DNA of 64,000 bases, taken from NCBI RefSeq assembly GCF_038397785.1, contig NZ_CP151642.1:2480001-2544000 (forward strand), given 5' to 3'. A model generated the notes under the pieces. That model made no database searches. It saw only the letters and a program-made list of their open reading frames with translations, and was not told the DNA's origin. The position numbers and the translations under genes were made by a program. This document shows, piece by piece, positions 1 through 64,000 of the stretch. Every line of letters starts with the position of its first letter. Positions within the stretch are counted from its first letter, which is position 1. This DNA is from Salinibacterium sp. TMP30 (lineage in GTDB: Bacteria > Actinomycetota > Actinomycetes > Actinomycetales > Microbacteriaceae).

Positions 1-730
1 CGAGGGTGCTGACCCAGGAGTGGCGCCCACCCAAGAAACGTGGATCGCTCTGCGCCATCGTCTCAATGAGGGCGTCATCGAGACGTTCCGACCACGGTGT
101 GTGGGCGAGACGATCAACACCGGCATCGAAGGCTCGCTGTGCCTGGCCGATTCCTTGCGCGTGCGCGACAACTTCGCAGCCTCTGCTGTGCGAGTACTCG
201 ACCACGGCATCCAACGTCTCATCGGCGATGACCGGACCATCATCGGTATTCAGCGTGACTTTGATGAGGGATGCCCCCGCAGCTACTTGCTCAGCCACAA
301 CCGCGATCGCTTGCTCTGGCGTTGACACTTCGCACACCGAGAGTGTTGCGGCCCACGCGCGAGTAGCAGGGTAGCCGCCGGGTGCCGTAATGAATGCCCC
401 CGCATAGCGCAGCGCAGGAACCATGTTGTCGCTCGCCCATTCGATAAGACGGCCAGGGTCTCCGCCCAGGTCATCAACCGCAGCAAGGCCGCCCGCGATG
501 AGGCTACGCGGCTCGATCAGCCCGAGATGCACGTGCGAGTCACGAAAGCCCGGAAGCAGCACTCCCGGGAGGTGGCGCGCACCAGAGTTGTGGTGATCGG
601 CGGTTGGGGCATCCGGAAGTACCGTAATTGAGGATGGCGTAACCCGCACAATGGCCGGACCATGCCAGCCGCGCTCCCAGTACGCATCAATCGCATAGTC
701 GACGCTTGCCGCGCCGACGGGCTCTGTCAC
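1..730 (-). CDS. amidohydrolase (imidazolonepropionase-like), 3' end outside window
   Basis: Metal-dependent hydrolase of the amidohydrolase superfamily, cut by the left window edge; about 243 residues are visible. It starts with GTG whose bases overlap the TGA of the upstream dioxygenase gene (GTGA), so it is probably translationally coupled to it. Visible landmarks are the HxH metal motif in [11 protein letters not shown] (about residues 60-70), a Lys in LIKVTL (about 157) that could be the bridging carboxylated lysine, and two later metal or catalytic histidines in VVAHAQG and RLAHTP. The substrate cannot be read from the sequence. Pairing with tryptophan 2,3-dioxygenase suggests a role near N-formylkynurenine or another tryptophan breakdown step, but this is inference. 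Confidence 0.8.
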
Positions 731-1584
731 GAACGCCCAATCTCGGTGCGCACAGCGAATAGTTCAGGGAAGAAGGTGAGATCGAGTGCTTTCTGCAAGA
801 AGCCGACACCGCTTGACCCGCCGGTGCCACGCTTCATGCCGATGATGCGCATGACTGTTTTCATGTGGCGGAAGCGCCACAGCTGAAAGTTGTCTTCGAG
901 GTCAACGAATTCTTCGCACGCTTCGTAGGCGAGCCAGTGTTCGCTCTCGTTGTCGTAAATGTGGCGGAACGTGTCGATGAGGTCATCGTTCTGCTCGTAG
1001 CCGCGCGTGACATCGCGGTTGAGTACGGCTGCCGGGATGTCGTAGCCGTGCCGGGCAAGGTAGCGGAGAAACTCGTCGTAGACGCTGGGCTCGGCCAGCA
1101 GTGTGCTGAGCAGGGCGTGCGCTTCGGGCTGAGATTCGAAGACCTTGAGCATGCCGGCGTTCTTGTTGCCGAGCAGAAACTCAACCGCGCGGTACTGGTG
1201 CGACTGGAATCCGGATGAGCTACCTAAGTAGTCACGGAACTGCGAATACTCACTGGGCGTCAGGGTCGCAAGCACTGACCACTGCTCGGTGAGAGTGCGC
1301 TGGATGTGCTTGACGCGCGCAATGCGCTTGAGCGCAATAGAGAGGTTGTCGTTGGCGATCAGATCGCGGGCCGAAGTCAGTTCGTGGATCACCAGTTTGA
1401 GCCACAGCTCGGTGGTCTGATGTTGGATGATGAACAGCATCTCGTCGTGATGCTCAGGCTTGCTCTGCGTGGTTTGCGCGCTGAGTAGCTGGTCGAGTTC
1501 TAGGTAGGAACCGTACGACATCCGCTCACTGAAGTCGGTAACAATATCGTCTTCGAGGGCGCGTTCGTTGTGAGTATCCGACAT
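727..1584 (-). CDS. kynA: tryptophan 2,3-dioxygenase
   Basis: Heme enzyme that opens the indole ring of L-tryptophan to give N-formylkynurenine, the first step of the kynurenine pathway. At 285 residues it has the usual bacterial length. Family landmarks are the active-site His in [14 protein letters not shown] (about residue 56), the Tyr/Arg region [17 protein letters not shown], and the C-terminal heme-ligand His in [20 protein letters not shown]. The ATG is six bases downstream of a TAGGGT hexamer, suggesting a leaderless transcript. The downstream amidohydrolase overlaps it by four bases. No kynureninase or dedicated kynurenine formamidase is visible in the window. Confidence 0.95.
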
Positions 1585-1590
1585 GCCGAC

Positions 1591-1596
1591 ACCCTA
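1591..1596 (-). promoter_or_regulatory. leaderless -10 hexamer of kynA
   Basis: TAGGGT on the minus strand ends exactly six bases before the ATG, placing the expected transcription start at or next to the start codon. No Shine-Dalgarno sequence is obvious. Confidence 0.5.
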
Positions 1597-1656
1597 TTGC
1601 ACTTTTACGACGACCGCCACACTTGTGTTTACCTGCGGACTCACATCTGCCTCAGG

Positions 1657-1860
1657 TCAGGGGGCCTTCTCACCGTCCACGCTTTCCGCAGCCCTGTTTT
1701 CGCCGACCTCATGAATACTGCGAAGGCTGTCGTCAAGGGCGCTGCCAAGTGTCGCGTCAGCGTTGTCCTGCTCGTTTTTGCCCTTCAACTTCTCGCGCGC
1801 AGCAGCGTCAGTGGCACCGTCCATCATCGGTTCGTCCTGAGTTTTGTCATGTGAAGTCAT
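1657..1860 (-). CDS. small hydrophilic hypothetical protein
   Basis: A 67-residue, highly charged protein rich in Asp, Glu and Ala, with no membrane segment or recognisable domain. Its ATG overlaps the stop of the upstream PGPGW gene by four bases (ATGA), so it is the second gene of a two-gene operon. I do not recognise the family. Coupling to the membrane-protein gene is the main argument that it is real. Confidence 0.6.
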   Translation of the reverse strand: MTSHDKTQDEPMMDGATDAAAREKLKGKNEQDNADATLGSALDDSLRSIHEVGENRAAESVDGEKAP

Positions 1861-2252
1861 GTTCGAATTCTATGGTCAGACCCTGATGAATCGCCGCTAT
1901 GGGTTCCCTTTGCGAAACCAGTTTCTGCCCGGCGCTTGCGCTTCTCGTTCGCAGCAGCGAGGGCCTTGCGCGCGAGAGCGTTAGCCTTGCCGCTGGCTCT
2001 CTTTGCCGCCTCAAACTCTGTTCCGAGAAGGGCGAGACCGCCCACCGTGATGAGGGAGCCCGGCCCCGGCAAGGGAATCAGCGCTATGCCAAGCACGACG
2101 GTCGTACCGCCGACGACACCGATCGTCGTACGGTAGACGCGATTCGAAGTCGGGTTTTTACGGATCGCGGCGCGCGTTCCACGGGCCGCAGAACTCGCCA
2201 CGTGTCCCAGTGCGGAACCGGCACGCGCCGCGGCTGATGGTTTGTCGTTCAT
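1857..2252 (-). CDS. PGPGW-family membrane protein
   Basis: A 131-residue protein with one hydrophobic hairpin (about residues 40-75) containing IPLPGPGSLITVGGLALLGTEF, which matches the PGPGW transmembrane family of actinobacteria. A basic segment (RKNPTSNRVYR) precedes it and a Lys/Arg-rich tail (NEKRKRR) follows. Function is unknown. It is the first gene of an operon with the 67-residue gene. Its ATG follows a TAGAAT hexamer by six bases and lacks a ribosome-binding site, so it is probably translated from a leaderless message. Confidence 0.8.
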   Translation of the reverse strand: MNDKPSAAARAGSALGHVASSAARGTRAAIRKNPTSNRVYRTTIGVVGGTTVVLGIALIPLPGPGSLITVGGLALLGTEFEAAKRASGKANALARKALAAANEKRKRRAETGFAKGTHSGDSSGSDHRIRT

Positions 2253-2258
2253 AATTCG

Positions 2259-2264
2259 ATTCTA
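2259..2264 (-). promoter_or_regulatory. leaderless -10 hexamer of the PGPGW gene
   Basis: TAGAAT on the minus strand is followed by six bases and then ATG. No AG-rich ribosome-binding site is present. Confidence 0.55.
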
Positions 2265-2301
2265 CGAGAGGCGGCTGCGACTCCACCCTCTGAAGATGCA
2301 G

Positions 2302-2342
2302 AAAACCCCGGATACCTACCACGTGAGTGGGGCATCCGGGGC
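2302..2342 (-). terminator. intrinsic terminator after the DEAD-box helicase gene
   Basis: On the minus strand CCCCGGAT (2334-2341) pairs with ATCCGGGG (2306-2313), with extra inner pairing possible between CCAC and GTGG, and the stem is followed directly by TTTT. It lies about 30 bases after the helicase stop codon and before the PGPGW promoter, so it separates the two units. Confidence 0.8.
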
Positions 2343-2372
2343 TCTCTTACGCTGATGTGAGCTGGGTGCTAG

Positions 2373-4442
2373 TTAGAGCGCAGCCAACTTGTCGATGACG
2401 ACGTCTCCGGCAGCGACGTCGATCGACTCTGCGTCGATTTCGGCGCGGCCGAGCAATTCGTCCATCTTGCGGCGGCGGTTGCGGTTGATGAGCGTGACAA
2501 CGGTGCCGACCTTGCCGGCGCGACCGGTACGACCAGCGCGGTGCAGGTACGTCTTGTACTCCTCGGGAGCGTCAGCCTGAATAACGAGACTGATGTCATC
2601 CACGTGGATGCCGCGGGCGGCAACGTCTGTCGCGACGAGAACATTTACCTTGCCACTCGTGAGCATCTGGAGGTTGCGGGTACGACGCGACTGGTTGAGG
2701 TCACCGTGGAGGCTGGTCGCCGGAGTTCCCCCCATGCTCAAGAATTCGGCCATCTCTTCGGCGAACGCACGCGTGCGAGTGAAGACGAGAGTCTTGCCAT
2801 CACCCGCAGCAAGCTGCTTGATGATCGCACGCTTTTCGCGCTGTTCGATGAGCAGAACTTTGTGGTCGATCGTGGATGAAGCCTGGTCTTCGCCAGCCAC
2901 CTCGTGCACAGCCGGGTCAACAAGGAACTCCTTGACGAGAGTGGCAACACCCTTGTCGAGGGTTGCCGAGAACAGCAACTTCTGGCCGCCTACGCTGGTC
3001 TCACGCAGGATGCGCTGAACAGGCTCGAGGAACCCAAGGTCGCACATGTGGTCTGCTTCATCGAGAACAGTAACCTTCACCTGACTGAGGTCCAGTCGAC
3101 CCTGCTCGATGAGGTCTTCAACACGACCGGGGGTAGCGATGATGACATCGACACCACGCGTGAGCGCTGCAACCTGCTTGTACTGAGGAACGCCACCAAC
3201 GATGGTCGTCGTGAACAGACCAACGCTGCGAGCGATGGGCTGAATGGTGCGGTCAATCTGCTGAGCAAGCTCACGAGTCGGCGCGAGGATGAGGGCGCGA
3301 GGCTTGCGACCCATCTGACGGTCCTTGCCACCATTGTTTTCCATGAGGCGCTCAACGAGGGGCGCACCGAAAGCAATGGTTTTGCCCGATCCGGTCTTTC
3401 CGCGGCCAAGAACATCTTTGCCGGCGAGAACATCGGGGATGGTTGCTGCCTGGATGGGGAACGGCGACTCTGCACCCATGGATGCGAGCTGACGCGAAAT
3501 GTTCGAACCAATACCGAGGTCGAGGAACGACTTGCCTGCAACCTCGCTCGCAGTAACTACTTTGGCTACAAGACGCTCAAGTACAACATCTTCCTGCTGC
3601 GAGTGCGACGACTTGGCGTCACGGTTCGGGTAGTACGAGCTTTCGCGCGGCTCCGAGCGTTGCGCACGATCGTTGCGGTCATTGTACGACGGACGGCCAC
3701 CACGATCGGGGCGGTCACCGTACGAGGGACGCTCTGACCGCTGAGCGCGATCGTTGTATGCGGGACGCTCCGTGCGCTGGGCGCGATCGTTATATGCGGG
3801 ACGCTCCGTGCGCTGGGCGCGGTCGTTATACGAAGGACGCTCGGTACGGCCGGCGGATGCGCCACGGTTAGCCCGGTCGTTGTACGAAGGGCGCTCGGTG
3901 CGCTGGGGGCGTTCGTTGCGGTCTCCGTAAGACGGGCGCCCGCCACGTTCGGGACGGTCACCATAGGAAGGGCGCTCGCTGCGCTGAGCGCGATCGTTGT
4001 ATGACGGGCGCTCTGAGTGGCCACTGTATCCACCACGGTCCGGACGCGAGTCACGCTGAGGACGATCGCCAGAGCTTCCGCGCTCTGGGCGTTCACTGCG
4101 CTGGGAGCGGTCACCATAAGCACCACGTTCATTGCGCTGCGGACGGTCACCATAGGAGGGGCGCTCGTTGCGGTCGCCATTCTCGGGGCGTCCGCCACGG
4201 GCAGGCTTTTCGCGCGGGGTCCAGTCGGGGCGGCGCTCATCGCGTCCACCGCGAGCGGCACCGGGCTTGCGGTCGCCGGTGCGCGCGGCACGGTCATCTG
4301 CACTCCAGCGACGTTTGGGCGCTTCGCCCTGGTCGGCACGGAATCCGCGGTGCCCTTCACTGCGAGCACCACCGCCACCCTTAGGTGCGGGCTTGAAGTT
4401 CTTGTTGCCACGGCCTGTGGCAGGTTTATTGAAATTAGGCAT
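2373..4442 (-). CDS. DEAD-box ATP-dependent RNA helicase with long Arg-rich N-terminal tail
   Basis: A 689-residue RNA helicase. Residues 1-285 are a disordered, repetitive tail rich in Arg, Asp, Ser, Pro and Tyr; the helicase core follows. Core motifs in order: Q motif SPFPIQ (326-331), Walker A KTGSGKT (about 349-355), PTREL (388-392), TPGR (437-440), DEAD (461-464), SAT (492-494), and HRAGRTGRAG near the C-terminus. The protein stops shortly after the second RecA domain, so the basic RNA-binding tail usual at the C-terminus of bacterial DEAD-box proteins is instead at the N-terminus. The ATG is preceded by GGAAAG at good spacing. It probably remodels structured RNA, for example in cold adaptation or ribosome assembly (inference). 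A terminator follows. Confidence 0.95.
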   Translation of the reverse strand: MPNFNKPATGRGNKNFKPAPKGGGGARSEGHRGFRADQGEAPKRRWSADDRAARTGDRKPGAARGGRDERRPDWTPREKPARGGRPENGDRNERPSYGDRPQRNERGAYGDRSQRSERPERGSSGDRPQRDSRPDRGGYSGHSERPSYNDRAQRSERPSYGDRPERGGRPSYGDRNERPQRTERPSYNDRANRGASAGRTERPSYNDRAQRTERPAYNDRAQRTERPAYNDRAQRSERPSYGDRPDRGGRPSYNDRNDRAQRSEPRESSYYPNRDAKSSHSQQEDVVLERLVAKVVTASEVAGKSFLDLGIGSNISRQLASMGAESPFPIQAATIPDVLAGKDVLGRGKTGSGKTIAFGAPLVERLMENNGGKDRQMGRKPRALILAPTRELAQQIDRTIQPIARSVGLFTTTIVGGVPQYKQVAALTRGVDVIIATPGRVEDLIEQGRLDLSQVKVTVLDEADHMCDLGFLEPVQRILRETSVGGQKLLFSATLDKGVATLVKEFLVDPAVHEVAGEDQASSTIDHKVLLIEQREKRAIIKQLAAGDGKTLVFTRTRAFAEEMAEFLSMGGTPATSLHGDLNQSRRTRNLQMLTSGKVNVLVATDVAARGIHVDDISLVIQADAPEEYKTYLHRAGRTGRAGKVGTVVTLINRNRRRKMDELLGRAEIDAESIDVAAGDVVIDKLAAL
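3745..3852 (-). repeat. 36-bp tandem repeats in the helicase N-terminal tail
   Basis: Three consecutive 36-bp units (3745-3780, 3781-3816, 3817-3852) encode the 12-residue unit TERPxYNDRAQR. The first two differ at one base of 36; the third is more diverged. Looser versions (ERPSYGDRPQR, RGGRPSYGDRNERPQ) extend over residues about 92-265. Confidence 0.85.
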
Positions 4443-4764
4443 GATGCTTTCCGGGTTATTCGTAGATGAAACACATCTAGTGCGTGGAGCGCGCGCACGC
4501 CAACGCTCACCAAGTTACTTAGTTACTGAAGAACCAACTTGAGCATTCGTGCACTGCACTACTGAACCCGGGCAGTCTTTGACCGAGGCCGTCACATACA
4601 TTCGTGTGATTGTCACCAGCCGCCTGAACTTTTCCGACGTGTGTGCTGGCAAACCGGCCCGCAAGACTTACAAACCCTACGCGAGATTTCGCGCTGTCTT
4701 GAGCCGACCCGACAACGTTACTCCATTGCGCAACCGATTGCGAGGGGCGAGTGGATGCTCGGCA
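4443..4764. other. intergenic region upstream of the helicase gene
   Basis: A 322-bp stretch with no convincing gene on either strand. It must hold the helicase promoter and a 5' leader; only the GGAAAG ribosome-binding site (about 4446-4454, minus strand) is clear. The length fits a structured leader such as those of cold-induced helicase genes, but I found no recognised riboswitch and no strong hairpin terminator. Confidence 0.4.
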
Positions 4765-5913
4765 CTATTTAACGTGTGAATTCACCGCAAACTGCAGCAC
4801 GAACGTGTCAATCTGCTCTCCCACCGGCGCCAGCCACTCGCCCACCTCGCGCAGCAAATCGTCAGGGGTGACGAGTCGAACCGCATTCTGCGGATCAGTT
4901 GCGACCGTGAGCGGAGCATCCACCAGTCGGTGCACTACAGCCCACGAACGAATTGTGAGCTGGGGGCGATCTGCCGTGTATCGTTCGGCAGCTATCGCGG
5001 TGGTCACATTGATGTGTTCGTCTATCTTGCCGTCGCGCACAACGCAGCCCCAAGCATCCAACACATACTGACCGGGCGCCCATAGCAGGGAGTCAATGAA
5101 CGCGATTTGGTTACCCGCGATAACAGCGTGCCCGACGTGTGCGGTGCGCGAACCCGGAAACGCAATGCCCTGAACGATAGTGACGCCTGGCATCCGCAAG
5201 AGCTGCTCAAGCAGCGGCGCACTCAGTCGCTCGGCGACCGCAAGTCGTCGCTCCAGTTCACCCGAATGCTCGTTGAGTACAACGTGCGCACCCGCGAAAT
5301 AGCGCTCGCGCTGACCGTCAGGGAACACGGTCTGATTTGCCGTCGCAACGTTGCCGCGCCAGTGCGCAAAACTGCTGACCTGTGTATTCAGTTTTATCCA
5401 GACCGCAATCGCGAGAGCGACAAACACTGCTCCCACAATGAGCAACGGCAAATTGCTGAGCTGCGGGATGGTCGTGAAATCGGATGCGGAACTCTGGTTC
5501 ATGAAGACAAGCACGCCGCCGACTACCAGACCGATAAGAGCAGTGACAGCAAAGAGCAAAAACATGACCCTGGCAACGCCGATCGCAAGATTGATCCTCG
5601 CCAGCCCCACCGCGATCAGGGCGATGACAAGTTCCGCCGCGATTGCGCCGAGAACCAGCTGCCAATTAGCATCAGCCGACGAGGCAGCGAGGTACTCGAG
5701 AAGGTAAACGGCAATACCCGCGACGGCCACAATCAGAAACAGCGCAAGGAGCACGTGCGTGATCGCCGTGAGCGGTGCGATTCGTGGCGGAGACTTCGGC
5801 CACACCGTCGGCTGATCGGCCCACCGTTTCTGAGCCCAGCCAAACTGTTCCGAACGCACAATCGGCACCGGAATTGATTGGCCTACCGTGCTCTTTGCCC
5901 CAGCAATATTCAT
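4765..5913 (-). CDS. membrane protein with four N-terminal helices and a C-terminal NERD-like domain
   Basis: A 382-residue protein. Four hydrophobic segments lie between about residues 45 and 170, followed by a soluble domain. That domain contains GIAFPGSRTAHVGHAV, then IAGNQIAFIDS and LLWAPG, an arrangement like the first half of NERD nuclease-related domains (a conserved PGS, then DHxVI, then IDS and a Trp). The usual Asp before the His is Val or Gly here and no clear catalytic Lys is visible, so nuclease activity is doubtful. Function is unknown. A GGAG ribosome-binding site sits beside a strong hairpin that separates this gene from the upstream RND exporter gene on the same strand. Confidence 0.75.
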   Translation of the reverse strand: MNIAGAKSTVGQSIPVPIVRSEQFGWAQKRWADQPTVWPKSPPRIAPLTAITHVLLALFLIVAVAGIAVYLLEYLAASSADANWQLVLGAIAAELVIALIAVGLARINLAIGVARVMFLLFAVTALIGLVVGGVLVFMNQSSASDFTTIPQLSNLPLLIVGAVFVALAIAVWIKLNTQVSSFAHWRGNVATANQTVFPDGQRERYFAGAHVVLNEHSGELERRLAVAERLSAPLLEQLLRMPGVTIVQGIAFPGSRTAHVGHAVIAGNQIAFIDSLLWAPGQYVLDAWGCVVRDGKIDEHINVTTAIAAERYTADRPQLTIRSWAVVHRLVDAPLTVATDPQNAVRLVTPDDLLREVGEWLAPVGEQIDTFVLQFAVNSHVK

Positions 5914-5924
5914 GACAGAATCTC

Positions 5925-5963
5925 CATTTCCCCCGGATCAGCCTAGGGCATCCGAGGGAAATG
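5925..5963 (-). other. strong hairpin between the RND gene and the membrane-protein gene
   Basis: CATTTCCCCCGGAT (5925-5938) and ATCCGAGGGAAATG (5950-5963) pair at 13 of 14 positions around an 11-base loop. There is no T-run after the stem on the minus strand, and the stem abuts the GGAG ribosome-binding site of the downstream gene. It could terminate, protect or process the exporter transcript, or limit translation of the next gene. Confidence 0.7.
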
Positions 5964-5978
5964 GACGCAACCAATTTC

Positions 5979-8900
5979 TTAGCTCGTGGATCCTACAGCG
6001 CTCGGCTCACGGCCAGCTTTCTTGGCCGCGCGACGACTCTTGCGATCTGTTCCGGCGGTCCTGCGGTCTTCGCGACGTTCCTTCGCGCCCTCGACGAGAT
6101 AGTAGAGAACGGGCAACACCACGAGGGTGAGCAGGGTCGACGAAACAAGTCCACCAATCACAATGATCGCGAGGGGTTGCGAAATGAATCCACCCTGACC
6201 GGTGAGACCAATGCCGAGCGGGAGGAGCGCAAAGATTGTTGCTGCCGCTGTCATCAGAATCGGGCGGAGTCGACGCGACGAACCCTCGATGATGGCCTCG
6301 CGAGCGCGCATACCCTTCACCCGGTACTGGTTGATGAGGTCAACGAGCACGATCGCGTTCGTGACGACGATACCGATAAGCATGAGTACACCGATCAGTG
6401 ACGCAACGCCGAGCGGGATGCCCGAGATCACCTGGAGTGCAATCGCACCGGTCGCCGCGAATGGCACCGACACCAGCAACAGCAGAGGTTGGCGCAGGCT
6501 CTTGAAGGTCGCAACCATCACCACATAGACAATCAGGATAGCCACGAGAAGTGCCAACCCGAGTTGCTGGAACGCATCCGTCTGCTGGGTGGCAACACCA
6601 CCCAGTTCAGCCGACGCACCCGCAGGCAGCTTCGCGTCATCAACTGCGGCAGCAACGAGAGCGGATGCCGTTCCCACGTCATCACTGCTGGGCGTCACGC
6701 TGAGTGTCGCACTGCGCACACCCTTCACCGAAGTGATGCTGGCGGGGCCATCCTCAACAGTCACCGCCGCCACATCAGTGAGCGGAACTAGCCCGACAGC
6801 GCTGGGGATCGAGAAGTTGCGCAACTCGTCCACTGTGACCGGTGCTGAATCGTTGAGGATATAAATCGAGAGCGTCGCTTCGTCAATCACTGCGCTACCG
6901 ACCGCATTCGGGTTCATCGCGCCGGCAACAATCCCGCCAACAGCAATCTCACTCAATCCGAGCTTCGCCGCCTTATCGCGGTCAACCGCAACCTCAATGA
7001 ATGGCTGCTGCTCCGACAGGTTGCTGGTGGCTTCGGCAACCACATCAAGGTCGCGCACCTGCATGAGCAGAGCATCCGATGCTTCGCGCAGCTCAGAATC
7101 ACTGGTTGCGGTGATGTTGATCTCAATGTCGGTTGAGGCGAACCCACTGGATGCCGCCGCGAGAGTAACCTCACCCGCATCGTCGATCGTGGCAACAGCG
7201 TCACGTACCTTCGCTTGCAGTGCGACCTGGTCGACCGCGGGGTCAGTGGTGAGCGAGAACGTGCTCGACCCACTGCCGGAGAATGCGGCGCGAAGTGAGC
7301 CACCGCTGGAACCGATCGACAATTGAACGGTGTCAACGCCGTCGAGTCCGATCAGAACATCTTCGACCTTCTTTGCCGCTTCGTCGCGCGCCTCAAGGCT
7401 CGCGCCCAGGGGCAAGGTCTGACTGACCGTGAGCGTGTTCTGCCCGCTGTCTCCAATGAAGTTGGTCTTCATGAAGGGAACGAGGGCGACGGTTCCGCCA
7501 AGCAAAAGAACAGCGGTGAGGAGGGTCGCAACGGGGCGCTTCAGCGTCCACTTGATCACGGGGAGGTACCCACGTTGCAGCACAGTCGTCTTCTCCGCTT
7601 GGGGAAGACCGGCGGCGTGGGCGTGCTCGACAGCCTCTTCCGTGTGACGCGGCGCTGCCTTGTTTCCGAGGAACCAGTAAGCGAGCACGGGAACGATAGT
7701 GAGCGACACAAAGAGTGACGCGGAGAGTGCGATCGCGGTGGTTAGCGCGAACGGCCGGAACAGTTCACCGGTGATATCCCCGACGAGTGCCAGCGGCAAG
7801 AACACCGCAATGGTCGTCACCGTGGATGCCGTAATAGCACCAGCAACTTCCTTCACCGCAATCTGAATGGCTTGCAGTTTTGGCTCACCCATCGACACGT
7901 GCCGTTTGATGTTCTCGATGACCACAATCGAGTCATCCACTACTCGACCAATGGAGATGGTGAGCGCGCCGAGGGTGATGATGTTGAGGGTGTAGCCCGA
8001 AACCTGCATACCGATGAAAGTGATGAGCACGGATGCCGGAATCGAAATCGCGGTCACCAGCGTCGAACGAATCGAGAGCAGGAACACCAAGATCACGATC
8101 ACGGCAAAGACGAGCCCCAGCAGGCCCTCAGTCGTCAAGCTGTTGATCGACTCTTGAATGAACGGCGCCTGGTCGAAGACAACCGTGAACTTCGTGTTAC
8201 TGCCGAGGGCACTCTCAAGCTCGGGGATGAGATCGTTCACCGCTTGCGAAACAGCAACCGTGTTGCCCGCAGGGCTCTTCGTGATGGCAATGGTGAGTGC
8301 TGCGTCACCGTTAACTCTCGAGATTCCGGTAGCAGGATCGTCAATCACCTCGACGGTCGCGACATCATCGATCGTCACAACCTCGGTGTTGGTGCCACCG
8401 AGAAGCGGCAAGGAAGCAACCTCGTCAGACGACGAAATCCGCTGACCTGCCTGCACGGTGAGCGTCTCACCGTTCTCGGTGATCTCACCAGCGGGCAACA
8501 GCACACCATTGTCATCAAGTGCCGCAAGAATGTCTTGGTTGCTCAGCTCATTCGCAAAGAGCTTCTCCGGGTCGGGAGTGATAACCAGCCGCTGGGTTGA
8601 CGTGCCCAGCAGACTTGCGTCACTGACGCCATCCAACTTATTGATATCGACCAGAGTGGACGCCTCAAGCTTGCGAGACAGCTCCTTGGCATCAAGATCG
8701 CTCGAGACAGCAATCTGCACGACCGGCAGATCGGTGAAGTTGAAGGTGAGCACCTGAGTTTGGGCGGAGTCAGGGAGTTGACCCGAGATCCGGTTGATGG
8801 CCAACTGAACTTTCTGCTCAGCGGTCGCAATATTGGTGCCGTAGGCGAACGCTGCGGAGATATTGGAGAAGTTAGAGTTCGACGTGGCCGTGGTGGACTC

Positions 8901-9134
8901 GAGGCCGGGAACACCCTGAATTGCGGCTTCGATCGGCGCCGAGAGATCCTTATCGACGACGGTAGGTGATGCGCCGGGGTACGTCGAGATGATGAAGATC
9001 TGCGGCAGCGACAACGATGGGATGAGCTCTTGCTTGAGCGACGTTAGCGCCACCCCTCCGAAAATTCCGATGACGATTGTGATGAGCGCGATGAGGGCTC
9101 GGTTGCGCAATGAGAAAACGGAGAGCAGGTGCAC
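5979..9134 (-). CDS. RND-family efflux transporter
   Basis: A 1,051-residue inner-membrane transporter of the AcrB/SwrC type. It has an N-terminal helix, a periplasmic-type porter domain (about residues 35-335), six helices with the signature GRVVDDSIVVIENIKRH (about 395-415), a second porter domain, and a last helix bundle ending in a basic tail. The first helix starts LRNRALIALITIVIGIFGGVAL, and ELIPSLSLPQIFIISTYPGASP is the family's typical entry to the porter domain. In Gram-positive bacteria such proteins act without an outer-membrane channel, exporting lipids, surfactants or drugs; the substrate here is unknown. GTG start. No membrane-fusion protein is adjacent. Confidence 0.92.
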   Translation of the reverse strand: MHLLSVFSLRNRALIALITIVIGIFGGVALTSLKQELIPSLSLPQIFIISTYPGASPTVVDKDLSAPIEAAIQGVPGLESTTATSNSNFSNISAAFAYGTNIATAEQKVQLAINRISGQLPDSAQTQVLTFNFTDLPVVQIAVSSDLDAKELSRKLEASTLVDINKLDGVSDASLLGTSTQRLVITPDPEKLFANELSNQDILAALDDNGVLLPAGEITENGETLTVQAGQRISSSDEVASLPLLGGTNTEVVTIDDVATVEVIDDPATGISRVNGDAALTIAITKSPAGNTVAVSQAVNDLIPELESALGSNTKFTVVFDQAPFIQESINSLTTEGLLGLVFAVIVILVFLLSIRSTLVTAISIPASVLITFIGMQVSGYTLNIITLGALTISIGRVVDDSIVVIENIKRHVSMGEPKLQAIQIAVKEVAGAITASTVTTIAVFLPLALVGDITGELFRPFALTTAIALSASLFVSLTIVPVLAYWFLGNKAAPRHTEEAVEHAHAAGLPQAEKTTVLQRGYLPVIKWTLKRPVATLLTAVLLLGGTVALVPFMKTNFIGDSGQNTLTVSQTLPLGASLEARDEAAKKVEDVLIGLDGVDTVQLSIGSSGGSLRAAFSGSGSSTFSLTTDPAVDQVALQAKVRDAVATIDDAGEVTLAAASSGFASTDIEINITATSDSELREASDALLMQVRDLDVVAEATSNLSEQQPFIEVAVDRDKAAKLGLSEIAVGGIVAGAMNPNAVGSAVIDEATLSIYILNDSAPVTVDELRNFSIPSAVGLVPLTDVAAVTVEDGPASITSVKGVRSATLSVTPSSDDVGTASALVAAAVDDAKLPAGASAELGGVATQQTDAFQQLGLALLVAILIVYVVMVATFKSLRQPLLLLVSVPFAATGAIALQVISGIPLGVASLIGVLMLIGIVVTNAIVLVDLINQYRVKGMRAREAIIEGSSRRLRPILMTAAATIFALLPLGIGLTGQGGFISQPLAIIVIGGLVSSTLLTLVVLPVLYYLVEGAKERREDRRTAGTDRKSRRAAKKAGREPSAVGSTS

Positions 9135-9248
9135 GAGGTAGCTTTCGTTGCTGTTAAACGTGGGTGCTGTGGCGAGTCCACAAACTGGTTACCCCAATTC
9201 TCGCAGGGTGTACCGAACTGCGCGTACTCTCGCGAGATTAGTTGTGAA

Positions 9249-10670
9249 CTAAACGACGTTCGCCAGTTCGCTGCTTGCCGGCGAGAACGGATGCCGCATT
9301 ACCGTCGACCAGGCGGCCGCCAGTGCCGAAACGCCCTGTTCCAATTCTGCGGCATTTCCGCTAAACGGAATGCGCAGGAATCGCTCGAAAGCCCCGTCCA
9401 TGCCAAAGCGTGGACCCGCCGCGATGACGAGACCCTCATTGCGGGCCGCCAATACAAGTTGCGAGCTGACGGGCTGACCGAGCCCCACCCAGGCGGTCAT
9501 TCCGCCGGGGGTGTGCGGCACATGCCAGGCCGGCAGTTGCTCCCGGAGGAGGGTGGTGAGGTGCTCGCGGCCAGCACGAAGTGACATGCGGCGGGCATCC
9601 AAAATCGCAGGGAAATCTTCGAGCACATTGGTGACAACAAGCTGTTCAAGCAATGGTGTGCCGAGGTCACCAGCCGACCGGGCACGGACGAGTTGGCGAA
9701 TAGTGGCATGATCGGCACGAATCCAGCCGGTGCGCAGGCCACCCCACACGGTTTTGCCGACAGATCCTACCGAGATCGCGTTGCCATGAGCGGCAAACGG
9801 TAGCCGATTTCCGGTGCCATCGAGGTCGAGTTCGGCCATCGTTTCGTCAGCGATCACCGCGGTGCCGTGACGCGCGGCGAGCGAGAGCACCTTTGCGCGA
9901 AGTTCGTCGGGCATCGACTGACCCGTGGGGTTGTGAAAGTCGGGCATGAGATACGCGAGCGATGGGCTCGTTCGCTGGATGGCCTGTTCGACGGCGAGCG
10001 CATCCCAGCCCGTCTCCGTCGACACCCCCACCGGCACGAGTCGCGCCCCGGCAGCACGAAGGGCATCGAGAGCGTGCGGGTAGCTCGGGTTCTCCATCAG
10101 TGCGCGGTCGCCACGAGACATGAGCGTGCGCGAGATAAGAGCAATGGCGTGCTGGGCGCCGAGGGTGACCATGATCTGGTCTGGGCTCGTGGGCAGTCCA
10201 CGATCGGCATAGCGCTGGGCGATGGCTTCACGCAGCACCGGGAGGCCGACCGGGTCGAACCCTGACTCCCCTAAGTAAGCCGGTAACTGTTCGGCCGCTC
10301 TCTGGGAGGCCGCAATCACTTCGGGCGCCGCCGCCATCGTCGACTTGCTGAAGTCGAGCATTTGCGGCGCGGCAGTGTCGGGAATCAGCATTGACCGGTG
10401 CGGCAGCTGCGCCACACTCCCCGAACCTCGGGTGCTTTCAACGTAGCCACCCTCGCGCAGTGAGGAGTAGGCAGCGGTCACCGTTGTGCGGCTCACACCG
10501 AGAGCGAGTGCCAGCTCGCGCTCAGCGGGCAAGCGCGTTGAGGTCAGGATGCGGCCATCCATAACCAGGAGACGGATGCGGTCGGCGACAGCAACATACG
10601 CCGACGTGGATGCTGCGGGTCGCCATTCGCCCATCATCACAACCAATGCGCGTGCGGAAAGGCTATTCAT
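9249..10670 (-). CDS. MocR-family (GntR/aminotransferase) regulator, YczR-like
   Basis: A 473-residue fusion of an N-terminal winged helix-turn-helix of the GntR type (RLPAERELALALGVSRTTVTAAY, about residues 45-68) with a C-terminal fold-type I PLP-binding domain (about 110-460). Landmarks include DFHNPTGQ and SVGKTVWGGLRTGW with the candidate PLP lysine. MocR proteins use PLP as a sensor rather than as catalysts. It is transcribed divergently from a yczE-type gene, the classic YczR/YczE arrangement known from Bacillales and actinobacteria, so it probably controls that membrane protein and itself. Its ATG lies six bases after TATTCT, so its own message is probably leaderless. Confidence 0.9.
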   Translation of the reverse strand: MNSLSARALVVMMGEWRPAASTSAYVAVADRIRLLVMDGRILTSTRLPAERELALALGVSRTTVTAAYSSLREGGYVESTRGSGSVAQLPHRSMLIPDTAAPQMLDFSKSTMAAAPEVIAASQRAAEQLPAYLGESGFDPVGLPVLREAIAQRYADRGLPTSPDQIMVTLGAQHAIALISRTLMSRGDRALMENPSYPHALDALRAAGARLVPVGVSTETGWDALAVEQAIQRTSPSLAYLMPDFHNPTGQSMPDELRAKVLSLAARHGTAVIADETMAELDLDGTGNRLPFAAHGNAISVGSVGKTVWGGLRTGWIRADHATIRQLVRARSAGDLGTPLLEQLVVTNVLEDFPAILDARRMSLRAGREHLTTLLREQLPAWHVPHTPGGMTAWVGLGQPVSSQLVLAARNEGLVIAAGPRFGMDGAFERFLRIPFSGNAAELEQGVSALAAAWSTVMRHPFSPASSELANVV

Positions 10671-10676
10671 GATGCC

Positions 10677-10682
10677 AGAATA
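10677..10682 (-). promoter_or_regulatory. leaderless -10 hexamer of the MocR gene
   Basis: TATTCT on the minus strand, then six bases, then the ATG of the regulator gene. Confidence 0.55.
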
Positions 10683-10686
10683 GCCG

Positions 10687-10723
10687 AATTGGCCTCTTGC
10701 TCAGAGTCCAATCAAGTAATTGG
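10687..10723. promoter_or_regulatory. candidate MocR operator between regulator and yczE
   Basis: AATTGG occurs twice in direct orientation (10687-10692 and 10718-10723), and the inverted half CCAAT lies at 10708-10712. MocR regulators typically bind direct and inverted repeats of short half-sites in the divergent promoter region. Position fits; sequence identity with known MocR boxes is not established. Confidence 0.4.
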
Positions 10724-10731
10724 ATACCCTT

Positions 10732-11403
10732 ATGACTCCCCGCCTCATCATGGCTCGCCGCGTGGCCCAGCTCGCCTTTGGGCTCTTTTTCTACGGCTTC
10801 GCCATTGCACTCATGATCCGAGCCGAGATTGGAGTCGCACCATGGGACGTGCTCGGTCAAGGAGTCTCGCTCACGACCGGAATTCCTTTTGGCTTTGTCA
10901 CCAACATCATTGGCCTGATCGTGCTGCTGCTGTGGATACCGATTCGCCAGAAACCCGGCATCGGCACCGTATTTAACGTTGCGCTTGTTGGGCCGAGCGC
11001 CCAAGTTGGACTCTGGATGCTGCCCGAAGTCGAAGGATTGTTCCTGCGTATCCTCCTTTTCATCGCCGGTCTCGCACTCCTCGGCATCGCCACGGGGCTG
11101 TATCTCGGTGCCCGCTTTGGGCCAGGCCCGCGCGATGGCCTGATGACGGGCATCCACCGCAAATTTGGCGGCAAGATTTGGATCGTGCGCAGCAGCATCG
11201 AACTTGTCGTGCTTACCATCGGTGCCGTTCTTGGCGGAAACCTTGGCTGGGGCACTCTCGCCTTCGCCCTGCTGATCGGCCCCATCGTGCACTTCACAAT
11301 TCCGTGGCTCATGGTTCCAGCGGCGATCTCGCGTGATGCGGCTCAGTCGACCTGCCCAGCGGATGCCCCGGGTGAGCACAGCACTAGGGCGGCTGATGCA
11401 TGA
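10732..11403 (+). CDS. YczE-family integral membrane protein
   Basis: A membrane protein of about 223 residues with five hydrophobic segments. It has the family pattern MIRAEIGVAPWDVLGQG in the first loop and a glycine-rich GARFGPGPRDGLMTGIHR loop mid-protein. The start is uncertain: TTG at 10720, ATG at 10732 (chosen) or ATG at 10750. YczE proteins have unknown biochemical function; the gene is normally a target of the neighbouring MocR regulator. The last 61 bases overlap the end of the convergent pseudouridine kinase gene. The C-terminal 25 residues (after WLMVPAAISRDA) look like a non-conserved extension. Confidence 0.85.
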   Translation: MTPRLIMARRVAQLAFGLFFYGFAIALMIRAEIGVAPWDVLGQGVSLTTGIPFGFVTNIIGLIVLLLWIPIRQKPGIGTVFNVALVGPSAQVGLWMLPEVEGLFLRILLFIAGLALLGIATGLYLGARFGPGPRDGLMTGIHRKFGGKIWIVRSSIELVVLTIGAVLGGNLGWGTLAFALLIGPIVHFTIPWLMVPAAISRDAAQSTCPADAPGEHSTRAADA

Positions 11404-12224
11404 CCGCCGACGCACGCGTGCCGCAGGTCATGAGTCGTGAGGAACGTGCTGAGAAATCCTGCGGCGAATGCGTCACCGGCGCCTGTGAGATCACGCACCT
11501 CTGGAACGGGCGGCACGGGAACCACTAACCGTTCTTCCCCCGGCCGGTGCACGACGGTCGGGTCGGCGCCTGCTTTGGTTACCATGACGGTGTTGGGTAG
11601 CTGGCTCGCGTGAGGGCCGGGTTGGCCGTCGACGGTGACCCCGAGGAACGCCATTTCGCTCTCATTTCCGATAAGGAAATCCGGGCGCAGCGCCGCCATC
11701 AGCTCGAGAAAACGTTCGACCCCATACTGGGCGAGCATGCCGATGGATGAGGCGTCGATGGAAACCAAAATACCCTTCTCTTTGGCGCGGCGGATCACAT
11801 CGATCGTGGTGCTCCCCACCGGATCTCCGCTGAAGGAGTATGCCGGCACATGAAGAAGCTCAAGCCCGTCCAACCATTCGTCGGGAACCTCATCGAGCAG
11901 CTTTGCCGCTCCCCGGTTGGGCAGCATGCTCCGTTCGCCCGTCTGGTCAATCAGGATGACGATGGTTCCGGTGACATGCTTGCGCTGCACGCGAACGTCG
12001 ACGCCGTCCGCCTCCAGATCGTGCACCAGCGAGTCACCGAGATGATCGTTCCCTACACATCCGATGAACCGGGTGGGGCCGAGTCGAGCGGCGAAGCTAG
12101 CCACATTCGCTGCGCTGCCTCCCCGGGTGTGGAAGATTTCGACTTCCGTGTCTGTCCCCTGTCTGAGAGGCTCAGCCAACCAGACGATTACGTCCTCGAC
12201 AAGATCTCCGACTATTCCCAGCAT
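11343..12224 (-). CDS. psuK: PfkB-family sugar kinase, probable pseudouridine kinase
   Basis: A 293-residue ribokinase-like kinase. It shows the N-terminal substrate motif RGGSAANVASFAARLG (about residues 35-50) and the C-terminal PfkB signature DLTGAGDAFAAGF with the catalytic Asp. The assignment to pseudouridine rests on context: it starts 15 bases after the pseudouridine-5'-phosphate glycosidase gene. Known chemistry: the kinase makes pseudouridine 5'-phosphate, which the glycosidase splits to uracil and ribose 5-phosphate. Other PfkB substrates cannot be excluded from sequence alone. Confidence 0.82.
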   Translation of the reverse strand: MLGIVGDLVEDVIVWLAEPLRQGTDTEVEIFHTRGGSAANVASFAARLGPTRFIGCVGNDHLGDSLVHDLEADGVDVRVQRKHVTGTIVILIDQTGERSMLPNRGAAKLLDEVPDEWLDGLELLHVPAYSFSGDPVGSTTIDVIRRAKEKGILVSIDASSIGMLAQYGVERFLELMAALRPDFLIGNESEMAFLGVTVDGQPGPHASQLPNTVMVTKAGADPTVVHRPGEERLVVPVPPVPEVRDLTGAGDAFAAGFLSTFLTTHDLRHACVGGHASAALVLCSPGASAGQVD

Positions 12225-12239
12225 GACGGTGTCTCGCCG

Positions 12240-13151
12240 TCAGCGGGTCAGCGCCGCGGCGACGAGACCACCGAGGGCGACGTTGCCGCGGTAGACCTCA
12301 ACGTTGACGTCCAAACTGAGGCCGTTTGTGTCGCGCTGGATGAAGTCCAACAGAAACGGAGTTGACGCATTTCCGCTGATGCCCTGCTTCTCAGCTTCGG
12401 CCCAAGCACGCGTGAGGATGTCGTCGAGCTGTTCCGGCGGAAGCTGCTTGTCGGAAGCGACCGGGTTCGCGAGCAGTACCGACTGCGGAAGGCCAAGGTC
12501 ATCACGAGCCTTGACGATCGCGGCGACCTCGTCGGGAGTGTCAACGGAGTAACCAATGGTGAAGCCTGAGTCAGTGACGTAGAAGCCCGGGTAGTGGGTG
12601 GTGCCGTAGCCAATGACCGGGATGTTCAGGGTCTCGAAACGCTCAAGGGTGGCCGGAATATCGAGAATGGACTTAACGCCAGCGCTGATCACGAGAATCG
12701 GAATTTGGGCCAGGGTGGTCAGATCCGCTGACTCGTCGAAGGTTTCGGCCGCACCGTGGTGCACGCCGCCGAGGCCGCCGGTAGAAAAAACCCTGATGCC
12801 AGCGTGGTGGGCAAGAAAAGCAGTCGCCGCGACCGTCGTGCCGCCGTGCTTGCGTAGTGCGCACACAACGGGCAGGTCGCGGAGGCTGACCTTGGCGATG
12901 TCATCCGTGTGGGAAAGCGTCGTAATCTGCTCGGTGCTGAGGCCCACGGTCGGAACGCCGTTGAACACACCAATGGTGGCGGGTGTGACGCCCTGAGCCC
13001 GAAGACCAGCCTCTGCCTCAAGTGCGACCTCAAGGTTGCGAGGGCGAGGAAGTCCGTGGGTAAAAATGGTGGACTCGAGTGCGACGACGGGTCGGTTGTC
13101 GCGGACAGCGTCCTGAACTTCTTGGGCAACATGGATGACGGGGTGCGACAT
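12240..13151 (-). CDS. psuG: pseudouridine-5'-phosphate glycosidase
   Basis: A 303-residue enzyme that breaks the C-C glycosidic bond of pseudouridine 5'-phosphate. Characteristic stretches are VALESTIFTHGLPRPRN near the N-terminus, ATIGVFNGVPTVGL, FSTGGLGGVHHGA, VISAGVKSILDIPATLE (the Lys is the Schiff-base candidate), VIGYGT and LLANPVASDKQLP. A longer open frame continues upstream, but the ATG at 13151 (MSHPVIHVAQ) matches the family N-terminus and has a GAGAGA purine run before it. The kinase gene follows in the same operon. Confidence 0.93.
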   Translation of the reverse strand: MSHPVIHVAQEVQDAVRDNRPVVALESTIFTHGLPRPRNLEVALEAEAGLRAQGVTPATIGVFNGVPTVGLSTEQITTLSHTDDIAKVSLRDLPVVCALRKHGGTTVAATAFLAHHAGIRVFSTGGLGGVHHGAAETFDESADLTTLAQIPILVISAGVKSILDIPATLERFETLNIPVIGYGTTHYPGFYVTDSGFTIGYSVDTPDEVAAIVKARDDLGLPQSVLLANPVASDKQLPPEQLDDILTRAWAEAEKQGISGNASTPFLLDFIQRDTNGLSLDVNVEVYRGNVALGGLVAAALTR

Positions 13152-13164
13152 GGCCGATCTCTCT

Positions 13165-13806
13165 CTATTCGCTGAACTGCACTGGCACGTAGACATCCTG
13201 CACACGATCGTTGAGGGCGGTGTGGTCGTTACGGGTATAGATTCCGCACGCATTCGTGATGCAGTCAGCATCTTCGCCCAGCGGGTCGCCCAGCTCGAGG
13301 TACGCCGTGAAAGCACCCGCGGACGCGTCGTCATAGCTGCGAGCGCCAAACAGCCGCCACGCCCAGTCGGCATTGATCCAATTGCTCGGAGCCCACTGCA
13401 CAGTGCCGGCGGTGACGTCTTCCTGTTGTTGACTGGGAACGCCGCCAATACACGGGCCAGGCTTGTCAGCGGCAGTCTCGGGGATGACACACACGGCAAC
13501 GTAGACGCCCTGCGAGCCGTCATACCCGGTGCCACTCACGACAACACGTTCACCACGAACGAGAGCGTCGGTTTCGATCGGTTCGCCGTTTTCGCCCGCA
13601 ACGCTGAGCGTTCGCGTTCGCCCGTCGTCACCCGCCGCCGACACCGAGAGCGGCCACTCTTCCTCAGTTTGTTGCTGGTTCGACTGCCCGGCACTCTCAT
13701 GCGTGAGAATCGGAACCACGATGATGGCAACCGGCACGAGAAGAACCACAACAACAACCAGTACGATCCACGGCCACAGGCGGCGGCGTGACCTGGTGCG
13801 GGGCAT
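13165..13806 (-). CDS. membrane-anchored extracytoplasmic protein of unknown function
   Basis: A 213-residue protein with a basic N-terminus (MPRTRSRRR), one hydrophobic helix (about residues 11-33) and an exported domain with four cysteines. The domain contains VVVSGTGYDGSQGVYVAVC and ends with CGIYTRNDHTALNDR and VYVPVQF, a layout like the small Ig-like domains of actinobacterial surface proteins. I do not recognise a specific function. The ATG follows TAGACT by six bases. The gene lies 14 bases upstream of psuG on the same strand, so it could share a transcript with it. Confidence 0.7.
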   Translation of the reverse strand: MPRTRSRRRLWPWIVLVVVVVLLVPVAIIVVPILTHESAGQSNQQQTEEEWPLSVSAAGDDGRTRTLSVAGENGEPIETDALVRGERVVVSGTGYDGSQGVYVAVCVIPETAADKPGPCIGGVPSQQQEDVTAGTVQWAPSNWINADWAWRLFGARSYDDASAGAFTAYLELGDPLGEDADCITNACGIYTRNDHTALNDRVQDVYVPVQFSE

Positions 13807-13812
13807 GGGCCA

Positions 13813-13818
13813 AGTCTA
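13813..13818 (-). promoter_or_regulatory. leaderless -10 hexamer of the membrane-anchored protein gene
   Basis: TAGACT on the minus strand, then six bases, then ATG. Confidence 0.5.
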
Positions 13819-13904
13819 AGGCCGCAATACTCCGCGACAGGGGGTCGTCTTGTCATAAGGTGACAGTGCGGGCCAACCGCCACGAACCACCGAAAGGGCA
13901 CGCA

Positions 13905-14336
13905 ATGATTCGGGACCTTGCTGCTGTTGCCGTTGGCGGCGCACTCGGCACGGGATTGCGCTTCGCCCTCGATCTTGCGTTCGCAACCGGCGACGGCCTA
14001 TTTCCTGTCTCGACCCTCCTCGCCAACATTCTGGGAAGCTTCATGCTCGCGCTCATCGTTGCCGAACTGTGGGAGCGATCACCCTCCTGGGTGCGTGCCG
14101 GCCTCGGCGCAGGATTGCTCGGCTCGTTCACCACATTCTCGGCACTAGCCATCGCCGTCGTGCACCTGACCGGGGTTGACCAGTGGGTGCTCGCCGTCAT
14201 CTACTTGGCCGCAACGATGGTGCTGGGGCTTGCCGCCGCAGCCTTTGGGCTGTGGCTGGGTTCGCGCCGTGCTCGCCGGTTGGGCGCCGCCGAACTCGAC
14301 AGCGACACGGTGCAAGAAGAAATGATGACCGAATGA
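13905..14336 (+). CDS. crcB: fluoride channel subunit (Fluc/CrcB), first of pair
   Basis: A 143-residue four-helix protein of the Fluc family, which exports fluoride as antiparallel dimers. It shows VGGALGTGLRFALD, LLANILGSFMLAL with the conserved Asn, and GLLGSFTTFSALA with the TTFS pore motif. The start was chosen at the ATG preceded by GAAAGGG. Its stop overlaps the ATG of a second crcB gene by four bases; such pairs form heterodimeric channels in several Gram-positives. The cytoplasmic tail after the last helix is longer than in the partner. Confidence 0.93.
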   Translation: MIRDLAAVAVGGALGTGLRFALDLAFATGDGLFPVSTLLANILGSFMLALIVAELWERSPSWVRAGLGAGLLGSFTTFSALAIAVVHLTGVDQWVLAVIYLAATMVLGLAAAAFGLWLGSRRARRLGAAELDSDTVQEEMMTE

Positions 14337-14710
14337 CCGGCGGAGTAGTCGCAGCAATCCTTATCGCTGGTGCGGCCGGCTCAATCCTGCGATACCTGAC
14401 CACACGCGCTTTTGCCTCCACAACGCAATTCCCGTGGGCCGTGCTCGTTGTCAACGCAATCGGGTCAGCGCTCGGCGGCATGCTTGCCGGGCTGGCGCAC
14501 ATCGGAACCATCGACCCGAACCTCGAAGTCATACTGCTCACCGGGCTTTGTGGCGGACTCACCACCTTCAGCACCCTCAGCGTCGAGACGATTCAACTCG
14601 CGACGCTCAAGCGAGTTCGCGTAGCGCTGCTCAACGTCGCAGCCAACCTGATCGTGGGTATTGGTGCTGCGGCAGCAACCTACTTCTGGTTGATTGCTCT
14701 CGCGACTTAA
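14333..14710 (+). CDS. crcB: fluoride channel subunit (Fluc/CrcB), second of pair
   Basis: A 125-residue Fluc family protein with AGAAGSILRYLTTR, VNAIGSALGGML and GLCGGLTTFSTLSVE, including the conserved GxxGxxxRY and TTFSTL motifs. The first subunit has Phe where this one has the consensus Tyr (LRF versus LRY), consistent with specialised heterodimer partners. Translation is coupled to the upstream gene through ATGA. Confidence 0.93.
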   Translation: MTGGVVAAILIAGAAGSILRYLTTRAFASTTQFPWAVLVVNAIGSALGGMLAGLAHIGTIDPNLEVILLTGLCGGLTTFSTLSVETIQLATLKRVRVALLNVAANLIVGIGAAAATYFWLIALAT

Positions 14711-14791
14711 CTGCTCGACTCTGGGTGTCAAGCACCGGAACCGAGAAGCTAACGCCAGCACCGAGCCCGAACACCGCGGTGAGTGCGGCCG

Positions 14792-15907
14792 CTAGTGCTT
14801 CATCGCCTGAATCTTGCTGAGGGTCGCGATGACCTGTCGGGCGATCATCCGCCCCGCTCGGTTTGCACCGATTGTGGATGCCTGGGGTCCATAGCCGGCA
14901 AAGAACACTCGGGGATCTTTCCACGCGACTCCCTGCCCCACCGAAACACCGCCCTCTTTCTCGCGCAGCTTCAACGGGGCAAGGTGGCGAAGTTCTGGGC
15001 GGAATCCTGTTGACCAGATGATGACATCCGCCTGCTGGAAGGCACCGTCTTTCCAGCGCACCCCATCGGGCTCAATGCTGGAGAACATTGGGCGTGGAGT
15101 GAGCACGCCCCTTTCGATACCGGCTTGAATCCGTCTGGTGCGGGGCACGCCGGTGCCACTGACAATACTGGGAAGCGCTCGACCCGCGCGTGCCGCCTCA
15201 TCTTGGATCTGTACTGCTTCTTTGCGCGCCTCAAGGTTGAGTCCACCATCTTCGAGAAAATCTATGGGGCGTCGGCTTACCCAAGTGAGATTCTTTGCCA
15301 AGTTTTCGAGTTCGAGCAAGAAGCCAATCGCTGAGGTTCCGCCCCCGACCACAACAACACTCTGGTCGGTGAATTCGCGCGCGCTCTTGTATTCGCTCGT
15401 ATGGAGGTGCCGACCCTCGAATGATTTGAGCCCCGGGTACCAGGGGATAAATGGTGCGCCCCAGGTGCCAGTCGCGTTGACGACCGTTGTGGTGCTGACA
15501 GTTTTGGTTTCTTCACCATCGAGAGTGAAGATGACATTGAGGTGGTCGCCGTCGTTTTCCACAGAAATTACGTCAGCGTTGCGAACGACATGGAAGTTGT
15601 AGTGCTTCTCGTATTCGCGGTAGTAGTCCGAGACCACTTTTTTTGCCGGCATGTGTTTGTCGGCGGTGTCAAAACTCAAACCCAACTCGTCGAGTCCCGG
15701 CAGATCGTTGATGCGGTGGGCTGATCCGATGCGCAAAGCTTCCCAACGGAACTGCCACGCACCGCCCGCATCGGGGCCCCGGTCGAGCACAACAAAGTCG
15801 TTGCCAGGATCAAGCCCGAGTCGGCGCAAGTAGTAGGCAACAGAGAGGCCCGCTTGCCCAGCACCAATGACGACAACAGAGGTGTCGGTGTCGGTAGTGG
15901 ATGTCAC
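14792..15907 (-). CDS. FAD/NAD(P)-dependent flavoprotein monooxygenase, CzcO-like
   Basis: A 371-residue flavoprotein. The N-terminal FAD site VVVIGAGQAGLSVAYYLRRLG is a GxGxxG Rossmann motif; a second GGGTSA motif near residue 190 is the NADPH site; and an ATG-type motif near VVNATGTWGAP and a final IIWSTGFRPE match the flavin monooxygenase and CzcO group. Substrate unknown. GTG start six bases after TAACGT. It is convergent with the crcB pair, with 81 bases between them. Confidence 0.88.
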   Translation of the reverse strand: MTSTTDTDTSVVVIGAGQAGLSVAYYLRRLGLDPGNDFVVLDRGPDAGGAWQFRWEALRIGSAHRINDLPGLDELGLSFDTADKHMPAKKVVSDYYREYEKHYNFHVVRNADVISVENDGDHLNVIFTLDGEETKTVSTTTVVNATGTWGAPFIPWYPGLKSFEGRHLHTSEYKSAREFTDQSVVVVGGGTSAIGFLLELENLAKNLTWVSRRPIDFLEDGGLNLEARKEAVQIQDEAARAGRALPSIVSGTGVPRTRRIQAGIERGVLTPRPMFSSIEPDGVRWKDGAFQQADVIIWSTGFRPELRHLAPLKLREKEGGVSVGQGVAWKDPRVFFAGYGPQASTIGANRAGRMIARQVIATLSKIQAMKH

Positions 15908-15913
15908 GGGCTA

Positions 15914-15919
15914 ACGTTA
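15914..15919 (-). promoter_or_regulatory. leaderless -10 hexamer of the flavoprotein gene
   Basis: TAACGT on the minus strand, then six bases, then GTG. Confidence 0.5.
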
Positions 15920-16062
15920 CCCGCCCTAGGCCACCCTGTGCATGGCCCACAAAGAGATAGGTAACCCTCGTGCTAAACTGTGGTTTAGTTTTCATCCATC
16001 CCTGTTCGCTCGTTCGCTGACCACCGTCGGTGCACCGGGACAGAAGCATGAGGGGGTCTCGC

Positions 16063-16284
16063 ATGGGACGCGGCCGTCAGAAGGCAAAGCACACCAAAGT
16101 CGCACGGGATTTGAAGTACTTCAGCCCAGACACGAACTATGGCGCGCTTGCTCGAGAATTGAGTGGGTCAGATAGCACCGCTCCTGTCTCCGAAGATAGC
16201 GAAAAGTGGCCAGAATACTCCGCAGGAGATACCTCCAGCGATGAGTACGAAGCCGAAGACGACGAGGAAACTCGCAGCGCCTAA
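16063..16284 (+). CDS. DUF3073 family protein
   Basis: A 73-residue protein starting MGRGRQKAKHTKVARDLKYF and ending in an acidic tail (SSDEYEAEDDEE), as in the actinobacterial DUF3073 family. The basic head and acidic tail suggest nucleic-acid or ribosome association, but the function is unknown. AGGGGG lies six bases before the ATG. In mycobacteria a DUF3073 gene also lies next to purM, so the neighbourhood is conserved. A perfect inverted repeat CTAAAC-TGTG-GTTTAG (15973-15988) lies in the upstream region and may be regulatory. Confidence 0.88.
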   Translation: MGRGRQKAKHTKVARDLKYFSPDTNYGALARELSGSDSTAPVSEDSEKWPEYSAGDTSSDEYEAEDDEETRSA

Positions 16285-16303
16285 CAGCCGTCTTCACTAA
16301 GCA

Positions 16304-16367
16304 CAGAGATTTATCAGTACAGAAATTTATTAGTACAGAGATTTATCAGCATAGAAATCTGACAGAA
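16304..16367. repeat. 16-bp tandem repeat, four copies
   Basis: Units at 16304-16319, 16320-16335, 16336-16351 and 16352-16367 follow the consensus CAGARATTTATYAGTA. The first three are near-identical; the fourth is degenerate in its second half. The array is AT-rich and sits between the DUF3073 stop codon and its terminator. Confidence 0.85.
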
Positions 16368-16371
16368 ACGA

Positions 16372-16413
16372 CGAGCACCTAACCCCCAACTGGGGCCGGG
16401 CGCTCGCCTTTTT
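16372..16413 (+). terminator. intrinsic terminator after the DUF3073 gene
   Basis: CGAGC (16372-16376) pairs with GCTCG (16402-16406), with an inner CCCC-AACT-GGGG hairpin, followed by CCTTTTT. The orientation serves the DUF3073 transcript. Confidence 0.75.
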
Positions 16414-16457
16414 CTCGCCCGAGAGCGTGCATCAGAGCAGCGCATGAAGCTGCGCGG

Positions 16458-17720
16458 CTAGCCTTCGCGCGCCCAACTCACGAGCGTCGGCACAACATCT
16501 TCGGCGAAGCGCTCGTAGTCGTCTGGGCTGTTGTAGGCGTGCGCGGCGAGCCGGAGGTAGCCGGTGTCGCGCCAATTCGTCACTTGAGTTTCGAATCCCA
16601 GTTCGTCACTGATTCGTTGACGCACGATTTGCGCATCGGGGCCGGTGGCACCCAGCGTGCCGGGCAACCTCAGCAGACGCATACCGGGAGCCGGCATGCC
16701 GACATCCACTCGTGACTCCTCGCCCGAAGCGGTATCGAGCGCGTCGGCAACGATCGGGGTGGCATAGTCGAGCAGCGACCCAATGTACGAACGAATGGAG
16801 TCCCAGCCAATGCGCTCATCGAGCCCCCTGATGGAATCGACGCTCGCTAGGTAGGGCGTGTAGTCGATCGTGCCCTGGTGGTCGAAGCGGCCGGGGAACG
16901 GTTCATCCATTCCCCACGAGTCGATAACCGGGTAGAGATTCTTCGCGAATTTCTTCTCCGCCACCAACACTGCTGTGCCGCGGAAGCCGCACGCGAACTT
17001 GTGTATGTTGCCCACCCACGCGGATGCAGCAACACCTTCTGCAGGTCGGTGCTGCACGCCGGGGGCGTGGGCGGCATCCACGAGCAGGGGCACTCCGTGC
17101 TGCTGGGCGAGTTCGGCGAGCGCCGCCGCCGGAAACTCGCGCGCGGTCGGAGAACTTGAGGCGTCAATGACGAGGCCGGCCGGTTTTTTGGCCAGGGCTT
17201 TGCCAAACACGGTGAGGATCTCATCCGCAGTTGCGTCAAGTTCGATGCGCACCGTGCGCACCTTGGCACCGCGCTGGCGGGCTTCACGTCGCGCGGAGAA
17301 AGCGACGGCGCCGTACGCGTGGTCGGTGATGATTATCTCGTCACCAGCCCCTAAACCGAGTGCGCGAATCGACGCCGTCATTCCGGCACTGGCGTTGGGG
17401 ACGAAACCGAACTGGTCGGCATCCACACCAATGAAATCGGCAAGGTCGGCTCGGGCCTGCGCGACGCGGGCTGGTGCCGACATGAACCAGCGTTGAGGGG
17501 CGCTCTCAGCTTCTTGCAGGTAGGCCATGCGGCGGAGCTGGGCAAAGACGGGCACTGCCCCGAACGAGCCGTGATTGATGTGACGCCACCGCGAGTTAAG
17601 ACTCCAGAGTGCTGCGGCGGGCGAGCCGTCGTGTGCCTCAAGTGGTTCAGGGCGCACGGTCTTTGCTGGCGCGGGGCCAGTCTCGGCAGTGTCGGGTTGC
17701 TTAGTTGCCATAGCGCCCAT
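16458..17720 (-). CDS. class V PLP-dependent aminotransferase (isopenicillin-N epimerase-like)
   Basis: A PLP enzyme of about 420 residues from the class V fold, the group that includes cysteine desulfurases, kynureninase-like and isopenicillin-N-epimerase-like proteins. Visible motifs are HGSFGAVP near the N-terminus, LLVDAAHAPG with the cofactor Asp, and VGNIHKFACGFRGTAVL with the likely PLP lysine. The reaction is not determined. Two ATGs are possible, at 17720 and 17711; either overlaps the end of purM (by 20 or 11 bases), so it is probably co-transcribed with purM. The first 35 residues look disordered. Confidence 0.85.
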   Translation of the reverse strand: MGAMATKQPDTAETGPAPAKTVRPEPLEAHDGSPAAALWSLNSRWRHINHGSFGAVPVFAQLRRMAYLQEAESAPQRWFMSAPARVAQARADLADFIGVDADQFGFVPNASAGMTASIRALGLGAGDEIIITDHAYGAVAFSARREARQRGAKVRTVRIELDATADEILTVFGKALAKKPAGLVIDASSSPTAREFPAAALAELAQQHGVPLLVDAAHAPGVQHRPAEGVAASAWVGNIHKFACGFRGTAVLVAEKKFAKNLYPVIDSWGMDEPFPGRFDHQGTIDYTPYLASVDSIRGLDERIGWDSIRSYIGSLLDYATPIVADALDTASGEESRVDVGMPAPGMRLLRLPGTLGATGPDAQIVRQRISDELGFETQVTNWRDTGYLRLAAHAYNSPDDYERFAEDVVPTLVSWAREG

Positions 17721-18807
17721 TCAAGCGCACGGCACCACCATTCACCCCCTTGGCACCCTGTTCGAATCCAGAGAGGTCTTGCACAGACATCGAAACTCGG
17801 CCGACTTCCCAGGAGGGGATGCCGTCGACGGTCAGCGCAGCAATTGTTGCGTCAGCAGAGTCGGCCGCCACAATCGCGATCATTCCGATGCCCAAGTTCC
17901 AGGTTCCTTCGGCACTTTCGAGGGTGGAACCAGCCAAATCTGAGAGCACACGGAAGACGCTCGGCGGCGACCAGGTCGATCGCTCAACTTCTACCCATGA
18001 GCCGAGGGGCAGCACGCGGGCGAGGTTGGCAGCAATTCCGCCGCCGGTGACATGGCTGAGGGCGTGAACCGCACCGGGTTGTGCACTAAGGAGGTTGAGC
18101 AGTGGAGTCGTGTAGAGGCGAGTGGGCTCGAGGAGCACTTCACCGACGATTCCGCCGAGGTCGTCAAGGCGGTCGGTGTAGCCGATCTTGTTGTTGACCA
18201 AGATGTGGCGTACGAGTGAGAAACCATTGGAATGGATGCCCGACGATTCCATCGCGATCACGACGTCGCCCTCGGTGACGAGGTGGGGGCCGAGCTGGGC
18301 ATCCGCCTCAACAACACCGGTAGCAGCACCGGCAACGTCGTAGTCGTCGGGGCCAAGAAGGCCGGGGTGTTCTGCGGTTTCTCCGCCAACGAGAGCTGTG
18401 CCGGTAGCGGCGCATCCACGAGCGATTCCCGCAACGATGTCGGCGATTCGGGCGGGCACAACCTTGCCGCACGCAATGTAGTCGGTCATGAAGAGGGGCT
18501 TAGCGCCCACAACGACAATGTCATCAACGACCATGCCCACGAGGTCTTGGCCGATGGTGTCGTGCTTGTCGAGTGCCTGAGCGATCGCGACCTTGGTGCC
18601 CACACCATCCGTCGACGTTGCCAGCAGGGGGCGGGTGTATGACTTCAGAAACGAGACATCGAAGAGTCCGGCAAAGCCGCCGACGCCCCCAAGAACGTTC
18701 GGACCGTGAGTGGCGCTGACAGCCGACTTCATCAGTTCGACGGCAAGATCGCCGGCTGCGGTATCGACGCCGGCTGCGGCATAACTGGAGGAAGAGTTCT
18801 CGGTCAC
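17701..18807 (-). CDS. purM: phosphoribosylformylglycinamidine cyclo-ligase (AIR synthetase)
   Basis: A 368-residue enzyme for step five of purine synthesis, ATP-dependent ring closure of FGAM to AIR. Family motifs are SYAAAGVD at the N-terminus, LLATSTDGVGTKVAIAQ, the signature DLVGMVVDDIVVVGAKPLFMTDYI, LVGGETAEHPG and SSGIHSNGFSLVR. GTG start six bases after TACGCT. It is divergent from purF, the usual actinobacterial pairing of these genes. Confidence 0.96.
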   Translation of the reverse strand: MTENSSSSYAAAGVDTAAGDLAVELMKSAVSATHGPNVLGGVGGFAGLFDVSFLKSYTRPLLATSTDGVGTKVAIAQALDKHDTIGQDLVGMVVDDIVVVGAKPLFMTDYIACGKVVPARIADIVAGIARGCAATGTALVGGETAEHPGLLGPDDYDVAGAATGVVEADAQLGPHLVTEGDVVIAMESSGIHSNGFSLVRHILVNNKIGYTDRLDDLGGIVGEVLLEPTRLYTTPLLNLLSAQPGAVHALSHVTGGGIAANLARVLPLGSWVEVERSTWSPPSVFRVLSDLAGSTLESAEGTWNLGIGMIAIVAADSADATIAALTVDGIPSWEVGRVSMSVQDLSGFEQGAKGVNGGAVRLNGRYGN

Positions 18808-18813
18808 GGCTCA

Positions 18814-18819
18814 AGCGTA
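18814..18819 (-). promoter_or_regulatory. leaderless -10 hexamer of purM
   Basis: TACGCT on the minus strand, then six bases, then GTG. Confidence 0.5.
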
Positions 18820-18924
18820 CCGGTCTGCGGTTGCCTGCAGGCGGCACTACAGCTGGGGTATGAGAAACTAGATCGTACTCACACCGGGTACGGTCTCTTC
18901 GACCTCAGGGAGCCACGCGAAAGC

Positions 18925-20382
18925 ATGTGCGGCATTGTCGGTATCGTCTCGTCTCAACCCGTCAACCAGCAGGTCTACGACGCACTGCTGCTCCTGCAGC
19001 ACCGCGGTCAAGACTCCACGGGAATCGCCACTGCCGACGGCAGCACCCTGCACTTGCAGAAAGCAAACGGTCAAGTGCGAGAGGCGTACCGCACTCGCGA
19101 TATGCGTAACCTCGTCGGAACGTCGGGCCTCGGGCATGTTCGTTACGCCACGAAGGGCAATGCTTTCAATGAGAATGAAGCGCAGCCGTTCTATGTGAAC
19201 GCGCCCTACGGCATCATCCTCGTTCACAACGGCAACCTCACGAACACGCAGCAGCTCACCGATGAACTATTCCGCATTGACCGCCGTCACCTCAACACCA
19301 CGAGTGACACCGAACTTCTCGTGAACGTGCTGGCCAACGAACTTCAAGAGCAAGTATCGGGCCTTGATCTTGACCCCGAGCAGGTCTTCACCGCCATCTC
19401 CCGCGTACACGACCGTGTTGAGGGTTCCTATGCCGCGATTGCTCTGATCGCTGGCCACGGCTTGCTCGCCTTCCGTGACCCCTACGGCATCCGCCCCCTC
19501 GTTTTGGGCCGACGCCAGACTGGTCTCGTGGGCAACGAATGGATTGTGGCATCCGAATCTCTCGTTCTCGAAAGCGCCGGTTACGAACTGGTTCGGGATG
19601 TCGCCCCCGGCGAAGCAATCTTCATTACGCCCGACGGTGAGATGTTCTCGAAGCAGTGCGCGAAAGCACCCGTGCTGATTCCGTGCTCGTTCGAATACGT
19701 CTATCTCGCTCGCCCCGACTCGATCATGAACGGCATCTCGGTTTACGAGGCTCGCCTGCGTCTGGGCAACAAGCTGGCCGACACCATCGCCAAGTACACA
19801 CCCATGGGTGATATCGACGTTGTTATGCCGATTCCAGATTCCGCACGACCCGCAGCAATGCAGGTCGCCCAGAAACTGGGTGTCGAATACCGCGAAGGTT
19901 TCTACAAGAACCGTTACGTCGGGCGCACCTTCATCATGCCCGGTCAGGCCGAACGCAAGAAAAGCGTCAAGCAGAAGCTCAACGCGATGGGCAGCGAGTT
20001 CAAGGGCAAGAACATCCTGATCGTCGACGACTCGATTGTGCGCGGCACCACCTCAAAAGAGATTGTGCAGATGGCCCGTGAAGCCGGAGCAAACAAGGTA
20101 ACCTTCACGTCGGCAGCACCACCCGTACGTTTCCCTCACGTCTATGGCATCAACATGCCGACCCGCGCAGAACTTGTCGGTCATGGCCGCAAGATTCCTG
20201 AGATCGCGATGGAGTTGGGTGCCGATGCACTCATCTATCAAGAGGTTGAAGACATGCAAGCCGCGATCATCGAAGGCTCGCAGGTGACGTCGCTCGAAAT
20301 GAGTTGCTTCACTGGCGACTACATTTCAGGCAACATCACGCCCGCGTACCTCGATTGGCTCGAAAAAACCCAACTGAGCTAG
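18925..20382 (+). CDS. purF: amidophosphoribosyltransferase
   Basis: A 485-residue enzyme for the committed step of purine synthesis, converting PRPP and glutamine to phosphoribosylamine. The start is fixed by MCGIVGIV: Cys2 becomes the N-terminal nucleophile of the Ntn glutaminase after Met removal, so longer upstream starts in this frame are wrong. The glutaminase domain runs to about residue 230; the phosphoribosyltransferase domain carries the PRPP motif ILIVDDSIVRGTT. Purine nucleotides are the known feedback inhibitors. It is divergent from purM; the 117-bp gap holds both promoters. Confidence 0.96.
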   Translation: MCGIVGIVSSQPVNQQVYDALLLLQHRGQDSTGIATADGSTLHLQKANGQVREAYRTRDMRNLVGTSGLGHVRYATKGNAFNENEAQPFYVNAPYGIILVHNGNLTNTQQLTDELFRIDRRHLNTTSDTELLVNVLANELQEQVSGLDLDPEQVFTAISRVHDRVEGSYAAIALIAGHGLLAFRDPYGIRPLVLGRRQTGLVGNEWIVASESLVLESAGYELVRDVAPGEAIFITPDGEMFSKQCAKAPVLIPCSFEYVYLARPDSIMNGISVYEARLRLGNKLADTIAKYTPMGDIDVVMPIPDSARPAAMQVAQKLGVEYREGFYKNRYVGRTFIMPGQAERKKSVKQKLNAMGSEFKGKNILIVDDSIVRGTTSKEIVQMAREAGANKVTFTSAAPPVRFPHVYGINMPTRAELVGHGRKIPEIAMELGADALIYQEVEDMQAAIIEGSQVTSLEMSCFTGDYISGNITPAYLDWLEKTQLS

Positions 20383-20389
20383 GCGGCTG

Positions 20390-20800
20390 CTATTCGAGCG
20401 TGCCCTCATACGATTCTGGTTCAACCGTTTCGTGTTCGACGGTTGCTGCGCGTGAGCGAGCAATCGATACCCGGTCGAGGATGAGCACGACGAGCGCGCC
20501 CAGAGCGACACCCGCGGGGATACCAAACAGGCTGAAATACCCGAAGAGCGCACCGAAACCCACTACAGGGTCGACGGGGAACGCCATCGTGAGAATGAAG
20601 GTCACGATGGCGCCGACGCCGCCGCCAATGATCAGGAAGGGCGCAAACTTGGGTGCGCGACGAATCCTTACGTTGCCAGATTCCACCGAGCTTGTCAGTG
20701 CGGGCTCGCGAATCTCGGCCACCTCAGGCTGCTGCTCGACGGCGTGCTCGGGCTGCTGCGGTTCGGATGCCGCGGACTGGTCTTCTGGCGTTGTGCTCAC
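20390..20800 (-). CDS. small membrane protein, purF neighbour
   Basis: About 136 residues: an acidic, Gln/Glu-rich N-terminal third, then two or three hydrophobic segments (FAPFLIIGGGVGAIVTFILT and GIPAGVALGALVVLILD) and a short acidic tail. Unknown function. I place the start at the GTG at 20800, whose bases overlap the TGA of the SCP-like gene (GTGA) and which has GGGAGA nine bases upstream; a GTG at 20818 is also possible. It is the second gene of an operon convergent with purF. Confidence 0.65.
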   Translation of the reverse strand: MSTTPEDQSAASEPQQPEHAVEQQPEVAEIREPALTSSVESGNVRIRRAPKFAPFLIIGGGVGAIVTFILTMAFPVDPVVGFGALFGYFSLFGIPAGVALGALVVLILDRVSIARSRAATVEHETVEPESYEGTLE

Positions 20801-21168
20801 GGAGCTATTCTCTCCCACGCCAGCGGTAAGTATTCACTGAGGTCGGCGCGCGAACCCGACGCACTGATATCGCCAGAGTCGAGAGCTTCGGCCCATTGGC
20901 GCGTTCCGGTCGCCAGTGCGATCCAGGTTTCGGCATCCATTTCAACAACATTGGGTGGTGTGCCACGAGTGTGGTTGGGGCCCTCAATTGCCTGCACGGC
21001 TCCATGGGGTGGAACTCGCACTTCTACGGAGTTGCCTTCGGCGTCTCTGCCCAGAACCTGCAAGAGATAGCGCACGGCGGTGGCAGTCGCATCGCGATCG
21101 GCTCTACCGTCTTGGACCATTCGAATGCTTGCTTCGCCAGCAATTGCGGCAATCTTCAGCTGTGCCAT
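20797..21168 (-). CDS. SCP2-like (sterol carrier family) protein
   Basis: A 123-residue protein resembling the bacterial sterol-carrier-like family found beside purF in actinobacteria. Typical stretches are VRYLLQVLGRDAEGNSVEVRVPPHGAVQ and PPNVVEMDAETWIALATG. The fold should form a small lipid-binding pocket; the bacterial role is unknown. The ATG is six bases after TAGCGT, again suggesting a leaderless message. The downstream membrane-protein gene is coupled by a four-base overlap. Confidence 0.78.
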   Translation of the reverse strand: MAQLKIAAIAGEASIRMVQDGRADRDATATAVRYLLQVLGRDAEGNSVEVRVPPHGAVQAIEGPNHTRGTPPNVVEMDAETWIALATGTRQWAEALDSGDISASGSRADLSEYLPLAWERIAP

Positions 21169-21174
21169 GGCTTA

Positions 21175-21180
21175 ACGCTA
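21175..21180 (-). promoter_or_regulatory. leaderless -10 hexamer of the SCP-like gene
   Basis: TAGCGT on the minus strand, then six bases, then ATG. It lies 24 bases from the divergent purD -10 hexamer. Confidence 0.5.
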
Positions 21181-21203
21181 GCAAGTAACACTGAGCGCTT
21201 GGT

Positions 21204-21209
21204 TAGGCT
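21204..21209 (+). promoter_or_regulatory. leaderless -10 hexamer of purD
   Basis: TAGGCT, then six bases, then the GTG of purD. No ribosome-binding site is apparent. Confidence 0.55.
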
Positions 21210-21215
21210 GGGGTC

Positions 21216-22466
21216 GTGCGAATTCTTGTTCTTGGTTCCGGTGCTCGCGAGCACGCGATTGTTACGTCTCTTCTGAGTGAAGAAGAGGCCCACGAAATCA
21301 CGGCCGCGCCCGGCAATGCGGGTATTGCGTCTGTGGTTGAGACGGTGGCGCTCGACCCGACTCGGGGCAGCGTCGTCACCGAGTACGCCCTCGACAACGA
21401 CATCGAGCTCGTCATCATTGGGCCCGAAGCTCCCCTCGTTGCCGGAGTTGCTGACGACCTTCGACGCCGCGGAATCGCGGTGTTCGGCCCCGGCAAAGCT
21501 GCTGCTGCGCTTGAGGGCAGCAAGACTTTCGCGAAGCGCATCATGGATGTCGCCAACGTGCCCACGGGTCGCGCCCACCGCGCTGGTTCGCTCGACGAAG
21601 CACTTGAGGCTCTCGACGAATTCGGGTCACCCTACGTTGTTAAGGCCGATGGTCTCGCGGCAGGCAAGGGCGTTCTTGTCACCGGCGATCGCAACGCGGC
21701 TGTCGACCACGCGACTTACTGGCTCGGCCACGGCAGTATTCTCATCGAGGAGTATCTTGCGGGCGAAGAGGTTTCCCTTTTCTTGCTCAGCGACGGTCAC
21801 AATGTTGTGCCCCTGTCACCGGCGCAGGATTACAAGCGTGCGTACGACGGCGACAACGGCCCCAACACCGGCGGAATGGGCGCATACTCGCCGCTGAACT
21901 GGCTGCCCGAGAATTTCGTCGACGAAGTGATCGACACCATTGCGTTGCCCACGATCCGTCAGCTTGCGAGCGAGCAAACACCCTTCATCGGGTTGCTCTA
22001 CTGCGGGCTCATTGTCACTCGGGAGGGCATCCGTGTGATCGAGTTCAACGCTCGCTTCGGTGACCCCGAGACGCAGGTTGTGTTGCCGCGCCTCGTTACT
22101 CCGCTGAGCTCGCTGCTGTATGCCGCATCGACCGGCGGTCTCCCCGACCACGCCACGCCTGACTTTACTGATGACGTCGCTGTGACGGTCGTGCTTGCCA
22201 GCGAGGGGTACCCCGAAAACCCCAAAATTGGTCGCCCGATTACTGGTTTGGATGCGGCGCTCGCTGTTCCCGGAATCACTATCGCCCATGCGGCCACCGC
22301 CAAAAAGGGTGACGAGTTTGTCGCCACCGGCGGTCGCGTGCTCAGCGTTGTCGCGACTGGCGAATCGTTTGCCGTCGCTCGCGCCCGTGCCTACGAAGCA
22401 CTCGGGCACATCCACCTTGAGGGCAGCCACTTCCGCAGCGACATCGCCCTGCGCGTCGCCCAGTGA
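21216..22466 (+). CDS. purD: phosphoribosylamine--glycine ligase (GAR synthetase)
   Basis: A 416-residue ATP-grasp enzyme for step two of purine synthesis. The N-terminus MRILVLGSGAREHAI is diagnostic, followed by IIGPEAPLVAGVADDLRRRGI, VVKADGLAAGKGVLV (ATP-grasp lysine), NTGGMGAYSP and IEFNARFGDPETQ (metal ligands). GTG start with a leaderless-type promoter. Its end overlaps the purC start by four bases, giving a purD-purC unit. Confidence 0.96.
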   Translation: MRILVLGSGAREHAIVTSLLSEEEAHEITAAPGNAGIASVVETVALDPTRGSVVTEYALDNDIELVIIGPEAPLVAGVADDLRRRGIAVFGPGKAAAALEGSKTFAKRIMDVANVPTGRAHRAGSLDEALEALDEFGSPYVVKADGLAAGKGVLVTGDRNAAVDHATYWLGHGSILIEEYLAGEEVSLFLLSDGHNVVPLSPAQDYKRAYDGDNGPNTGGMGAYSPLNWLPENFVDEVIDTIALPTIRQLASEQTPFIGLLYCGLIVTREGIRVIEFNARFGDPETQVVLPRLVTPLSSLLYAASTGGLPDHATPDFTDDVAVTVVLASEGYPENPKIGRPITGLDAALAVPGITIAHAATAKKGDEFVATGGRVLSVVATGESFAVARARAYEALGHIHLEGSHFRSDIALRVAQ

Positions 22467-23374
22467 GTGATGCCGTGAGTGATGCCTTGAGTGACACTGT
22501 GCACGGTTCCGCGAGCGCCTGGACGAAGTCGTATTCCGGCAAAGTCCGTGACCTGTATGTACGCGCCGACGAGCCACAGCTTGTGCTCATGGTTGCCAGT
22601 GATCGGGTCAGTGCGTTTGACCATGTGCTGGAGCCGGGCATCCCGGGCAAGGGTGCACTGCTGACTCAGCTGAGCACATGGTGGTTCGCCCAGTTGCCTG
22701 ATGTTCCGAACCATTTGGCGGATGCTGATGCGGGTTCGAATGTCGCCGTCGAGGCCCCGGCAGCGTTGGCCGATCGTTCGATGGTTGTGAAGCGTCTCGA
22801 TATGTACCCCGTGGAGTGCGTTATGCGCGGCTACCTCTCGGGCAGCGGATGGCTGGAGTATCAGGAGTCTCAGAGCGTGTGCGGCATTGCGCTGCCTGCT
22901 GGGCTGACTGATGGCGATCGCCTTCCGGAGCCGATTTACACTCCCGCCTGGAAAGCCCCACTGGGTGAGCACGACGAAAACATCAGCTTTGAGCGCACCG
23001 TTGAACTCGTCGGCGAAGAGGTTGCTGTGGCGCTTCGGGATGCTTCGCTCGACATTTTTGCACGGGCCTCCGCCATCGCGGAGACTCGCGGCGTGATTCT
23101 CGCCGACACCAAGTTCGAATTCGGCGCTGACCCGGAGACCGGTGCTCTCGTTCTGGCCGACGAAGTGCTCACGAGCGACTCAAGTCGCTACTGGGATGCC
23201 GAACTCTATGCCGCCGGTGGCCCCGGTCGTCTCGCAAGTTTCGATAAGCAGATCGTGCGGAACTGGCTTTCGGCCCACTGGGACAAGCAGGGAACGCCGC
23301 CCGAGCTGCCCGCGGAGATCGTGGAGCAGACTGCTGCCCGGTATCGCGAGCTGATTGAGCGGCTGACGGCGTAG
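22463..23374 (+). CDS. purC: phosphoribosylaminoimidazole-succinocarboxamide synthase (SAICAR synthetase)
   Basis: A 303-residue enzyme joining aspartate to CAIR. Signature parts are YSGKVRDLYV, VASDRVSAFDHVL, VECVMRGYLSGSGW, ILADTKFEFG and LVLADEVLTSDSSRYW. Its GTG overlaps the purD stop (GTGA). The first codons are unusual: a 12-bp unit GTGAGTGATGCC is repeated, giving in-frame start codons GTG at 22463 and 22475 and TTG at 22487. Confidence 0.95.
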   Translation: MSDAVSDALSDTVHGSASAWTKSYSGKVRDLYVRADEPQLVLMVASDRVSAFDHVLEPGIPGKGALLTQLSTWWFAQLPDVPNHLADADAGSNVAVEAPAALADRSMVVKRLDMYPVECVMRGYLSGSGWLEYQESQSVCGIALPAGLTDGDRLPEPIYTPAWKAPLGEHDENISFERTVELVGEEVAVALRDASLDIFARASAIAETRGVILADTKFEFGADPETGALVLADEVLTSDSSRYWDAELYAAGGPGRLASFDKQIVRNWLSAHWDKQGTPPELPAEIVEQTAARYRELIERLTA

Positions 23375-23508
23375 TTCAGCCGGCGAAAGTCGTGCCTTGA
23401 CTGGGGCTGCGCGTCATTCTGACCCTTCCGGTATCATGTGTTGTGCGTGCTGTCACGCCGAACCTTCTTCCGGACCCCACGATCCGGCACGGGAGGGCAA
23501 AGGGGATC

Positions 23509-23568
23509 ATGAATGCCCGGCAGTTAGTCAGATTGAACTTCTTTGGTGTCCTGGTCGGGCGACAGTAA
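23509..23568 (+). CDS. possible 19-residue leader peptide
   Basis: A short frame MNARQLVRLNFFGVLVGRQ begins at an ATG preceded by AAAGGGG (3-nt spacing) and GGGAGGG further up. It sits 52 bases upstream of the next gene in a 245-bp leader. Hairpins flank it: CCGGA/TCCGG at 23470-23487, and a GACAG/CTGT pairing after its stop. It could be an attenuating leader peptide or chance. It resembles no leader peptide I know. Confidence 0.3.
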   Translation: MNARQLVRLNFFGVLVGRQ

Positions 23569-23619
23569 GCGTGGGTTGCTGTTTCGCCTCCCCGCAGCGG
23601 CACTCGAAGGAGAAACACC

Positions 23620-24282
23620 ATGACCAAGCAAGAGTCGTTCAAGCGTCGAATCCGTGCGCGGATGACGACCACCGGTGAACGTTACGCCGAGGCTCGGCGG
23701 GTATTGACCGCGCAGTCCCCGCCCTCCACTACAACCCGTTCTTGGGCTGCCGCGCCCGAGTTGTCGGATGAGGCGATCCGTGCGGGCACCGACAAGGGTT
23801 GGGAAGACTGGTGCGATCTGATCGAGCAATTCGCGGGGCGAGCAGACGGCCACGCCGCTATCGCCCAGCATGTCGGCGACGACCTTGGCGTTAGCGGCTG
23901 GTGGGCTCAGGCAGTAACAGTTGGGTATGAACGGATCACGGGACTTCGTCTCCCGAATCAGATGTCCGATGGCACGTTCACTGCCAATAAGTCGGGGACC
24001 GTCACCGTTGAGAGCGACATGCTTCGTCGCCTCCTTCTAGACGACGATGATCGAGCTCAACTGTTTCCCGGTGTTGCTACTGAGCTCAAGTCGAAGCTGA
24101 CGGCGAAGGCAATCAGAGTGACGGTTGGGCCAGGCTCCGCCATTATCCGGCTCGAAGACCGTAGTGGAGGCCGCACTCAGGTCGTCATCCAACATTCACA
24201 ATTGCCCACGTTCGGTGACGTCGAGGAGTGGAAGTTTTACTGGGCCGAGTGGCTCGACGCAATTGATGAGGCAGGGAGCTGA
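23620..24282 (+). CDS. DUF4287-like conserved protein
   Basis: A 220-residue soluble protein. The N-terminal half (SFKRRIRARMTTTGERYAEA, and AIAQHVGDDLGVSGWWAQAVTVGYERITGLR) matches the DUF4287 pattern, usually fused to an AHSA1/SRPBCC domain. The second half (about 125-215, ending VEEWKFYWAEWLDAID) is consistent with a reduced SRPBCC-type fold. Function unknown. AAGGAG lies before the ATG. The long leader with a possible small frame suggests translational or attenuation control. Confidence 0.65.
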   Translation: MTKQESFKRRIRARMTTTGERYAEARRVLTAQSPPSTTTRSWAAAPELSDEAIRAGTDKGWEDWCDLIEQFAGRADGHAAIAQHVGDDLGVSGWWAQAVTVGYERITGLRLPNQMSDGTFTANKSGTVTVESDMLRRLLLDDDDRAQLFPGVATELKSKLTAKAIRVTVGPGSAIIRLEDRSGGRTQVVIQHSQLPTFGDVEEWKFYWAEWLDAIDEAGS

Positions 24283-24354
24283 CAGGAAACTGTTCGCCAG
24301 AGACGCCGCGGAACTCTATCGGCATCGCGATCTCCCCGGCCACCTCGAACACGC

Positions 24355-24456
24355 CACGACTGCGGTCTTACCGGCGAGATCGATTCCGGCGATCACTTCG
24401 GCCGCGGTGCTTCGGTATCCGAAGTTCGATTCGAGTGGTTGCTGGCGGGCAGTCAC
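24355..24456 (-). pseudogene. truncated N-terminus of a short-chain dehydrogenase
   Basis: A GTG at 24456 opens a frame whose residues STAAEVIAGIDLAGKTAVV match the conserved start of SDR oxidoreductases (retinol-dehydrogenase-like group). The sequence breaks off exactly where the glycine-rich TGxxxGxG NAD-binding loop should follow and continues as unrelated residues (ACSRWPGRS). Only about 34 codons of the gene survive. The rest of the 312-bp stretch 24283-24594 holds no convincing gene apart from the terminator at 24538-24567. Confidence 0.6.
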
Positions 24457-24537
24457 TTCTTCGCGGGAGACCGTGGCGCTAACCCTAAGAGTTGGAGCGC
24501 ACTCTAGGTCAAGCCAGTCGCACCCCCAGACACCCAA

Positions 24538-24567
24538 ATGCCCGGGCCGATTGGACGACCCGGGCAT
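24538..24567 (-). terminator. terminator of the peptide-binding lipoprotein gene
   Basis: ATGCCCGGG (24538-24546) and CCCGGGCAT (24559-24567) form a perfect 9-bp stem with a 12-base loop; on the minus strand TTTGGG follows, so the T-run is short. Confidence 0.7.
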
Positions 24568-24594
24568 CCGCGGTGTTAGTTCACGTCTAAGCGA

Positions 24595-26205
24595 TTAGCC
24601 CTTGGTGACCTGGTAGTACAGCGGAACTGAATCCCAACCGAACTCGACGTTGCTCACGGTGTCTGCGTAAACACCGGTTGCGTTGGAATACCACAACGGA
24701 ATGCTAGGCAGATCCTTCAACAAGACTTCCTGTGCCTGCTGGTAGAGCGCGGTTGCGTCTTCAACAGTCTGAGCAGCTGCACCCTCCTTCAGGATTCCGT
24801 CGAACTCTGAGCTGCTGTAGCCCTCATAGTTCGAACCAGCACCGGTCTGGTAGAGGGGTGCAAGGAAGTTGTACAGCGACGGGTAGTCAGCCTGCCAACC
24901 GGCGCGAGTTGCACCGGTGAGGGTGCCCGCTACGCGGTCTTCGAGCGATGACTTGAAGTCGGGGTACGACTTGCCGATGGCGTTGATGCCGAGGGTGTTC
25001 TTGATGCTGTTCGCGACAGCATCAACCCACCCCTGATGTCCACCATCTGCGTTGTATGCGAGGTCGAATGTGGCGTCACCGAACGGTGCGATGGCGTCTG
25101 CTTCGGCCCACAGCTTCTGAGCTTCCTCAGGGTTGAACGTCAAGACGTCGGCACCCTCAAGCGAGCTGGAGTAGCCATCGATCACGGGAGACGTGAAGTC
25201 GGTGGCCGGCGTGCGAGTTCCTTGGAAGATCACGTCAGTGATCTCCTCACGGTTAATCGACATCGAGATAGCAGCGCGACGCAGCTTTCCTTCTTCGCCA
25301 CTGAAGTGGTCAAGGTAGTAAGGAATGTTGAACGCCTGGAAAATTGCTGCTGGTTGGTTGAGGGCGCGGTCGCCGAACTCATCCTGGAACAGCTCGAATG
25401 CGCTGTCAGGAACTGCATCGAGAACGTCAAGGTTTCCACCAAGAACGTCTGCATAGGCAGCATCCTGTGAGGTGTAGAACTTGAAAGTGACTCCACCGTT
25501 GGCGGGCTTGCGCACACCGTCATAGTCGGGGTTCGTCACAAGAGCGATCTGCTCGTCGTGCTGCCACGCGCCTGCACCATCCATCATGTAGGGACCGTTA
25601 CCGATGGGGTTCTCTCCGAAAGCCTCAAGGTCATCAAAAGCGGCCGAGGGCAAGGGCATGAACGCGGTGTAACCGAGGCGCAGTGGCCAGTCAGCTTCGG
25701 GAGCAACAAGAGTGACATCGAACGTAAGGTCATCGACGACGCTGAGTCCGGTCAATTCTGAGTCAGCTTCGTAGCTGAAGCCCTCGATGTCGTCGAAGAA
25801 GTACGACGAAGCCTGTGCATTGCTGAACTTCGCGCCATAATTCCACGCATCTACGAACGAGCTAGCGGTTACCGCTTCACCATTGGTGAACGTCCACCCG
25901 TCGTTGAGCGTGACAGTCCAGTTTTGGCCATCCGACGACTCAATCGACTTCGCGACGTCGTTGCGGATGCTTCCGTCTGCCTCATACGAAACCAGACCCG
26001 CGTAGATGGACGTCAGGATCTTTCCGCCGCCGGTCTCGGTGGTGCCGACGGTGATCAGCGGGCCAAGCGGCTCGCTTCCGTTGGTGGTGATGATCTTGTT
26101 GGTGTCGCCCGAGCCTCCGCCATCGCTGCTTGCGCAGCCAGCGAGAGTGAGCGAGACAACAGAGACCAGCGCTACAACGCCGATCCCGAAACGTGCTGTC
26201 TTCAT
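24595..26205 (-). CDS. ABC transporter peptide-binding lipoprotein (family 5)
   Basis: A 536-residue extracellular solute-binding protein of the oligopeptide/dipeptide type. It has a lipoprotein signal (LTLAGC lipobox, Cys about residue 24), TSIYAGLVSYEADGSIRNDVAKSIE near the N-terminus, and the family patterns GNGPYMM and LRRAAISMSINREEI. An AGGAGG ribosome-binding site precedes the ATG. No permease or ATPase gene is adjacent, so it must work with components encoded elsewhere. It is divergent from two peptidase genes, which fits peptide uptake followed by hydrolysis. Confidence 0.92.
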   Translation of the reverse strand: MKTARFGIGVVALVSVVSLTLAGCASSDGGGSGDTNKIITTNGSEPLGPLITVGTTETGGGKILTSIYAGLVSYEADGSIRNDVAKSIESSDGQNWTVTLNDGWTFTNGEAVTASSFVDAWNYGAKFSNAQASSYFFDDIEGFSYEADSELTGLSVVDDLTFDVTLVAPEADWPLRLGYTAFMPLPSAAFDDLEAFGENPIGNGPYMMDGAGAWQHDEQIALVTNPDYDGVRKPANGGVTFKFYTSQDAAYADVLGGNLDVLDAVPDSAFELFQDEFGDRALNQPAAIFQAFNIPYYLDHFSGEEGKLRRAAISMSINREEITDVIFQGTRTPATDFTSPVIDGYSSSLEGADVLTFNPEEAQKLWAEADAIAPFGDATFDLAYNADGGHQGWVDAVANSIKNTLGINAIGKSYPDFKSSLEDRVAGTLTGATRAGWQADYPSLYNFLAPLYQTGAGSNYEGYSSSEFDGILKEGAAAQTVEDATALYQQAQEVLLKDLPSIPLWYSNATGVYADTVSNVEFGWDSVPLYYQVTKG

Positions 26206-26356
26206 GCTTCCTCCTGTGCAATAAGCGCCCTCAGTGCATGCATCTAGCAGCGCCGGGCGTTGGAATCACTTTAGACCTCACAATCTGACGCCTAAAGCAA
26301 AGTGCGATAATGTTACCCCGTTGTTAGGTTATCTAGACCTGTTGCCTTACAAACAA

Positions 26357-26384
26357 TTTACATAATCGGAGCATGGCCTATCAT
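26357..26384 (+). promoter_or_regulatory. candidate promoter of the peptidase operon
   Basis: TTTACA (26357-26362) and TATCAT (26379-26384) are separated by 16 bp, upstream of the M24 peptidase gene. An inverted repeat AGGT-N7-ACCT lies just upstream (26326-26340) and could be a regulator site. The rest of the 254-bp divergent region is AT-richer than its surroundings and has no gene. Confidence 0.4.
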
Positions 26385-26459
26385 TGCCGGTGAGTGGATG
26401 CCGTACAGTTTCGCCGTGACGGCACTCAGCCCGACCAAGCAAAGAAAGAAGTTGAGACG

Positions 26460-27620
26460 ATGACGAGCGCGCCAATCCTCATGTTTTCGAGCACGATGTC
26501 AGCAGACATGCGACATGTAATCACCCACGAGGTTCACGACCCATTCCTCTACATCGAGGTCGACGGTAAGCGTTACACCGCAATCAAGTCACTTGAGGCC
26601 GCACGGATGTCTGAAGTGGAGAACATGACCGTGTTCCCCCTTGAAGCTCTCTTCTTCGACGACTTCCGTGCCGCGGGCCAAAGCCCCGAGCTCGCCGAAC
26701 TCAACACTCTGGTAGAAGCCTGCCGCCGCACTGGCGTGAGCAGCGCCATCGTTCCCGCCACTTTTCCGCTGGGCGTCGCCGACCACCTTCGCGCCAACGG
26801 AATCGAACTCACCGTCGACAACAATGTCTTCGAAATGCGTCGCCGCATAAAGTCACCCGCTGAACTTGCCGGGATGCGCCGCGCACAGATCGCTGCTGAA
26901 GCTGGCGTTGCTCACGTTGCCACACAAATGGAAGCCGCCGAGATCGGCGCCGATGGTGGACTACTCATCGACGGCAAACCACTCACCTGCGAAGACCTGA
27001 AGACGGGCATCCGCGCCGCCTTCCTGCGTAACGGCTGCGAAGATGCCGGCCTGATCGTGGCTCACGGCGAGCAGACCTGCATTGGTCACCACGCTGGTTC
27101 GGGCCAGATCTTCGAGGGTGAACCCGTCACCGTTGACATCTGCCCGCGCGACACCGAGTCAGGCGGCAACTCAGACATGACACGCACCTTCGTCAAGGGT
27201 GAAGTCAACGAAGAGTTGGCCACCTACTGGCGCATCGTCAAGGAAGCATTCGACAACACGCTCGCCGCGATTCGCCCGGGCCTTCCGGTTGCCGAACTTC
27301 ACCGCATCTCGTGCGAGCCGATCAGCAACGCCGGCTACCCCACGCAACTCACCAAGAAGCCGGGCGAAGTGCTCACCGAGGGCTACTTCCACAGCCTCGG
27401 CCACGGCATCGGCCTCGAAGTTCACGAAGCTCCCGGTCTTGGCCAGAACGACGCCGTGCTTGTTGCTGGTGACGTCATCGCGATCGAACCCGGCTGCTAC
27501 CGCCAAGGCTTCGGCGGCGTACGACTCGAAGACATTGTGCTCGTCACTGAAACCGGTGCCGAACTCATCACCGACTACCCGTACGAGCTCACCCCCGTCG
27601 CGATCTCGCGAGGAGTCTAA
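26460..27620 (+). CDS. M24 family metallopeptidase (aminopeptidase P/prolidase-like)
   Basis: About 386 residues. The N-terminal creatinase-like domain (to about 130) leads into a pita-bread catalytic domain. Metal-ligand regions visible are TVDICPRDTESGGNSDMTRTF (two Asp), SLGHGIGLEVHEAPG (His) and VIAIEPGCY, then GVRLEDIVLV (two Glu). Such enzymes cleave Xaa-Pro bonds or related substrates in the cytoplasm. ATG start preceded by a purine run (AAAGAAAGAAG). It is the first gene of a four-gene unit with a second peptidase two bases downstream. Confidence 0.9.
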   Translation: MTSAPILMFSSTMSADMRHVITHEVHDPFLYIEVDGKRYTAIKSLEAARMSEVENMTVFPLEALFFDDFRAAGQSPELAELNTLVEACRRTGVSSAIVPATFPLGVADHLRANGIELTVDNNVFEMRRRIKSPAELAGMRRAQIAAEAGVAHVATQMEAAEIGADGGLLIDGKPLTCEDLKTGIRAAFLRNGCEDAGLIVAHGEQTCIGHHAGSGQIFEGEPVTVDICPRDTESGGNSDMTRTFVKGEVNEELATYWRIVKEAFDNTLAAIRPGLPVAELHRISCEPISNAGYPTQLTKKPGEVLTEGYFHSLGHGIGLEVHEAPGLGQNDAVLVAGDVIAIEPGCYRQGFGGVRLEDIVLVTETGAELITDYPYELTPVAISRGV

Positions 27621-27622
27621 TC

Positions 27623-28972
27623 GTGCGCGACCCCCGTATTGATGCTGCTCGCGAGCAGAGCATCAGCGAATGGCAGGAATTCTGTCGCTTCCCCTCCGTG
27701 GCGGGCGATCGTGTTGCAATCGAGGCTGCCGCTGACTGGTTGGAGCAGAAACTCCGCCGGCTCAGCAAGCGCGTCGAACGCATCGAGATTCCCGAATACG
27801 GTCCGGTCGTCGTCGCCTACTTCCCCGGAGCAAGCGACAAAACGCTGATGCTCTACAACCACTACGACGTGCAGCCTGCTGGCGACCTCGACCAGTGGGT
27901 GTCCGGCCCCTTTGAGTCAGAGATCCGCGACGGCGCTATGTGGGCCCGCGGCGCCTGTGACGACAAGGCCGACGTGACGAGCCGTCTGCGGGCGCTCGAA
28001 CTATTCATGGAAGATCACCCAGACGGACTGCCCTACAGCATGATCTACCTCGCCGACCCGTGTGAAGAGATCGGTAGCCCTGGCCTCGAAACTGTGTTGG
28101 CCGAGAACGCCGAACGCCTCAGTTCGGATGCCGTGCTGTGGGAAAGCTACCTGCGAGAAGATGACGGCCGCCCGGCCGTGGGCTTCGGATGCCGCGGTGG
28201 CATGGAGATCAGCCTCAGCCTGAATATTTTGGCCTCCAATCAGCACCCCTCGTATTCGCAGATTCTGCGCTCTGCACCGCTGGAGTTGATGCGGGCGATC
28301 ACGTCACTCGTCGATGAAGAAGGGCTGATCGCGGTTCCCGGATTTACCGACTCCGCGTTGCGCCCCGATGCGGCAGCGAAAGCCCGTACGCAAGAATTGT
28401 CGCTACCGGGTGACGCCATTAGTCTTCCCGGAATCAGTCCCCTGAAGGATCTTTCTGAGGAGGAGTTGAAGGAACGCTTCATCTTCGCACCCTCCATGAG
28501 CCTCGCGGGTTTCGATCTTGATCCCAGTGTTCGCCAAAGCATCCCTGCTGGGGGAACAGCGCGGGTGCGCTTCGGACTGGTTCCGGGAATGGACCCTCAC
28601 GCGTGCTTCGAGTCGGTGAAGTCTTTCTTGGGCAGCACTGCGCCCGACATTGAGGTTGAGCTGATCCGCACGATGCTGCCCGCATTTTCTCCCGTTGACA
28701 CTCCGTTCGCCGTGTCAGTACTTGAGGCCGCAACCAAAGCCTTCGAGGCAGAGCCTGTCATCTACGATGTGATGACTGGTTCCGGGCCCGGAGCATTCTT
28801 CCTTGAGCATCTGGGTGCACCCCTGATCTCACCCACCGGAACATTGCGACCGGAGGGAAACATGCACGGCTACAACGAACACGGTTACCTCGAGGACTAC
28901 CTCACCCATATCCAGTTCACTTTTGACTTGCTCAACAACCTTGAAGCGAATGGGTTCGCGAACAATGACTGA
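27623..28972 (+). CDS. M20 family metallo-dipeptidase
   Basis: A 449-residue zinc peptidase of the ArgE/DapE/CPG2 family. Visible active-site elements are LYNHYDVQPAG (metal His, catalytic Asp), WARGACDDKAD (bridging Asp), DPCEEIGS (general base and metal Glu) and the final metal His in NMHGYNEHGYLED. A dimerisation domain occupies the middle. GTG start directly after the M24 gene. It likely hydrolyses dipeptides released or imported in the same pathway. Confidence 0.9.
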   Translation: MRDPRIDAAREQSISEWQEFCRFPSVAGDRVAIEAAADWLEQKLRRLSKRVERIEIPEYGPVVVAYFPGASDKTLMLYNHYDVQPAGDLDQWVSGPFESEIRDGAMWARGACDDKADVTSRLRALELFMEDHPDGLPYSMIYLADPCEEIGSPGLETVLAENAERLSSDAVLWESYLREDDGRPAVGFGCRGGMEISLSLNILASNQHPSYSQILRSAPLELMRAITSLVDEEGLIAVPGFTDSALRPDAAAKARTQELSLPGDAISLPGISPLKDLSEEELKERFIFAPSMSLAGFDLDPSVRQSIPAGGTARVRFGLVPGMDPHACFESVKSFLGSTAPDIEVELIRTMLPAFSPVDTPFAVSVLEAATKAFEAEPVIYDVMTGSGPGAFFLEHLGAPLISPTGTLRPEGNMHGYNEHGYLEDYLTHIQFTFDLLNNLEANGFANND

Positions 28973-29504
28973 TTCGACGGTGGAGAATGACGCCACGACG
29001 ATCATTGATCTGCTTGTGCCGAGCATTCCGAAGGTCGAACTTGACAGCATCGATCTGCAACTGATCCGCCACTTGCACGAGGATTCCAGCATTTCACTAC
29101 GCAGCCTTGGCGCTCTTGTGGGGATGTCAGCTCCGAGTGTTGGAGAGCGCGTCGCCCGACTTGAACGCACGGGAGTCATTCGCCGCCGCAGCATTGAGAT
29201 GGACTGGTCTGCCATGGGCCGACCGATGCTCGTAGTCATTCCGATAAAGATCACGTCTGATGCCAAAATGCTCACCGTGATTGAGGCATTGCAGTCGATT
29301 TCGTCGCTGACAGAGATTCTCATTCTGAGTGGCACCTACGACATGATGGCGCGCTTCCGACTCAAGGATCACGCTGAACTGCAGACGCTGCTGCTCGAAA
29401 AACTGGGCGCCGTTCCGGGCCTTCAGCGAGTGGAAGCGATGATCAGTCTCGGCCGCGTCGACGACACATCACCACTCAGTCACATCCTCGGCATTGACGA
29501 CTAA
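28965..29504 (+). CDS. Lrp/AsnC family transcriptional regulator
   Basis: A 179-residue regulator with an N-terminal helix-turn-helix (LDSIDLQLIRHLHEDSSISL, MSAPSVGERVARLERTGVI) and a C-terminal amino-acid-sensing RAM domain. An extra N-terminal segment of about 25 residues precedes the usual start. The ATG overlaps the M20 stop by eight bases. Placement inside the operon suggests feedback control by an amino acid produced by the pathway. Confidence 0.92.
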   Translation: MTDSTVENDATTIIDLLVPSIPKVELDSIDLQLIRHLHEDSSISLRSLGALVGMSAPSVGERVARLERTGVIRRRSIEMDWSAMGRPMLVVIPIKITSDAKMLTVIEALQSISSLTEILILSGTYDMMARFRLKDHAELQTLLLEKLGAVPGLQRVEAMISLGRVDDTSPLSHILGIDD

Positions 29505-29527
29505 CCACACCAACAGAAAGTAACCCT

Positions 29528-30733
29528 GTGCGCATCGATGATTCGTGGCGAGACCTCGCAGCACCAGACTTTTCCCTCTATGCGGGGCTCGACCCCAAAC
29601 GTCGGATCATGATGATGGGAGCAGACCCTTTCGCTCCCGACAAGTGCCTGCCAGACCACGTCATCGACGCCACGAAGCAGGCCCTCGATGACGGCAAAAC
29701 TCACTACTCTCTCGACAACGGTTACGCCGAGCCTCGCCTGAAGGCGGCACTGGTTAACAAGCTGCGCGACTTCAACGGGATGGAGATCGACCCCGAAACT
29801 GAGTTGATGGTTGGCCCCAGCTCCGCGTTTACTCTCTTCCTCTCGATTCGCATCTGTATCCGCCCCGGTCAGGGTGATGAGGTGCTGGTGACGAGTCCCG
29901 GTTTTGCGGAGAACATCAATGATATCCACCAGATGGGTGCGGTGTGCGTGCAGGTGCCAACGTACGAAGAAGACGGTTTTAAGCTGCGGATGGATGAATT
30001 CCGCTCGCGCATCACGGAGCGCACCCGCGCCATCGTCATCACGAACCCCAACAACCCCACCACCACGGTGTACACGCGCGAGAACCTGTTGGAACTCGCG
30101 GCGCTTGCTGAAGAGTTCGATCTCGGCGTGATCGTTGACCAAGACTTCGAGCGTCAGGTGTACGACGGAGCCGAGTTCGTGAACTTCGCCACTCTGCCCG
30201 GCATGCGTGAGCGCACCCTGACGGTATTCGGCACGTCTAAAGACTTAGGGCTCACGGGCTTTCGTGTTGGCTACCTGGTGGCGCCGGCCGAGATCATGCC
30301 AATGCTCAAGATTGCGACCTTCAACTACGTTGGCCCCACTAATACTTTCGCCCAGTATGGGGTTGCGGCTGCCTACGAGAACCCGGCCTACACCGAGGAG
30401 TGGTTCAAGATTTATGACCAGCGCCGCCACGCAATTTTCGACGCACTCACCGGCATCCCCGGCGTCGGTGTCTCGATGCCCGAGGGAGGTTTCTACCACT
30501 GGGTCAACACCTCCAAACTCGGAACATCACTCGAAGTCGTCAAGCACCTCGTGACTACCCAACAGCTGGGGGTCTCTCCAGGAACCTGGTTTGGTGACGT
30601 CGGTGAAGGCTACGTTCGCGTGATGTACGGCTCGAATGGCAGCGACGAGGTCTTCCGGGAAGGTGTCGCGCGCCTGGCTTCCGGCCTGCGAGCGCTTGCC
30701 GAGAGCAAGGGACTCACCGCAGCCGTAGCCTAG
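29528..30733 (+). CDS. class I/II PLP-dependent aminotransferase
   Basis: A 401-residue fold-type I aminotransferase. Motifs: HYSLDNGYAEPRLKAAL near the N-terminus, ITNPNNPTTTVYTRENL, VDQDFERQVYDG, and FGTSKDLGLTGFRVGYLVA with the PLP lysine and phosphate-binding residues. A GTG start follows the AGAAAG purine run. Last gene of the M24-M20-Lrp-aminotransferase unit. It probably removes the amino group of a residue released by the peptidases; the amino acid is unknown. Confidence 0.9.
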   Translation: MRIDDSWRDLAAPDFSLYAGLDPKRRIMMMGADPFAPDKCLPDHVIDATKQALDDGKTHYSLDNGYAEPRLKAALVNKLRDFNGMEIDPETELMVGPSSAFTLFLSIRICIRPGQGDEVLVTSPGFAENINDIHQMGAVCVQVPTYEEDGFKLRMDEFRSRITERTRAIVITNPNNPTTTVYTRENLLELAALAEEFDLGVIVDQDFERQVYDGAEFVNFATLPGMRERTLTVFGTSKDLGLTGFRVGYLVAPAEIMPMLKIATFNYVGPTNTFAQYGVAAAYENPAYTEEWFKIYDQRRHAIFDALTGIPGVGVSMPEGGFYHWVNTSKLGTSLEVVKHLVTTQQLGVSPGTWFGDVGEGYVRVMYGSNGSDEVFREGVARLASGLRALAESKGLTAAVA

Positions 30734-30775
30734 CTGTCGCGGAATACCGTTGCGAGTGGCAGGGTTGTACCGGTC

Positions 30776-31491
30776 ATGACCGAGCTGCTCGCTGCCGACA
30801 CCGCGATGGGTGCGGTGACACTCAGCGTCGCGAACCTTGACGCGTTGACCGCGTACTACCGGGATGCCGTAGCCCTCAGCGTGCTGAGCGAGTCTTCAGA
30901 CACCGTGGTTCTTACCCGCGCACCTTCACGGGCAGCGCCGATCACCTCGTCAGCACAGCGTTCTACTTCACCGACCCCGAAGGCAATGGTGTTGAACTCT
31001 ACTGGGATCGCGACCGCACCGAATGGAGCTGGACCCACGGTTCCGTCGAAATGGCCACCCTCCACCTCGATCCCAACACCTTCCTCCAAACGAACCTCAC
31101 GGAAGCTGCGGTCGAGCAGCCCCTGATTGGTAGCGCGCGCGTCGGTCACGTCCACCTCCAGGTCGGCGATGTTGCGACCGCCCGCGACTTCTACGTCAAT
31201 CAACTCGGCTTCGAAGCGACCACCGAAATCCCCGGCAGCGCCGTTTTCGTCAGTGCTGGCGGCTACCACCACCACATGGCGATGAACACCTGGAACGCGA
31301 GCGGCGCGGGCCCTCGGCTGCCAGCACTCGGTCTCGCCCAAGTCGACATTGCGGTGCCGAGCGCCGACGACCTCGCAGAGTTGGGCGAACGGATGAGGCA
31401 CCACGGCATCCAACTGCGTCACGATGGCAACGCTCTCAGTTTCGGTGACCCGTGGGCCAACCAGATTCGGGTTACCACAGCCGCGAAATAG
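30776..31491 (+). pseudogene. VOC/glyoxalase-family gene broken by an internal out-of-frame deletion
   Basis: The first frame encodes the expected N-terminus (MGAVTLSVANLDALTAYYRD, then SSDTVVLTRAP). Around 30920-30935 the homology jumps to another frame, FTGSADHLVSTAFYFTDPEG, and continues through HVHLQVGDVATARDFY to the normal end at 31491. The segment that usually links the two parts of this two-module family (about 40 residues) is missing. A start inside the second part (31051) could still make a single VOC module. It looks like a recent loss, since both halves are otherwise intact. Confidence 0.75.
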
Positions 31492-31551
31492 TACGACCGT
31501 GGGAAAAAATCACGCTTGCCTACGAGCAGTTCAGAGCGCACACTGTTGCTC

Positions 31552-31896
31552 ATGGACGACGATCCGGTAACAACTAATCCGCAGCACTACTCGGTTATTT
31601 TCGAGAATGAGCGCGTGCGAGTGCTGGAGTATATTGATGCGGCCGGAGACAAGACAACGCCGCACGAGCACCCCGATAGCGTCATGTACACCCTCAGCGA
31701 TTTTCGTCGGCGCCTCCATGCGGGCGGTGGGCATCGTGACGTGGAACTTGCTGCCGGAGCCGCCGTCTGGCTACCCGCGCAGCGTCACAGCGGTGAGAAC
31801 ATCGGCACGTCACCCACACATGTGATCTTCGTGGAACTAAAGGGCGACCCAGGGACGCAGCCGACAACCGACGCGCAGCTGGGCCCGGCCCTCTAG
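31552..31896 (+). CDS. cupin-domain protein
   Basis: A 114-residue single-domain cupin. Features are HYSVIFENERVRVLEY, the metal-binding stretch TPHEHPDSVMYTLSD, and VWLPAQRHSGENIGTSPTHVIFVEL. Enzymatic or sensory role unknown. I chose the ATG at 31552; a TTG 36 bases upstream is also in frame. Its stop lies two bases from the end of the convergent oxidoreductase gene. Confidence 0.8.
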   Translation: MDDDPVTTNPQHYSVIFENERVRVLEYIDAAGDKTTPHEHPDSVMYTLSDFRRRLHAGGGHRDVELAAGAAVWLPAQRHSGENIGTSPTHVIFVELKGDPGTQPTTDAQLGPAL

Positions 31897-31898
31897 TC

Positions 31899-33320
31899 TC
31901 AGCGGCCGGCGACTGTGTTGGCAAAGCGGGCAATCTTGCTCGTATGCTGAAGGTCGAGTGCGTTTTCGCGACGGTCGGCTTCTCGATAGAGCATGTACAT
32001 TGCCTGCACGCCGAGCCACCGCAGAGGTTCTGGCTCCCAGGGGCGAACACGGCGTCCCACCCACGGCAGGTGAGTGAGATCGGTGTCACGGCGCAGCACG
32101 AGATCTGCGAGGGTACGGCCGGCAAGGTTGGTGGTTGTGAGTCCGCTGCCGACGTAGCCACCAGCGGTTCCCAGGCCGGTTTGTTCATCGAGGTCGACCG
32201 TCGCACACCAATCGCGCGGGACTCCGAGAACGCCGCACCAGGCCTGTGCGATAGGAACGTCAGCTGCCGCAGGAAACATGTCGTGCAGCAGAGCGGTGAG
32301 GGCGGTGATCGTCCAGTCCTGGGTTTCGCCATCCACATCTGTCCGCGACCCGAAACGATAGGGAATTCCGCGACCACCGAGCGCGATGCGGTTGTCCGCT
32401 GTTCGCTGAGCATACATGTAGGCGTGCGCAGCATCGCCAAGCACTTCCGCACCAGACCAGCCGAGTTGCGTCATCACAGAGTCCGGCAACGGATCAGTGA
32501 CGATCATCGAGGAATTCATCGGCAGCCAGCCACGCCTCTGACCCTTGATGCCAGCCGTGAAGCCCTCAAGGCACCGCAACACAATGGGGGCTTTGACCAC
32601 CCCACGGTCTGTACGCGCCAACCTAGGCTCGATCGCTTCTACCGTGGTCTGCTCGTAGATCACGACCCCCAGCCGCTCCACTGCAGCGGCAAGCCCTTGA
32701 ACGAGTTTCGCCGGCTGCACTCGAGCGCAATGGGGGCTGAAAAGCCCTGCCTTCGCGCCATCAACAACGATCCGACTGTCGAGGTCGGATAACGTGAGAG
32801 ATACTAGGTCCTCTTCCGTTGCGCCCCACGATTTCTCATACTCGATGGTCTCCTGCAGGCGCTCGACTTGAGCTCGATTTCGCGCCACGTGGAGGAGCCC
32901 GTCCTTGACGATGTCGGCTTCGATACCTTCAGCCTCGGCGACAGCGATGACCTCGTCGACTGCCCCTCGCATCGCGGTCAACAAATCGACGACACCCTGA
33001 TGACCATGCGTTTTCGCATAGAGCGCACGAGATCCGGCAAGTTCCGCTGAAAGCCAACCGCCATTTCGACCGGACGCGCCGAAACCGGCGAATTCGCGCT
33101 CGAGCATCACAATACGAAGATCTGGTTGCGCCCGCTTGAGATAGTAGGCGGCCCACAGCCCGGTGAGACCCGCCCCGACAATGCAAATGTCCGCATCTCG
33201 ATCGCCGGGCAGGGGTGCCCGATATTTCGGCAATTCGGTGCTCGTATACCAATACGACACACCACCGTTGGGCACACCGCTAGCACCGAGCGTGGTGGGA
33301 GTCTTCATTGTGTTTTCCAT
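31899..33320 (-). CDS. FAD-dependent oxidoreductase (DAO family, gamma-glutamylputrescine oxidase-like)
   Basis: A 473-residue amine or amino-acid oxidase. It has the dinucleotide motif ADICIVGAGLTGLWAAYYL (about residues 43-61), FGASGRNGGWLSAEL (flavin attachment region of this subfamily) and GGYVGSGLTTTNLAGRTLADL near the C-terminus. The group includes PuuB/OrdL-type enzymes acting on secondary amines; the substrate here is unknown. An alternative ATG at 33308 (MKTPTT) has GGA before it. Confidence 0.87.
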   Translation of the reverse strand: MENTMKTPTTLGASGVPNGGVSYWYTSTELPKYRAPLPGDRDADICIVGAGLTGLWAAYYLKRAQPDLRIVMLEREFAGFGASGRNGGWLSAELAGSRALYAKTHGHQGVVDLLTAMRGAVDEVIAVAEAEGIEADIVKDGLLHVARNRAQVERLQETIEYEKSWGATEEDLVSLTLSDLDSRIVVDGAKAGLFSPHCARVQPAKLVQGLAAAVERLGVVIYEQTTVEAIEPRLARTDRGVVKAPIVLRCLEGFTAGIKGQRRGWLPMNSSMIVTDPLPDSVMTQLGWSGAEVLGDAAHAYMYAQRTADNRIALGGRGIPYRFGSRTDVDGETQDWTITALTALLHDMFPAAADVPIAQAWCGVLGVPRDWCATVDLDEQTGLGTAGGYVGSGLTTTNLAGRTLADLVLRRDTDLTHLPWVGRRVRPWEPEPLRWLGVQAMYMLYREADRRENALDLQHTSKIARFANTVAGR

Positions 33321-33347
33321 GAACGGACGTCATTTCTGGATAGGGCC

Positions 33348-34358
33348 CTAGCCGCCGAGCAGTTCATCAATCTCGCGGATGATCGGCCAGGCGCACTCTT
33401 CTGAATTGGAGAGCACCACGACGTCGAGATCGGCTTCGAGGTAGTGACGCACGATCCCGGATGCTCCAGGCCCGACGCCATCAGCAAAGTAGCTGCGAAC
33501 GCTGCCGTCTTCGTTCATATCAAACTCGAGCCCGAAGCCATACCAAGTCTCTTCGTCGTACTGCACCTGTGGGGTGAGGAACTCTTCCGTGTACTCAGCA
33601 TTGAGCAGTTCACCGTTGCGAAGAGCTTGGATAAAGCGCACGAGGTCGGCTGCGGTGACGTGGGCTCCGCCGTCGGGCAGACCAATGGGCGGGGCGCTGT
33701 AGATGTTCGAAACCCAGCGACCATCAATGAAGTCCCAGCCTTCAGCAACGCGCGGCGCGGCATCCCGCCGGTCGTAGAAACCGGAATCGATCATGCCTGC
33801 CGGTGTAAAAACCTCGTCGAAAACGTACTGACGGTACTTCTCTTCGGTGACCCTCTCCAGCGCAAGACCCGCAAGAACGTAACCAGCGTTGCTGTATACG
33901 CATTCGACACCGGGGGCAGCGATGGATTCCTTGTTAATGAACGTCGGCAGCTGATCTGCTGGTTCCATGATCGTGTAGGTCGGGAACTCTGACCACAGTT
34001 CCGTGTAGCTTTCGCCCTCTTCCTCATCCACATCGTCAGCAATGCCGCTCGTATGGGTGAGCACATGAAGCAGGGTCACGGCCGGGTCGATCTCAGAATC
34101 AGCGAGATCAACATAGTGATGAATGGATGTCTCGAGGTCGAGTTCACCCTTCGACACCTGTTGAAGCACAGCAACACTTGTGAAGAGTTTGGTGATGGAG
34201 CTCGAATCAAACCGGGTATCCGCAGTATTGAGCACATCCCAACGGTGGCTCGCCTTACCCATTACCGCGTCAAAGATCGTGGCATTGCCGCGCTTGATCA
34301 AGACAGTGCCTGAAAATTCGTTCTGCTCAAGAAATTCGTCGAGCCCAGAGGTGTCCAT
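33348..34358 (-). CDS. class C beta-lactamase-fold serine hydrolase
   Basis: A 336-residue serine hydrolase with the catalytic SxxK tetrad in DSSSITKLFTSVAVLQQ and the YxN motif in VYSNAGYVLAGLALE. The LLHVLTHTSGI loop is typical of this family. No signal peptide is present, so it is probably cytoplasmic, acting on an ester or peptide rather than on cell wall. The protein is acidic. The ATG follows TAGGCT by six bases. Confidence 0.88.
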   Translation of the reverse strand: MDTSGLDEFLEQNEFSGTVLIKRGNATIFDAVMGKASHRWDVLNTADTRFDSSSITKLFTSVAVLQQVSKGELDLETSIHHYVDLADSEIDPAVTLLHVLTHTSGIADDVDEEEGESYTELWSEFPTYTIMEPADQLPTFINKESIAAPGVECVYSNAGYVLAGLALERVTEEKYRQYVFDEVFTPAGMIDSGFYDRRDAAPRVAEGWDFIDGRWVSNIYSAPPIGLPDGGAHVTAADLVRFIQALRNGELLNAEYTEEFLTPQVQYDEETWYGFGLEFDMNEDGSVRSYFADGVGPGASGIVRHYLEADLDVVVLSNSEECAWPIIREIDELLGG

Positions 34359-34364
34359 AGTGCG

Positions 34365-34370
34365 AGCCTA
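34365..34370 (-). promoter_or_regulatory. leaderless -10 hexamer of the serine hydrolase gene
   Basis: TAGGCT on the minus strand, then six bases, then ATG. The same hexamer and spacing occur at purD and at the TSUP gene. Confidence 0.55.
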
Positions 34371-34494
34371 CCGACTGTCACTGACCAATAGCGGGTCGGA
34401 TTTTGAGGTCGGTGTGATCCGTCAGGATTGGCGCGATGTCGCGAACTTGCGCATGCAAGGAATAACCGTGGCGTGCGTGCCGTTTCACGAAGGC

Positions 34495-35052
34495 ATGACC
34501 ACTTCTCTTGACACCCACACCAACTTCATCGCCGGCACCTGGGACATCGATGCCACCCACTCGACCGTCTCATTCACGGTAAAGCACCTCATGATCAGCA
34601 AGGTCCACGGAACGTTCGACGGCTTCTCTGGCGCCATCGTTACCTCCGATGACCATGCCGAAAACTCGGTCAATGCCTCCATCGATATGGCCACGATCAA
34701 CACCAACCAGGCTGATCGCGACGGCCACCTTCGCACCAACGACTTCTTCAACGTTGAGGAGTTCCCCACCGCAACGTTCACGTCGACCGCGGTCGCCATC
34801 GATGGCGACGACCTCACGATTGACGGCGACCTCACCCTCCGCGGCGTGACCAAGCCTGTCACCCTCACGGGCGAATTCGGCGGCATCGCCACCAACCCCT
34901 ACGGTCAAACGGTGGCTGCGGCGAGCGCCAGCACCGTCATCAACCGCATCGACTTTGGCGTCAACTACAACGCCGCACTTGAGACCGGTGGCGTTCTCCT
35001 CGGAGAAAACATCACGCTGGCGCTTGACCTGCAGGCTGTACTTCAGAAGTAG
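34495..35052 (+). CDS. YceI-family protein
   Basis: A 185-residue lipocalin-like protein. It begins FIAGTWDIDATHSTVSFTVKHL and contains DGHLRTNDFFNVEEFPTATF and LTIDGDLTLRGVTKPVTL, all family hallmarks. The family binds polyisoprenoids; this member has no signal peptide and should be cytoplasmic. The start is the ATG after GAAGG; longer upstream reading is not family-like. The last 41 bases overlap the convergent MFS gene. Confidence 0.92.
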   Translation: MTTSLDTHTNFIAGTWDIDATHSTVSFTVKHLMISKVHGTFDGFSGAIVTSDDHAENSVNASIDMATINTNQADRDGHLRTNDFFNVEEFPTATFTSTAVAIDGDDLTIDGDLTLRGVTKPVTLTGEFGGIATNPYGQTVAAASASTVINRIDFGVNYNAALETGGVLLGENITLALDLQAVLQK

Positions 35053-36286
35053 CGTCTAGCGGTGCGGCTGGTGTGGTGGGTGTGGTGGGGGTGATCCGCC
35101 ACACCACCAGTGCCGCAGCGGCAACAACGAGCACCAGCAGGCCTGCACCCCACGCGAGCCCTGCATAGCCGACGACAATCAGAATGGGCCCGGCGAAGCC
35201 TCCACCAAATGCCCCAGCGAGGCTCATGATGGTGTCACTTCGGCCCTGAATACGTAGGCGCATTGCGCCGGTGGAGAGATCCGCCACGAGGGCTGAGCCG
35301 GCAACAGTCGAGGCGCTCCAGCCGAGACCCAACAGCACCAAACCGACCGTGACCGCCGCATTGCTCAGTTGACCGAGTGCGACCACCAGCACCGATGCCG
35401 CAAACAATGCTTGACCGACGAGAATGGTCGGGATGCGACCAAAACGGTCACTGGCCCACCCAAAGACGGGCGACAGGGCGTACATTCCGGCAATGTGCAG
35501 GCTTATCGTGAAGCCGATGACGGTGAGACTGGCCCCTTGATGGCTCAAGTGCACAGGAGTCATTGCCATGATCGAGACCATTACCGCATGGCTGATCGCA
35601 ATTGCAGCGATCGCGAAGACCAGCGGTCCACGGCCGCGGACTATTCCGGCATCCGCAGCGACTGCCTGCTCCACAGGCTTGTTGCCGGCGAGAACAAGAG
35701 GATCGGGCCGAAGCTCTACGAGGTAGAGAACCATTGCGGCGAGCTGTGCCGCGATCGCAAAGACAAACGAGCCCGTGTTGGTGGGCAGCGATAACCACTG
35801 CGCGACCGCTTCACCAGGCCCGATGAGGTTGGGGCCAGCTACGGCACCGATCGTTGTCGACCAGACCACGAGCGACAGGTCACGCCCACGGTGTTCGGGA
35901 GCCGCAACATCCGTCGCTGCAAATCGAGCCTGCAGGCCTACCGCTGTGCCAACACCGAGCATCGCAAAACCAAGAATGAGGAGCGGGAAAAATGCGGCCC
36001 CAATCGCCAGCACCGTGATGAGGGAGCCACCCGCAGCGACACCGGCACCGAGCGCGAGTGCTGGTCGACGCCCCCAGCGTTGCGCCAGTCGAGCCAAAGG
36101 GATCGACACCAGAGCAGCACCGAGTGTGCTGGATGTTGCTGCCGCACCCGAAAGTGCTTCACCACCGAGATCGGCGGCCAGAATCGCTCCGACCGCAACC
36201 GTTGCTCCCAGCCCGAGCCCGGCAAGCACTTGCCCTGCAACGAGGGTTCTGACGATGCGGGATTGCACTGCGCGGTCGATGTCCAT
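35012..36286 (-). CDS. MFS transporter
   Basis: A major-facilitator protein of about 424 residues with twelve hydrophobic segments. The loop between helices 2 and 3 has LAQRWGRRPALALGAG, and the central half has FGWASDRFGRIPTILVG, both MFS signatures. The C-terminal tail is a Pro/Thr-rich low-complexity run (PTTPTTPAAP). Substrate unknown. ATG at 36286 chosen; a GTG 18 bases upstream is possible. Confidence 0.88.
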   Translation of the reverse strand: MDIDRAVQSRIVRTLVAGQVLAGLGLGATVAVGAILAADLGGEALSGAAATSSTLGAALVSIPLARLAQRWGRRPALALGAGVAAGGSLITVLAIGAAFFPLLILGFAMLGVGTAVGLQARFAATDVAAPEHRGRDLSLVVWSTTIGAVAGPNLIGPGEAVAQWLSLPTNTGSFVFAIAAQLAAMVLYLVELRPDPLVLAGNKPVEQAVAADAGIVRGRGPLVFAIAAIAISHAVMVSIMAMTPVHLSHQGASLTVIGFTISLHIAGMYALSPVFGWASDRFGRIPTILVGQALFAASVLVVALGQLSNAAVTVGLVLLGLGWSASTVAGSALVADLSTGAMRLRIQGRSDTIMSLAGAFGGGFAGPILIVVGYAGLAWGAGLLVLVVAAAALVVWRITPTTPTTPAAPLDATSEVQPAGQAPA

Positions 36287-36354
36287 GACTACAGTCTGCT
36301 GCACGCTCCGCTAGACTGACACCATCCACCCGCGCGAAATCCTGGAGTGATTCA

Positions 36355-36627
36355 GTGCCAACAATCGTTGTCGAGGTAATGCCTAAGGCTGAAATCCTCG
36401 ATCCTCAGGGCAAGGCTGTCGCCGGTGCCCTCGTCCGTCTCGATAAGAGTGAGTTCACTTCGGTGCGCATCGGTAAGCGTTTTGAGCTCACCGTTGATGG
36501 CCCAATTACCGCTGATTTGCTGGCGGAGGCTCGTGAGATCGCGAACGATCTTCTCGCCAACACGGTGATCGAAGATGTGATTTACGTCGGTGAGGCTCGC
36601 GGCGCCGACGACGCTCAGGGCGCATAG
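36355..36627 (+). CDS. purS: phosphoribosylformylglycinamidine synthase subunit PurS
   Basis: A 90-residue small subunit that bridges PurL and PurQ in the FGAM synthase complex. It shows [18 protein letters not shown], and [13 protein letters not shown] in mid-protein. GTG start after CTGGAG. A TAGACT at 36312-36317 is a candidate -10. The purQ gene begins on the last base of its stop codon. Confidence 0.94.
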
Positions 36628-37325
36628 TGCGCGTCGGAGTCATCACTTTTCCGGGTTCGCTTGACGATCGCGACGCTCAGCGTGCGGTCAAACTCGGGGG
36701 CGCAGTGCCGGTAGCCCTGTGGCACGGCGACCACGATCTCAAGAATGTCGACGCAATCGTATTGCCTGGTGGTTTCAGCTACGGCGACTACCTGCGCGCT
36801 GGTGCTATTGCCGCACACTCGCCCATCATGAGCGAGGTCATTGCTGCAGCGAACGGCGGAATGCCCGTGCTCGGCATCTGCAACGGTTTTCAGATTTTGG
36901 TGGAGTCTCACCTGCTGCCCGGTGGTCTCGTGCGCAACGATCACGGTGACTTTGTGTGCCGCGACCAGAAGTTGCGTGTTGAAAACATCGACACCGCCTG
37001 GAGCAATGGCTTTAGAGAAGACGAAGAGATCATCATTCCGGTGAAGAACGGTGAGGGTGGCTACATCGCCGATCAGAACACCCTCGATCGTCTTGAGGGT
37101 GAAGGTCAGGTTGTGTTCCGCTATCTCGAGGTCAACCCCAACGGTTCAGCGAATGACATTGCCGGCATCTCGAATGCGCGGGGCAACGTTGTTGGGTTGA
37201 TGCCACATCCCGAGCACGCTACCGAGCCTGGTTTTGGCCCGGACACTCGCGTCGCGATGCGATCGGGCACTGACGGTCTCACGTTCTTTACGAGTGCGAT
37301 TAACTCGTTGATGGCTAACGCCTGA
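36627..37325 (+). CDS. purQ: phosphoribosylformylglycinamidine synthase subunit PurQ
   Basis: A 232-residue class I glutaminase that supplies ammonia to PurL. Motifs are [32 protein letters not shown], the nucleophile Cys in [11 protein letters not shown], and GLMPHPEHA with the catalytic His/Glu. The GTG overlaps the purS stop by one base (TAGTG), and the stop overlaps the next ATG (TGATG). PurL is encoded 7.5 kb away. Confidence 0.96.
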
Positions 37326-37789
37326 TGTTCGCAACCCCCAAGTCACTTTTCCGCGTTCTCGCATTCGCTGAGGCTGTCACCTGGACCTTACTGATTACGG
37401 GACTCATTTTGCGTGCCACGATCGGGCTGGATGTCGCGGTGTCGATCGGTGGCGGCATCCACGGGTTTGTCTTCCTCACCTACGGTGCCACCGCCGTGTT
37501 GTTGACGGTGAACCAGCGGTGGAACGTCGGCACCGCGGTTCTCACCATTGGTAGCGCAATCATTCCTTACGCGACCATTCCGGTGGAGTTGTGGCTTGCA
37601 CGCTCGGGTCGTCTCGCCGGCGAATGGCGCACGGAAGCTAGCGATCATCCTCGCGATGCAGGTTGGGTCGATCGCGCTATGCGGTGGTTCTTGAAGCACC
37701 CGTATATTCTTCTCGCGTTGATCGCTGCGGCTGTCGTGCTGCTCTTTGTTGTGCTGCTGATCATCGGCCCGCCCGGTGGCAGCAAATAG
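37325..37789 (+). CDS. DUF3817 membrane protein
   Basis: A 154-residue protein with four hydrophobic segments, starting LFRVLAFAEAVTWTLLITGL, as in DUF3817 proteins. ATG overlaps the purQ stop by one base, so it is the third gene of the purSQ unit. Function unknown. Confidence 0.85.
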   Translation: MFATPKSLFRVLAFAEAVTWTLLITGLILRATIGLDVAVSIGGGIHGFVFLTYGATAVLLTVNQRWNVGTAVLTIGSAIIPYATIPVELWLARSGRLAGEWRTEASDHPRDAGWVDRAMRWFLKHPYILLALIAAAVVLLFVVLLIIGPPGGSK

Positions 37790-37796
37790 CTAGCGG

Positions 37797-38639
37797 CTAC
37801 ACCAAGAAGATCGGGATAACTCCCGGGTTTCGTGCATGCACGATCACGAGGAACACCACGGCATCGAACAATAGGTGCACGGTCAGCACGTAGACGAGCG
37901 ACTTGGTGCTCGAGTAAATCCACCCTTGCAGCAGGGCGAACGGGATCGTGAGCAGCGGACCCCAGGATTGGTAGCCGAGTTCCCACAGGAACGACACAAA
38001 GATCACCATTTGCAGCAGGTTCGCCTGCCAGACCGGAAAGTGCCGTCGGAAGAGCACAAACACGGTGAGGATGAAGAACAGTTCATCCCACGTGCCAACT
38101 GCGTTGACCCCGACAAACAGTCGCCCGATCTCATCGGGAGTTGTCACAATTGGCCAGTTCTCGTACACGCCGCTGGTGATGAAGTAGAACGGCAGAATGA
38201 GCCACCCGAGGAAGAGCACGAGTGCGAGATAGCCCCACTGCACTCGATTCCACGGCCAGCCGCCTCGCCACGGAAACCGAATGAGCCGGTCTTTGAAGAC
38301 AAACCGGGAAAGTGCGTAGGGCACCGCGACCGCTGTCGCCAACACAAAGCCGAGAAGAAAGAAGTTGCCCCAACTGATGTCGGCCGCAACCGAAATTGTG
38401 GAGACGATCACCATTCCCGAGGCGATGAGCAGCAGGTCTTTCGCCAGACCTTCGGTGAGTCTTTGGCGGTCGGTTATCCACGCTGCGGCGAGCGCTGCCG
38501 CTACCACCACATAGCCGAGCAGGGGAAGCCGCAGTGAGAACAGGAGCACCGCAGACCCGCTCAGCAGCGCTGCGGGGATGAGCCCCCAGCTGCGCGAGCT
38601 CAGGGGTGGCGTCGCAACAGCGCTGTCGGGCGTTGGCAT
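37797..38639 (-). CDS. CPBP-family intramembrane protease homologue
   Basis: A 280-residue protein with about eight hydrophobic segments and the CPBP (Abi) layout: GTWDELFFILTVFVLFRRHFP at the first motif, FLWELGYQSWGP at the second, and YVLTVHLLFDAVVF at the last. The usual EExxxR motif is altered to DE without the standard Arg position, so proteolytic activity is uncertain. It lies six bases after the MscS gene and is probably co-transcribed. Confidence 0.75.
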   Translation of the reverse strand: MPTPDSAVATPPLSSRSWGLIPAALLSGSAVLLFSLRLPLLGYVVVAAALAAAWITDRQRLTEGLAKDLLLIASGMVIVSTISVAADISWGNFFLLGFVLATAVAVPYALSRFVFKDRLIRFPWRGGWPWNRVQWGYLALVLFLGWLILPFYFITSGVYENWPIVTTPDEIGRLFVGVNAVGTWDELFFILTVFVLFRRHFPVWQANLLQMVIFVSFLWELGYQSWGPLLTIPFALLQGWIYSSTKSLVYVLTVHLLFDAVVFLVIVHARNPGVIPIFLV

Positions 38640-38645
38640 AGTTCG

Positions 38646-39857
38646 TTAGTCCCTTTCGGAGAGGCTATCCGGCGCGCGGTCTGGCGCGTTTTCAGGAATG
38701 TTATCTTGCAGGGGGATTGCTCCAGTGAACTCTTGACGGCGCGCGTCGGCTTCTGCGCTGCCGCTGAACAGTCCGCGGTCTTGAGCCTCTGTTGAGCCCT
38801 TACTGCGTGCGCGTGCCTCGTTTTCGACCATGAGCACGCGCTGGCGTGGCAGGGCGGCGGGGTTCTTAGCTTGCAGCCAGTCGACCATCTCTTCCCGTAC
38901 GTGGGTGCGAAGGTCCCACTGGGCGCCGGAGTCTGCGGCACTCACGAGCACGCGAACACGAACGAAACCACCGGTAGTGTCAACGACTTGGATGTTGGCG
39001 GTGCGGCCATCCCACAGCTCTGTGTCGGCAACAATCTTCTTCAGTTGCGTTCGCATCTGGTCGATGCTGACGCGCCAGTCGAGGTCAAAGTTGACCTCGC
39101 CGAGTAGCTCGGTGGCGTTGCGGGTCCAGTTCTGGAATGGTGTGGTGGTGAAGTAGGTGGAGGGCAGCACTAGTCGGCGCTGATCCCAGATGCTCACCAC
39201 AATGTAGGTGAGCGTGATTTCTTCGATGCGACCCCATTCGCCGTCGGCGACGACAACATCGTCGACTCGGATGGCGTCACTAAAAGCGAGCTGCATGCCC
39301 GCAAACACGTTGGCAAGAGCAGACTGTGCCGCGATACCGGCGACAACGCTAATGAGGCCGGCCGAGGCAAGGACGCTGGCGCCGAGGGTTTGAGCTCCGG
39401 GGAGCGTCAAGAGGATGGCCCCAATCGTGACGATTACGATGACGGCGGTGAGCACGCGGCGCAGCACTTGCACTTGGGTGCGCACTCGGCGCGCAACGCG
39501 GTTATCGGGCACATCGATGGGGTAGCGAGTGAGCGCGCGGCCGAGTAGCAGGTTCATGACGGATACCAGCAGCCAACCGCTGATCGCGATGACGACGACA
39601 AGGAAGACGTTGTCGATAATGTCGAGGATATTCGGATCGACAATCGGGATTGTTGCCTTGACCGCAATCCACACGGCTAAGAGCGCGATCAGCACGCGCA
39701 GGCGTTGACGAACTGGCGCTAGGGTTGCGTACACCCCCGGCCTAAGGTGGGCGATCACACGCACAATAAGCGCGATCACTCCTACTACGATCACAACGGC
39801 AATAAGCGCGATCACGACGGCGACAGCGAGCCCCAGCCACGATTTCCATTCGAACAC
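38646..39857 (-). CDS. mechanosensitive ion channel of the MscS family
   Basis: A 403-residue channel. Hydrophobic segments are at about 8-35, 55-70, 80-105 and 135-155; the glycine/alanine-rich pore helix is in SAGLISVVAGIAAQSALANV; and the beta domain follows (SDAIRVDDVVVADGEWGRIEEI). It has an acidic C-terminal extension of about 70 residues. It protects against hypo-osmotic shock. GTG start with AAGGAAA upstream. Confidence 0.93.
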   Translation of the reverse strand: MFEWKSWLGLAVAVVIALIAVVIVVGVIALIVRVIAHLRPGVYATLAPVRQRLRVLIALLAVWIAVKATIPIVDPNILDIIDNVFLVVVIAISGWLLVSVMNLLLGRALTRYPIDVPDNRVARRVRTQVQVLRRVLTAVIVIVTIGAILLTLPGAQTLGASVLASAGLISVVAGIAAQSALANVFAGMQLAFSDAIRVDDVVVADGEWGRIEEITLTYIVVSIWDQRRLVLPSTYFTTTPFQNWTRNATELLGEVNFDLDWRVSIDQMRTQLKKIVADTELWDGRTANIQVVDTTGGFVRVRVLVSAADSGAQWDLRTHVREEMVDWLQAKNPAALPRQRVLMVENEARARSKGSTEAQDRGLFSGSAEADARRQEFTGAIPLQDNIPENAPDRAPDSLSERD

Positions 39858-39953
39858 TCGAGTGATTTCCTTCCGTTGGCGTTGCTATAGCCTACGGGCA
39901 CTCCCCATGGCGTCGCGTGTCGTGATTAACTGGGGGAATCCGAGAGGGGCGCC

Positions 39954-41336
39954 ATGGGCGAAGCAAGAACACAGAGTGCGCGACGGAGTTCCGTGCGACT
40001 ATGGTTCGCGACCACGCGCGAAGCGGCCTCCGCCGAACTCTGGCCGCTACCGACTCTGTTCATCATCATCGCCGTTGTTCTCGGGATAGTACTGCCGTTC
40101 ATTGATCGCGCTGTCGACTCTTCACTGTCTCCAGTGTTCAAAAGTGTGCTCTTTGCGGGGGGGCCGGATAGCGCCCGAGCTGTACTCTCCGCCGTTGCGG
40201 GCTCACTCATCACGGCAACTTCGCTGACGTTTTCACTGACGGTGGTGGCACTGCAGCTGGCAAGCAGTCAGGCCTCACCGCGTGTGTTGCGCACCTTCCT
40301 CAAAAACCGCACGGTGCAGTGGACACTCGCCGTCTTCGTTGGCACTTTTGCCTATGCACTGACGGTGCTGCGCACCATTGAGGATGGCTCGGTCAGCGTT
40401 GACCCGATCGTTCCACGCTTCGCGGTAACTCTTGCTTCGTTGTTGACTCTGGCAAGTGTTGTCATGCTCGTACTGTTCTTGGCCCATCTCGCGAGACAGC
40501 TACGGATTGAGATCACAATTCGGCAAATTTTTGTTGAAACTAGCAGCACCATCACATCTGTGAAATCGACGATGGCGGAGGGGTACATTAAGCTTCCGGA
40601 TTGGCCGCCTGCCAGCCGCATTGAACTCAGCCTGGCAACACGTTCGGGGTTCATTCGCTCCATTGATCGCTCGCGCCTTCTCGCAGTAGCGATCGATTAC
40701 GATCTTGTCGTCAGCGAAGTGGAGACCATTGGCAATCACGTTGTCAGCAAGACTCCCGTAATCCGGTGGTGGCCGCGGGATCCGCTGGAACATGTGGACG
40801 ACGAGGCACGCGAGAACATCAACCCTGCCCTCTCCCAGGCGATTGATTTGGCATTCGAACGCACGGCAGGCCAAGACATTGGCTTCGGCATCCGCCAGCT
40901 CGTCGACATCGCCGCCAAAGCTCTCTCACCCGGCGTCAATGATCCAACTACGGCCGTGCATACGCTCGGCCACCTCTCGGCGATCCTCGGATCTATCGCC
41001 GAACTGCCCATTCAGTCAACGGGGCTCACCGATGACAATGACCGTGTGCGTGTCATCATCAACCCACATAGCTTCACGGATCTGCTCGACGTTGCCATGA
41101 CTCAGCCGCGGCGCTACGGTGCGAGCGACCCCGGAGTTGTTGAGCGACTTTTCCGACTGCTGCAAGAGGTGGGGTATCGTGCGCAACGACCCGAGCAGAC
41201 CGAGGCCGTGCTTCAACAGATCGAGCGGCTGGAGGCATCCGTTGCTGCAGAAAACTATGACTATGTCGAGCGCGAGCGGTTTGCCAAGCTCGCGGACGCA
41301 GCACGCGCAGCAACTTCCGACCACCGCTGGCTCTGA
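39954..41336 (+). CDS. DUF2254 membrane protein
   Basis: A 460-residue protein with four hydrophobic segments in the first 185 residues and a long soluble domain. Family hallmarks are LSAVAGSLITATSLTFSLTVVALQLASSQ, SPRVLRTFLKNRTVQWTLAVFVGTF, and DIAAKALSPGVNDPTTA. Function unknown. A GAGAGGGG ribosome-binding site precedes the ATG. Divergent from the MscS gene. Confidence 0.9.
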   Translation: MGEARTQSARRSSVRLWFATTREAASAELWPLPTLFIIIAVVLGIVLPFIDRAVDSSLSPVFKSVLFAGGPDSARAVLSAVAGSLITATSLTFSLTVVALQLASSQASPRVLRTFLKNRTVQWTLAVFVGTFAYALTVLRTIEDGSVSVDPIVPRFAVTLASLLTLASVVMLVLFLAHLARQLRIEITIRQIFVETSSTITSVKSTMAEGYIKLPDWPPASRIELSLATRSGFIRSIDRSRLLAVAIDYDLVVSEVETIGNHVVSKTPVIRWWPRDPLEHVDDEARENINPALSQAIDLAFERTAGQDIGFGIRQLVDIAAKALSPGVNDPTTAVHTLGHLSAILGSIAELPIQSTGLTDDNDRVRVIINPHSFTDLLDVAMTQPRRYGASDPGVVERLFRLLQEVGYRAQRPEQTEAVLQQIERLEASVAAENYDYVERERFAKLADAARAATSDHRWL

Positions 41337-41387
41337 ACTGGCGCGTTCACTTCTCGAGCTCTCGACCCTTTATCGGGGACTTGCAGA

Positions 41388-41393
41388 TATGCT
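41388..41393 (+). promoter_or_regulatory. leaderless -10 hexamer of the GNAT gene
   Basis: TATGCT, then six bases, then GTG. Confidence 0.5.
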
Positions 41394-41399
41394 GCTGTC

Positions 41400-41864
41400 G
41401 TGGAATACACCTACGAACTTGAGTTGCGCAGCGTTCCCTTCGAGCACGCCGATTCGGTGATGTTGCGGTCGGCGCAGCGCGCGGAACTAACCGCGCGCTA
41501 CAAAACCGAAGACAGCGAGCCAGGGGTAAAACCCAATTCTGACTCCGTCGTGGTGTTTCTTATTGCGTATGTCGACGGGATTCCTGCCGGTTGTGGTGGA
41601 CTCCGCGAGCTCGACAATGGCGGCTTTGAAATAAAACGCATGTACGTCACTCCGGCTCAGCGTGGCACCGGCATCGCTATCGCCGTGCTGAGAGGACTCG
41701 AAGAGTGGGCACGAGCACAGTCCGCAGCCGAGCTTGTGCTCGAAACAGGAACAGCCCAGCCGGATGCGATGCGTTTCTATGAGCGCGAAGGTTACAACCG
41801 CATTGACAACTTCGGCGCCTACACCGGCGAAGATTTGAGCGTCTGCTACTCCAAAGCGCTCTAG
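41400..41864 (+). CDS. GNAT-family N-acetyltransferase
   Basis: A 154-residue acetyltransferase. The acetyl-CoA loop is in MYVTPAQRGTGIAIAVLRGLEEWA, preceded by beta-strand FEIKR and followed by ALRFYEREGY-like AMRFYEREGYNRI. Substrate unknown. GTG start with a leaderless-type promoter. Confidence 0.88.
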   Translation: MEYTYELELRSVPFEHADSVMLRSAQRAELTARYKTEDSEPGVKPNSDSVVVFLIAYVDGIPAGCGGLRELDNGGFEIKRMYVTPAQRGTGIAIAVLRGLEEWARAQSAAELVLETGTAQPDAMRFYEREGYNRIDNFGAYTGEDLSVCYSKAL

Positions 41865-41881
41865 CTCCACCGCCCACGCTC

Positions 41882-41887
41882 TAGGCT
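41882..41887 (+). promoter_or_regulatory. leaderless -10 hexamer of the TSUP gene
   Basis: TAGGCT, then six bases, then GTG. Confidence 0.55.
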
Positions 41888-41893
41888 TGGCCA

Positions 41894-42634
41894 GTGCTTG
41901 CTCTCGTTGCGATATCCGTCCTCATTGGAGCACTATCGCAACGAATAACGGGGATGGGCTTCGCGCTCGTGGCGTCGCCGCTGATAGTTATTCTCCTCGG
42001 CCCCTTCGACGGCGTACTCGTCGTCAACCTCTGCGGAGTCATTTCGGCGCTGCTCATCATCCCGCGGGTCTGGCGGCTCATCGAGTGGCGCACTTTCGCG
42101 TGGCTAGTCATTCCGGCCATTGTTGCCATCGTGCCGGGCTCGTTGCTTGCCGCTCGGCTGCCCGGCCCCATCCTGCAACTCGGCGTTGGCGTACTAGTTC
42201 TTGTTTCGCTCACTGCGACCCTGCTCATTACCCGCGCAGACCACATTGTGGCTGCACGGCCGGCAGCAATCATTGCCGGAGCGGCATCCGGATTCATGAA
42301 CACTGCCGCCGGTGTTGGCGGACCAGCCCTCAGCGTCTATGCGGTGCTCACGTGCTGGTCGCAGGCACACTTTGCCGCAACCCTGCAGCCGTATTTTGTG
42401 GTGGTCGGAACTGTCTCGCTCACCACAAAAATTATCTTCTCTGAGGGGCAGCTACCACAGTTGGATGCGGCGAGCTGGATCATCATCGTTGGCGCACTGC
42501 TCGCGGGGCTAGCACTCGGTGAGGTGCTCAATCGGCACATCAGTCATCGTGCGGCGCGGATCGGGGTCATCATCATCGCCTACATTGGCGGCACGGCTGC
42601 CGTGATCGATGGCGCATTGCACCTCTCGGTCTAA
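41894..42634 (+). CDS. TauE/SafE (TSUP) family transporter
   Basis: A 246-residue membrane protein with seven to eight hydrophobic segments. Paired signature regions are ITGMGFALVASPLIVILLGPFDGV in the first half and AAGVGGPALSVYAVLTCW in the second. The family exports sulfite, sulfoacetate or related organic anions; the substrate is unknown here. Confidence 0.9.
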   Translation: MLALVAISVLIGALSQRITGMGFALVASPLIVILLGPFDGVLVVNLCGVISALLIIPRVWRLIEWRTFAWLVIPAIVAIVPGSLLAARLPGPILQLGVGVLVLVSLTATLLITRADHIVAARPAAIIAGAASGFMNTAAGVGGPALSVYAVLTCWSQAHFAATLQPYFVVVGTVSLTTKIIFSEGQLPQLDAASWIIIVGALLAGLALGEVLNRHISHRAARIGVIIIAYIGGTAAVIDGALHLSV

Positions 42635-42646
42635 GTGCTAACGAAC

Positions 42647-42681
42647 GGATGCCCGGCCCCACCACTCGGGGCCGGGCATCC
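42647..42681. terminator. perfect 14-bp hairpin between convergent TSUP and catalase genes
   Basis: GGATGCCCGGCCCC (42647-42660) and GGGGCCGGGCATCC (42668-42681) are perfectly complementary around a 7-base loop. Convergent position suggests a bidirectional terminator, although neither side has a T-run. Confidence 0.7.
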
Positions 42682-42696
42682 GGCGTCACTGTGCGC

Positions 42697-42734
42697 TACT
42701 GAGCGAGACAGGTTCTACTGAGCGAGACAAGCTC
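42697..42734. repeat. 19-bp tandem duplication at the catalase stop codon
   Basis: Units at 42697-42715 and 42716-42734 share TACTGAGCGAGACARG and agree at 17 of 19 positions. The next bases (TACTCTG) start a third, broken copy inside the catalase coding end. Confidence 0.75.
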
Positions 42735-44233
42735 TACTCTGCGGGGCCTACACCGACGGGGTCGGCCTCTTCGTTGGGGGTGTCCCCGTCGCCGGGAACA
42801 GTCCTGCGGAGAGTGGCGCCGAGTTCGGCATCCACACTGCCCCAGTACCAGTAGAAACGCTCGAGGATTTCGGGAATGGTGATTCCGCGGCCCTGGCCGG
42901 TGAGCGTTTCGATGAAGCGAGCCTTTGACTCTGCGCTGAAGACGTCGCGGTAGAGGGTTCCTGCCTGGCCGAAGTCGTCGTCTTCAGAGTGCAGGGTTGC
43001 TGCGGCACGGAGCAGTTCGCCGTCGCTGGCCCATCCACCTTCGCCAGCAAGCTCGGGCTGAGCTGCGGGTCCGCCGTACGAGTTCGGTGCGTATGTGCGT
43101 GCTGCTGCGTCACCGATCTTGTAGTTCATGGCGCCTTCGTGCTGGTAGTTGCGCGCTTCGGAGGCGTGCGGCTGGTTGACCGGCAGCTGGTTGTAGTTGC
43201 TTCCGATGCGGTTGCGCTGGGCATCCGGGTAGGAGAACACACGCGCCATCAGCATTTTGTCTGGGCTGATGTCGGTGCCGGGAACCATGTTCGACGGCGA
43301 GAATGCGGCCTGCTCGATCTGCGCGAAGAAGCTTTCCGGGTTGCGGTTGAGCGTGAAGTGGCCAACCGGAATCAGGGGGTAATCATCGTGCGACCAAGTT
43401 TTGGTCAGGTCGAAGGGGTTGAAGCGGTAGCTCTTGGCGTCTTCGTAGGGCATGATCTGCACCGAGACATCCCAGCTGGGGAAGTCGCCGGCGGCGATGG
43501 AATCGAAGAGGTCGCGACGGTAGTAGTCGGCATCTTCACCGGCGATGCGTTCGGCATCCGCAGCTTCCATCAGCTCAACGCCCTGGCGGGACTTGAAGTG
43601 GTACTGCACCCAGAAGCGCTCGCCTCCGGCGTTGATCCACTGGTAGGTGTGCGATCCGTAGCCGTTGATGTGGCGCCACGACTTGGAGAGCCCGCGGTCA
43701 CCCATGAGGTACGTGACTTGGTGGGCGCTCTCGGGTGAGAGGGTCCAGAAGTCCCACTGCATGTCTGCATTGCGCAGGCCAGAGTCGCCGAGGCGCTTCT
43801 GCGAGTGGATGAAGTCGGGGAACTTCATGGCGTCACGAATGAAGAAGATGGGGGTGTTGTTTCCGACGATGTCGTAGTTGCCCTCGGTGGTGTAGAACCG
43901 CAGCGAGAAACCACGAACGTCGCGCCACGTGTCGGGCGAGCCCTGCTCACCAGCAACGGAGGAGAAACGCAGAATTGTTTCGCTCTTGGCACCCTTTTGG
44001 AAGACGGCGGCCTTCGTGAACTGCGAAACGTCTTCGGTGACGACGAATTCACCGAACGCTCCACCACCCTTAGCGTGCGGGTTGCGCTCCGGCACACGCT
44101 CACGGTTGAACGACGCAAGCTTTTCGACCAAGAAACGGTCGTGCAGTGCGGTTACGCCATCGGGGCCCGTGGTGAGCGAATGTTCGTCGCTCGCAATGGG
44201 TGCTCCGGCTTGGGTTGTCGTGGGTTCAGTCAC
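42734..44233 (-). CDS. katA: catalase (small-subunit, heme-dependent)
   Basis: A 499-residue monofunctional catalase. Visible: the distal His in [14 protein letters not shown], the Asn in [20 protein letters not shown], the SQKR stretch, and the proximal heme Tyr in [17 protein letters not shown]. The start is the GTG preceded by AAAGGAGA; longer reading upstream is not family-like. A Fur-type regulator gene lies 32 bases upstream on the same strand, so the two probably form a FurA-KatA peroxide-response unit. Confidence 0.96.
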
Positions 44234-44265
44234 GATGTCTCCTTTGTTTGGGTGGATGTGGGGGT

Positions 44266-44709
44266 TTAGCTGGATGTGAGGGTTTGTGCTTGGCAGTCGG
44301 GGCATACTCCCCAGAAGTTGACTTCGGCAGTGTGCACGGAAAAACCGCCGGCCTGCGATGGTGTGAGGCATGGGGCTTCACCCACGACACAATCCACGTC
44401 GCGCACGGCACTACATTCAGTGCACACGACATGGTGGTGGTTGTCGCCGGTGCGAAGTTCATAGAGGGCGGAGGACCCTGCCGGTGCAATCTTGCGCAGC
44501 AGCCCCGCCGTCGTTAGCGCGGCCAGTACTCCGTAGACGGCTTGCAGGGAGGTGCCTGGCAGTGTCGGCAGAACCGATCGGAAGATACGATCCGCATCAG
44601 AATGGGGGCACTCAACGAGCGCTCTCAACACTGCGACTCGGGGCTCAGTGACTTTGAGACCGGCACCGCGCAGGGTCTCAACGAACGCCTCATCCGTCAC
44701 TGTTTCCAT
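44266..44709 (-). CDS. furA: Fur-family regulator (FurA/PerR-like)
   Basis: A metalloregulator of about 147 residues. The winged helix is in [21 protein letters not shown] and [20 protein letters not shown]. Metal-site residues are in [14 protein letters not shown] (His cluster and CxxC) and GVCPDCQA (second CxxC). Start choice is uncertain: ATG at 44709, or GTGs at 44712 or 44718, downstream of AAGGAG. Its position before katA matches the FurA-catalase operons of actinobacteria, where FurA represses both genes and responds to peroxide. Confidence 0.93.
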
Positions 44710-44726
44710 CACCCTCACTGTACTCC

Positions 44727-44749
44727 TTGTTTTGAATAACTCAAGACAA
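44727..44749 (-). promoter_or_regulatory. candidate FurA box
   Basis: A 23-bp AT-rich inverted repeat with arms TTGTCTTGA and TTCAAAACAA around a short centre lies just upstream of the ribosome-binding site. Its core TCTTGA-N4-TTCA resembles the FurA operator upstream of mycobacterial furA-katG. It fits autorepression. Confidence 0.6.
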
Positions 44750-44859
44750 CTCTCAGTGAACATCAGGTTCAGGGGCACGAGGCTAGCGGCCACGAAGGAT
44801 CGGGGCCGCCGGTAGGATTAGAGCTTCCGGCACTCCCCAAATCCAGGAGCAAAAACCTC

Positions 44860-47160
44860 GTGACCTCGCCTGCGCAGACCATAGTTCCCGATACCGTGTC
44901 GAACGCGGCTGCCACCCCCGAGAAAGAGCAGCCCTATGGCGCTCTCGGGCTCAAGGATGACGAATACGCCAGGATTCGCGAAATTCTGGGCCGTCGCCCC
45001 ACCAGCGGCGAGTTGGCCATGTATTCGGTGATGTGGAGCGAGCACTGCTCCTACAAGTCCTCGAAGAACTACCTTCGCCAGTTCGGCAAGAAGGTCAGCC
45101 CCGCCATGAAGAAAAACCTCATGGTCGGCATAGGCGAAAATGCCGGAGTTGTGGATGTCGGTGACGGCTGGGCCGTGACCTTCAAGATCGAAAGCCACAA
45201 CCACCCCAGCTACATCGAACCCTTCCAGGGCGCCGCAACCGGTGTTGGCGGCATCGTTCGCGACATCATCTCGATGGGTGCCCGCCCTGTTGCCGTCATG
45301 GACGCCCTCCGTTTTGGCGCCATCGACCACCCCGACACCGCGCGCGTCGCGAAGGGCGTGGTTTCGGGCATCAGCTTTTACGGCAACTGCCTCGGCCTTC
45401 CCAACATCGGTGGCGAAACCTACTTCGACTCCGTCTACCAGGCGAACCCACTCGTCAACGCCCTAGCCGTTGGAGTGCTGCGCCACGAAGACCTGCACCT
45501 GGCTAACGCGCGCGGCGTGGGCAACAAAGTTGTGCTGTTCGGTGCCCGCACCGGTGGCGATGGCATCGGCGGAGCATCCATCCTCGCCTCGGATTCGTTC
45601 AGCGAAGGTGGCCCCACGAAGCGCCCCGCCGTTCAGGTCGGCGACCCCTTTGCCGAGAAAGTGCTCATTGAGTGCTGCCTCGAACTCTTCCAGGGTGACC
45701 TTGTTGAGGGCATCCAAGACTTAGGTGCTGCCGGCATTAGCTGCGCCACGAGTGAGCTCGCGTCTAACGGCGACGGCGGCATGTTCATCGAACTCGACAA
45801 GGTACTGCTGCGCGACCCCACCCTCACAGCAGAAGAAATTCTGATGTCTGAGAGCCAAGAGCGCATGATGGCCATCGTGAAGCCCGAAAAAATCGAAGGC
45901 TTTCTCAAGGTTGTTGAGAAGTGGGATGTCGAAACCAGTGTGCTCGGTGACGTCACCGACACCGGTCGCCTCATCATCAACTGGCACGGCGAAGAAATCG
46001 TGAACGTCGAGCCGCGCACGGTCGCCATCGATGGACCGGTGTATGACCGCCCCGTGGTCTACCCGAAGTGGATCGACAAGCTTCAGGCCGACAGCGCCTC
46101 CACACTTGCCCGCCCGAAGGAGGGTTTCGAACTTCGCGAACAAATGCTGCAGCTGCTGGCGAGCCCCAACCTGGCCGACAAGAGCTGGATCACCAACCAG
46201 TACGACCGCTACGTGCTCGGCAACACCGCTCTCAGCTTCCCGGATGACGCCGGCATGGTGCGCATCGACGAAGAAAGTGGCCTCGGCTTCTCTGTCGCGA
46301 CCGACGCCAATGGCCGGTTCTGTCAGCTCGACCCCTATGCCGGAGCACAGGTCGCTCTCGCTGAAGCTTTCCGCAACGTTGCCGCTACCGGCGCGAACCC
46401 TGTCGCCGTCAGCGATTGCCTCAACTTCGGTAGCCCCGAGAACCCCGAAGTGATGTGGCAGTTCAGCCGCGCCGTCGAAGGACTCGCCGATGGCTGCCTC
46501 GAGATGGAGATTCCTGTCACCGGCGGAAACGTCTCGTTCTACAACCAGACCGGCGATGTGCCCATCCACCCGACTCCTGTGGTCGCGGTGCTTGGGCTGA
46601 TCCGTGACGTTGCTGAGCGCATTCCCAGCGGCTGGCAAGACGAAGGCAACAACATCTACCTGCTCGGCACAACTTCGCTTGAGCTTGATGGTTCGGCTTG
46701 GGCGGGAACCATCCACGACCACCTCGGTGGCCTGCCCCCCAAGGTTGACCTCGCTGCCGAGCGTCGCCTCGCAGACCTCATCAGAGCCGGCAACGAGCAA
46801 AACATCATCGCCAGCGCGCACGACCTCGCCGATGGCGGTCTCGCACAGACACTAGCCGAGTCGGTCATGCGATTCGGCGTCGGTGCGCGCGTGTGGCTCG
46901 GCGAGTTGCTCGAACGTGACGGCATCGACGCCGCAACGGCGCTCTTCAGCGAATCGACCGGTCGCATGATCGTCTCGATCCCCCGCGAAGATGATGTGAA
47001 GTTCCGCGGGCTCTGCGAGGGTCGCAACTACCCGGCGGTCCGCATCGGAGTTACGGATGCTGCGGCTCCCGCCCTCGAAGTTCAAGACCTGTTCACCCTC
47101 ACACTCGAGGAGCTAGAAACGGCTCACCGCGGAACGCTCGCGGAGGCATTCGGCGCCTAA
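44860..47160 (+). CDS. purL: phosphoribosylformylglycinamidine synthase subunit PurL
   Basis: A 766-residue small-type PurL, as expected with separate PurS and PurQ. Family stretches are [67 protein letters not shown] and [20 protein letters not shown] start after CCAGGAG. Catalyses ATP-dependent amidation of FGAR. The redoxin gene begins one base after its stop. Confidence 0.97.
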
Positions 47161-47161
47161 T

Positions 47162-47992
47162 ATGCGAATCATCAAAGCGGTGTACGGCGAAGCCACGGCA
47201 ACGCTAGCCCTCTTGATGATCGCGCTCGTCGTGGTTCGGGCGATGGTCGAGTCGCAGCCGTGGTGGCTCGCTGCTGCCCTGCCGTGGGGTGTGTATGCCC
47301 TCTATTTGGCGTTGCTGATGACGCGACTCGTTGTTGTGCAGCGTCGGCATCCGTGGGTTCAGCTCTCAGTTGCGGCGGTTGGTGTGGGGCTGTCGTTTAT
47401 CGCGGGGCCGTTCGCCGTTCTCGTTGCCGCCCTGGGGCTCGCCGTGATTCTCGGCTACAACTACTGGTACTCGGTGCAGCACGTGACAGCGCGGCCCGTG
47501 CGCGTCGATGCGCCCCTGCCGCTGTTCCCCCTCACCACACTGGATGGCGCTCTCGTTGACAGCAGTGTGCTCACTCACCAACCGCACGTCATCATGTTCA
47601 TACGCGGCAACTGGTGCCCATTTTGCATGGCCCAGGTCAGCCAGATCGCCGCACAGTATCGCGAACTCGATAAACGCGGTGTCGCCGTGGCGATCATCAG
47701 CCCCCAAAAGCCGGAAGGCACTGTGGCACTGGCTAAACGCTTCGACATCCCGCTGACCTATTACATCGATGCGGATGGCGCGGCTGCTACCATGCTCGAC
47801 ATTGTGCAGTCCGGCGGCACGCCTGTCATGTTCAGCACAGGCACCAACGGCGACACTGTTGTTCCGACCGTGATCATCACCGACCGCACTGGAAAGGTGC
47901 TTTGGGCGGAACACACCGACAACCACCGGGTGCGCCCCGAATCGACCACGTTCCTAGACGTGCTCGATCAGCACGGCATCCGAGCACGCTAG
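47162..47992 (+). CDS. membrane-anchored peroxiredoxin/thioredoxin-like protein
   Basis: A 276-residue protein with three hydrophobic segments (about residues 10-95) and an AhpC/TSA-like domain. The redox motif is RGNWCPFCMAQVSQI with CxxC spacing, followed by VAVAIISPQKPEG and the cis-Pro-type GDTVVPTVIITDRTGKVLW. It probably reduces peroxides or disulfides at the membrane. It starts one base after purL and may be co-transcribed. The last four bases overlap the convergent chorismate mutase gene. Confidence 0.82.
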   Translation: MRIIKAVYGEATATLALLMIALVVVRAMVESQPWWLAAALPWGVYALYLALLMTRLVVVQRRHPWVQLSVAAVGVGLSFIAGPFAVLVAALGLAVILGYNYWYSVQHVTARPVRVDAPLPLFPLTTLDGALVDSSVLTHQPHVIMFIRGNWCPFCMAQVSQIAAQYRELDKRGVAVAIISPQKPEGTVALAKRFDIPLTYYIDADGAAATMLDIVQSGGTPVMFSTGTNGDTVVPTVIITDRTGKVLWAEHTDNHRVRPESTTFLDVLDQHGIRAR

Positions 47993-48396
47993 TTGTCGCC
48001 AGCCTCGGAATCAGGTTCGCCACCGGAGGCGAGCTGCTCGTGGTGGTGAATCACTTCGGCGACCACAAAGTTGAACCACTTCTCGGCGAAGGCGGGGTCG
48101 AGGTGCGACTCTTCGGCCAGTGACCGCAAACGGGCGATCTGGGTGCGCTCACGGCTGGGGTCAGATGCGGGCAGACCCTTGGCGGCTTTGAGCTGACCAA
48201 CCTGCTGGGTGTACTTGAAACGCTCCGCAAGCAAGTGGATGAGCGCAGCATCAATGTTGTCGATGCTGCGTCGGGCGCCCAGAAGTTGTTCGCGAACCTC
48301 GGGGTCAACCTCGGTGCCCGGACCGTCGGGACCGGTGTTTGCGGCGCCGGTGTCACCGGTGCCGCTGGTTTCTGGGGCCTGATCTCCTGCTGCCAT
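47989..48396 (-). CDS. chorismate mutase, AroQ type
   Basis: A 135-residue protein. After a Gly/Thr-rich N-terminal tail (about 30 residues) comes the all-helical AroQ domain: LLGARRSIDNIDAALIHLLAERFKYTQQVG, GQLKAAKGLPASDPSRE and FNFVVAEVIHHHEQLA. It converts chorismate to prephenate for Phe/Tyr synthesis. The ATG follows TAAAGT by six bases; the hexamer overlaps the end of the upstream exporter gene on the same strand. Confidence 0.88.
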   Translation of the reverse strand: MAAGDQAPETSGTGDTGAANTGPDGPGTEVDPEVREQLLGARRSIDNIDAALIHLLAERFKYTQQVGQLKAAKGLPASDPSRERTQIARLRSLAEESHLDPAFAEKWFNFVVAEVIHHHEQLASGGEPDSEAGDN

Positions 48397-48402
48397 ACAT
48401 CG

Positions 48403-48408
48403 ACTTTA
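48403..48408 (-). promoter_or_regulatory. leaderless -10 hexamer of the chorismate mutase gene
   Basis: TAAAGT on the minus strand, then six bases, then ATG. It overlaps the exporter's stop codon region. Confidence 0.5.
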
Positions 48409-49359
48409 GAGCGTGCGAGCCTTGCCCGTTAGCCATCGGAGCCTGCCCTGCGTCAACAGCACGCCCAGAATCACCAGTGCAGCGCCCACAGGTTCGTGCC
48501 ACGACAGTGTTTCTTTGAGAACAGCGATGCCCAGGATGACGCCAATCACCGGGGTGATGTAGGTGACGGTGGAGGTGCGGGTTGGTCCCCACTCGGCGAG
48601 CACCCGATAATTCCAGACGTAGGCCATACCGGTGCCGAGCACGCCAAGTGCGAGCAAGCTCGCAACCACGGGCAGGGTCAGGTTAACGGGACCAACAGCG
48701 ATGAGTGGAGTGAGCAGGAGGTACACGACCGCAGCAATACCGATGTTCATCGTTGCTGACGTCACACCAGCAATCTTGTATGGTGCAACGAAGCGACGCT
48801 GGTAGCTCATTGCTGCCCCATAGCAGAGGGCGGCACCGAGGCACGCGAGCTGTCCGAGGAGAGTGCCACTGATGTCGCCCGCTTGCCACGGCGCAATAAT
48901 CACGAGCACGCCGAAAATGCCCACGGTGACACCCGCGATCTGCGAGCGCGACAGCTTCTCTACCCGAAATACGAGGGTTGCGAAGATCGCCGTCATGATG
49001 GGTGTCGTTGCGTTGTAGATGCTCGCCAGCCCCGAGCTCACATACTGCTCAGCCCACGCAAACAGCAGGTACGGGAACACCGCAAACAGCAACGCCAACA
49101 CCGTGAAATGCGCCCACACAATCGGCTTGCGGGGGAGTTTACGGCGACTGATGGCAAACACGACGACAAGCGCTAGGGCGCCAAGCACAGCCCTGCTCCA
49201 GGCGACCTGCCCAAAGCTAACGCCATCCAATGCCACCTTGATGAAGAGAAAACTGGACCCCCAGACGAGGCCAGCGGCAGCGAATCGCAGGCTTGTGCCC
49301 AGCGTGGATGCGTGGTCATGCTTCTCTTCCCGGCCCGGCGGGGCTACGGTGGCGCTCAC
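48406..49359 (-). CDS. EamA-family (DMT) exporter
   Basis: A protein of about 317 residues with ten hydrophobic segments formed by two EamA repeats. Landmarks are GLVWGSSFLFIKVALDGVSF in the first repeat and VTYITPVIGVILGIAVLKET in the second. Substrate unknown, commonly amino acids or metabolites. I place the start at the GTG overlapping the upstream GNAT stop (GTGA); a much longer upstream frame is a shadow. Confidence 0.85.
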   Translation of the reverse strand: MSATVAPPGREEKHDHASTLGTSLRFAAAGLVWGSSFLFIKVALDGVSFGQVAWSRAVLGALALVVVFAISRRKLPRKPIVWAHFTVLALLFAVFPYLLFAWAEQYVSSGLASIYNATTPIMTAIFATLVFRVEKLSRSQIAGVTVGIFGVLVIIAPWQAGDISGTLLGQLACLGAALCYGAAMSYQRRFVAPYKIAGVTSATMNIGIAAVVYLLLTPLIAVGPVNLTLPVVASLLALGVLGTGMAYVWNYRVLAEWGPTRTSTVTYITPVIGVILGIAVLKETLSWHEPVGAALVILGVLLTQGRLRWLTGKARTL

Positions 49360-49976
49360 GCGCGTGGCTCCTGCTCGAGCCGTGCCAACAGTCCGGCCTT
49401 TACGGCAGGCCACTCGGTGTCGAGGATCGAGTACACGGCGGTGTCTCGCCACGAGCCATCAGCGCGGATGCGGTGCTTGCGCTGGATTCCCTCAAACGTG
49501 GCACCCAGCTTGAGGATTGCCGCGCGCGACCGGTCATTGATGGCATCCGCCTGAATGGTCACTCGGTTGTAGCCGCTGTCGAAGGCAAACTCGAGGAGCA
49601 GGAGCTTGGTTTCGGGGTTCACCGCGCTGCCCCACACCTTCGGATCGTAAGCAGTCCACCCCAGTTGAAGGTTGGCATTGGTCTCGTCGAGGTCACCCAG
49701 AGTGCTCGCACCAACGAGTCGACCGTTGCCGGAACCACCGTTGAGGCGCACAGCAAAGGGGAAGCGGTCGGGGTGCCCAAGGTAGGTGCCGCGCATCCAT
49801 TCGACAAACGCCTCTTCGGTAGCGGGCAGACCGGCAGGGCCGCCACCGTAACCGCCGGCAAACACCTCGGGCACAGCGAGGGCCGGCCACAGCGCCGCCA
49901 GATGTGCCTCGGTCATGGGTTCAACGGAGATATGAGTTCCCTGCAAGATGCGGGGTAGAGGGCGCGTTACGGTCAC
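49356..49976 (-). CDS. GNAT-family N-acetyltransferase (RimJ/RimL-like)
   Basis: About 206 residues. Pattern of the RimJ/RimL-like group: HISVEPMTEAHLAALWPAL, ASTLGDLDETNANLQLGWT, NPETKLLLLEFAFD, RVTIQADAINDRSRAAILKLG and FEGIQRKHRIRADGSWRDTAVYSI. Substrate unknown. The start is uncertain (GTG at 49976 or 50012). Coupled to the EamA gene downstream. Confidence 0.83.
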   Translation of the reverse strand: MTVTRPLPRILQGTHISVEPMTEAHLAALWPALAVPEVFAGGYGGGPAGLPATEEAFVEWMRGTYLGHPDRFPFAVRLNGGSGNGRLVGASTLGDLDETNANLQLGWTAYDPKVWGSAVNPETKLLLLEFAFDSGYNRVTIQADAINDRSRAAILKLGATFEGIQRKHRIRADGSWRDTAVYSILDTEWPAVKAGLLARLEQEPRA

Positions 49977-50063
49977 TCCCAAATCTTCGCACCCCAGGCG
50001 TCTCGCGCACACGCGGAATTCGGACGTTCAGTCCAGCACTTGCCGATTGGCCTCTAGAGCTTC

Positions 50064-51350
50064 TTAGCCGATGAGGTCGTGCCGAACGATGATCTCGTCG
50101 CGGCCCGGTCCAACACCGATGGCTGACATGCGGGCGCCACTCATCTTTTCGATAGCGAGCACATAGTCTTGCGCATTCTTCGGCAGGTCGTCAAAGGTGC
50201 GGGCACCGGTGATGTCTTCTTCCCAACCGGGGAACGCTTCGTAGATGGGCACCGCGTGGTGAAAGTCTGACTGCGAAACCGGCATCTCATCGTGGCGAAC
50301 GCCATCAACGTCGTAGGCGACACACACGGGAATCGTCTTCAGTCCGGTGAGCACATCGAGCTTGGTGAGCACGAAGTCGGTGACCCCGTTAACGCGCGCC
50401 GAGTAACGGGCAATGGGGGCGTCGTACCAGCCGCAGCGACGCGGGCGCCCCGTGGTTGTCCCAAACTCAAAACCATTCTGGCGCAAGAATTCGCCCGACT
50501 CGTCTTCGAGCTCAGTGGGGAACGGGCCAGCGCCAACACGAGTCGTGTACGCCTTCACGATTCCGATGACGCGCTCGAGGCGACTGGGGGCGACACCCGA
50601 ACCGGTCGCAGCGCCACCCGAAGTGGAATTGGATGACGTGACGAATGGATACGTTCCGTGGTCGACATCCAGCATCGTGGCTTGGCCACCCTCGAAGAGC
50701 ACGACTTCGCCGCGGTCGAGTGCCTGGTTGAGCAACAGGCCGGTGTCGGCGACCATGGGGCGCAGGCGGTCGGCGTAGCTGAGCAGTTCGGTGACGATCT
50801 CGTCAACTTCGATCGCCCGACGGTTGTAGACCTTCACGAGCAAGTGATTCTTCTGGTCAAGAGCACCTTCAACCTTTTGGCGAAGAATGTTCTCATCAAA
50901 AATGTCTTGGATGCGGATGCCTACACGGTTGATTTTGTCGGCATACGCCGGACCAATTCCGCGCCCAGTGGTGCCGATCTGACGCTTGCCGAGGAAGCGT
51001 TCGGTCACCTTGTCGAGGGTGCGGTGGTAGTTGGTGATGACGTGCGCGTTGGCGCTGACCAGCAGCTTCGAGACGTCAACGCCGCGGGCGATAAGCGCGT
51101 CGAGTTCTTCAAAGAGAACCTCGATATCAACGACGACACCGTTGGAGATGATCGGGGTAACGCCTTCGGTGAGAATGCCGGAGGGCAGAAGGTGCAGCGC
51201 ATACTTCTCATTGCCGACGACGACGGTGTGGCCGGCGTTGTTTCCGCCATTGAACTTCACGACGTAGTCGATGCGACTGCCGAGGAGGTCGGTTGCTTTT
51301 CCTTTGCCCTCGTCGCCCCATTGGGCGCCGATGATGACGATTGCTGGCAT
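50064..51350 (-). CDS. purA: adenylosuccinate synthetase
   Basis: A 428-residue enzyme that commits IMP to AMP synthesis, using GTP and aspartate. Signatures are [17 protein letters not shown] at the N-terminus, [53 protein letters not shown] and [19 protein letters not shown] lies seven bases before the ATG. Follows the MarR gene on the same strand after a short gap. Confidence 0.97.
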
Positions 51351-51403
51351 GGTGGATCCCTTCGAAGAAGTGGGGGGATTACACCTCAGTCTACTTCAAG
51401 GAC

Positions 51404-51856
51404 CTAGCGGCCCGTTCGGCTTGCCACTTCGTCAGCGACTCGTGTGAGCGCCGACTCGAAGGCGATCAGTTCTTCCTTGGTGAGGCTCGACGTGGATTCT
51501 GAGACCATTCGAGTGAAGTCCGAGTGGATACTGCGCATCATTGTGTGACCACTCTGGGTGAGTTCAAGAAAGATGCTCCGGCGATCACTCGGATGCGCGA
51601 TTCGCTGCAAAAACCCACGGTCAGAAAGCCGAGTGGTGATCGCAGTAATCGCGCCCGTCGTCATCTCCATGTGTTCGGCCAATGCTTTGGGTGTCACGCT
51701 GGCATGCTCGGCGATCCAAAAGAGCGCACGAAGCTCGCTAGGGGTTAGTCCATTGCTGATGGCGATGTTCTCACGGTTCCGCTCAAGAGCGCGCACGAAA
51801 CGGATTGCCGCAACGGGGAACCCTTCGAGGGCATGTTTTTCAGTGGCGCTAGTCAT
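51404..51856 (-). CDS. MarR-family transcriptional regulator
   Basis: A 150-residue winged helix-turn-helix regulator. The DNA-binding core is LTPSELRALFWIAEHASVTPKALAEHMEMTTGAITAITTRLSDRGFLQRIA, then the wing HPSDRRSIFLELT. The family responds to small ligands or redox state. It is divergent from the rhodopsin gene with a 115-bp shared region holding interlocking palindromes, so it probably controls the rhodopsin. A TAAACT hexamer lies eight bases before its ATG. Confidence 0.9.
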   Translation of the reverse strand: MTSATEKHALEGFPVAAIRFVRALERNRENIAISNGLTPSELRALFWIAEHASVTPKALAEHMEMTTGAITAITTRLSDRGFLQRIAHPSDRRSIFLELTQSGHTMMRSIHSDFTRMVSESTSSLTKEELIAFESALTRVADEVASRTGR

Positions 51857-51905
51857 AATCTGCGAGTTTATTGCAGAAACCTCAAGAAGAATAGAAAACT
51901 TTTCT

Positions 51906-51922
51906 AGTAACTTACTTAGTAA
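51906..51922. promoter_or_regulatory. overlapping palindromes, candidate MarR operator
   Basis: AGTAACTTACTTAGTAA contains two perfect palindromes sharing a half-site: AGTAA-C-TTACT (51906-51916) and TTAC-TTA-GTAA (51912-51922). TATTCT at 51929-51934 is a possible -10 for the rhodopsin gene, and a second TATTCT on the minus strand near 51890 could serve the regulator. Binding here would block the rhodopsin promoter. Confidence 0.5.
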
Positions 51923-51971
51923 TTGATGTATTCTCTAAGGAGTCAACATCCACTCTCTACCGGAGGCTCTA

Positions 51972-52793
51972 ATGATTCCTGACACCCTTACCCAGGGGCA
52001 GTACGACACCGTCTACAACTTCCTTTCGCTCGTCATCGCTTCGCAGCTCTTCACCGCTGTGTTCCTGACAATCGCTTTGCCGCGAATCTTGCCTCGCTAC
52101 CGGCAGGCAATCACGGTAGCGATTGTTGTGTGCGCAATTGCGGCGTACCACTACTTCCGAATCTTCGACTCATTCAAAGAGGCCTTCGTGTCGGACTCTG
52201 TCGGTGGCGCGGGCGTATACACGCAAGCTGTCGGCGCATCGTTCAACGAGGGATACCGCTACGTTGACTGGCTTCTGACAGTGCCCCTTCTGCTGCTGGA
52301 ACTCATCGCCGTACTCGCTCTCGCTCGCAAGGTGCAGACCGGACTGATCATTCGTCTGCTGCCCGCTGCCGCGCTCATGATCATCCTCGGATACCCCGGC
52401 GAGATCAGCGGCGACAACACCGTACGCGGAATCTTCGGTCTGCTGTCCACGATTCCCTTCGCGTACATCCTGTACGTGCTCTTCGTGCAGCTGGGTAAGT
52501 CACTCAATAAGCAGCCAGTCTCGGTGCGCCGCACCCTCAGCCAGTTGCGCTTCCTCCTGCTGCTCAGCTGGGGCGTTTACCCCATCGCCTACATCCTCCC
52601 GATGCTCGACATCAGTGGGGCGGATGCCTGGGTGGGCAAACAGATCGGATACTCGATAGCCGACATACTGGCGAAGGCCGTCTACGCGTTGATCATCTTC
52701 TACGTCGCCCGTATGAAGTCGTTCGACGATGACCCGGATTTCGCCGCGCGAGAGAACTCTCCCGAGGATGCCGCAATGTTCGTCCGCAGGTAG
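51972..52793 (+). CDS. light-driven proton pump rhodopsin (actinorhodopsin/xanthorhodopsin-like)
   Basis: A 273-residue seven-helix type I rhodopsin. YRYVDWLLTVPLLLLE carries the proton-pump triad Asp99, Thr103 and Glu110 (DTE); Leu107, at the known spectral-tuning position, predicts green absorption. His60 in AAYHYFRI matches the His that partners the primary acceptor in proteorhodopsins. Asp231 and the retinal Lys235 are in SIADILAKAVYAL. The overall sequence fits the actinorhodopsin group. GGAGG before the ATG. Retinal synthesis genes (crt, blh) are not in this window, so retinal must come from elsewhere in the genome or from outside. Confidence 0.95.
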   Translation: MIPDTLTQGQYDTVYNFLSLVIASQLFTAVFLTIALPRILPRYRQAITVAIVVCAIAAYHYFRIFDSFKEAFVSDSVGGAGVYTQAVGASFNEGYRYVDWLLTVPLLLLELIAVLALARKVQTGLIIRLLPAAALMIILGYPGEISGDNTVRGIFGLLSTIPFAYILYVLFVQLGKSLNKQPVSVRRTLSQLRFLLLLSWGVYPIAYILPMLDISGADAWVGKQIGYSIADILAKAVYALIIFYVARMKSFDDDPDFAARENSPEDAAMFVRR

Positions 52794-52816
52794 CTAACTC
52801 AAGAAGCAACAAGCTA

Positions 52817-52854
52817 GTGAGCGGACTTCGGCCTCTGGGCCGGGGTCCGCTCAC
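52817..52854 (+). terminator. hairpin after the rhodopsin gene
   Basis: GTGAGCGGAC (52817-52826) and GTCCGCTCAC (52845-52854) form a perfect 10-bp stem, extended by an inner GGCC/GGCC pairing. It lies 24 bases after the stop codon. No T-run follows, so termination may be inefficient or the hairpin may stabilise the message. Confidence 0.65.
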
Positions 52855-52926
52855 CCCTGTGCAGGCCGACCCCGTAAATGGCTTAGTCGGTGTTGTCGGT
52901 GTCGTCGGCCCGTGTCAGCATGGAGC

Positions 52927-54036
52927 ATGTTCCGGATTACTGAGCACCACGTTTCGCCTCTTGCGCTTCCGCAACCCCTCTGCTTGATCGTGCCCCCGTT
53001 CCTTCTGGCGCGGATCGCGACGCTGGAGGATCCCCGCTTCGAACGGGCCGCACACGCCGCACGGCGGTCGCTGACCGATGTCGCCCACGATCACCTCGAC
53101 CATGGCCGCAGTCACAACGTGTTGCCCCACAGGTCGCTGCGCCCCGGTGAGCCGAGCGTGCGCGGGCAAATCAGTCGTTCCATCTACGACGCCCACGGTG
53201 CTGAAGCATTGCCCGGAACGTTGGTGCGCACCGAAGGTGAACCGGAGACCGACGATGCATCCGTCTCCGAGGCCTATGAGGGTCTGGGCAGCACGTTTGC
53301 CCTCTTCTGGGAAGTGTTCGCGCGCGATTCGATCAACGATCGCTCTGCCCCACTTGACGCCACCGTGCACTACGGAAATCGCTACGACAACGCGTTCTGG
53401 GATGGCACACGCATGGTGTTCGGAGACGGAGACGGCGAGATCTTCGGTGGATTTACGCGCTCGCTCAGCGTGATCGGCCACGAACTCACCCACGGCGTGA
53501 CCGAATACACGGCGGGCCTGATCTACCAAGGCCAGAGCGGCGCACTCAACGAACACCTTTCCGATGTGTTCGGATCATTAGTCGAGCAGTATGCTCGCGG
53601 CCAGAACGCTGCAGCTGCATCGTGGCTTGTCGGGGAAGGCATCTTCACCGAACAGGTCGAAGGAAACGCGCTGCGCTCGCTGAGAGCACCCGGAACCGCT
53701 TATGACGACGACGTGCTCGGAAAAGACCCCCAGCCCGACCATCTAGATGGCTACATCGAAACTCTCGACGATAACGGCGGCGTGCACCTGAACTCAGGCA
53801 TTCCCAATCGGGCGTTCTGGAGCGTCGCCAGTACCCTTGGCGGCAATGCGTGGGAACGCGCGGGGCAGATCTGGTACGACACCCTCACCGGCAACTCCCT
53901 TACGCCCCGCAGCAACTTTGCCGAATTCGCGGCAGCAACAGTCGAGACAGCTGTGGCACGATACGGGTTCAGCTCCCCTGAGCACGAAGCTGTCGTCGGC
54001 GGCTGGACTCTGGTCGGCATCACGACCGCCGAATAA
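52927..54036 (+). CDS. protealysin-like M4 metalloprotease
   Basis: A 369-residue thermolysin-family zinc protease. The zinc motif HELTH is at 185-189, with the third ligand Glu209 in GALNEHLSD and a catalytic His in DNGGVHLNSG. There is no signal peptide. The short N-terminal propeptide has VPPFLLARIA, the conserved motif of protealysin-like precursors, so the enzyme matures by removal of about 50 residues and is exported, if at all, without a Sec signal. An emfourin-like inhibitor gene follows 40 bases downstream. A GTG 15 bases upstream is an alternative start. Confidence 0.93.
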   Translation: MFRITEHHVSPLALPQPLCLIVPPFLLARIATLEDPRFERAAHAARRSLTDVAHDHLDHGRSHNVLPHRSLRPGEPSVRGQISRSIYDAHGAEALPGTLVRTEGEPETDDASVSEAYEGLGSTFALFWEVFARDSINDRSAPLDATVHYGNRYDNAFWDGTRMVFGDGDGEIFGGFTRSLSVIGHELTHGVTEYTAGLIYQGQSGALNEHLSDVFGSLVEQYARGQNAAAASWLVGEGIFTEQVEGNALRSLRAPGTAYDDDVLGKDPQPDHLDGYIETLDDNGGVHLNSGIPNRAFWSVASTLGGNAWERAGQIWYDTLTGNSLTPRSNFAEFAAATVETAVARYGFSSPEHEAVVGGWTLVGITTAE

Positions 54037-54064
54037 GCACTGTCAAATAACCGAAGGCGCGGGA

Positions 54065-54070
54065 TAGCAT
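54065..54070 (+). promoter_or_regulatory. leaderless -10 hexamer of the emfourin-like gene
   Basis: TAGCAT, then six bases, then GTG. It would let the inhibitor be made separately from the protease. Confidence 0.5.
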
Positions 54071-54076
54071 GCACGT

Positions 54077-54370
54077 GTGAAGGTTCAGGTGTGGCGCAGC
54101 GGAGGCCTACTCGGTCGACGCATCGAATGGGATGTCATCGTCGACGAACAACCCGATCCCGAACAGTGGTACCTCCTCATTGCCGCGCTACCCTGGGACA
54201 AGCGGGTAACGACAAACACGATGCCGGATCGGTACACCTACGAGATCCACTGCGATCCGCACGAAGTCGTCATCCCCGAGCAAGAGCTAGTTGGCCCGTG
54301 GCGCGAACTAGTCGACCGCGTGCGGGAGGCCAACGCGCAGCCCGAAGCGCGCCCCGACGGCGAGCGCTAA
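54077..54370 (+). CDS. emfourin-like inhibitor of the adjacent M4 protease
   Basis: A 97-residue soluble protein beginning KVQVWRSGGLLGRR, with WYLLIAALPW mid-protein and YTYEIHCDPHEVVIPEQEL. Size, N-terminal RSGG motif and position directly after a protealysin-like gene match emfourin, the cytoplasmic inhibitor of protealysin-type proteases. It would protect the cell from premature activity of its neighbour. GTG start with its own leaderless-type promoter. The assignment rests on pattern and context. Confidence 0.7.
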   Translation: MKVQVWRSGGLLGRRIEWDVIVDEQPDPEQWYLLIAALPWDKRVTTNTMPDRYTYEIHCDPHEVVIPEQELVGPWRELVDRVREANAQPEARPDGER

Positions 54371-54389
54371 CCTCGCACGTCAGTCATTG

Positions 54390-55637
54390 CTACCGCAGCG
54401 GATCGAAGGCGGTGAGGAGGGGATGCTTGTCGCCGCCCGTAATGGAGTCAGCGAGCATCCGCCCCGTCAACGGGCCTAGGGTGACGCCCCACATGCCGTG
54501 ACCGCCAGCAACGTGCACTCGCGGCGAACGGGTGCCGCCAACCAGCGGCAGACCGTCTGGCGTGCAGGGGCGTGAGCCGACCCACTCTTCTTCGCGCGAC
54601 TCCCAGTCGACACCGTCGAACATGGGGCTCGCGGCGTTGATGATGGTCTTGATACGGCGAGAGTCTGCTGGAGCATCGGCGTGACGGAATTCCATCATGC
54701 CTCCCACTCGCAGCCGATCGCCGAGAGGGGTGCAGGCTACGCGCTGCGCTGGCAGGTAGATCGGGTGGGTCGGGATCACCGGCGGCTTCACACTGAAGCT
54801 GTAGCCTCGACCGGCTTGCACAACTTGGCGAACACCGAACTGGCGGGCGAGACCGCCAAGCCAGGTTCCGGTGGCAATGACGACTTCGCTACTGAGCACG
54901 GCATCCTGCCCCGCGACGTCAACGGCGACACCAGCGGAACCAAGATCCCGGATGCCCGTCACGTTCGCACCCTCAACAATGCGAGCGCCCCGCGCCCGAA
55001 CGGATGCCGCAAGCACGTCCATGAATGCGGGCGGGTTGATGAAACGTTGGCCATCGACGCGCAGTCCGTGGGTCACGAGTTTCGAGAGGCTCGGCTCGAA
55101 CTCACGCAGTTCGTCACCGGTGATCTTCTCAAAGCTCACATGGCGACCACCGGCGGCGACCTCATCAAACTCGTGGGTGATCGCCTGTCGGTCGTGCTCG
55201 TTCACAAATGCAGCAAGGAAAGGATCAGCGTGGCGGAGGGCCGCAGCGACCCCACCATCTTCCATGCGGTCAAACGATTCGAGACTCCACTTGTTGATCT
55301 CCGCAAAGGTGACCATGTTTCTGCGCCACATTTTCGGCGTCGAATGCCGGGCGAAGCCTGCGAGGAAGCGCAGCAGTGCGGAGTTTGCTGCGATCGGAAC
55401 GTACACGGGTGAGGCCGGGTCAACAACAGCCTTGAGACCATAACGGAAGATTGAGGGCTCAGGCAGGGGAAGCGTCAGTGCTGGTGCGACCCACCCGGCG
55501 TTACCTAACGAGGCTCCGGCAGCAACCCCGGTGCGATCGAGAACCGTGACCTCAACGCCGCGTTCTTGCAGAAACCAGGCCGTGCACAGCCCGACAATTC
55601 CGGCGCCAACAATAGTGACATGGGCAGGCGTAGACAC
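54390..55637 (-). CDS. D-amino-acid dehydrogenase-like FAD oxidoreductase (DadA family)
   Basis: About 415 residues. The FAD motif HVTIVGAGIVGLCTAWFL is at the N-terminus, then GASLGNAGWVAPALTLPLPEP; the C-terminal half has the family's RVGGMMEFRHAD and VAGGHGMWGVTLGPLTGRM. It likely oxidises a D-amino acid or similar amine to the keto acid. I place the start at the GTG at 55637, which has AGGAG seven bases upstream; an ATG five codons earlier contains that site. Confidence 0.88.
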   Translation of the reverse strand: MSTPAHVTIVGAGIVGLCTAWFLQERGVEVTVLDRTGVAAGASLGNAGWVAPALTLPLPEPSIFRYGLKAVVDPASPVYVPIAANSALLRFLAGFARHSTPKMWRRNMVTFAEINKWSLESFDRMEDGGVAAALRHADPFLAAFVNEHDRQAITHEFDEVAAGGRHVSFEKITGDELREFEPSLSKLVTHGLRVDGQRFINPPAFMDVLAASVRARGARIVEGANVTGIRDLGSAGVAVDVAGQDAVLSSEVVIATGTWLGGLARQFGVRQVVQAGRGYSFSVKPPVIPTHPIYLPAQRVACTPLGDRLRVGGMMEFRHADAPADSRRIKTIINAASPMFDGVDWESREEEWVGSRPCTPDGLPLVGGTRSPRVHVAGGHGMWGVTLGPLTGRMLADSITGGDKHPLLTAFDPLR

Positions 55638-55756
55638 AGAAATGCTCCTCATCGAACGTAACCTTCAGCCTAACGCCCGGCACGGCCTACCCGGCGAAGT
55701 GTTGGCCGGCGCGGTCTACGAGAAGATCTCCGTGAGAGCAGAAACGCTCGCCGCGG

Positions 55757-56392
55757 CTATGTCGAGAAGCGGACGTGCTGGGTAATCCAGTTGTGCATCG
55801 CAACGGCGGCCGCGGCTGAAGCATTGATCGACCGTGTCGAACCGAACTGGCTGATTTCCACAACATCCGCCGCCGCTTCGATGGCTTCGGGCGACAGTCC
55901 GGGCCCCTCTTGACCGAACAGCAGCACGCACCGCTGGGGCATATCGAAGGTCTCGATGATGACACTACCGGGCACATTGTCGATTGCGATGATGGGCAGG
56001 TCGTTGGCGGCGGTCCACTCGACGAAGGCCGCAACATCCGGATGATGAAGCACGTGCTGGTAGCGGTCAGTGACCATGGCGCCGCGTTTGTTCCACCGCC
56101 GACGCCCAATGATGTGCACGGTGTCGGCACCGAACGCGTTGGCGCTGCGCACGATGGAGCCGATGTTCATGTCGTGCTGCCAGTTCTCAATAGCAACATG
56201 GAATGGATGCCGCGTCACGTCGAGATCGGCAACGATGGCTTCCATCGTCCAGTAGCGATACCGGTCGATAACGTTGCGGCTATCGCCACGTTCGAGCAGC
56301 GCAGGATCAAAGTGGGGATCGGTGGGCATTTCGCCCTGCCACGGCCCCACCCCGTTGGTCGACAGCTCGACGCTGGGGTTCGGTTCAGTCAC
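55757..56392 (-). CDS. SpoU/TrmH-family RNA 2'-O-methyltransferase
   Basis: A 211-residue SPOUT methyltransferase. Motif 1 is MNIGSIVRSANAFG, motif 2 LLFGQEGPGL, and motif 3 ISQFGSTRSINASAAAAVAMHNW; together they form the knotted SAM site. The RNA target (tRNA or rRNA) cannot be told from sequence. GTG start, six bases after TATCGT. Confidence 0.9.
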   Translation of the reverse strand: MTEPNPSVELSTNGVGPWQGEMPTDPHFDPALLERGDSRNVIDRYRYWTMEAIVADLDVTRHPFHVAIENWQHDMNIGSIVRSANAFGADTVHIIGRRRWNKRGAMVTDRYQHVLHHPDVAAFVEWTAANDLPIIAIDNVPGSVIIETFDMPQRCVLLFGQEGPGLSPEAIEAAADVVEISQFGSTRSINASAAAAVAMHNWITQHVRFST

Positions 56393-56398
56393 CGTTCC

Positions 56399-56404
56399 AC
56401 GATA
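56399..56404 (-). promoter_or_regulatory. leaderless -10 hexamer of the SpoU gene
   Basis: TATCGT on the minus strand, then six bases, then GTG. Confidence 0.5.
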
Positions 56405-56434
56405 CTCGTCGTGGGCCGAGCACTCGCACCACCT

Positions 56435-56466
56435 AGCGCTCGTGCCCGCTAACGCTCGTGCCCGCT
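56435..56466. repeat. 16-bp tandem duplication
   Basis: AGCGCTCGTGCCCGCT (56435-56450) is followed directly by AACGCTCGTGCCCGCT (56451-56466), 15 of 16 identical. It lies in the gap between the lipoprotein stop and the SpoU promoter. Confidence 0.8.
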
Positions 56467-56480
56467 AGCTGACGAAGCGC

Positions 56481-56933
56481 CTAGCCCTCGTACCGTTCCA
56501 CGCGCAGCACACAGCTGAGTCCGTCTTCGGCGACCGGGATTGTGGTGCTCCAGTCGGCGCTTGCTCCAGGCTCGGTTGCTTCGACATCCACTTGAGTGAG
56601 TGCACGAGTGTCGTTGGCACCATTCAGCAGCGAGATGTAGATGCGGTAGGTGACGTTGGCATCGGTGGAGTTGGTGACGCTGCCCGAGACTGTCCACTCA
56701 TCGCCGGCACGCTTGCACTCGTCAACTGTGGAGTCTGCGAGCGCACCTTGCAGATTCTCACCGGTGCCGGGAGCATCCGTGATGTCTGTGATGCCGGGCG
56801 TCTGCTCTGCCGAAGCGGAACTTTCGACCGGATCAGGCTGCCGCTCAGTGCCGTTGTTAGTGCAGCCAGCAAGAGTGAGGGCCAGGATCGCGAAAGGGAC
56901 GGCGGTGGCGGTCAGTCGTGTGCGGAGCTTCAT
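56481..56933 (-). CDS. small lipoprotein coupled to the giant surface protein gene
   Basis: A 150-residue lipoprotein. The signal sequence ends in LTLAGC (lipobox, Cys about 24), then a Ser/Glu/Pro-rich linker, then a domain from about residue 70 with two cysteines and a beta-rich pattern (WTVSGSVTNSTDANVTYRIY, then DWSTTIPVAEDGLSC), resembling FxLYD-type beta-sandwiches. Its ATG overlaps the stop of the giant repeat protein gene (ATGA), so both are probably made together. Function unknown. Confidence 0.8.
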   Translation of the reverse strand: MKLRTRLTATAVPFAILALTLAGCTNNGTERQPDPVESSASAEQTPGITDITDAPGTGENLQGALADSTVDECKRAGDEWTVSGSVTNSTDANVTYRIYISLLNGANDTRALTQVDVEATEPGASADWSTTIPVAEDGLSCVLRVERYEG

Positions 56934-59900
56934 GAATTTTCCTGTCGTTGTCTTCTGCGTGCGAGCAGGATCAGGGCGAGGCCGGCGAGCAGTGTGCCCA
57001 GCCCGGTTGCGAGCGTTCCCCGTGGATCTGATCCAGTGTAAGAGAGTGCCTTGGTAGGTAGCTGCAAACTTGTTTGTGCTGTTGCGAATACAGGATCGCC
57101 AGAGTCGAGCTCTGTGCTCGTGACGGTTGCGGTCTCGTACAGCATCGTTCCGGCATCACGTTCCTGGATGACATAGTTCGCCGTTGCGGTGATCGATTCG
57201 CCAGGTGCGAGCGCACCCGTCGCGCCCGGCCAGGCGCCATAGCGGAGCGCTGACAAGCCACTTCGCAGATCGCTCATGGTGACGTTTGTCAGAGGCAGCG
57301 TGCCCGTGTTCGTCGCGACATAGGTGAAGATAACTACATCGCCGGGGAAACCCTTCTGCCCGGCAGCGAAGGCCGCAGAGAGTCGGAGATCGATGTTGGC
57401 CACATTCGGGATAGCCAACACATTGGTGTCACTGACCGGCGCGATCGCGCCCGATGGTGCTTCGGCGTTTACGGTTGCCTCATTGGTGGTCTCTTCGACA
57501 TCCACATCTGCCTGAGTAATAACGTAGGTTGCCGTTGCCACCACGGACTGCCCCGGCGTCAGCTGCCCCGGCGTACCCGGCCACGTGTAACTGAGTGCCG
57601 ACAGCCCCGGCTTCATATCGCTGACCGACACTGCGGTGAGTGTCACGTTTCCGGTATTGCGAACCTCAATGCGGTAGTTGACGGTTGCGCCCTGCTGGGC
57701 ATAGGTCGCCAGCGAGCTCGTCTTCGCAATAGTCATCGAAGGGTCTTCAGCGATAGCGGTGGAGCCCAACGCAGTGTCGACGACGGCAGCCCCGACTGCA
57801 GGCGTGCCCGAAGCGGATGCCGTCGAACCGATGAAACCGGAGTCGACATCGTTCTGAGTCAGCACGTACGTTGCGGTCGCGGTTGCAGACTGTCCAGGAG
57901 CGAGTACGCCAGCCGCACCCGGCCAGATAATCGTGATCGTGATGGTACTGAGATTGGTTTGGTTATCGGCAATCGTCACGCCACTGAGCGTCACGTCTCC
58001 CTCGTTCGTCACCTCGAACGCAAACTCGACGGTGTCTCCCGCGCGGCTAGGGGCACCGGAGGCCAGCACCTGCGTCTTAGTAATCGCGATATCGGGACTA
58101 CCGAGTGCGGTCGGAGTCACGACCGTGTTCGAGCTCACATCGATCGCATCGCCTCTCGGGTCAAACCCCGTGACGCCCGCCGTATTCGTCGCCGAACCAG
58201 CATCAAACTCTGTCTGGGTTACCTGGTAACTCGCCGTCGCCGCGACTTGCTCGCCCGGCGCAAGAACGCCGATCGCCGCCGGCCATGCTCCGTAACTGAT
58301 CGTCGTGGTTCCCACCTTCGGGTCGGCGATAGTAACCTCGCCGATGGTCGTCTCTCCCGTGTTATTCACGGTGAAGGTGTAGTCGATCCACGAACCGACC
58401 GTTGCCGCGCCACCGCCGCGTACGGTGCCCGCCTTCGTGATCGACAGTGTGGAGTCCGCCGCGATCAATGGCACGACGGTGACTGCCGAGTCATCTGAGA
58501 CGGCGGTTGCGCTGGGGGAACTGCCGGTACCGGTCGCAACATTTCTGACCTCGCCGGCGTCGACATCCGCCTGGCTGACGGTCCGGGTCGCCGTGACTGT
58601 GAGGCTTTCGCCAGGAGCCAGAGTGCCGGGGTTCGCGACGTCTGGCCACGTGTACGTGAAGCCGGTGAGCCCTGCAATCGTGTTGGACAGCACAACACCG
58701 GTGAGAGTGACGTTTCCGTTGTTTGTGAGGGTGAAATTGTAGTCGATGGTGTCACCGAGGAGACCGGTCGCTGCGGTCGCGAGCGCCGCACTCTGCGTCG
58801 TCAGGATCGATGGTGCTGCGGGTTCTGTGGGGTTCTCGACAGTGTTCGATACGCCGGTGACCTCGACACCGTTGGGAGCGGTTCCGACGGCAGTCGCGGT
58901 GTTGATCACCTTGCCGTTGTCAATATCGGCCTGAGTGAGTGTGTAAATGACAGAGCCAACCGCCTGCTGTCCCGGTCCGAGAATTCCGGTTGCCGAGGGG
59001 AACGTGAGGTCGGATGGCACTACTGCGATAAGGGGATCGAGCACCTCAACGAGGCGCAGCGTCACATTGCCGGTGTTCGTCACAATGAAGCTATAGACGA
59101 TCTCAGAACCGACGCCGCCAGTGCCCGACGTGAGCACTCCCGACTTTTGCGCCGTGATGCTGGGATTGGCCGCTTCGGTCATCAGCCGGTCGACGGTAGA
59201 GCTGGCGGTCACCGCGGAGCTGTTCGGGGTCTCGCCACGGGCTGAAGCGGTGTTGTCGACATAGCCCCGATCCACGTCATCCTGCTCGAGAGCGTAGGTC
59301 GCACTCGCTGTTGCCGTCTGTCCCGGAGCAAGCACACCGCTCGCTGCGGGCCACGCGATGGAATCGATAGAGACATTGGGGATGCTGTCGCTGATCGTGA
59401 CCGAGCGCAGAGTCACGTTTCCGATGTTCTGTACTTCGATTGTGTAGTTCACGGTGTCACCGGGACCATTTTCGCCAGCCACGGCTAGCTCACTGGACTT
59501 GCGTACTTCGAGCAAGCCCGCGTCCGCGAGAGTCACCGTTGCCGGTGCGCTCGCGGTAGCAGCTGCACCGACTGTAGGTGTTCCTTCACCCGTGACGATG
59601 CTCTGCACCGCACCCGAATCAATGTCCGCCTGAGTGAGAGCCTGCACACGAACTGCAGTAACCGATTGCCCCGGCGCAAGTTCGCCTACCGTCCCCGGCC
59701 AGGTGTAATCAGCGACCGGTAATGAACCGATAAAGTCGCTCAACGTGACGCCACTGAGTGTGACGTTGCCGCTATTGGTGAATGTGTAGTTCCACGTGAC
59801 AGTGTCGCCAGCGGTAGCCGGGCCCGGATCGGTCACGGCACCAGAGTTGGTGATGTCGACCAGCACCGAGGGCTCTTCTGTTGGCACGACCGCGATATTC

Positions 59901-62900
59901 GACGTCGTCGAGATCGCCGCGCCGCGCACCGGAACCGATGAAGCGTTAGCGGTGTTTTCGACGAAACCGCGGTCGACATCCGACTGACGGATGACGTAAC
60001 TTGCTGTGGCAGTTACCGTCTCGTTCGGTGCGAGAGTTTCGGTCGCGGTCGGCCAGTTGACAACGGGAGTCGTCATCCCTGGCAGCGGATCCGTCACCGA
60101 GATCGATCCGATAGTGACGTTCCCGGTGTTGCGCACCAAGAATTCGAAGCCCACTGTGCCGCCCAGGCCGTCTTCGCCCGACACCGTTACCTGACCCGAC
60201 TTCGCCAAGGTCATACTCGACTGCGGCTGGACGGTTTCGACAATAACTTCGTTAGAGCGAGCGGCAACGTCAACGCCCTGAGGATCAGTGGCACCGACAT
60301 CCGCGATATTGGAAATATAGCCAAGGTCGATATCCGCCTGTGTCAACTGAACGGATGCTTCGCCAACAACAGTTTCGCCCGGGCGAACGGTTCCCGGCTG
60401 AGTCGGATTTGGCCACGTGATGACGGGAATGCTCAGCCCCGGCAGGGGGTCGCGCAGCTCGCCATCATGCAGAGTCACGTTGCCGGTGTTTGCAATTTCC
60501 AGACGGTAGTCGACCCAGTCGCCCACCTTACCGATTCCGCCAGCGCGCAATTCGCCAAGTTTGAGAGCTTCGAGTGAGCCTGCAGCGATTATCGGAACGG
60601 TCGCGACTGAGGGCTCGCTGATCTCGGTACCTGAGGACGGCGTTGCGTCACCGCGGACCGTGTTTATAACAGAGCCCGAATCGATGTCGTTCTGAGTGAG
60701 CACGTAACGTGCGGTCGCGGAGACGATCTCTCCTGGGGCAAGTGTTCCCGCAGCTGCCGTTGGCCATGAATAAGTGAGCGCGGAAACGCCGGCGAGCCCG
60801 TCGACCAACTCGACGTCGGTCAGCGTCTGATTTCCGCTGTTGCTCAGCGTGAAATTGAAGTTGATGGTGTCGCCAGCGAAGCCTGTGGCGCCCGGCTCGA
60901 TCGCACCCGATTTGGCGACAACTATTGATGGTTCTGCCGTATCAGTCAGGGTGGACTCCGTCGCCGTATTGCTGACGACAGCGGCATCCGCGGGAGAGGT
61001 GCCGTTCGCTGTCGCGGCATTATCTACTCGGCCAAGGTCTACGTCAGCCTGAGTGATGGCGTAGGTAGCGGTTGCCGTGGCCGTCTCACCCGCCGCCAAC
61101 ACACCGTTAGCGCCCGGCCAGTCGACAACGAGTGCACTCAGCCCAACCAGCGGATCGGCAAAGCTAATCTGGTCGATCGTGACGTTGCCATCGTTGAGCA
61201 ACTCGAAACTGTAGGTGACGATGTCGCCAACGCTAGCGCTCGCGCCCGTAGTCGATGATTTAGTCAACAGGAGAGCTGGATTCGCCGATGCCACCGCCGT
61301 TTCTGTCACTGCGGTGCTCACCGAGATGGTGTCGCTCAGCGGTGGCTTTCCGCTGGCGGTTGCGATGTTCGACACCGATCCTCGGTCGACGTCCGTCTGA
61401 GTAATTGTGTAGTCCGCCGTCGCCGTCACTGTCTGACCAGGTTGCAAGGTTCCGGGCGTTCCCGGCCAGCTGAAGGCGGGCGCGCTCACCCCCGCAAACG
61501 CGTCAACCAAATCGATGAGCGTGAGCGTGACGTTTCCAGTGTTGGTGATACCAAAGCTGTAGTCGATCGTGTCACCGGTGTTACCCACCCCGTTGAGGGC
61601 TCCAGACTTCGTCACTGCCATCGCCGGTTGCTGAGCAAGTACGACTGCGGCGGATGCCGTGTCGCTCACGTCGCCACCGCGCGGTGGCGTGCCCGACCCG
61701 GTCGCTTCGCTCGCTACCGAACCCGAGTCGATCCGAGGCTGAGTCAGAACTGACGTTGCTGTGGCAGTGACCGACTGGCCCGGCTCGAGAATACCGGGCG
61801 CACCGGGCCACCCGTAGGTGATTCCCGAGATCGCGGGAAGGGCATCCACTATCTCAACTGCGGTGAGAGTCACATTGCTCGTGTTGGCCAATTCGTACGA
61901 CCAGTTCACAATGTCGCCCTCGTCAGCACGTGCCGGGTCGGCGAGTACACCGCTCTTAGTCAGCTCGACCGTCGCACGAATCGACTCCGTCGGCACCGTA
62001 TTGGGCTCAGAATCATCAGTAACCGCGGTGTCGTCGGGGTCGGAACCTTCCGCACTGGCGATATTGATGATCGAACCGGCATCCACGTCGGCCTGAGTGA
62101 CGACGTAGGTGGCGCTCGCCGTCGCAACTTCGCCGGGTGCGAGCACATTCGGGCTCGCGGGCGTCGGCCACACGATGGCCAGCCCTGACAGGTCAGGAAG
62201 CGGGTCGCTGAGCGTCACCGTATCTAGCGTGACGTTGCCCGAGTTGAGAATCTGGAACTCATAATCAATCGTGTCGCCAACCTCTGCAGATGCGCGAGGA
62301 GTGCCCACCTTGGTAACCGTGATACTCGGTGCCGCCAAAACAGTCGGGACGATGACTTCGTTCGAGGTCTCAACCACCAACACCCGGTCCGGAGTTTCTG
62401 CAGACATATCAGCGATATTCGAGATGAAGCCGCGATCAACATCTTCTTGAGTCAGCTGATACGTCGCAACGCCTACGACCGCTTCACCTACGGGCACCTC
62501 ACCGGGCTTTGCCGGGTCTGGCCACGTGATGACGGGTACGGAGAGACCAGGCAGAGGGTCGAGCAAGCGGCCGTCATAAAGGGTGACGTTTCCGTTGTTT
62601 GTCACAGTCAACGTGTATTGGATGGTGTCGCCGACTTCGCCAACACCACCATCAAGGTTGATGCCTGACTTCACCGGGGAGAGCACCGGAGCGGCGGCGA
62701 CGATTACCGTCTCGCTCGCGGTGTCGCGAACGGTGCCCCCCGCGGGCATGTTGGCATCCGCAGTGACGGTGTTGTCGACGCCACCAGCGTCAACGTCCGC
62801 TTGGGTGAGCACGTACGAGGCAACCGCGGTGGCGCTTTGGCCAGGCGCAAGTTCGCCATCTGTCGCCGTGGGCCAGGTGTAGGTGAGTGCGCTTAAGTTA

Positions 62901-64000
62901 AGCAGCGGATCTGTGAGAGTGACATCGCTGAGCGTTACGTTTCCGCTATTGCGCACGGTGAAGGAGTAGTTGACCGTGTCGCCTTCGAATCCAGCAGCTC
63001 CCGGCGCAAGCTCGCCGTTCTTTGTCACAGTGACGGAACCACTCGCAGCTTCTGTTGCAACATCGATCGGACCGACCGAAGCGCTCACCGCGCCCGTTGG
63101 TGACGTCGCCACAACGTCCGCGCTGTTGCGCACATACCCAAGGTCAACATCATCCTGTGTTAGCTCATAGGTAGCGGTCGCCGTCGCAACCCCGTTGGGA
63201 GCAAGCTCCCCGGAGGCGCCAGGCCACGAGTAAGCCAGAGTGGAAAGTCCAACGAGCGGGTCGGCGATCGTCACACCGGTAACGGTCGTGTTGCCCGCGT
63301 TGCGCACGGTGAAGACGTAGCTCACGAGATCACCCAAGCGGGCGCCATCCGGAGTAGTGCCTGCTTTGTCGATCGTGATCGATGATTCGCGTGTTTCGGT
63401 GGGGGTCACCGCTGCAGCAGAGTACTCAAAGTATTCGGTTCCCGCGGGCGTCACACCAATTGCCTCAGCAGTGTTGCTGACTTCACCGGCGTCCACATCG
63501 GCTTGCGTGACCGTGTAGGTAGCTGTGGCACTCGCACTTTCGCCAGGGGCAAGCACCCGATCGACACCGGGCCACACGATCGCTGGAGCGCTTACGCCCG
63601 GGAGCGAATCGAGCAAGACCACACCGGTGAACGTGACGTTGCCGGAGTTAGTGATGCTGAACGTGTAGTCGATCACATCGCCGGCCTCGCCCGGCTGGCC
63701 ACCCAGCTTGCCAGTCTTCACCACGGTCAGATCCGGGGCCGGGGTTAGTGCAAGGGTCGCCGAAGCTGGCTCGAGTACCGCCGAACCCGTGGGCGGAAGC
63801 GCCGAAGCATTGACGGTGTTGACGAGCGATCCAGCGTCAATGTCACTCTGAGCGAGGGCGTACGTCGCAGTCGCTGTCACCACATCGGTCGGATTGAGGA
63901 GACCGGGCGTGCCACTCGGCCAGGTGCCGAAGGTGACCGCGGTGAGCCCCGGTAGTTGATCAATGAGGTCCACGGATGTCAGTGAGACGTTGCCATCATT
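56930..64000 (-). CDS. giant DUF11-repeat, sortase-anchored surface protein, 5' end outside window
   Basis: At least 2,357 residues; the frame is open to the right edge, so the signal peptide and true start are not seen. It is a tandem array of 20 visible beta-sandwich domains (the first cut), each 114-120 residues, of the DUF11/DUF7507 conserved-repeat type. Each carries GDxxxYxFxxxNxGNVTLxxVxxxDPLxGL, a WPG loop, LAPGxxxTATATYxLTQADVDxGxVxNxA, and a closing xxTKSG. I see no cysteine in the visible part. The C-terminus has a sorting signal: LSYTG, a hydrophobic helix and a basic tail (ARRRQRQ). Very likely a long stalk or adhesin on the cell wall. Confidence 0.92.
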   Translation of the reverse strand, partial: NDGNVSLTSVDLIDQLPGLTAVTFGTWPSGTPGLLNPTDVVTATATYALAQSDIDAGSLVNTVNASALPPTGSAVLEPASATLALTPAPDLTVVKTGKLGGQPGEAGDVIDYTFSITNSGNVTFTGVVLLDSLPGVSAPAIVWPGVDRVLAPGESASATATYTVTQADVDAGEVSNTAEAIGVTPAGTEYFEYSAAAVTPTETRESSITIDKAGTTPDGARLGDLVSYVFTVRNAGNTTVTGVTIADPLVGLSTLAYSWPGASGELAPNGVATATATYELTQDDVDLGYVRNSADVVATSPTGAVSASVGPIDVATEAASGSVTVTKNGELAPGAAGFEGDTVNYSFTVRNSGNVTLSDVTLTDPLLNLSALTYTWPTATDGELAPGQSATAVASYVLTQADVDAGGVDNTVTADANMPAGGTVRDTASETVIVAAAPVLSPVKSGINLDGGVGEVGDTIQYTLTVTNNGNVTLYDGRLLDPLPGLSVPVITWPDPAKPGEVPVGEAVVGVATYQLTQEDVDRGFISNIADMSAETPDRVLVVETSNEVIVPTVLAAPSITVTKVGTPRASAEVGDTIDYEFQILNSGNVTLDTVTLSDPLPDLSGLAIVWPTPASPNVLAPGEVATASATYVVTQADVDAGSIINIASAEGSDPDDTAVTDDSEPNTVPTESIRATVELTKSGVLADPARADEGDIVNWSYELANTSNVTLTAVEIVDALPAISGITYGWPGAPGILEPGQSVTATATSVLTQPRIDSGSVASEATGSGTPPRGGDVSDTASAAVVLAQQPAMAVTKSGALNGVGNTGDTIDYSFGITNTGNVTLTLIDLVDAFAGVSAPAFSWPGTPGTLQPGQTVTATADYTITQTDVDRGSVSNIATASGKPPLSDTISVSTAVTETAVASANPALLLTKSSTTGASASVGDIVTYSFELLNDGNVTIDQISFADPLVGLSALVVDWPGANGVLAAGETATATATYAITQADVDLGRVDNAATANGTSPADAAVVSNTATESTLTDTAEPSIVVAKSGAIEPGATGFAGDTINFNFTLSNSGNQTLTDVELVDGLAGVSALTYSWPTAAAGTLAPGEIVSATARYVLTQNDIDSGSVINTVRGDATPSSGTEISEPSVATVPIIAAGSLEALKLGELRAGGIGKVGDWVDYRLEIANTGNVTLHDGELRDPLPGLSIPVITWPNPTQPGTVRPGETVVGEASVQLTQADIDLGYISNIADVGATDPQGVDVAARSNEVIVETVQPQSSMTLAKSGQVTVSGEDGLGGTVGFEFLVRNTGNVTIGSISVTDPLPGMTTPVVNWPTATETLAPNETVTATASYVIRQSDVDRGFVENTANASSVPVRGAAISTTSNIAVVPTEEPSVLVDITNSGAVTDPGPATAGDTVTWNYTFTNSGNVTLSGVTLSDFIGSLPVADYTWPGTVGELAPGQSVTAVRVQALTQADIDSGAVQSIVTGEGTPTVGAAATASAPATVTLADAGLLEVRKSSELAVAGENGPGDTVNYTIEVQNIGNVTLRSVTISDSIPNVSIDSIAWPAASGVLAPGQTATASATYALEQDDVDRGYVDNTASARGETPNSSAVTASSTVDRLMTEAANPSITAQKSGVLTSGTGGVGSEIVYSFIVTNTGNVTLRLVEVLDPLIAVVPSDLTFPSATGILGPGQQAVGSVIYTLTQADIDNGKVINTATAVGTAPNGVEVTGVSNTVENPTEPAAPSILTTQSAALATAATGLLGDTIDYNFTLTNNGNVTLTGVVLSNTIAGLTGFTYTWPDVANPGTLAPGESLTVTATRTVSQADVDAGEVRNVATGTGSSPSATAVSDDSAVTVVPLIAADSTLSITKAGTVRGGGAATVGSWIDYTFTVNNTGETTIGEVTIADPKVGTTTISYGAWPAAIGVLAPGEQVAATASYQVTQTEFDAGSATNTAGVTGFDPRGDAIDVSSNTVVTPTALGSPDIAITKTQVLASGAPSRAGDTVEFAFEVTNEGDVTLSGVTIADNQTNLSTITITIIWPGAAGVLAPGQSATATATYVLTQNDVDSGFIGSTASASGTPAVGAAVVDTALGSTAIAEDPSMTIAKTSSLATYAQQGATVNYRIEVRNTGNVTLTAVSVSDMKPGLSALSYTWPGTPGQLTPGQSVVATATYVITQADVDVEETTNEATVNAEAPSGAIAPVSDTNVLAIPNVANIDLRLSAAFAAGQKGFPGDVVIFTYVATNTGTLPLTNVTMSDLRSGLSALRYGAWPGATGALAPGESITATANYVIQERDAGTMLYETATVTSTELDSGDPVFATAQTSLQLPTKALSYTGSDPRGTLATGLGTLLAGLALILLARRRQRQENS
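56933..63358 (-). repeat. six-domain higher-order repeat in the giant surface protein
   Basis: Three blocks of six domains each: 61253-63358 (domains 3-8), 59138-61252 (9-14) and 56933-59137 (15-20). Domains six apart resemble each other more than neighbours do. For example, domains 5 and 11 both read PLPGLSxPVITWP with xxYISNIAD or FISNIAD, and domains 7 and 13 share Trp in NWSY/TWNY. Domain lengths 117, 120, 118, 116 repeat exactly in domains 4-7 and 10-13. Confidence 0.7.
57032..57046 (-). other. sortase sorting motif LSYTG
   Basis: LSYTG stands in place of the standard LPXTG, followed by a hydrophobic stretch (LGTLLAGLALILL) and Arg-rich tail. Pro at position two is replaced by Ser. No sortase gene lies in the window. 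Confidence 0.7.

What the first reader, a model, noticed from the sequence alone, without database searches (positions are those of the whole stretch)
56930..64000. Higher-order six-domain periodicity in a giant surface protein
Twenty tandem domains are visible, and domains n and n+6 share specific residues and lengths: 4/10/16, 5/11/17, 7/13, 2/8, 3/9. The length series 117-120-118-116 repeats exactly in domains 4-7 and 10-13. This suggests growth by duplication of a unit of about 2.1 kb rather than single domains, followed by divergence. It may reflect a functional superstructure such as a regular kink or binding site every sixth domain.
Basis: seen in the sequence. Interest (0 to 1): 0.72.

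Follow-up and report, generated by a model that had tools for sequence, protein, structure and literature searches.

The report
Giant stalk with three-domain metre
A giant bacterial surface protein is built from 47 similar domains arranged in repeating groups of three and six, an old pattern that in several related bacteria also decides which domains carry a predicted internal chemical lock, so it may set the mechanics of a long stalk.

Summary
The window holds the last 39% of a ~6,073-residue sortase-anchored protein with 47 DUF7507 (CLIPPER_2) domains, D01-D47; the window shows D28-D47. Within the window, spacing six is the only enriched spacing (z 3.2-3.7). Over the whole protein the base period is three (spacings 3, 6, 9, 12), with six-domain blocks on top. 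The signal is ancient: fourfold sites are saturated, and loci from three other genera keep exactly 47 domains, in register. Two shorter relatives fit a 12-domain (two-block) step.

Beyond the finding: linker length beats 34-36-36 in all six three-period arrays tested. The predicted isopeptide-lock triad (Lys/Asp/Asn) is lost with the same beat: every third domain over D25-D43 in three genera, every sixth in Microbacterium hydrocarbonoxydans, every second in Curtobacterium and some Frigoribacterium arrays. The acceptor Asn-to-Ser change goes with a core Phe-to-Tyr change. In the window's own genome only 5 of 47 domains are unlocked, and their spacing is not significant.

Best reading: a duplicated, then frozen, stalk; in relatives its anchor-side part mixes locked and unlocked domains at set intervals, perhaps as a shock absorber. 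Mechanics are inferred, not shown.

The parts
56930..64000 (-). C-terminal ~39% of a ~6,073-aa giant surface protein; the gene continues outside the window to about window-equivalent 75151
63746..64000 (-). D28 (part; its other end lies outside the window at 64099)
60941..63049 (-). six-domain block D31-D36
58823..60940 (-). six-domain block D37-D42, counterpart of D31-D36
61637..63049 (-). D31-D34, length series 117-120-118-116
59528..60940 (-). D37-D40, same length series
62339..62698 (-). D32, the special class shared with D26 and D38; more conserved across genera than its neighbours
60230..60589 (-). D38, same special class
61637..61984 (-). D34, predicted unlocked: acceptor Asn is Ser, core Phe is Tyr
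59528..59875 (-). D40, predicted unlocked: Lys is Asn, acceptor Asn is Ser, core Phe is Tyr
58463..58822 (-). D43, predicted unlocked (triad QNN)
57752..58105 (-). D45, predicted unlocked (triad KDS)
57092..57409 (-). D47, last domain, Lys and Asn of the triad absent
57032..57046 (-). sorting motif LSYTG (position counted by hand)
   Evidence: sequence; LPXTG_anchor model over its cut-off
56933..57064 (-). C-terminal sorting signal: motif, hydrophobic stretch, basic tail

Best explanation
The gene encodes a sortase-anchored giant stalk of 47 CLIPPER_2 domains. SHOWN BY COMPARISON: the array follows a three-domain plan (one domain type with 34 residues from its acceptor position to the next domain's lysine, then two with 36) with six-domain blocks on top; the plan and the count of 47 are shared in register by loci of other genera and are not recent; in relatives, domains lacking the predicted isopeptide triad sit at every 2nd, 3rd or 6th place, mostly in the later (anchor-side) part of the array. 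INFERRED: the array grew by duplication of three-domain and then six-domain units and then froze. The short linker sets a regular change of orientation between neighbours. Domains with the triad are covalently locked and resist unfolding; domains without it can open and refold. So in the relatives with regular unlocking the anchor-side part works as an evenly spaced shock absorber below a stiffer, locked outer part that carries an N-terminal head of unknown fold; the window's own protein keeps the plan with few unlocked domains.
For: Spacing 3/6/9/12 enrichment; spacings 3 and 6 enriched in nine of nine 46/47-domain proteins. 47 domains over Pfam's cut-off in the frame; exactly 47 in one frame in 8 of the 9 giant same-genus loci fetched, the ninth being split over two frames, and in 5 loci of three other genera, in register. 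Linker beat: no shuffle of 20,000 reached it in the window's protein, reproduced in 5 of 5 three-period relatives tested, weakest in L055. Lock map: 8 of 9 class-1 domains in D19-D43 unlocked against 1 of 16 others in g22 (p 7e-5), 8/9 against 4/16 in g36, 8/9 against 5/16 in both g49 loci; window genome 3/9 against 0/16 (p 0.037). Runs of six at step 3, p 8e-5 to 3.7e-4; 12 of 12 and 13 of 13 Ser/Thr acceptors on even places in L093 and L083. Ser/Thr acceptor goes with core Tyr: 34 of 42 against 7 of 278. With the triad columns masked, 53 of 60 Ser/Thr-acceptor domains have such a domain as nearest neighbour, against 7 of 290 others (tree). Sorting signal and two sortases. DUF7507 is a predicted isopeptide family; the related DUF11 was crystallised with the bond, which gives thermal and protease stability (PMC12617251, passages seen).
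Against: No bond was observed in any of these domains; the triad assignment rests on the paper plus sequence position, and no solved chain matched by sequence. In the window's own genome only D34, D40, D43, D45, D47 are unlocked and their spacing is not significant (run p 0.64 for Ser acceptors, 0.14 for all five); g38 is not significant either, nor are two other Salinibacterium proteins (p 0.12 each). Counting all triad losses over whole arrays, a best-phase test is significant in only 5 of 15 arrays. The region D19-D43, the Ser/Thr definition and the run test were chosen after seeing the maps. L074 has the three-beat with 33 of 35 domains locked (the other two lie at its contig end), and Agrococcus L115 has period two with 34 of 34 locked, so the repeat exists without unlocking. 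Ser-acceptor domains are related to each other, so lineages are not independent. The period-two arrays other than L058 are cut by the locus edge on the anchor side and L058 on the head side, so their ends were not seen. 14 of 27 genomes of the genus lack a match, so the protein is dispensable.
Confidence: 0.53

Rival explanations
1. Pure history: triplet and hexad duplications left a periodic similarity, and nothing about the spacing is selected; unlocked domains are decayed copies inherited in phase.
For: The period differs between related giant proteins (3/6; 2; 2 with a 14-domain repeat in L058), which no universal geometric rule would give. Spacing-six pairs exceed the between-genus value by 2.3 points within a protein, against about 0.5-1.8 at other spacings, and M. 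hydrocarbonoxydans D28 and D40 are nearly identical (tree distance 0.04), so homogenisation in register probably goes on. Unlocked domains form related groups.
Against: Decay would not keep the linker beat in several genera at ~50% identity, nor replace Asn by Ser together with Phe by Tyr, nor keep unlocked domains about as conserved as locked ones (cross-genus identity D34 45%, D40 50%, D43 51%, within the 39-55% range of D20-D47).
Confidence: 0.32
2. A ligand-binding ruler: the D26/D32/D38 class carries a surface site repeated every six domains, as proposed for titin's thick-filament super-repeats.
For: D26, D32 and D38 are the closest paralogues in the five-genus average and are local conservation peaks.
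Against: Only three copies; D35 is as strong a peak outside the phase; the p value of 0.015 was obtained after seeing the pattern; no partner known.
Confidence: 0.1
3. Unlocked domains carry another internal cross-link (for instance through the Asp, Ser or Tyr that replace the triad and its neighbour), so the array alternates two bond chemistries.
For: The replacements are consistent (DDS/DES/KDS, mostly with Tyr), as if a new site had been built.
Against: I know of no chemistry for such a pair; Lys is kept in some and replaced in others.
Confidence: 0.05

Closest known systems
DUF7507 / CLIPPER_2 (PF24346) tandem stalks of fibrillar adhesins (PMC12617251, passages seen)
   Same: Same domain family by Pfam score; same predicted Lys/Asp/Asn triad; tandem array with a C-terminal sorting signal
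   Different: The passages seen say that some DUF11 domains lack the bond and that DUF11 and DUF7507 can alternate; they describe no fixed count, no linker beat and no periodic placing of unlocked domains
Titin A-band super-repeats (PMC10665226, passages seen)
   Same: Tandem domains more alike at equal places of a super-repeat than to others; recursive duplication model; conservation focused at certain super-repeat places
   Different: Eukaryotic muscle protein of Ig and FnIII domains along the thick filament; no isopeptide locks (the last point is recalled)
Isopeptide-locked Gram-positive pilins and the CnaA 'shock absorber' hypothesis (as described in PMC12617251; the original papers were not read)
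   Same: Covalent locks proposed to set how far a stalk extends under load
   Different: Here locked and unlocked domains are predicted to follow a regular pattern inside one long polypeptide

Membership tests
DUF7507 / CLIPPER_2 | Domain scores over Pfam's gathering cut-off | tested here: met
   47 matches over the cut-off in this frame; PF24346 with 20 stretches in the window part
DUF7507 / CLIPPER_2 | Lys/Asp/Asn triad at the positions given for the family | tested here: met
   All three present in 42 of 47 domains; the exceptions are D34, D40, D43, D45, D47. The positions were matched by eye to the paper's example, not by a structural alignment
DUF7507 / CLIPPER_2 | Isopeptide bond actually formed | not testable with these tools
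   Needs intact mass or a crystal structure
DUF7507 / CLIPPER_2 | Ig-like beta-sandwich of CnaA type | tested here: inconclusive
   Confident all-beta models (mean pLDDT 92.7 for D39-D41, 88.6 for D41); Foldseek hits are generic Ig-like, adaptin-ear and integrin folds, with the BcpA pilin at rank 19
Sortase-anchored fibrillar adhesin | C-terminal sorting signal and a sortase in the genome | tested here: met
   LPXTG_anchor 16.9 bits against cut-off 15.9 (E 0.0077), motif LSYTG; two sortase genes over the cut-off
Sortase-anchored fibrillar adhesin | Signal peptide | not tested
   A hydrophobic stretch ending in AAPAEAA is seen near the chosen start; no predictor was run
Sortase-anchored fibrillar adhesin | Adhesive N-terminal head | tested here: inconclusive
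   Residues 1-511 match nothing in Pfam at E 1 except a DUF7507-like end below its cut-off
Titin-like super-repeat protein | Domains more alike at equal super-repeat places than to others | tested here: met
Titin-like super-repeat protein | Period matched to a partner filament | not testable with these tools
   no partner known

The most novel reading that the evidence does not exclude
Giant CLIPPER_2 stalks of Microbacteriaceae encode their mechanics as a metre: covalently locked and unlocked domains at fixed intervals (1 in 2, 1 in 3, 1 in 6), the unlocked type having a rebuilt core (Asn to Ser with Phe to Tyr) and a shorter linker, placed mainly in the anchor-side part under an almost fully locked outer part. 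Different lineages tune the dose of extensible domains by duplicating units of different size.
Probability: 0.4. Interest if true: 0.85.

Novelty: new variant of a known kind. Interest (0 to 1): 0.67.

Why it matters
Repeat number in bacterial surface proteins often varies between strains (general knowledge, not tested here); in this protein 47 diverged domains are held constant across genera, which makes length and rhythm testable as selected traits. If unlocked domains really are spaced at set intervals, these proteins are natural co-polymers of inextensible and extensible units at three different doses: a direct test of the shock-absorber idea and a template for protein materials.

Tried and rejected
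A DNA-level tandem repeat or a recent duplication in the window genome: rejected. A universal rule fixing the period: rejected, because related giants have period 2 (L058, L082-L084, L093, L096, L098, L115, L121) or no clear higher period (L101, L102, L112, L120; L116 weak). Faster or slower evolution of one whole phase class: not found (Kruskal p 0.50 for mod 3, 0.81 for mod 6). Mapping the triad onto a solved chain by sequence: no hit at E 0.01. The second structural library was not available. Foldseek on the three-domain model gave generic multi-domain hits. A search of 396 genomes drawn from the order with D39-D41 matched 11 at E 1e-50, the longest frame outside the window's genome being 3,474 aa and outside the family 2,965 aa, so giants of this size look rare. 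A whole-array best-phase test of all triad losses was significant for g22 (p 0.01), L093, L082, L083 (each below 0.001) and L086 (0.027), and for none of the other 10 of 15 arrays, the window genome among them. I then defined the state by a Ser/Thr acceptor and used a run test; these definitions were chosen after seeing the maps, so their p values are optimistic. By the Ser/Thr best-phase test the three-period arrays g22, g36, g49a, g49b, L085 and L092 give p 0.0008-0.033, L071 and L075 0.032 and 0.023 at period 6, while g1a-c, g38, L057, L059, L061, L086 and L095 are not significant. Some arrays are the same gene fetched twice, judged by equal contig lengths (L078 and L053, L085 and L055, L092 and L054, L086 and L057, L115 and L060, L063-L068 and the genus loci). 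Rows dropped: domains cut at the locus edge were not counted as losses and were left out of the tree; arrays under 8 domains were left out of the lock map and arrays under 20 out of the tests; rows with a gap at a scored column were left out.

Literature searches for the pattern; in their listings I saw no paper on periodic isopeptide loss or on this protein (one search listed 8 of 40). The library lacks most subscription journals and holds no preprints. I saw passages of PMC12617251 and PMC10665226 only; other papers were seen as listings.
Full report
OBSERVATION. The open frame at 56930-64000 on the minus strand is the last 39% of a longer gene. With the adjoining stretch of the same genome it reads without a stop for 6,118 codons; taking a GTG preceded by GGGGGAGTGG as the start gives 6,073 aa (the start is my choice). 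A profile made from the protein itself finds 48 units, the first very weak; Pfam's DUF7507 model finds 47 over its cut-off in this frame plus one below it. I number the 47 as D01-D47. The lengths 117-120-118-116 are exact in D31-D34 and D37-D40.

PERIODICITY. Order shuffles of the 20 window domains give spacing 6 as the only enriched spacing (z 3.2, p 0.002; z 3.7, p 0.0007 after row and column centring). For all 47 domains spacings 3, 6, 9 and 12 are enriched (z 5.9, 6.6, 3.9, 4.3) and no other from 1 to 14 is at p 0.05. In nine of nine 46- or 47-domain proteins tested from five genera, spacing 3 has z 2.8 to 7.1, spacing 6 z 6.8 to 10.8, spacing 12 z 2.7 to 5.9; spacing 9 ranges from 0.9 to 4.7. 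Averaged over five genera the strongest paralogues are D26/D32/D38, six apart, then D04/D10. D41-D47 as a set show no phase. Among 29 arrays of 20 or more domains from the named scan, by my reading of the z values 16 peak at multiples of three, 8 at even spacings, and 5 show neither clearly.

AGE. Fourfold-degenerate sites between domains agree in 32.5%, with no excess at 3 or 6, and no tandem DNA repeat of period up to 500 is called in the gene. In the genus 13 of 27 genomes, the window's own included, have a match at E 0.001. Of the 12 loci fetched, 8 have all 47 domains in one frame with nearly the same length series (in L011 that frame opens only 76 residues before D01, so the head is not in it), one (L017) has the array split over two frames (42 domains, and 5 plus the weak first unit), and three (L018-L020) are other proteins with 5 to 8 domains. 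In the family 16 of 299 genomes drawn, four of them of the window's genus with the window's own included, match at E 1e-60. Of 12 further loci five from three genera have 47 (L051, L052, L054-L056), L053 has 46 plus the weak first unit, L057 has 40, is cut by its contig and fits a 47 array at constant offset 7, L058 has 40, is cut and has another period, L059 leaves the frame after 33, L060 has 33 plus one, L061 has 35, L062 has 12. Register is kept: within the genus 46 or 47 of 47 domains find their own number as best match; in L051, L052 and L054-L056 14 to 38 of 47 do after centring (9 to 33 on raw score), and among offsets -7 to 7 offset 0 has the best mean score (offset 1 for L053, whose count starts one earlier), with side peaks at 3 and 6. 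L061 and, less clearly, L059 fit best with a register step of 12.

LINKER BEAT. From the acceptor position of one domain to the triad position of the next there are 34 residues after a class-1 (1 mod 3) domain and 36 after the other two (means 34.25 and 35.90; no shuffle of 20,000 reached this). The beat is also in L051, L052, L055, L071 and L074 (p 0.0002 each, the least value possible; lists); L053 was not tested. Agreement with exactly 34/36/36 is 37 of 46 linkers in the window's protein and 35/46, 31/46, 23/46, 34/46 and 29/34 in those relatives. Period-two arrays alternate 34/36 (L058) or 34/35 (L093), weakly in L082; L112, L060 and L115 are flat at 34.

LOCK MAP. DUF7507 is a predicted intramolecular-isopeptide family with Lys, Asp and Asn; DUF11, its relative, was crystallised with the bond (PMC12617251, passages). 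The conserved K, D and N of the alignment (44, 46 and 43 of 47) are, by my reading, the only candidates at fitting distances. In the tests K with D or E and N or D counts as locked. In the window's genome 42 of 47 domains are locked; D34, D40, D43, D45 and D47 are not. In g22 (L051), g36 (L053) and g49 (L054, L055) D19, D25, D28, D31, D34, D37, D40 and D43 are unlocked: 8 of 9 class-1 places in D19-D43, against 1, 4, 5 and 5 of 16 others. In the three Salinibacterium proteins of that call it is 3/9 against 0/16 (window, p 0.037), 3/9 against 1/16 and 2/9 against 0/16 (p 0.12 each), in g38 4/9 against 2/16 (p 0.097). M. hydrocarbonoxydans (L071) is unlocked at D22, D28, D34, D40, D43, D45, D47, and PS02344 (L075) at the same places if its last domain is D47. 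Curtobacterium (L093, L096, L098), Frigoribacterium (L082, L084) and PS02333 (L083) have Ser or Thr acceptors on even places only from the 12th domain on, 11 to 13 each; L058 has 15 of 18 on even places. Frigoribacterium sp. ACAM 257 (L053, also fetched as L078) has the three-period type instead. L101, L102, L112, L115 and L121 are fully locked. Only 3 of 144 cells of D01-D18 in eight proteins are unlocked; the first 11 domains of the six period-two arrays are locked except the fourth in four of them. Those six arrays are cut by the locus edge on the anchor side and L058 on the head side. Run tests (longest run with one step): g22 1.3e-4, g36 3.7e-4, g49 8e-5, L071 0.018, L075 0.026, L058 0.026, L093 and L083 0 of 20,000; window genome 0.64, g38 0.97; with all losses counted g22 6.7e-4, L071 0.041, window 0.14.

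THE UNLOCKED TYPE. In the three-period arrays (five genera, L071 and L075) a Ser or Thr acceptor goes with Tyr at a core position that is mostly Phe otherwise (Ile, Val or Leu in the rest): 34 of 42 against 7 of 278; in L093 9 of 12 against 3 of 23, L082 6 of 12 against 0 of 23, L083 9 of 13 against 2 of 23. In a tree of 350 domains from eight arrays with the triad columns masked, 53 of 60 Ser/Thr-acceptor domains have such a domain as nearest neighbour, and 54 of 60 when only other arrays and other domain numbers are allowed, against 7 of 290 other domains; the seven that do not fit are D47 and D22 of L071, g38 D31 and D23, the window's own D34, D28 of L093 and g36 D17.

SPECIAL SIXTH DOMAIN. 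Across genera D26, D32 and D38 (54, 54, 51% identity) stand above their neighbours (39-49%); of all triples six apart their summed excess is the largest, p 0.015. D35 is as high and out of phase.

WHAT IT IS. A C-terminal sorting signal with LSYTG (LPXTG_anchor model just over its cut-off), two sortases in the genome and an N-terminal part of about 500 residues with no named domain make it a fibrillar-adhesin-like stalk. From general knowledge of Ig-like domains 47 in line would be near 200 nm long; this is an estimate.

JUDGEMENT. Duplication in threes and sixes followed by long freezing is well supported. That the beat is kept by selection is likely but not proven; that it sets mechanics is inference from the chemistry of the family. 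The repeat also exists without unlocking (L074, L115), so the beat came first or serves another end, and the spacing of unlocked domains is a second layer, present in some lineages and only faint in the window's own.

Noticed in passing
window 51972-52793 (+): Bacteriorhodopsin-like gene (PF01036, E 5e-38) a few kb from the giant gene.
   Followed up: no
window 52912-54036 (+): Thermolysin-type M4 metallopeptidase.
   Followed up: no
G000:C1:1529097-1531511 (outside the window): A second DUF7507 protein in the same genome, frame of 1,364 aa with four matches, three over the cut-off.
   Followed up: no
L058: A giant array with period two and a very strong 14-domain repeat (z 13.1 at spacing 14), in the same genome as L059.
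   Followed up: partly
L071 D28 and D40: In M. hydrocarbonoxydans these two domains, 12 apart, are nearly identical (tree distance 0.04): probably recent in-register homogenisation.
   Followed up: no
L070, L072, L073, L077, L081: Five Microbacterium contigs of 3.6-4.5 kb hold only a piece of such an array, as if short-read assemblies break inside the gene.
   Followed up: no
L017 and L059: The array lies in two frames (L017) or leaves its frame before the end (L059): interrupted gene or sequencing error.
   Followed up: no
genus of the window: Patchy presence: 14 of 27 genomes of the genus have no match at E 0.001.
   Followed up: no
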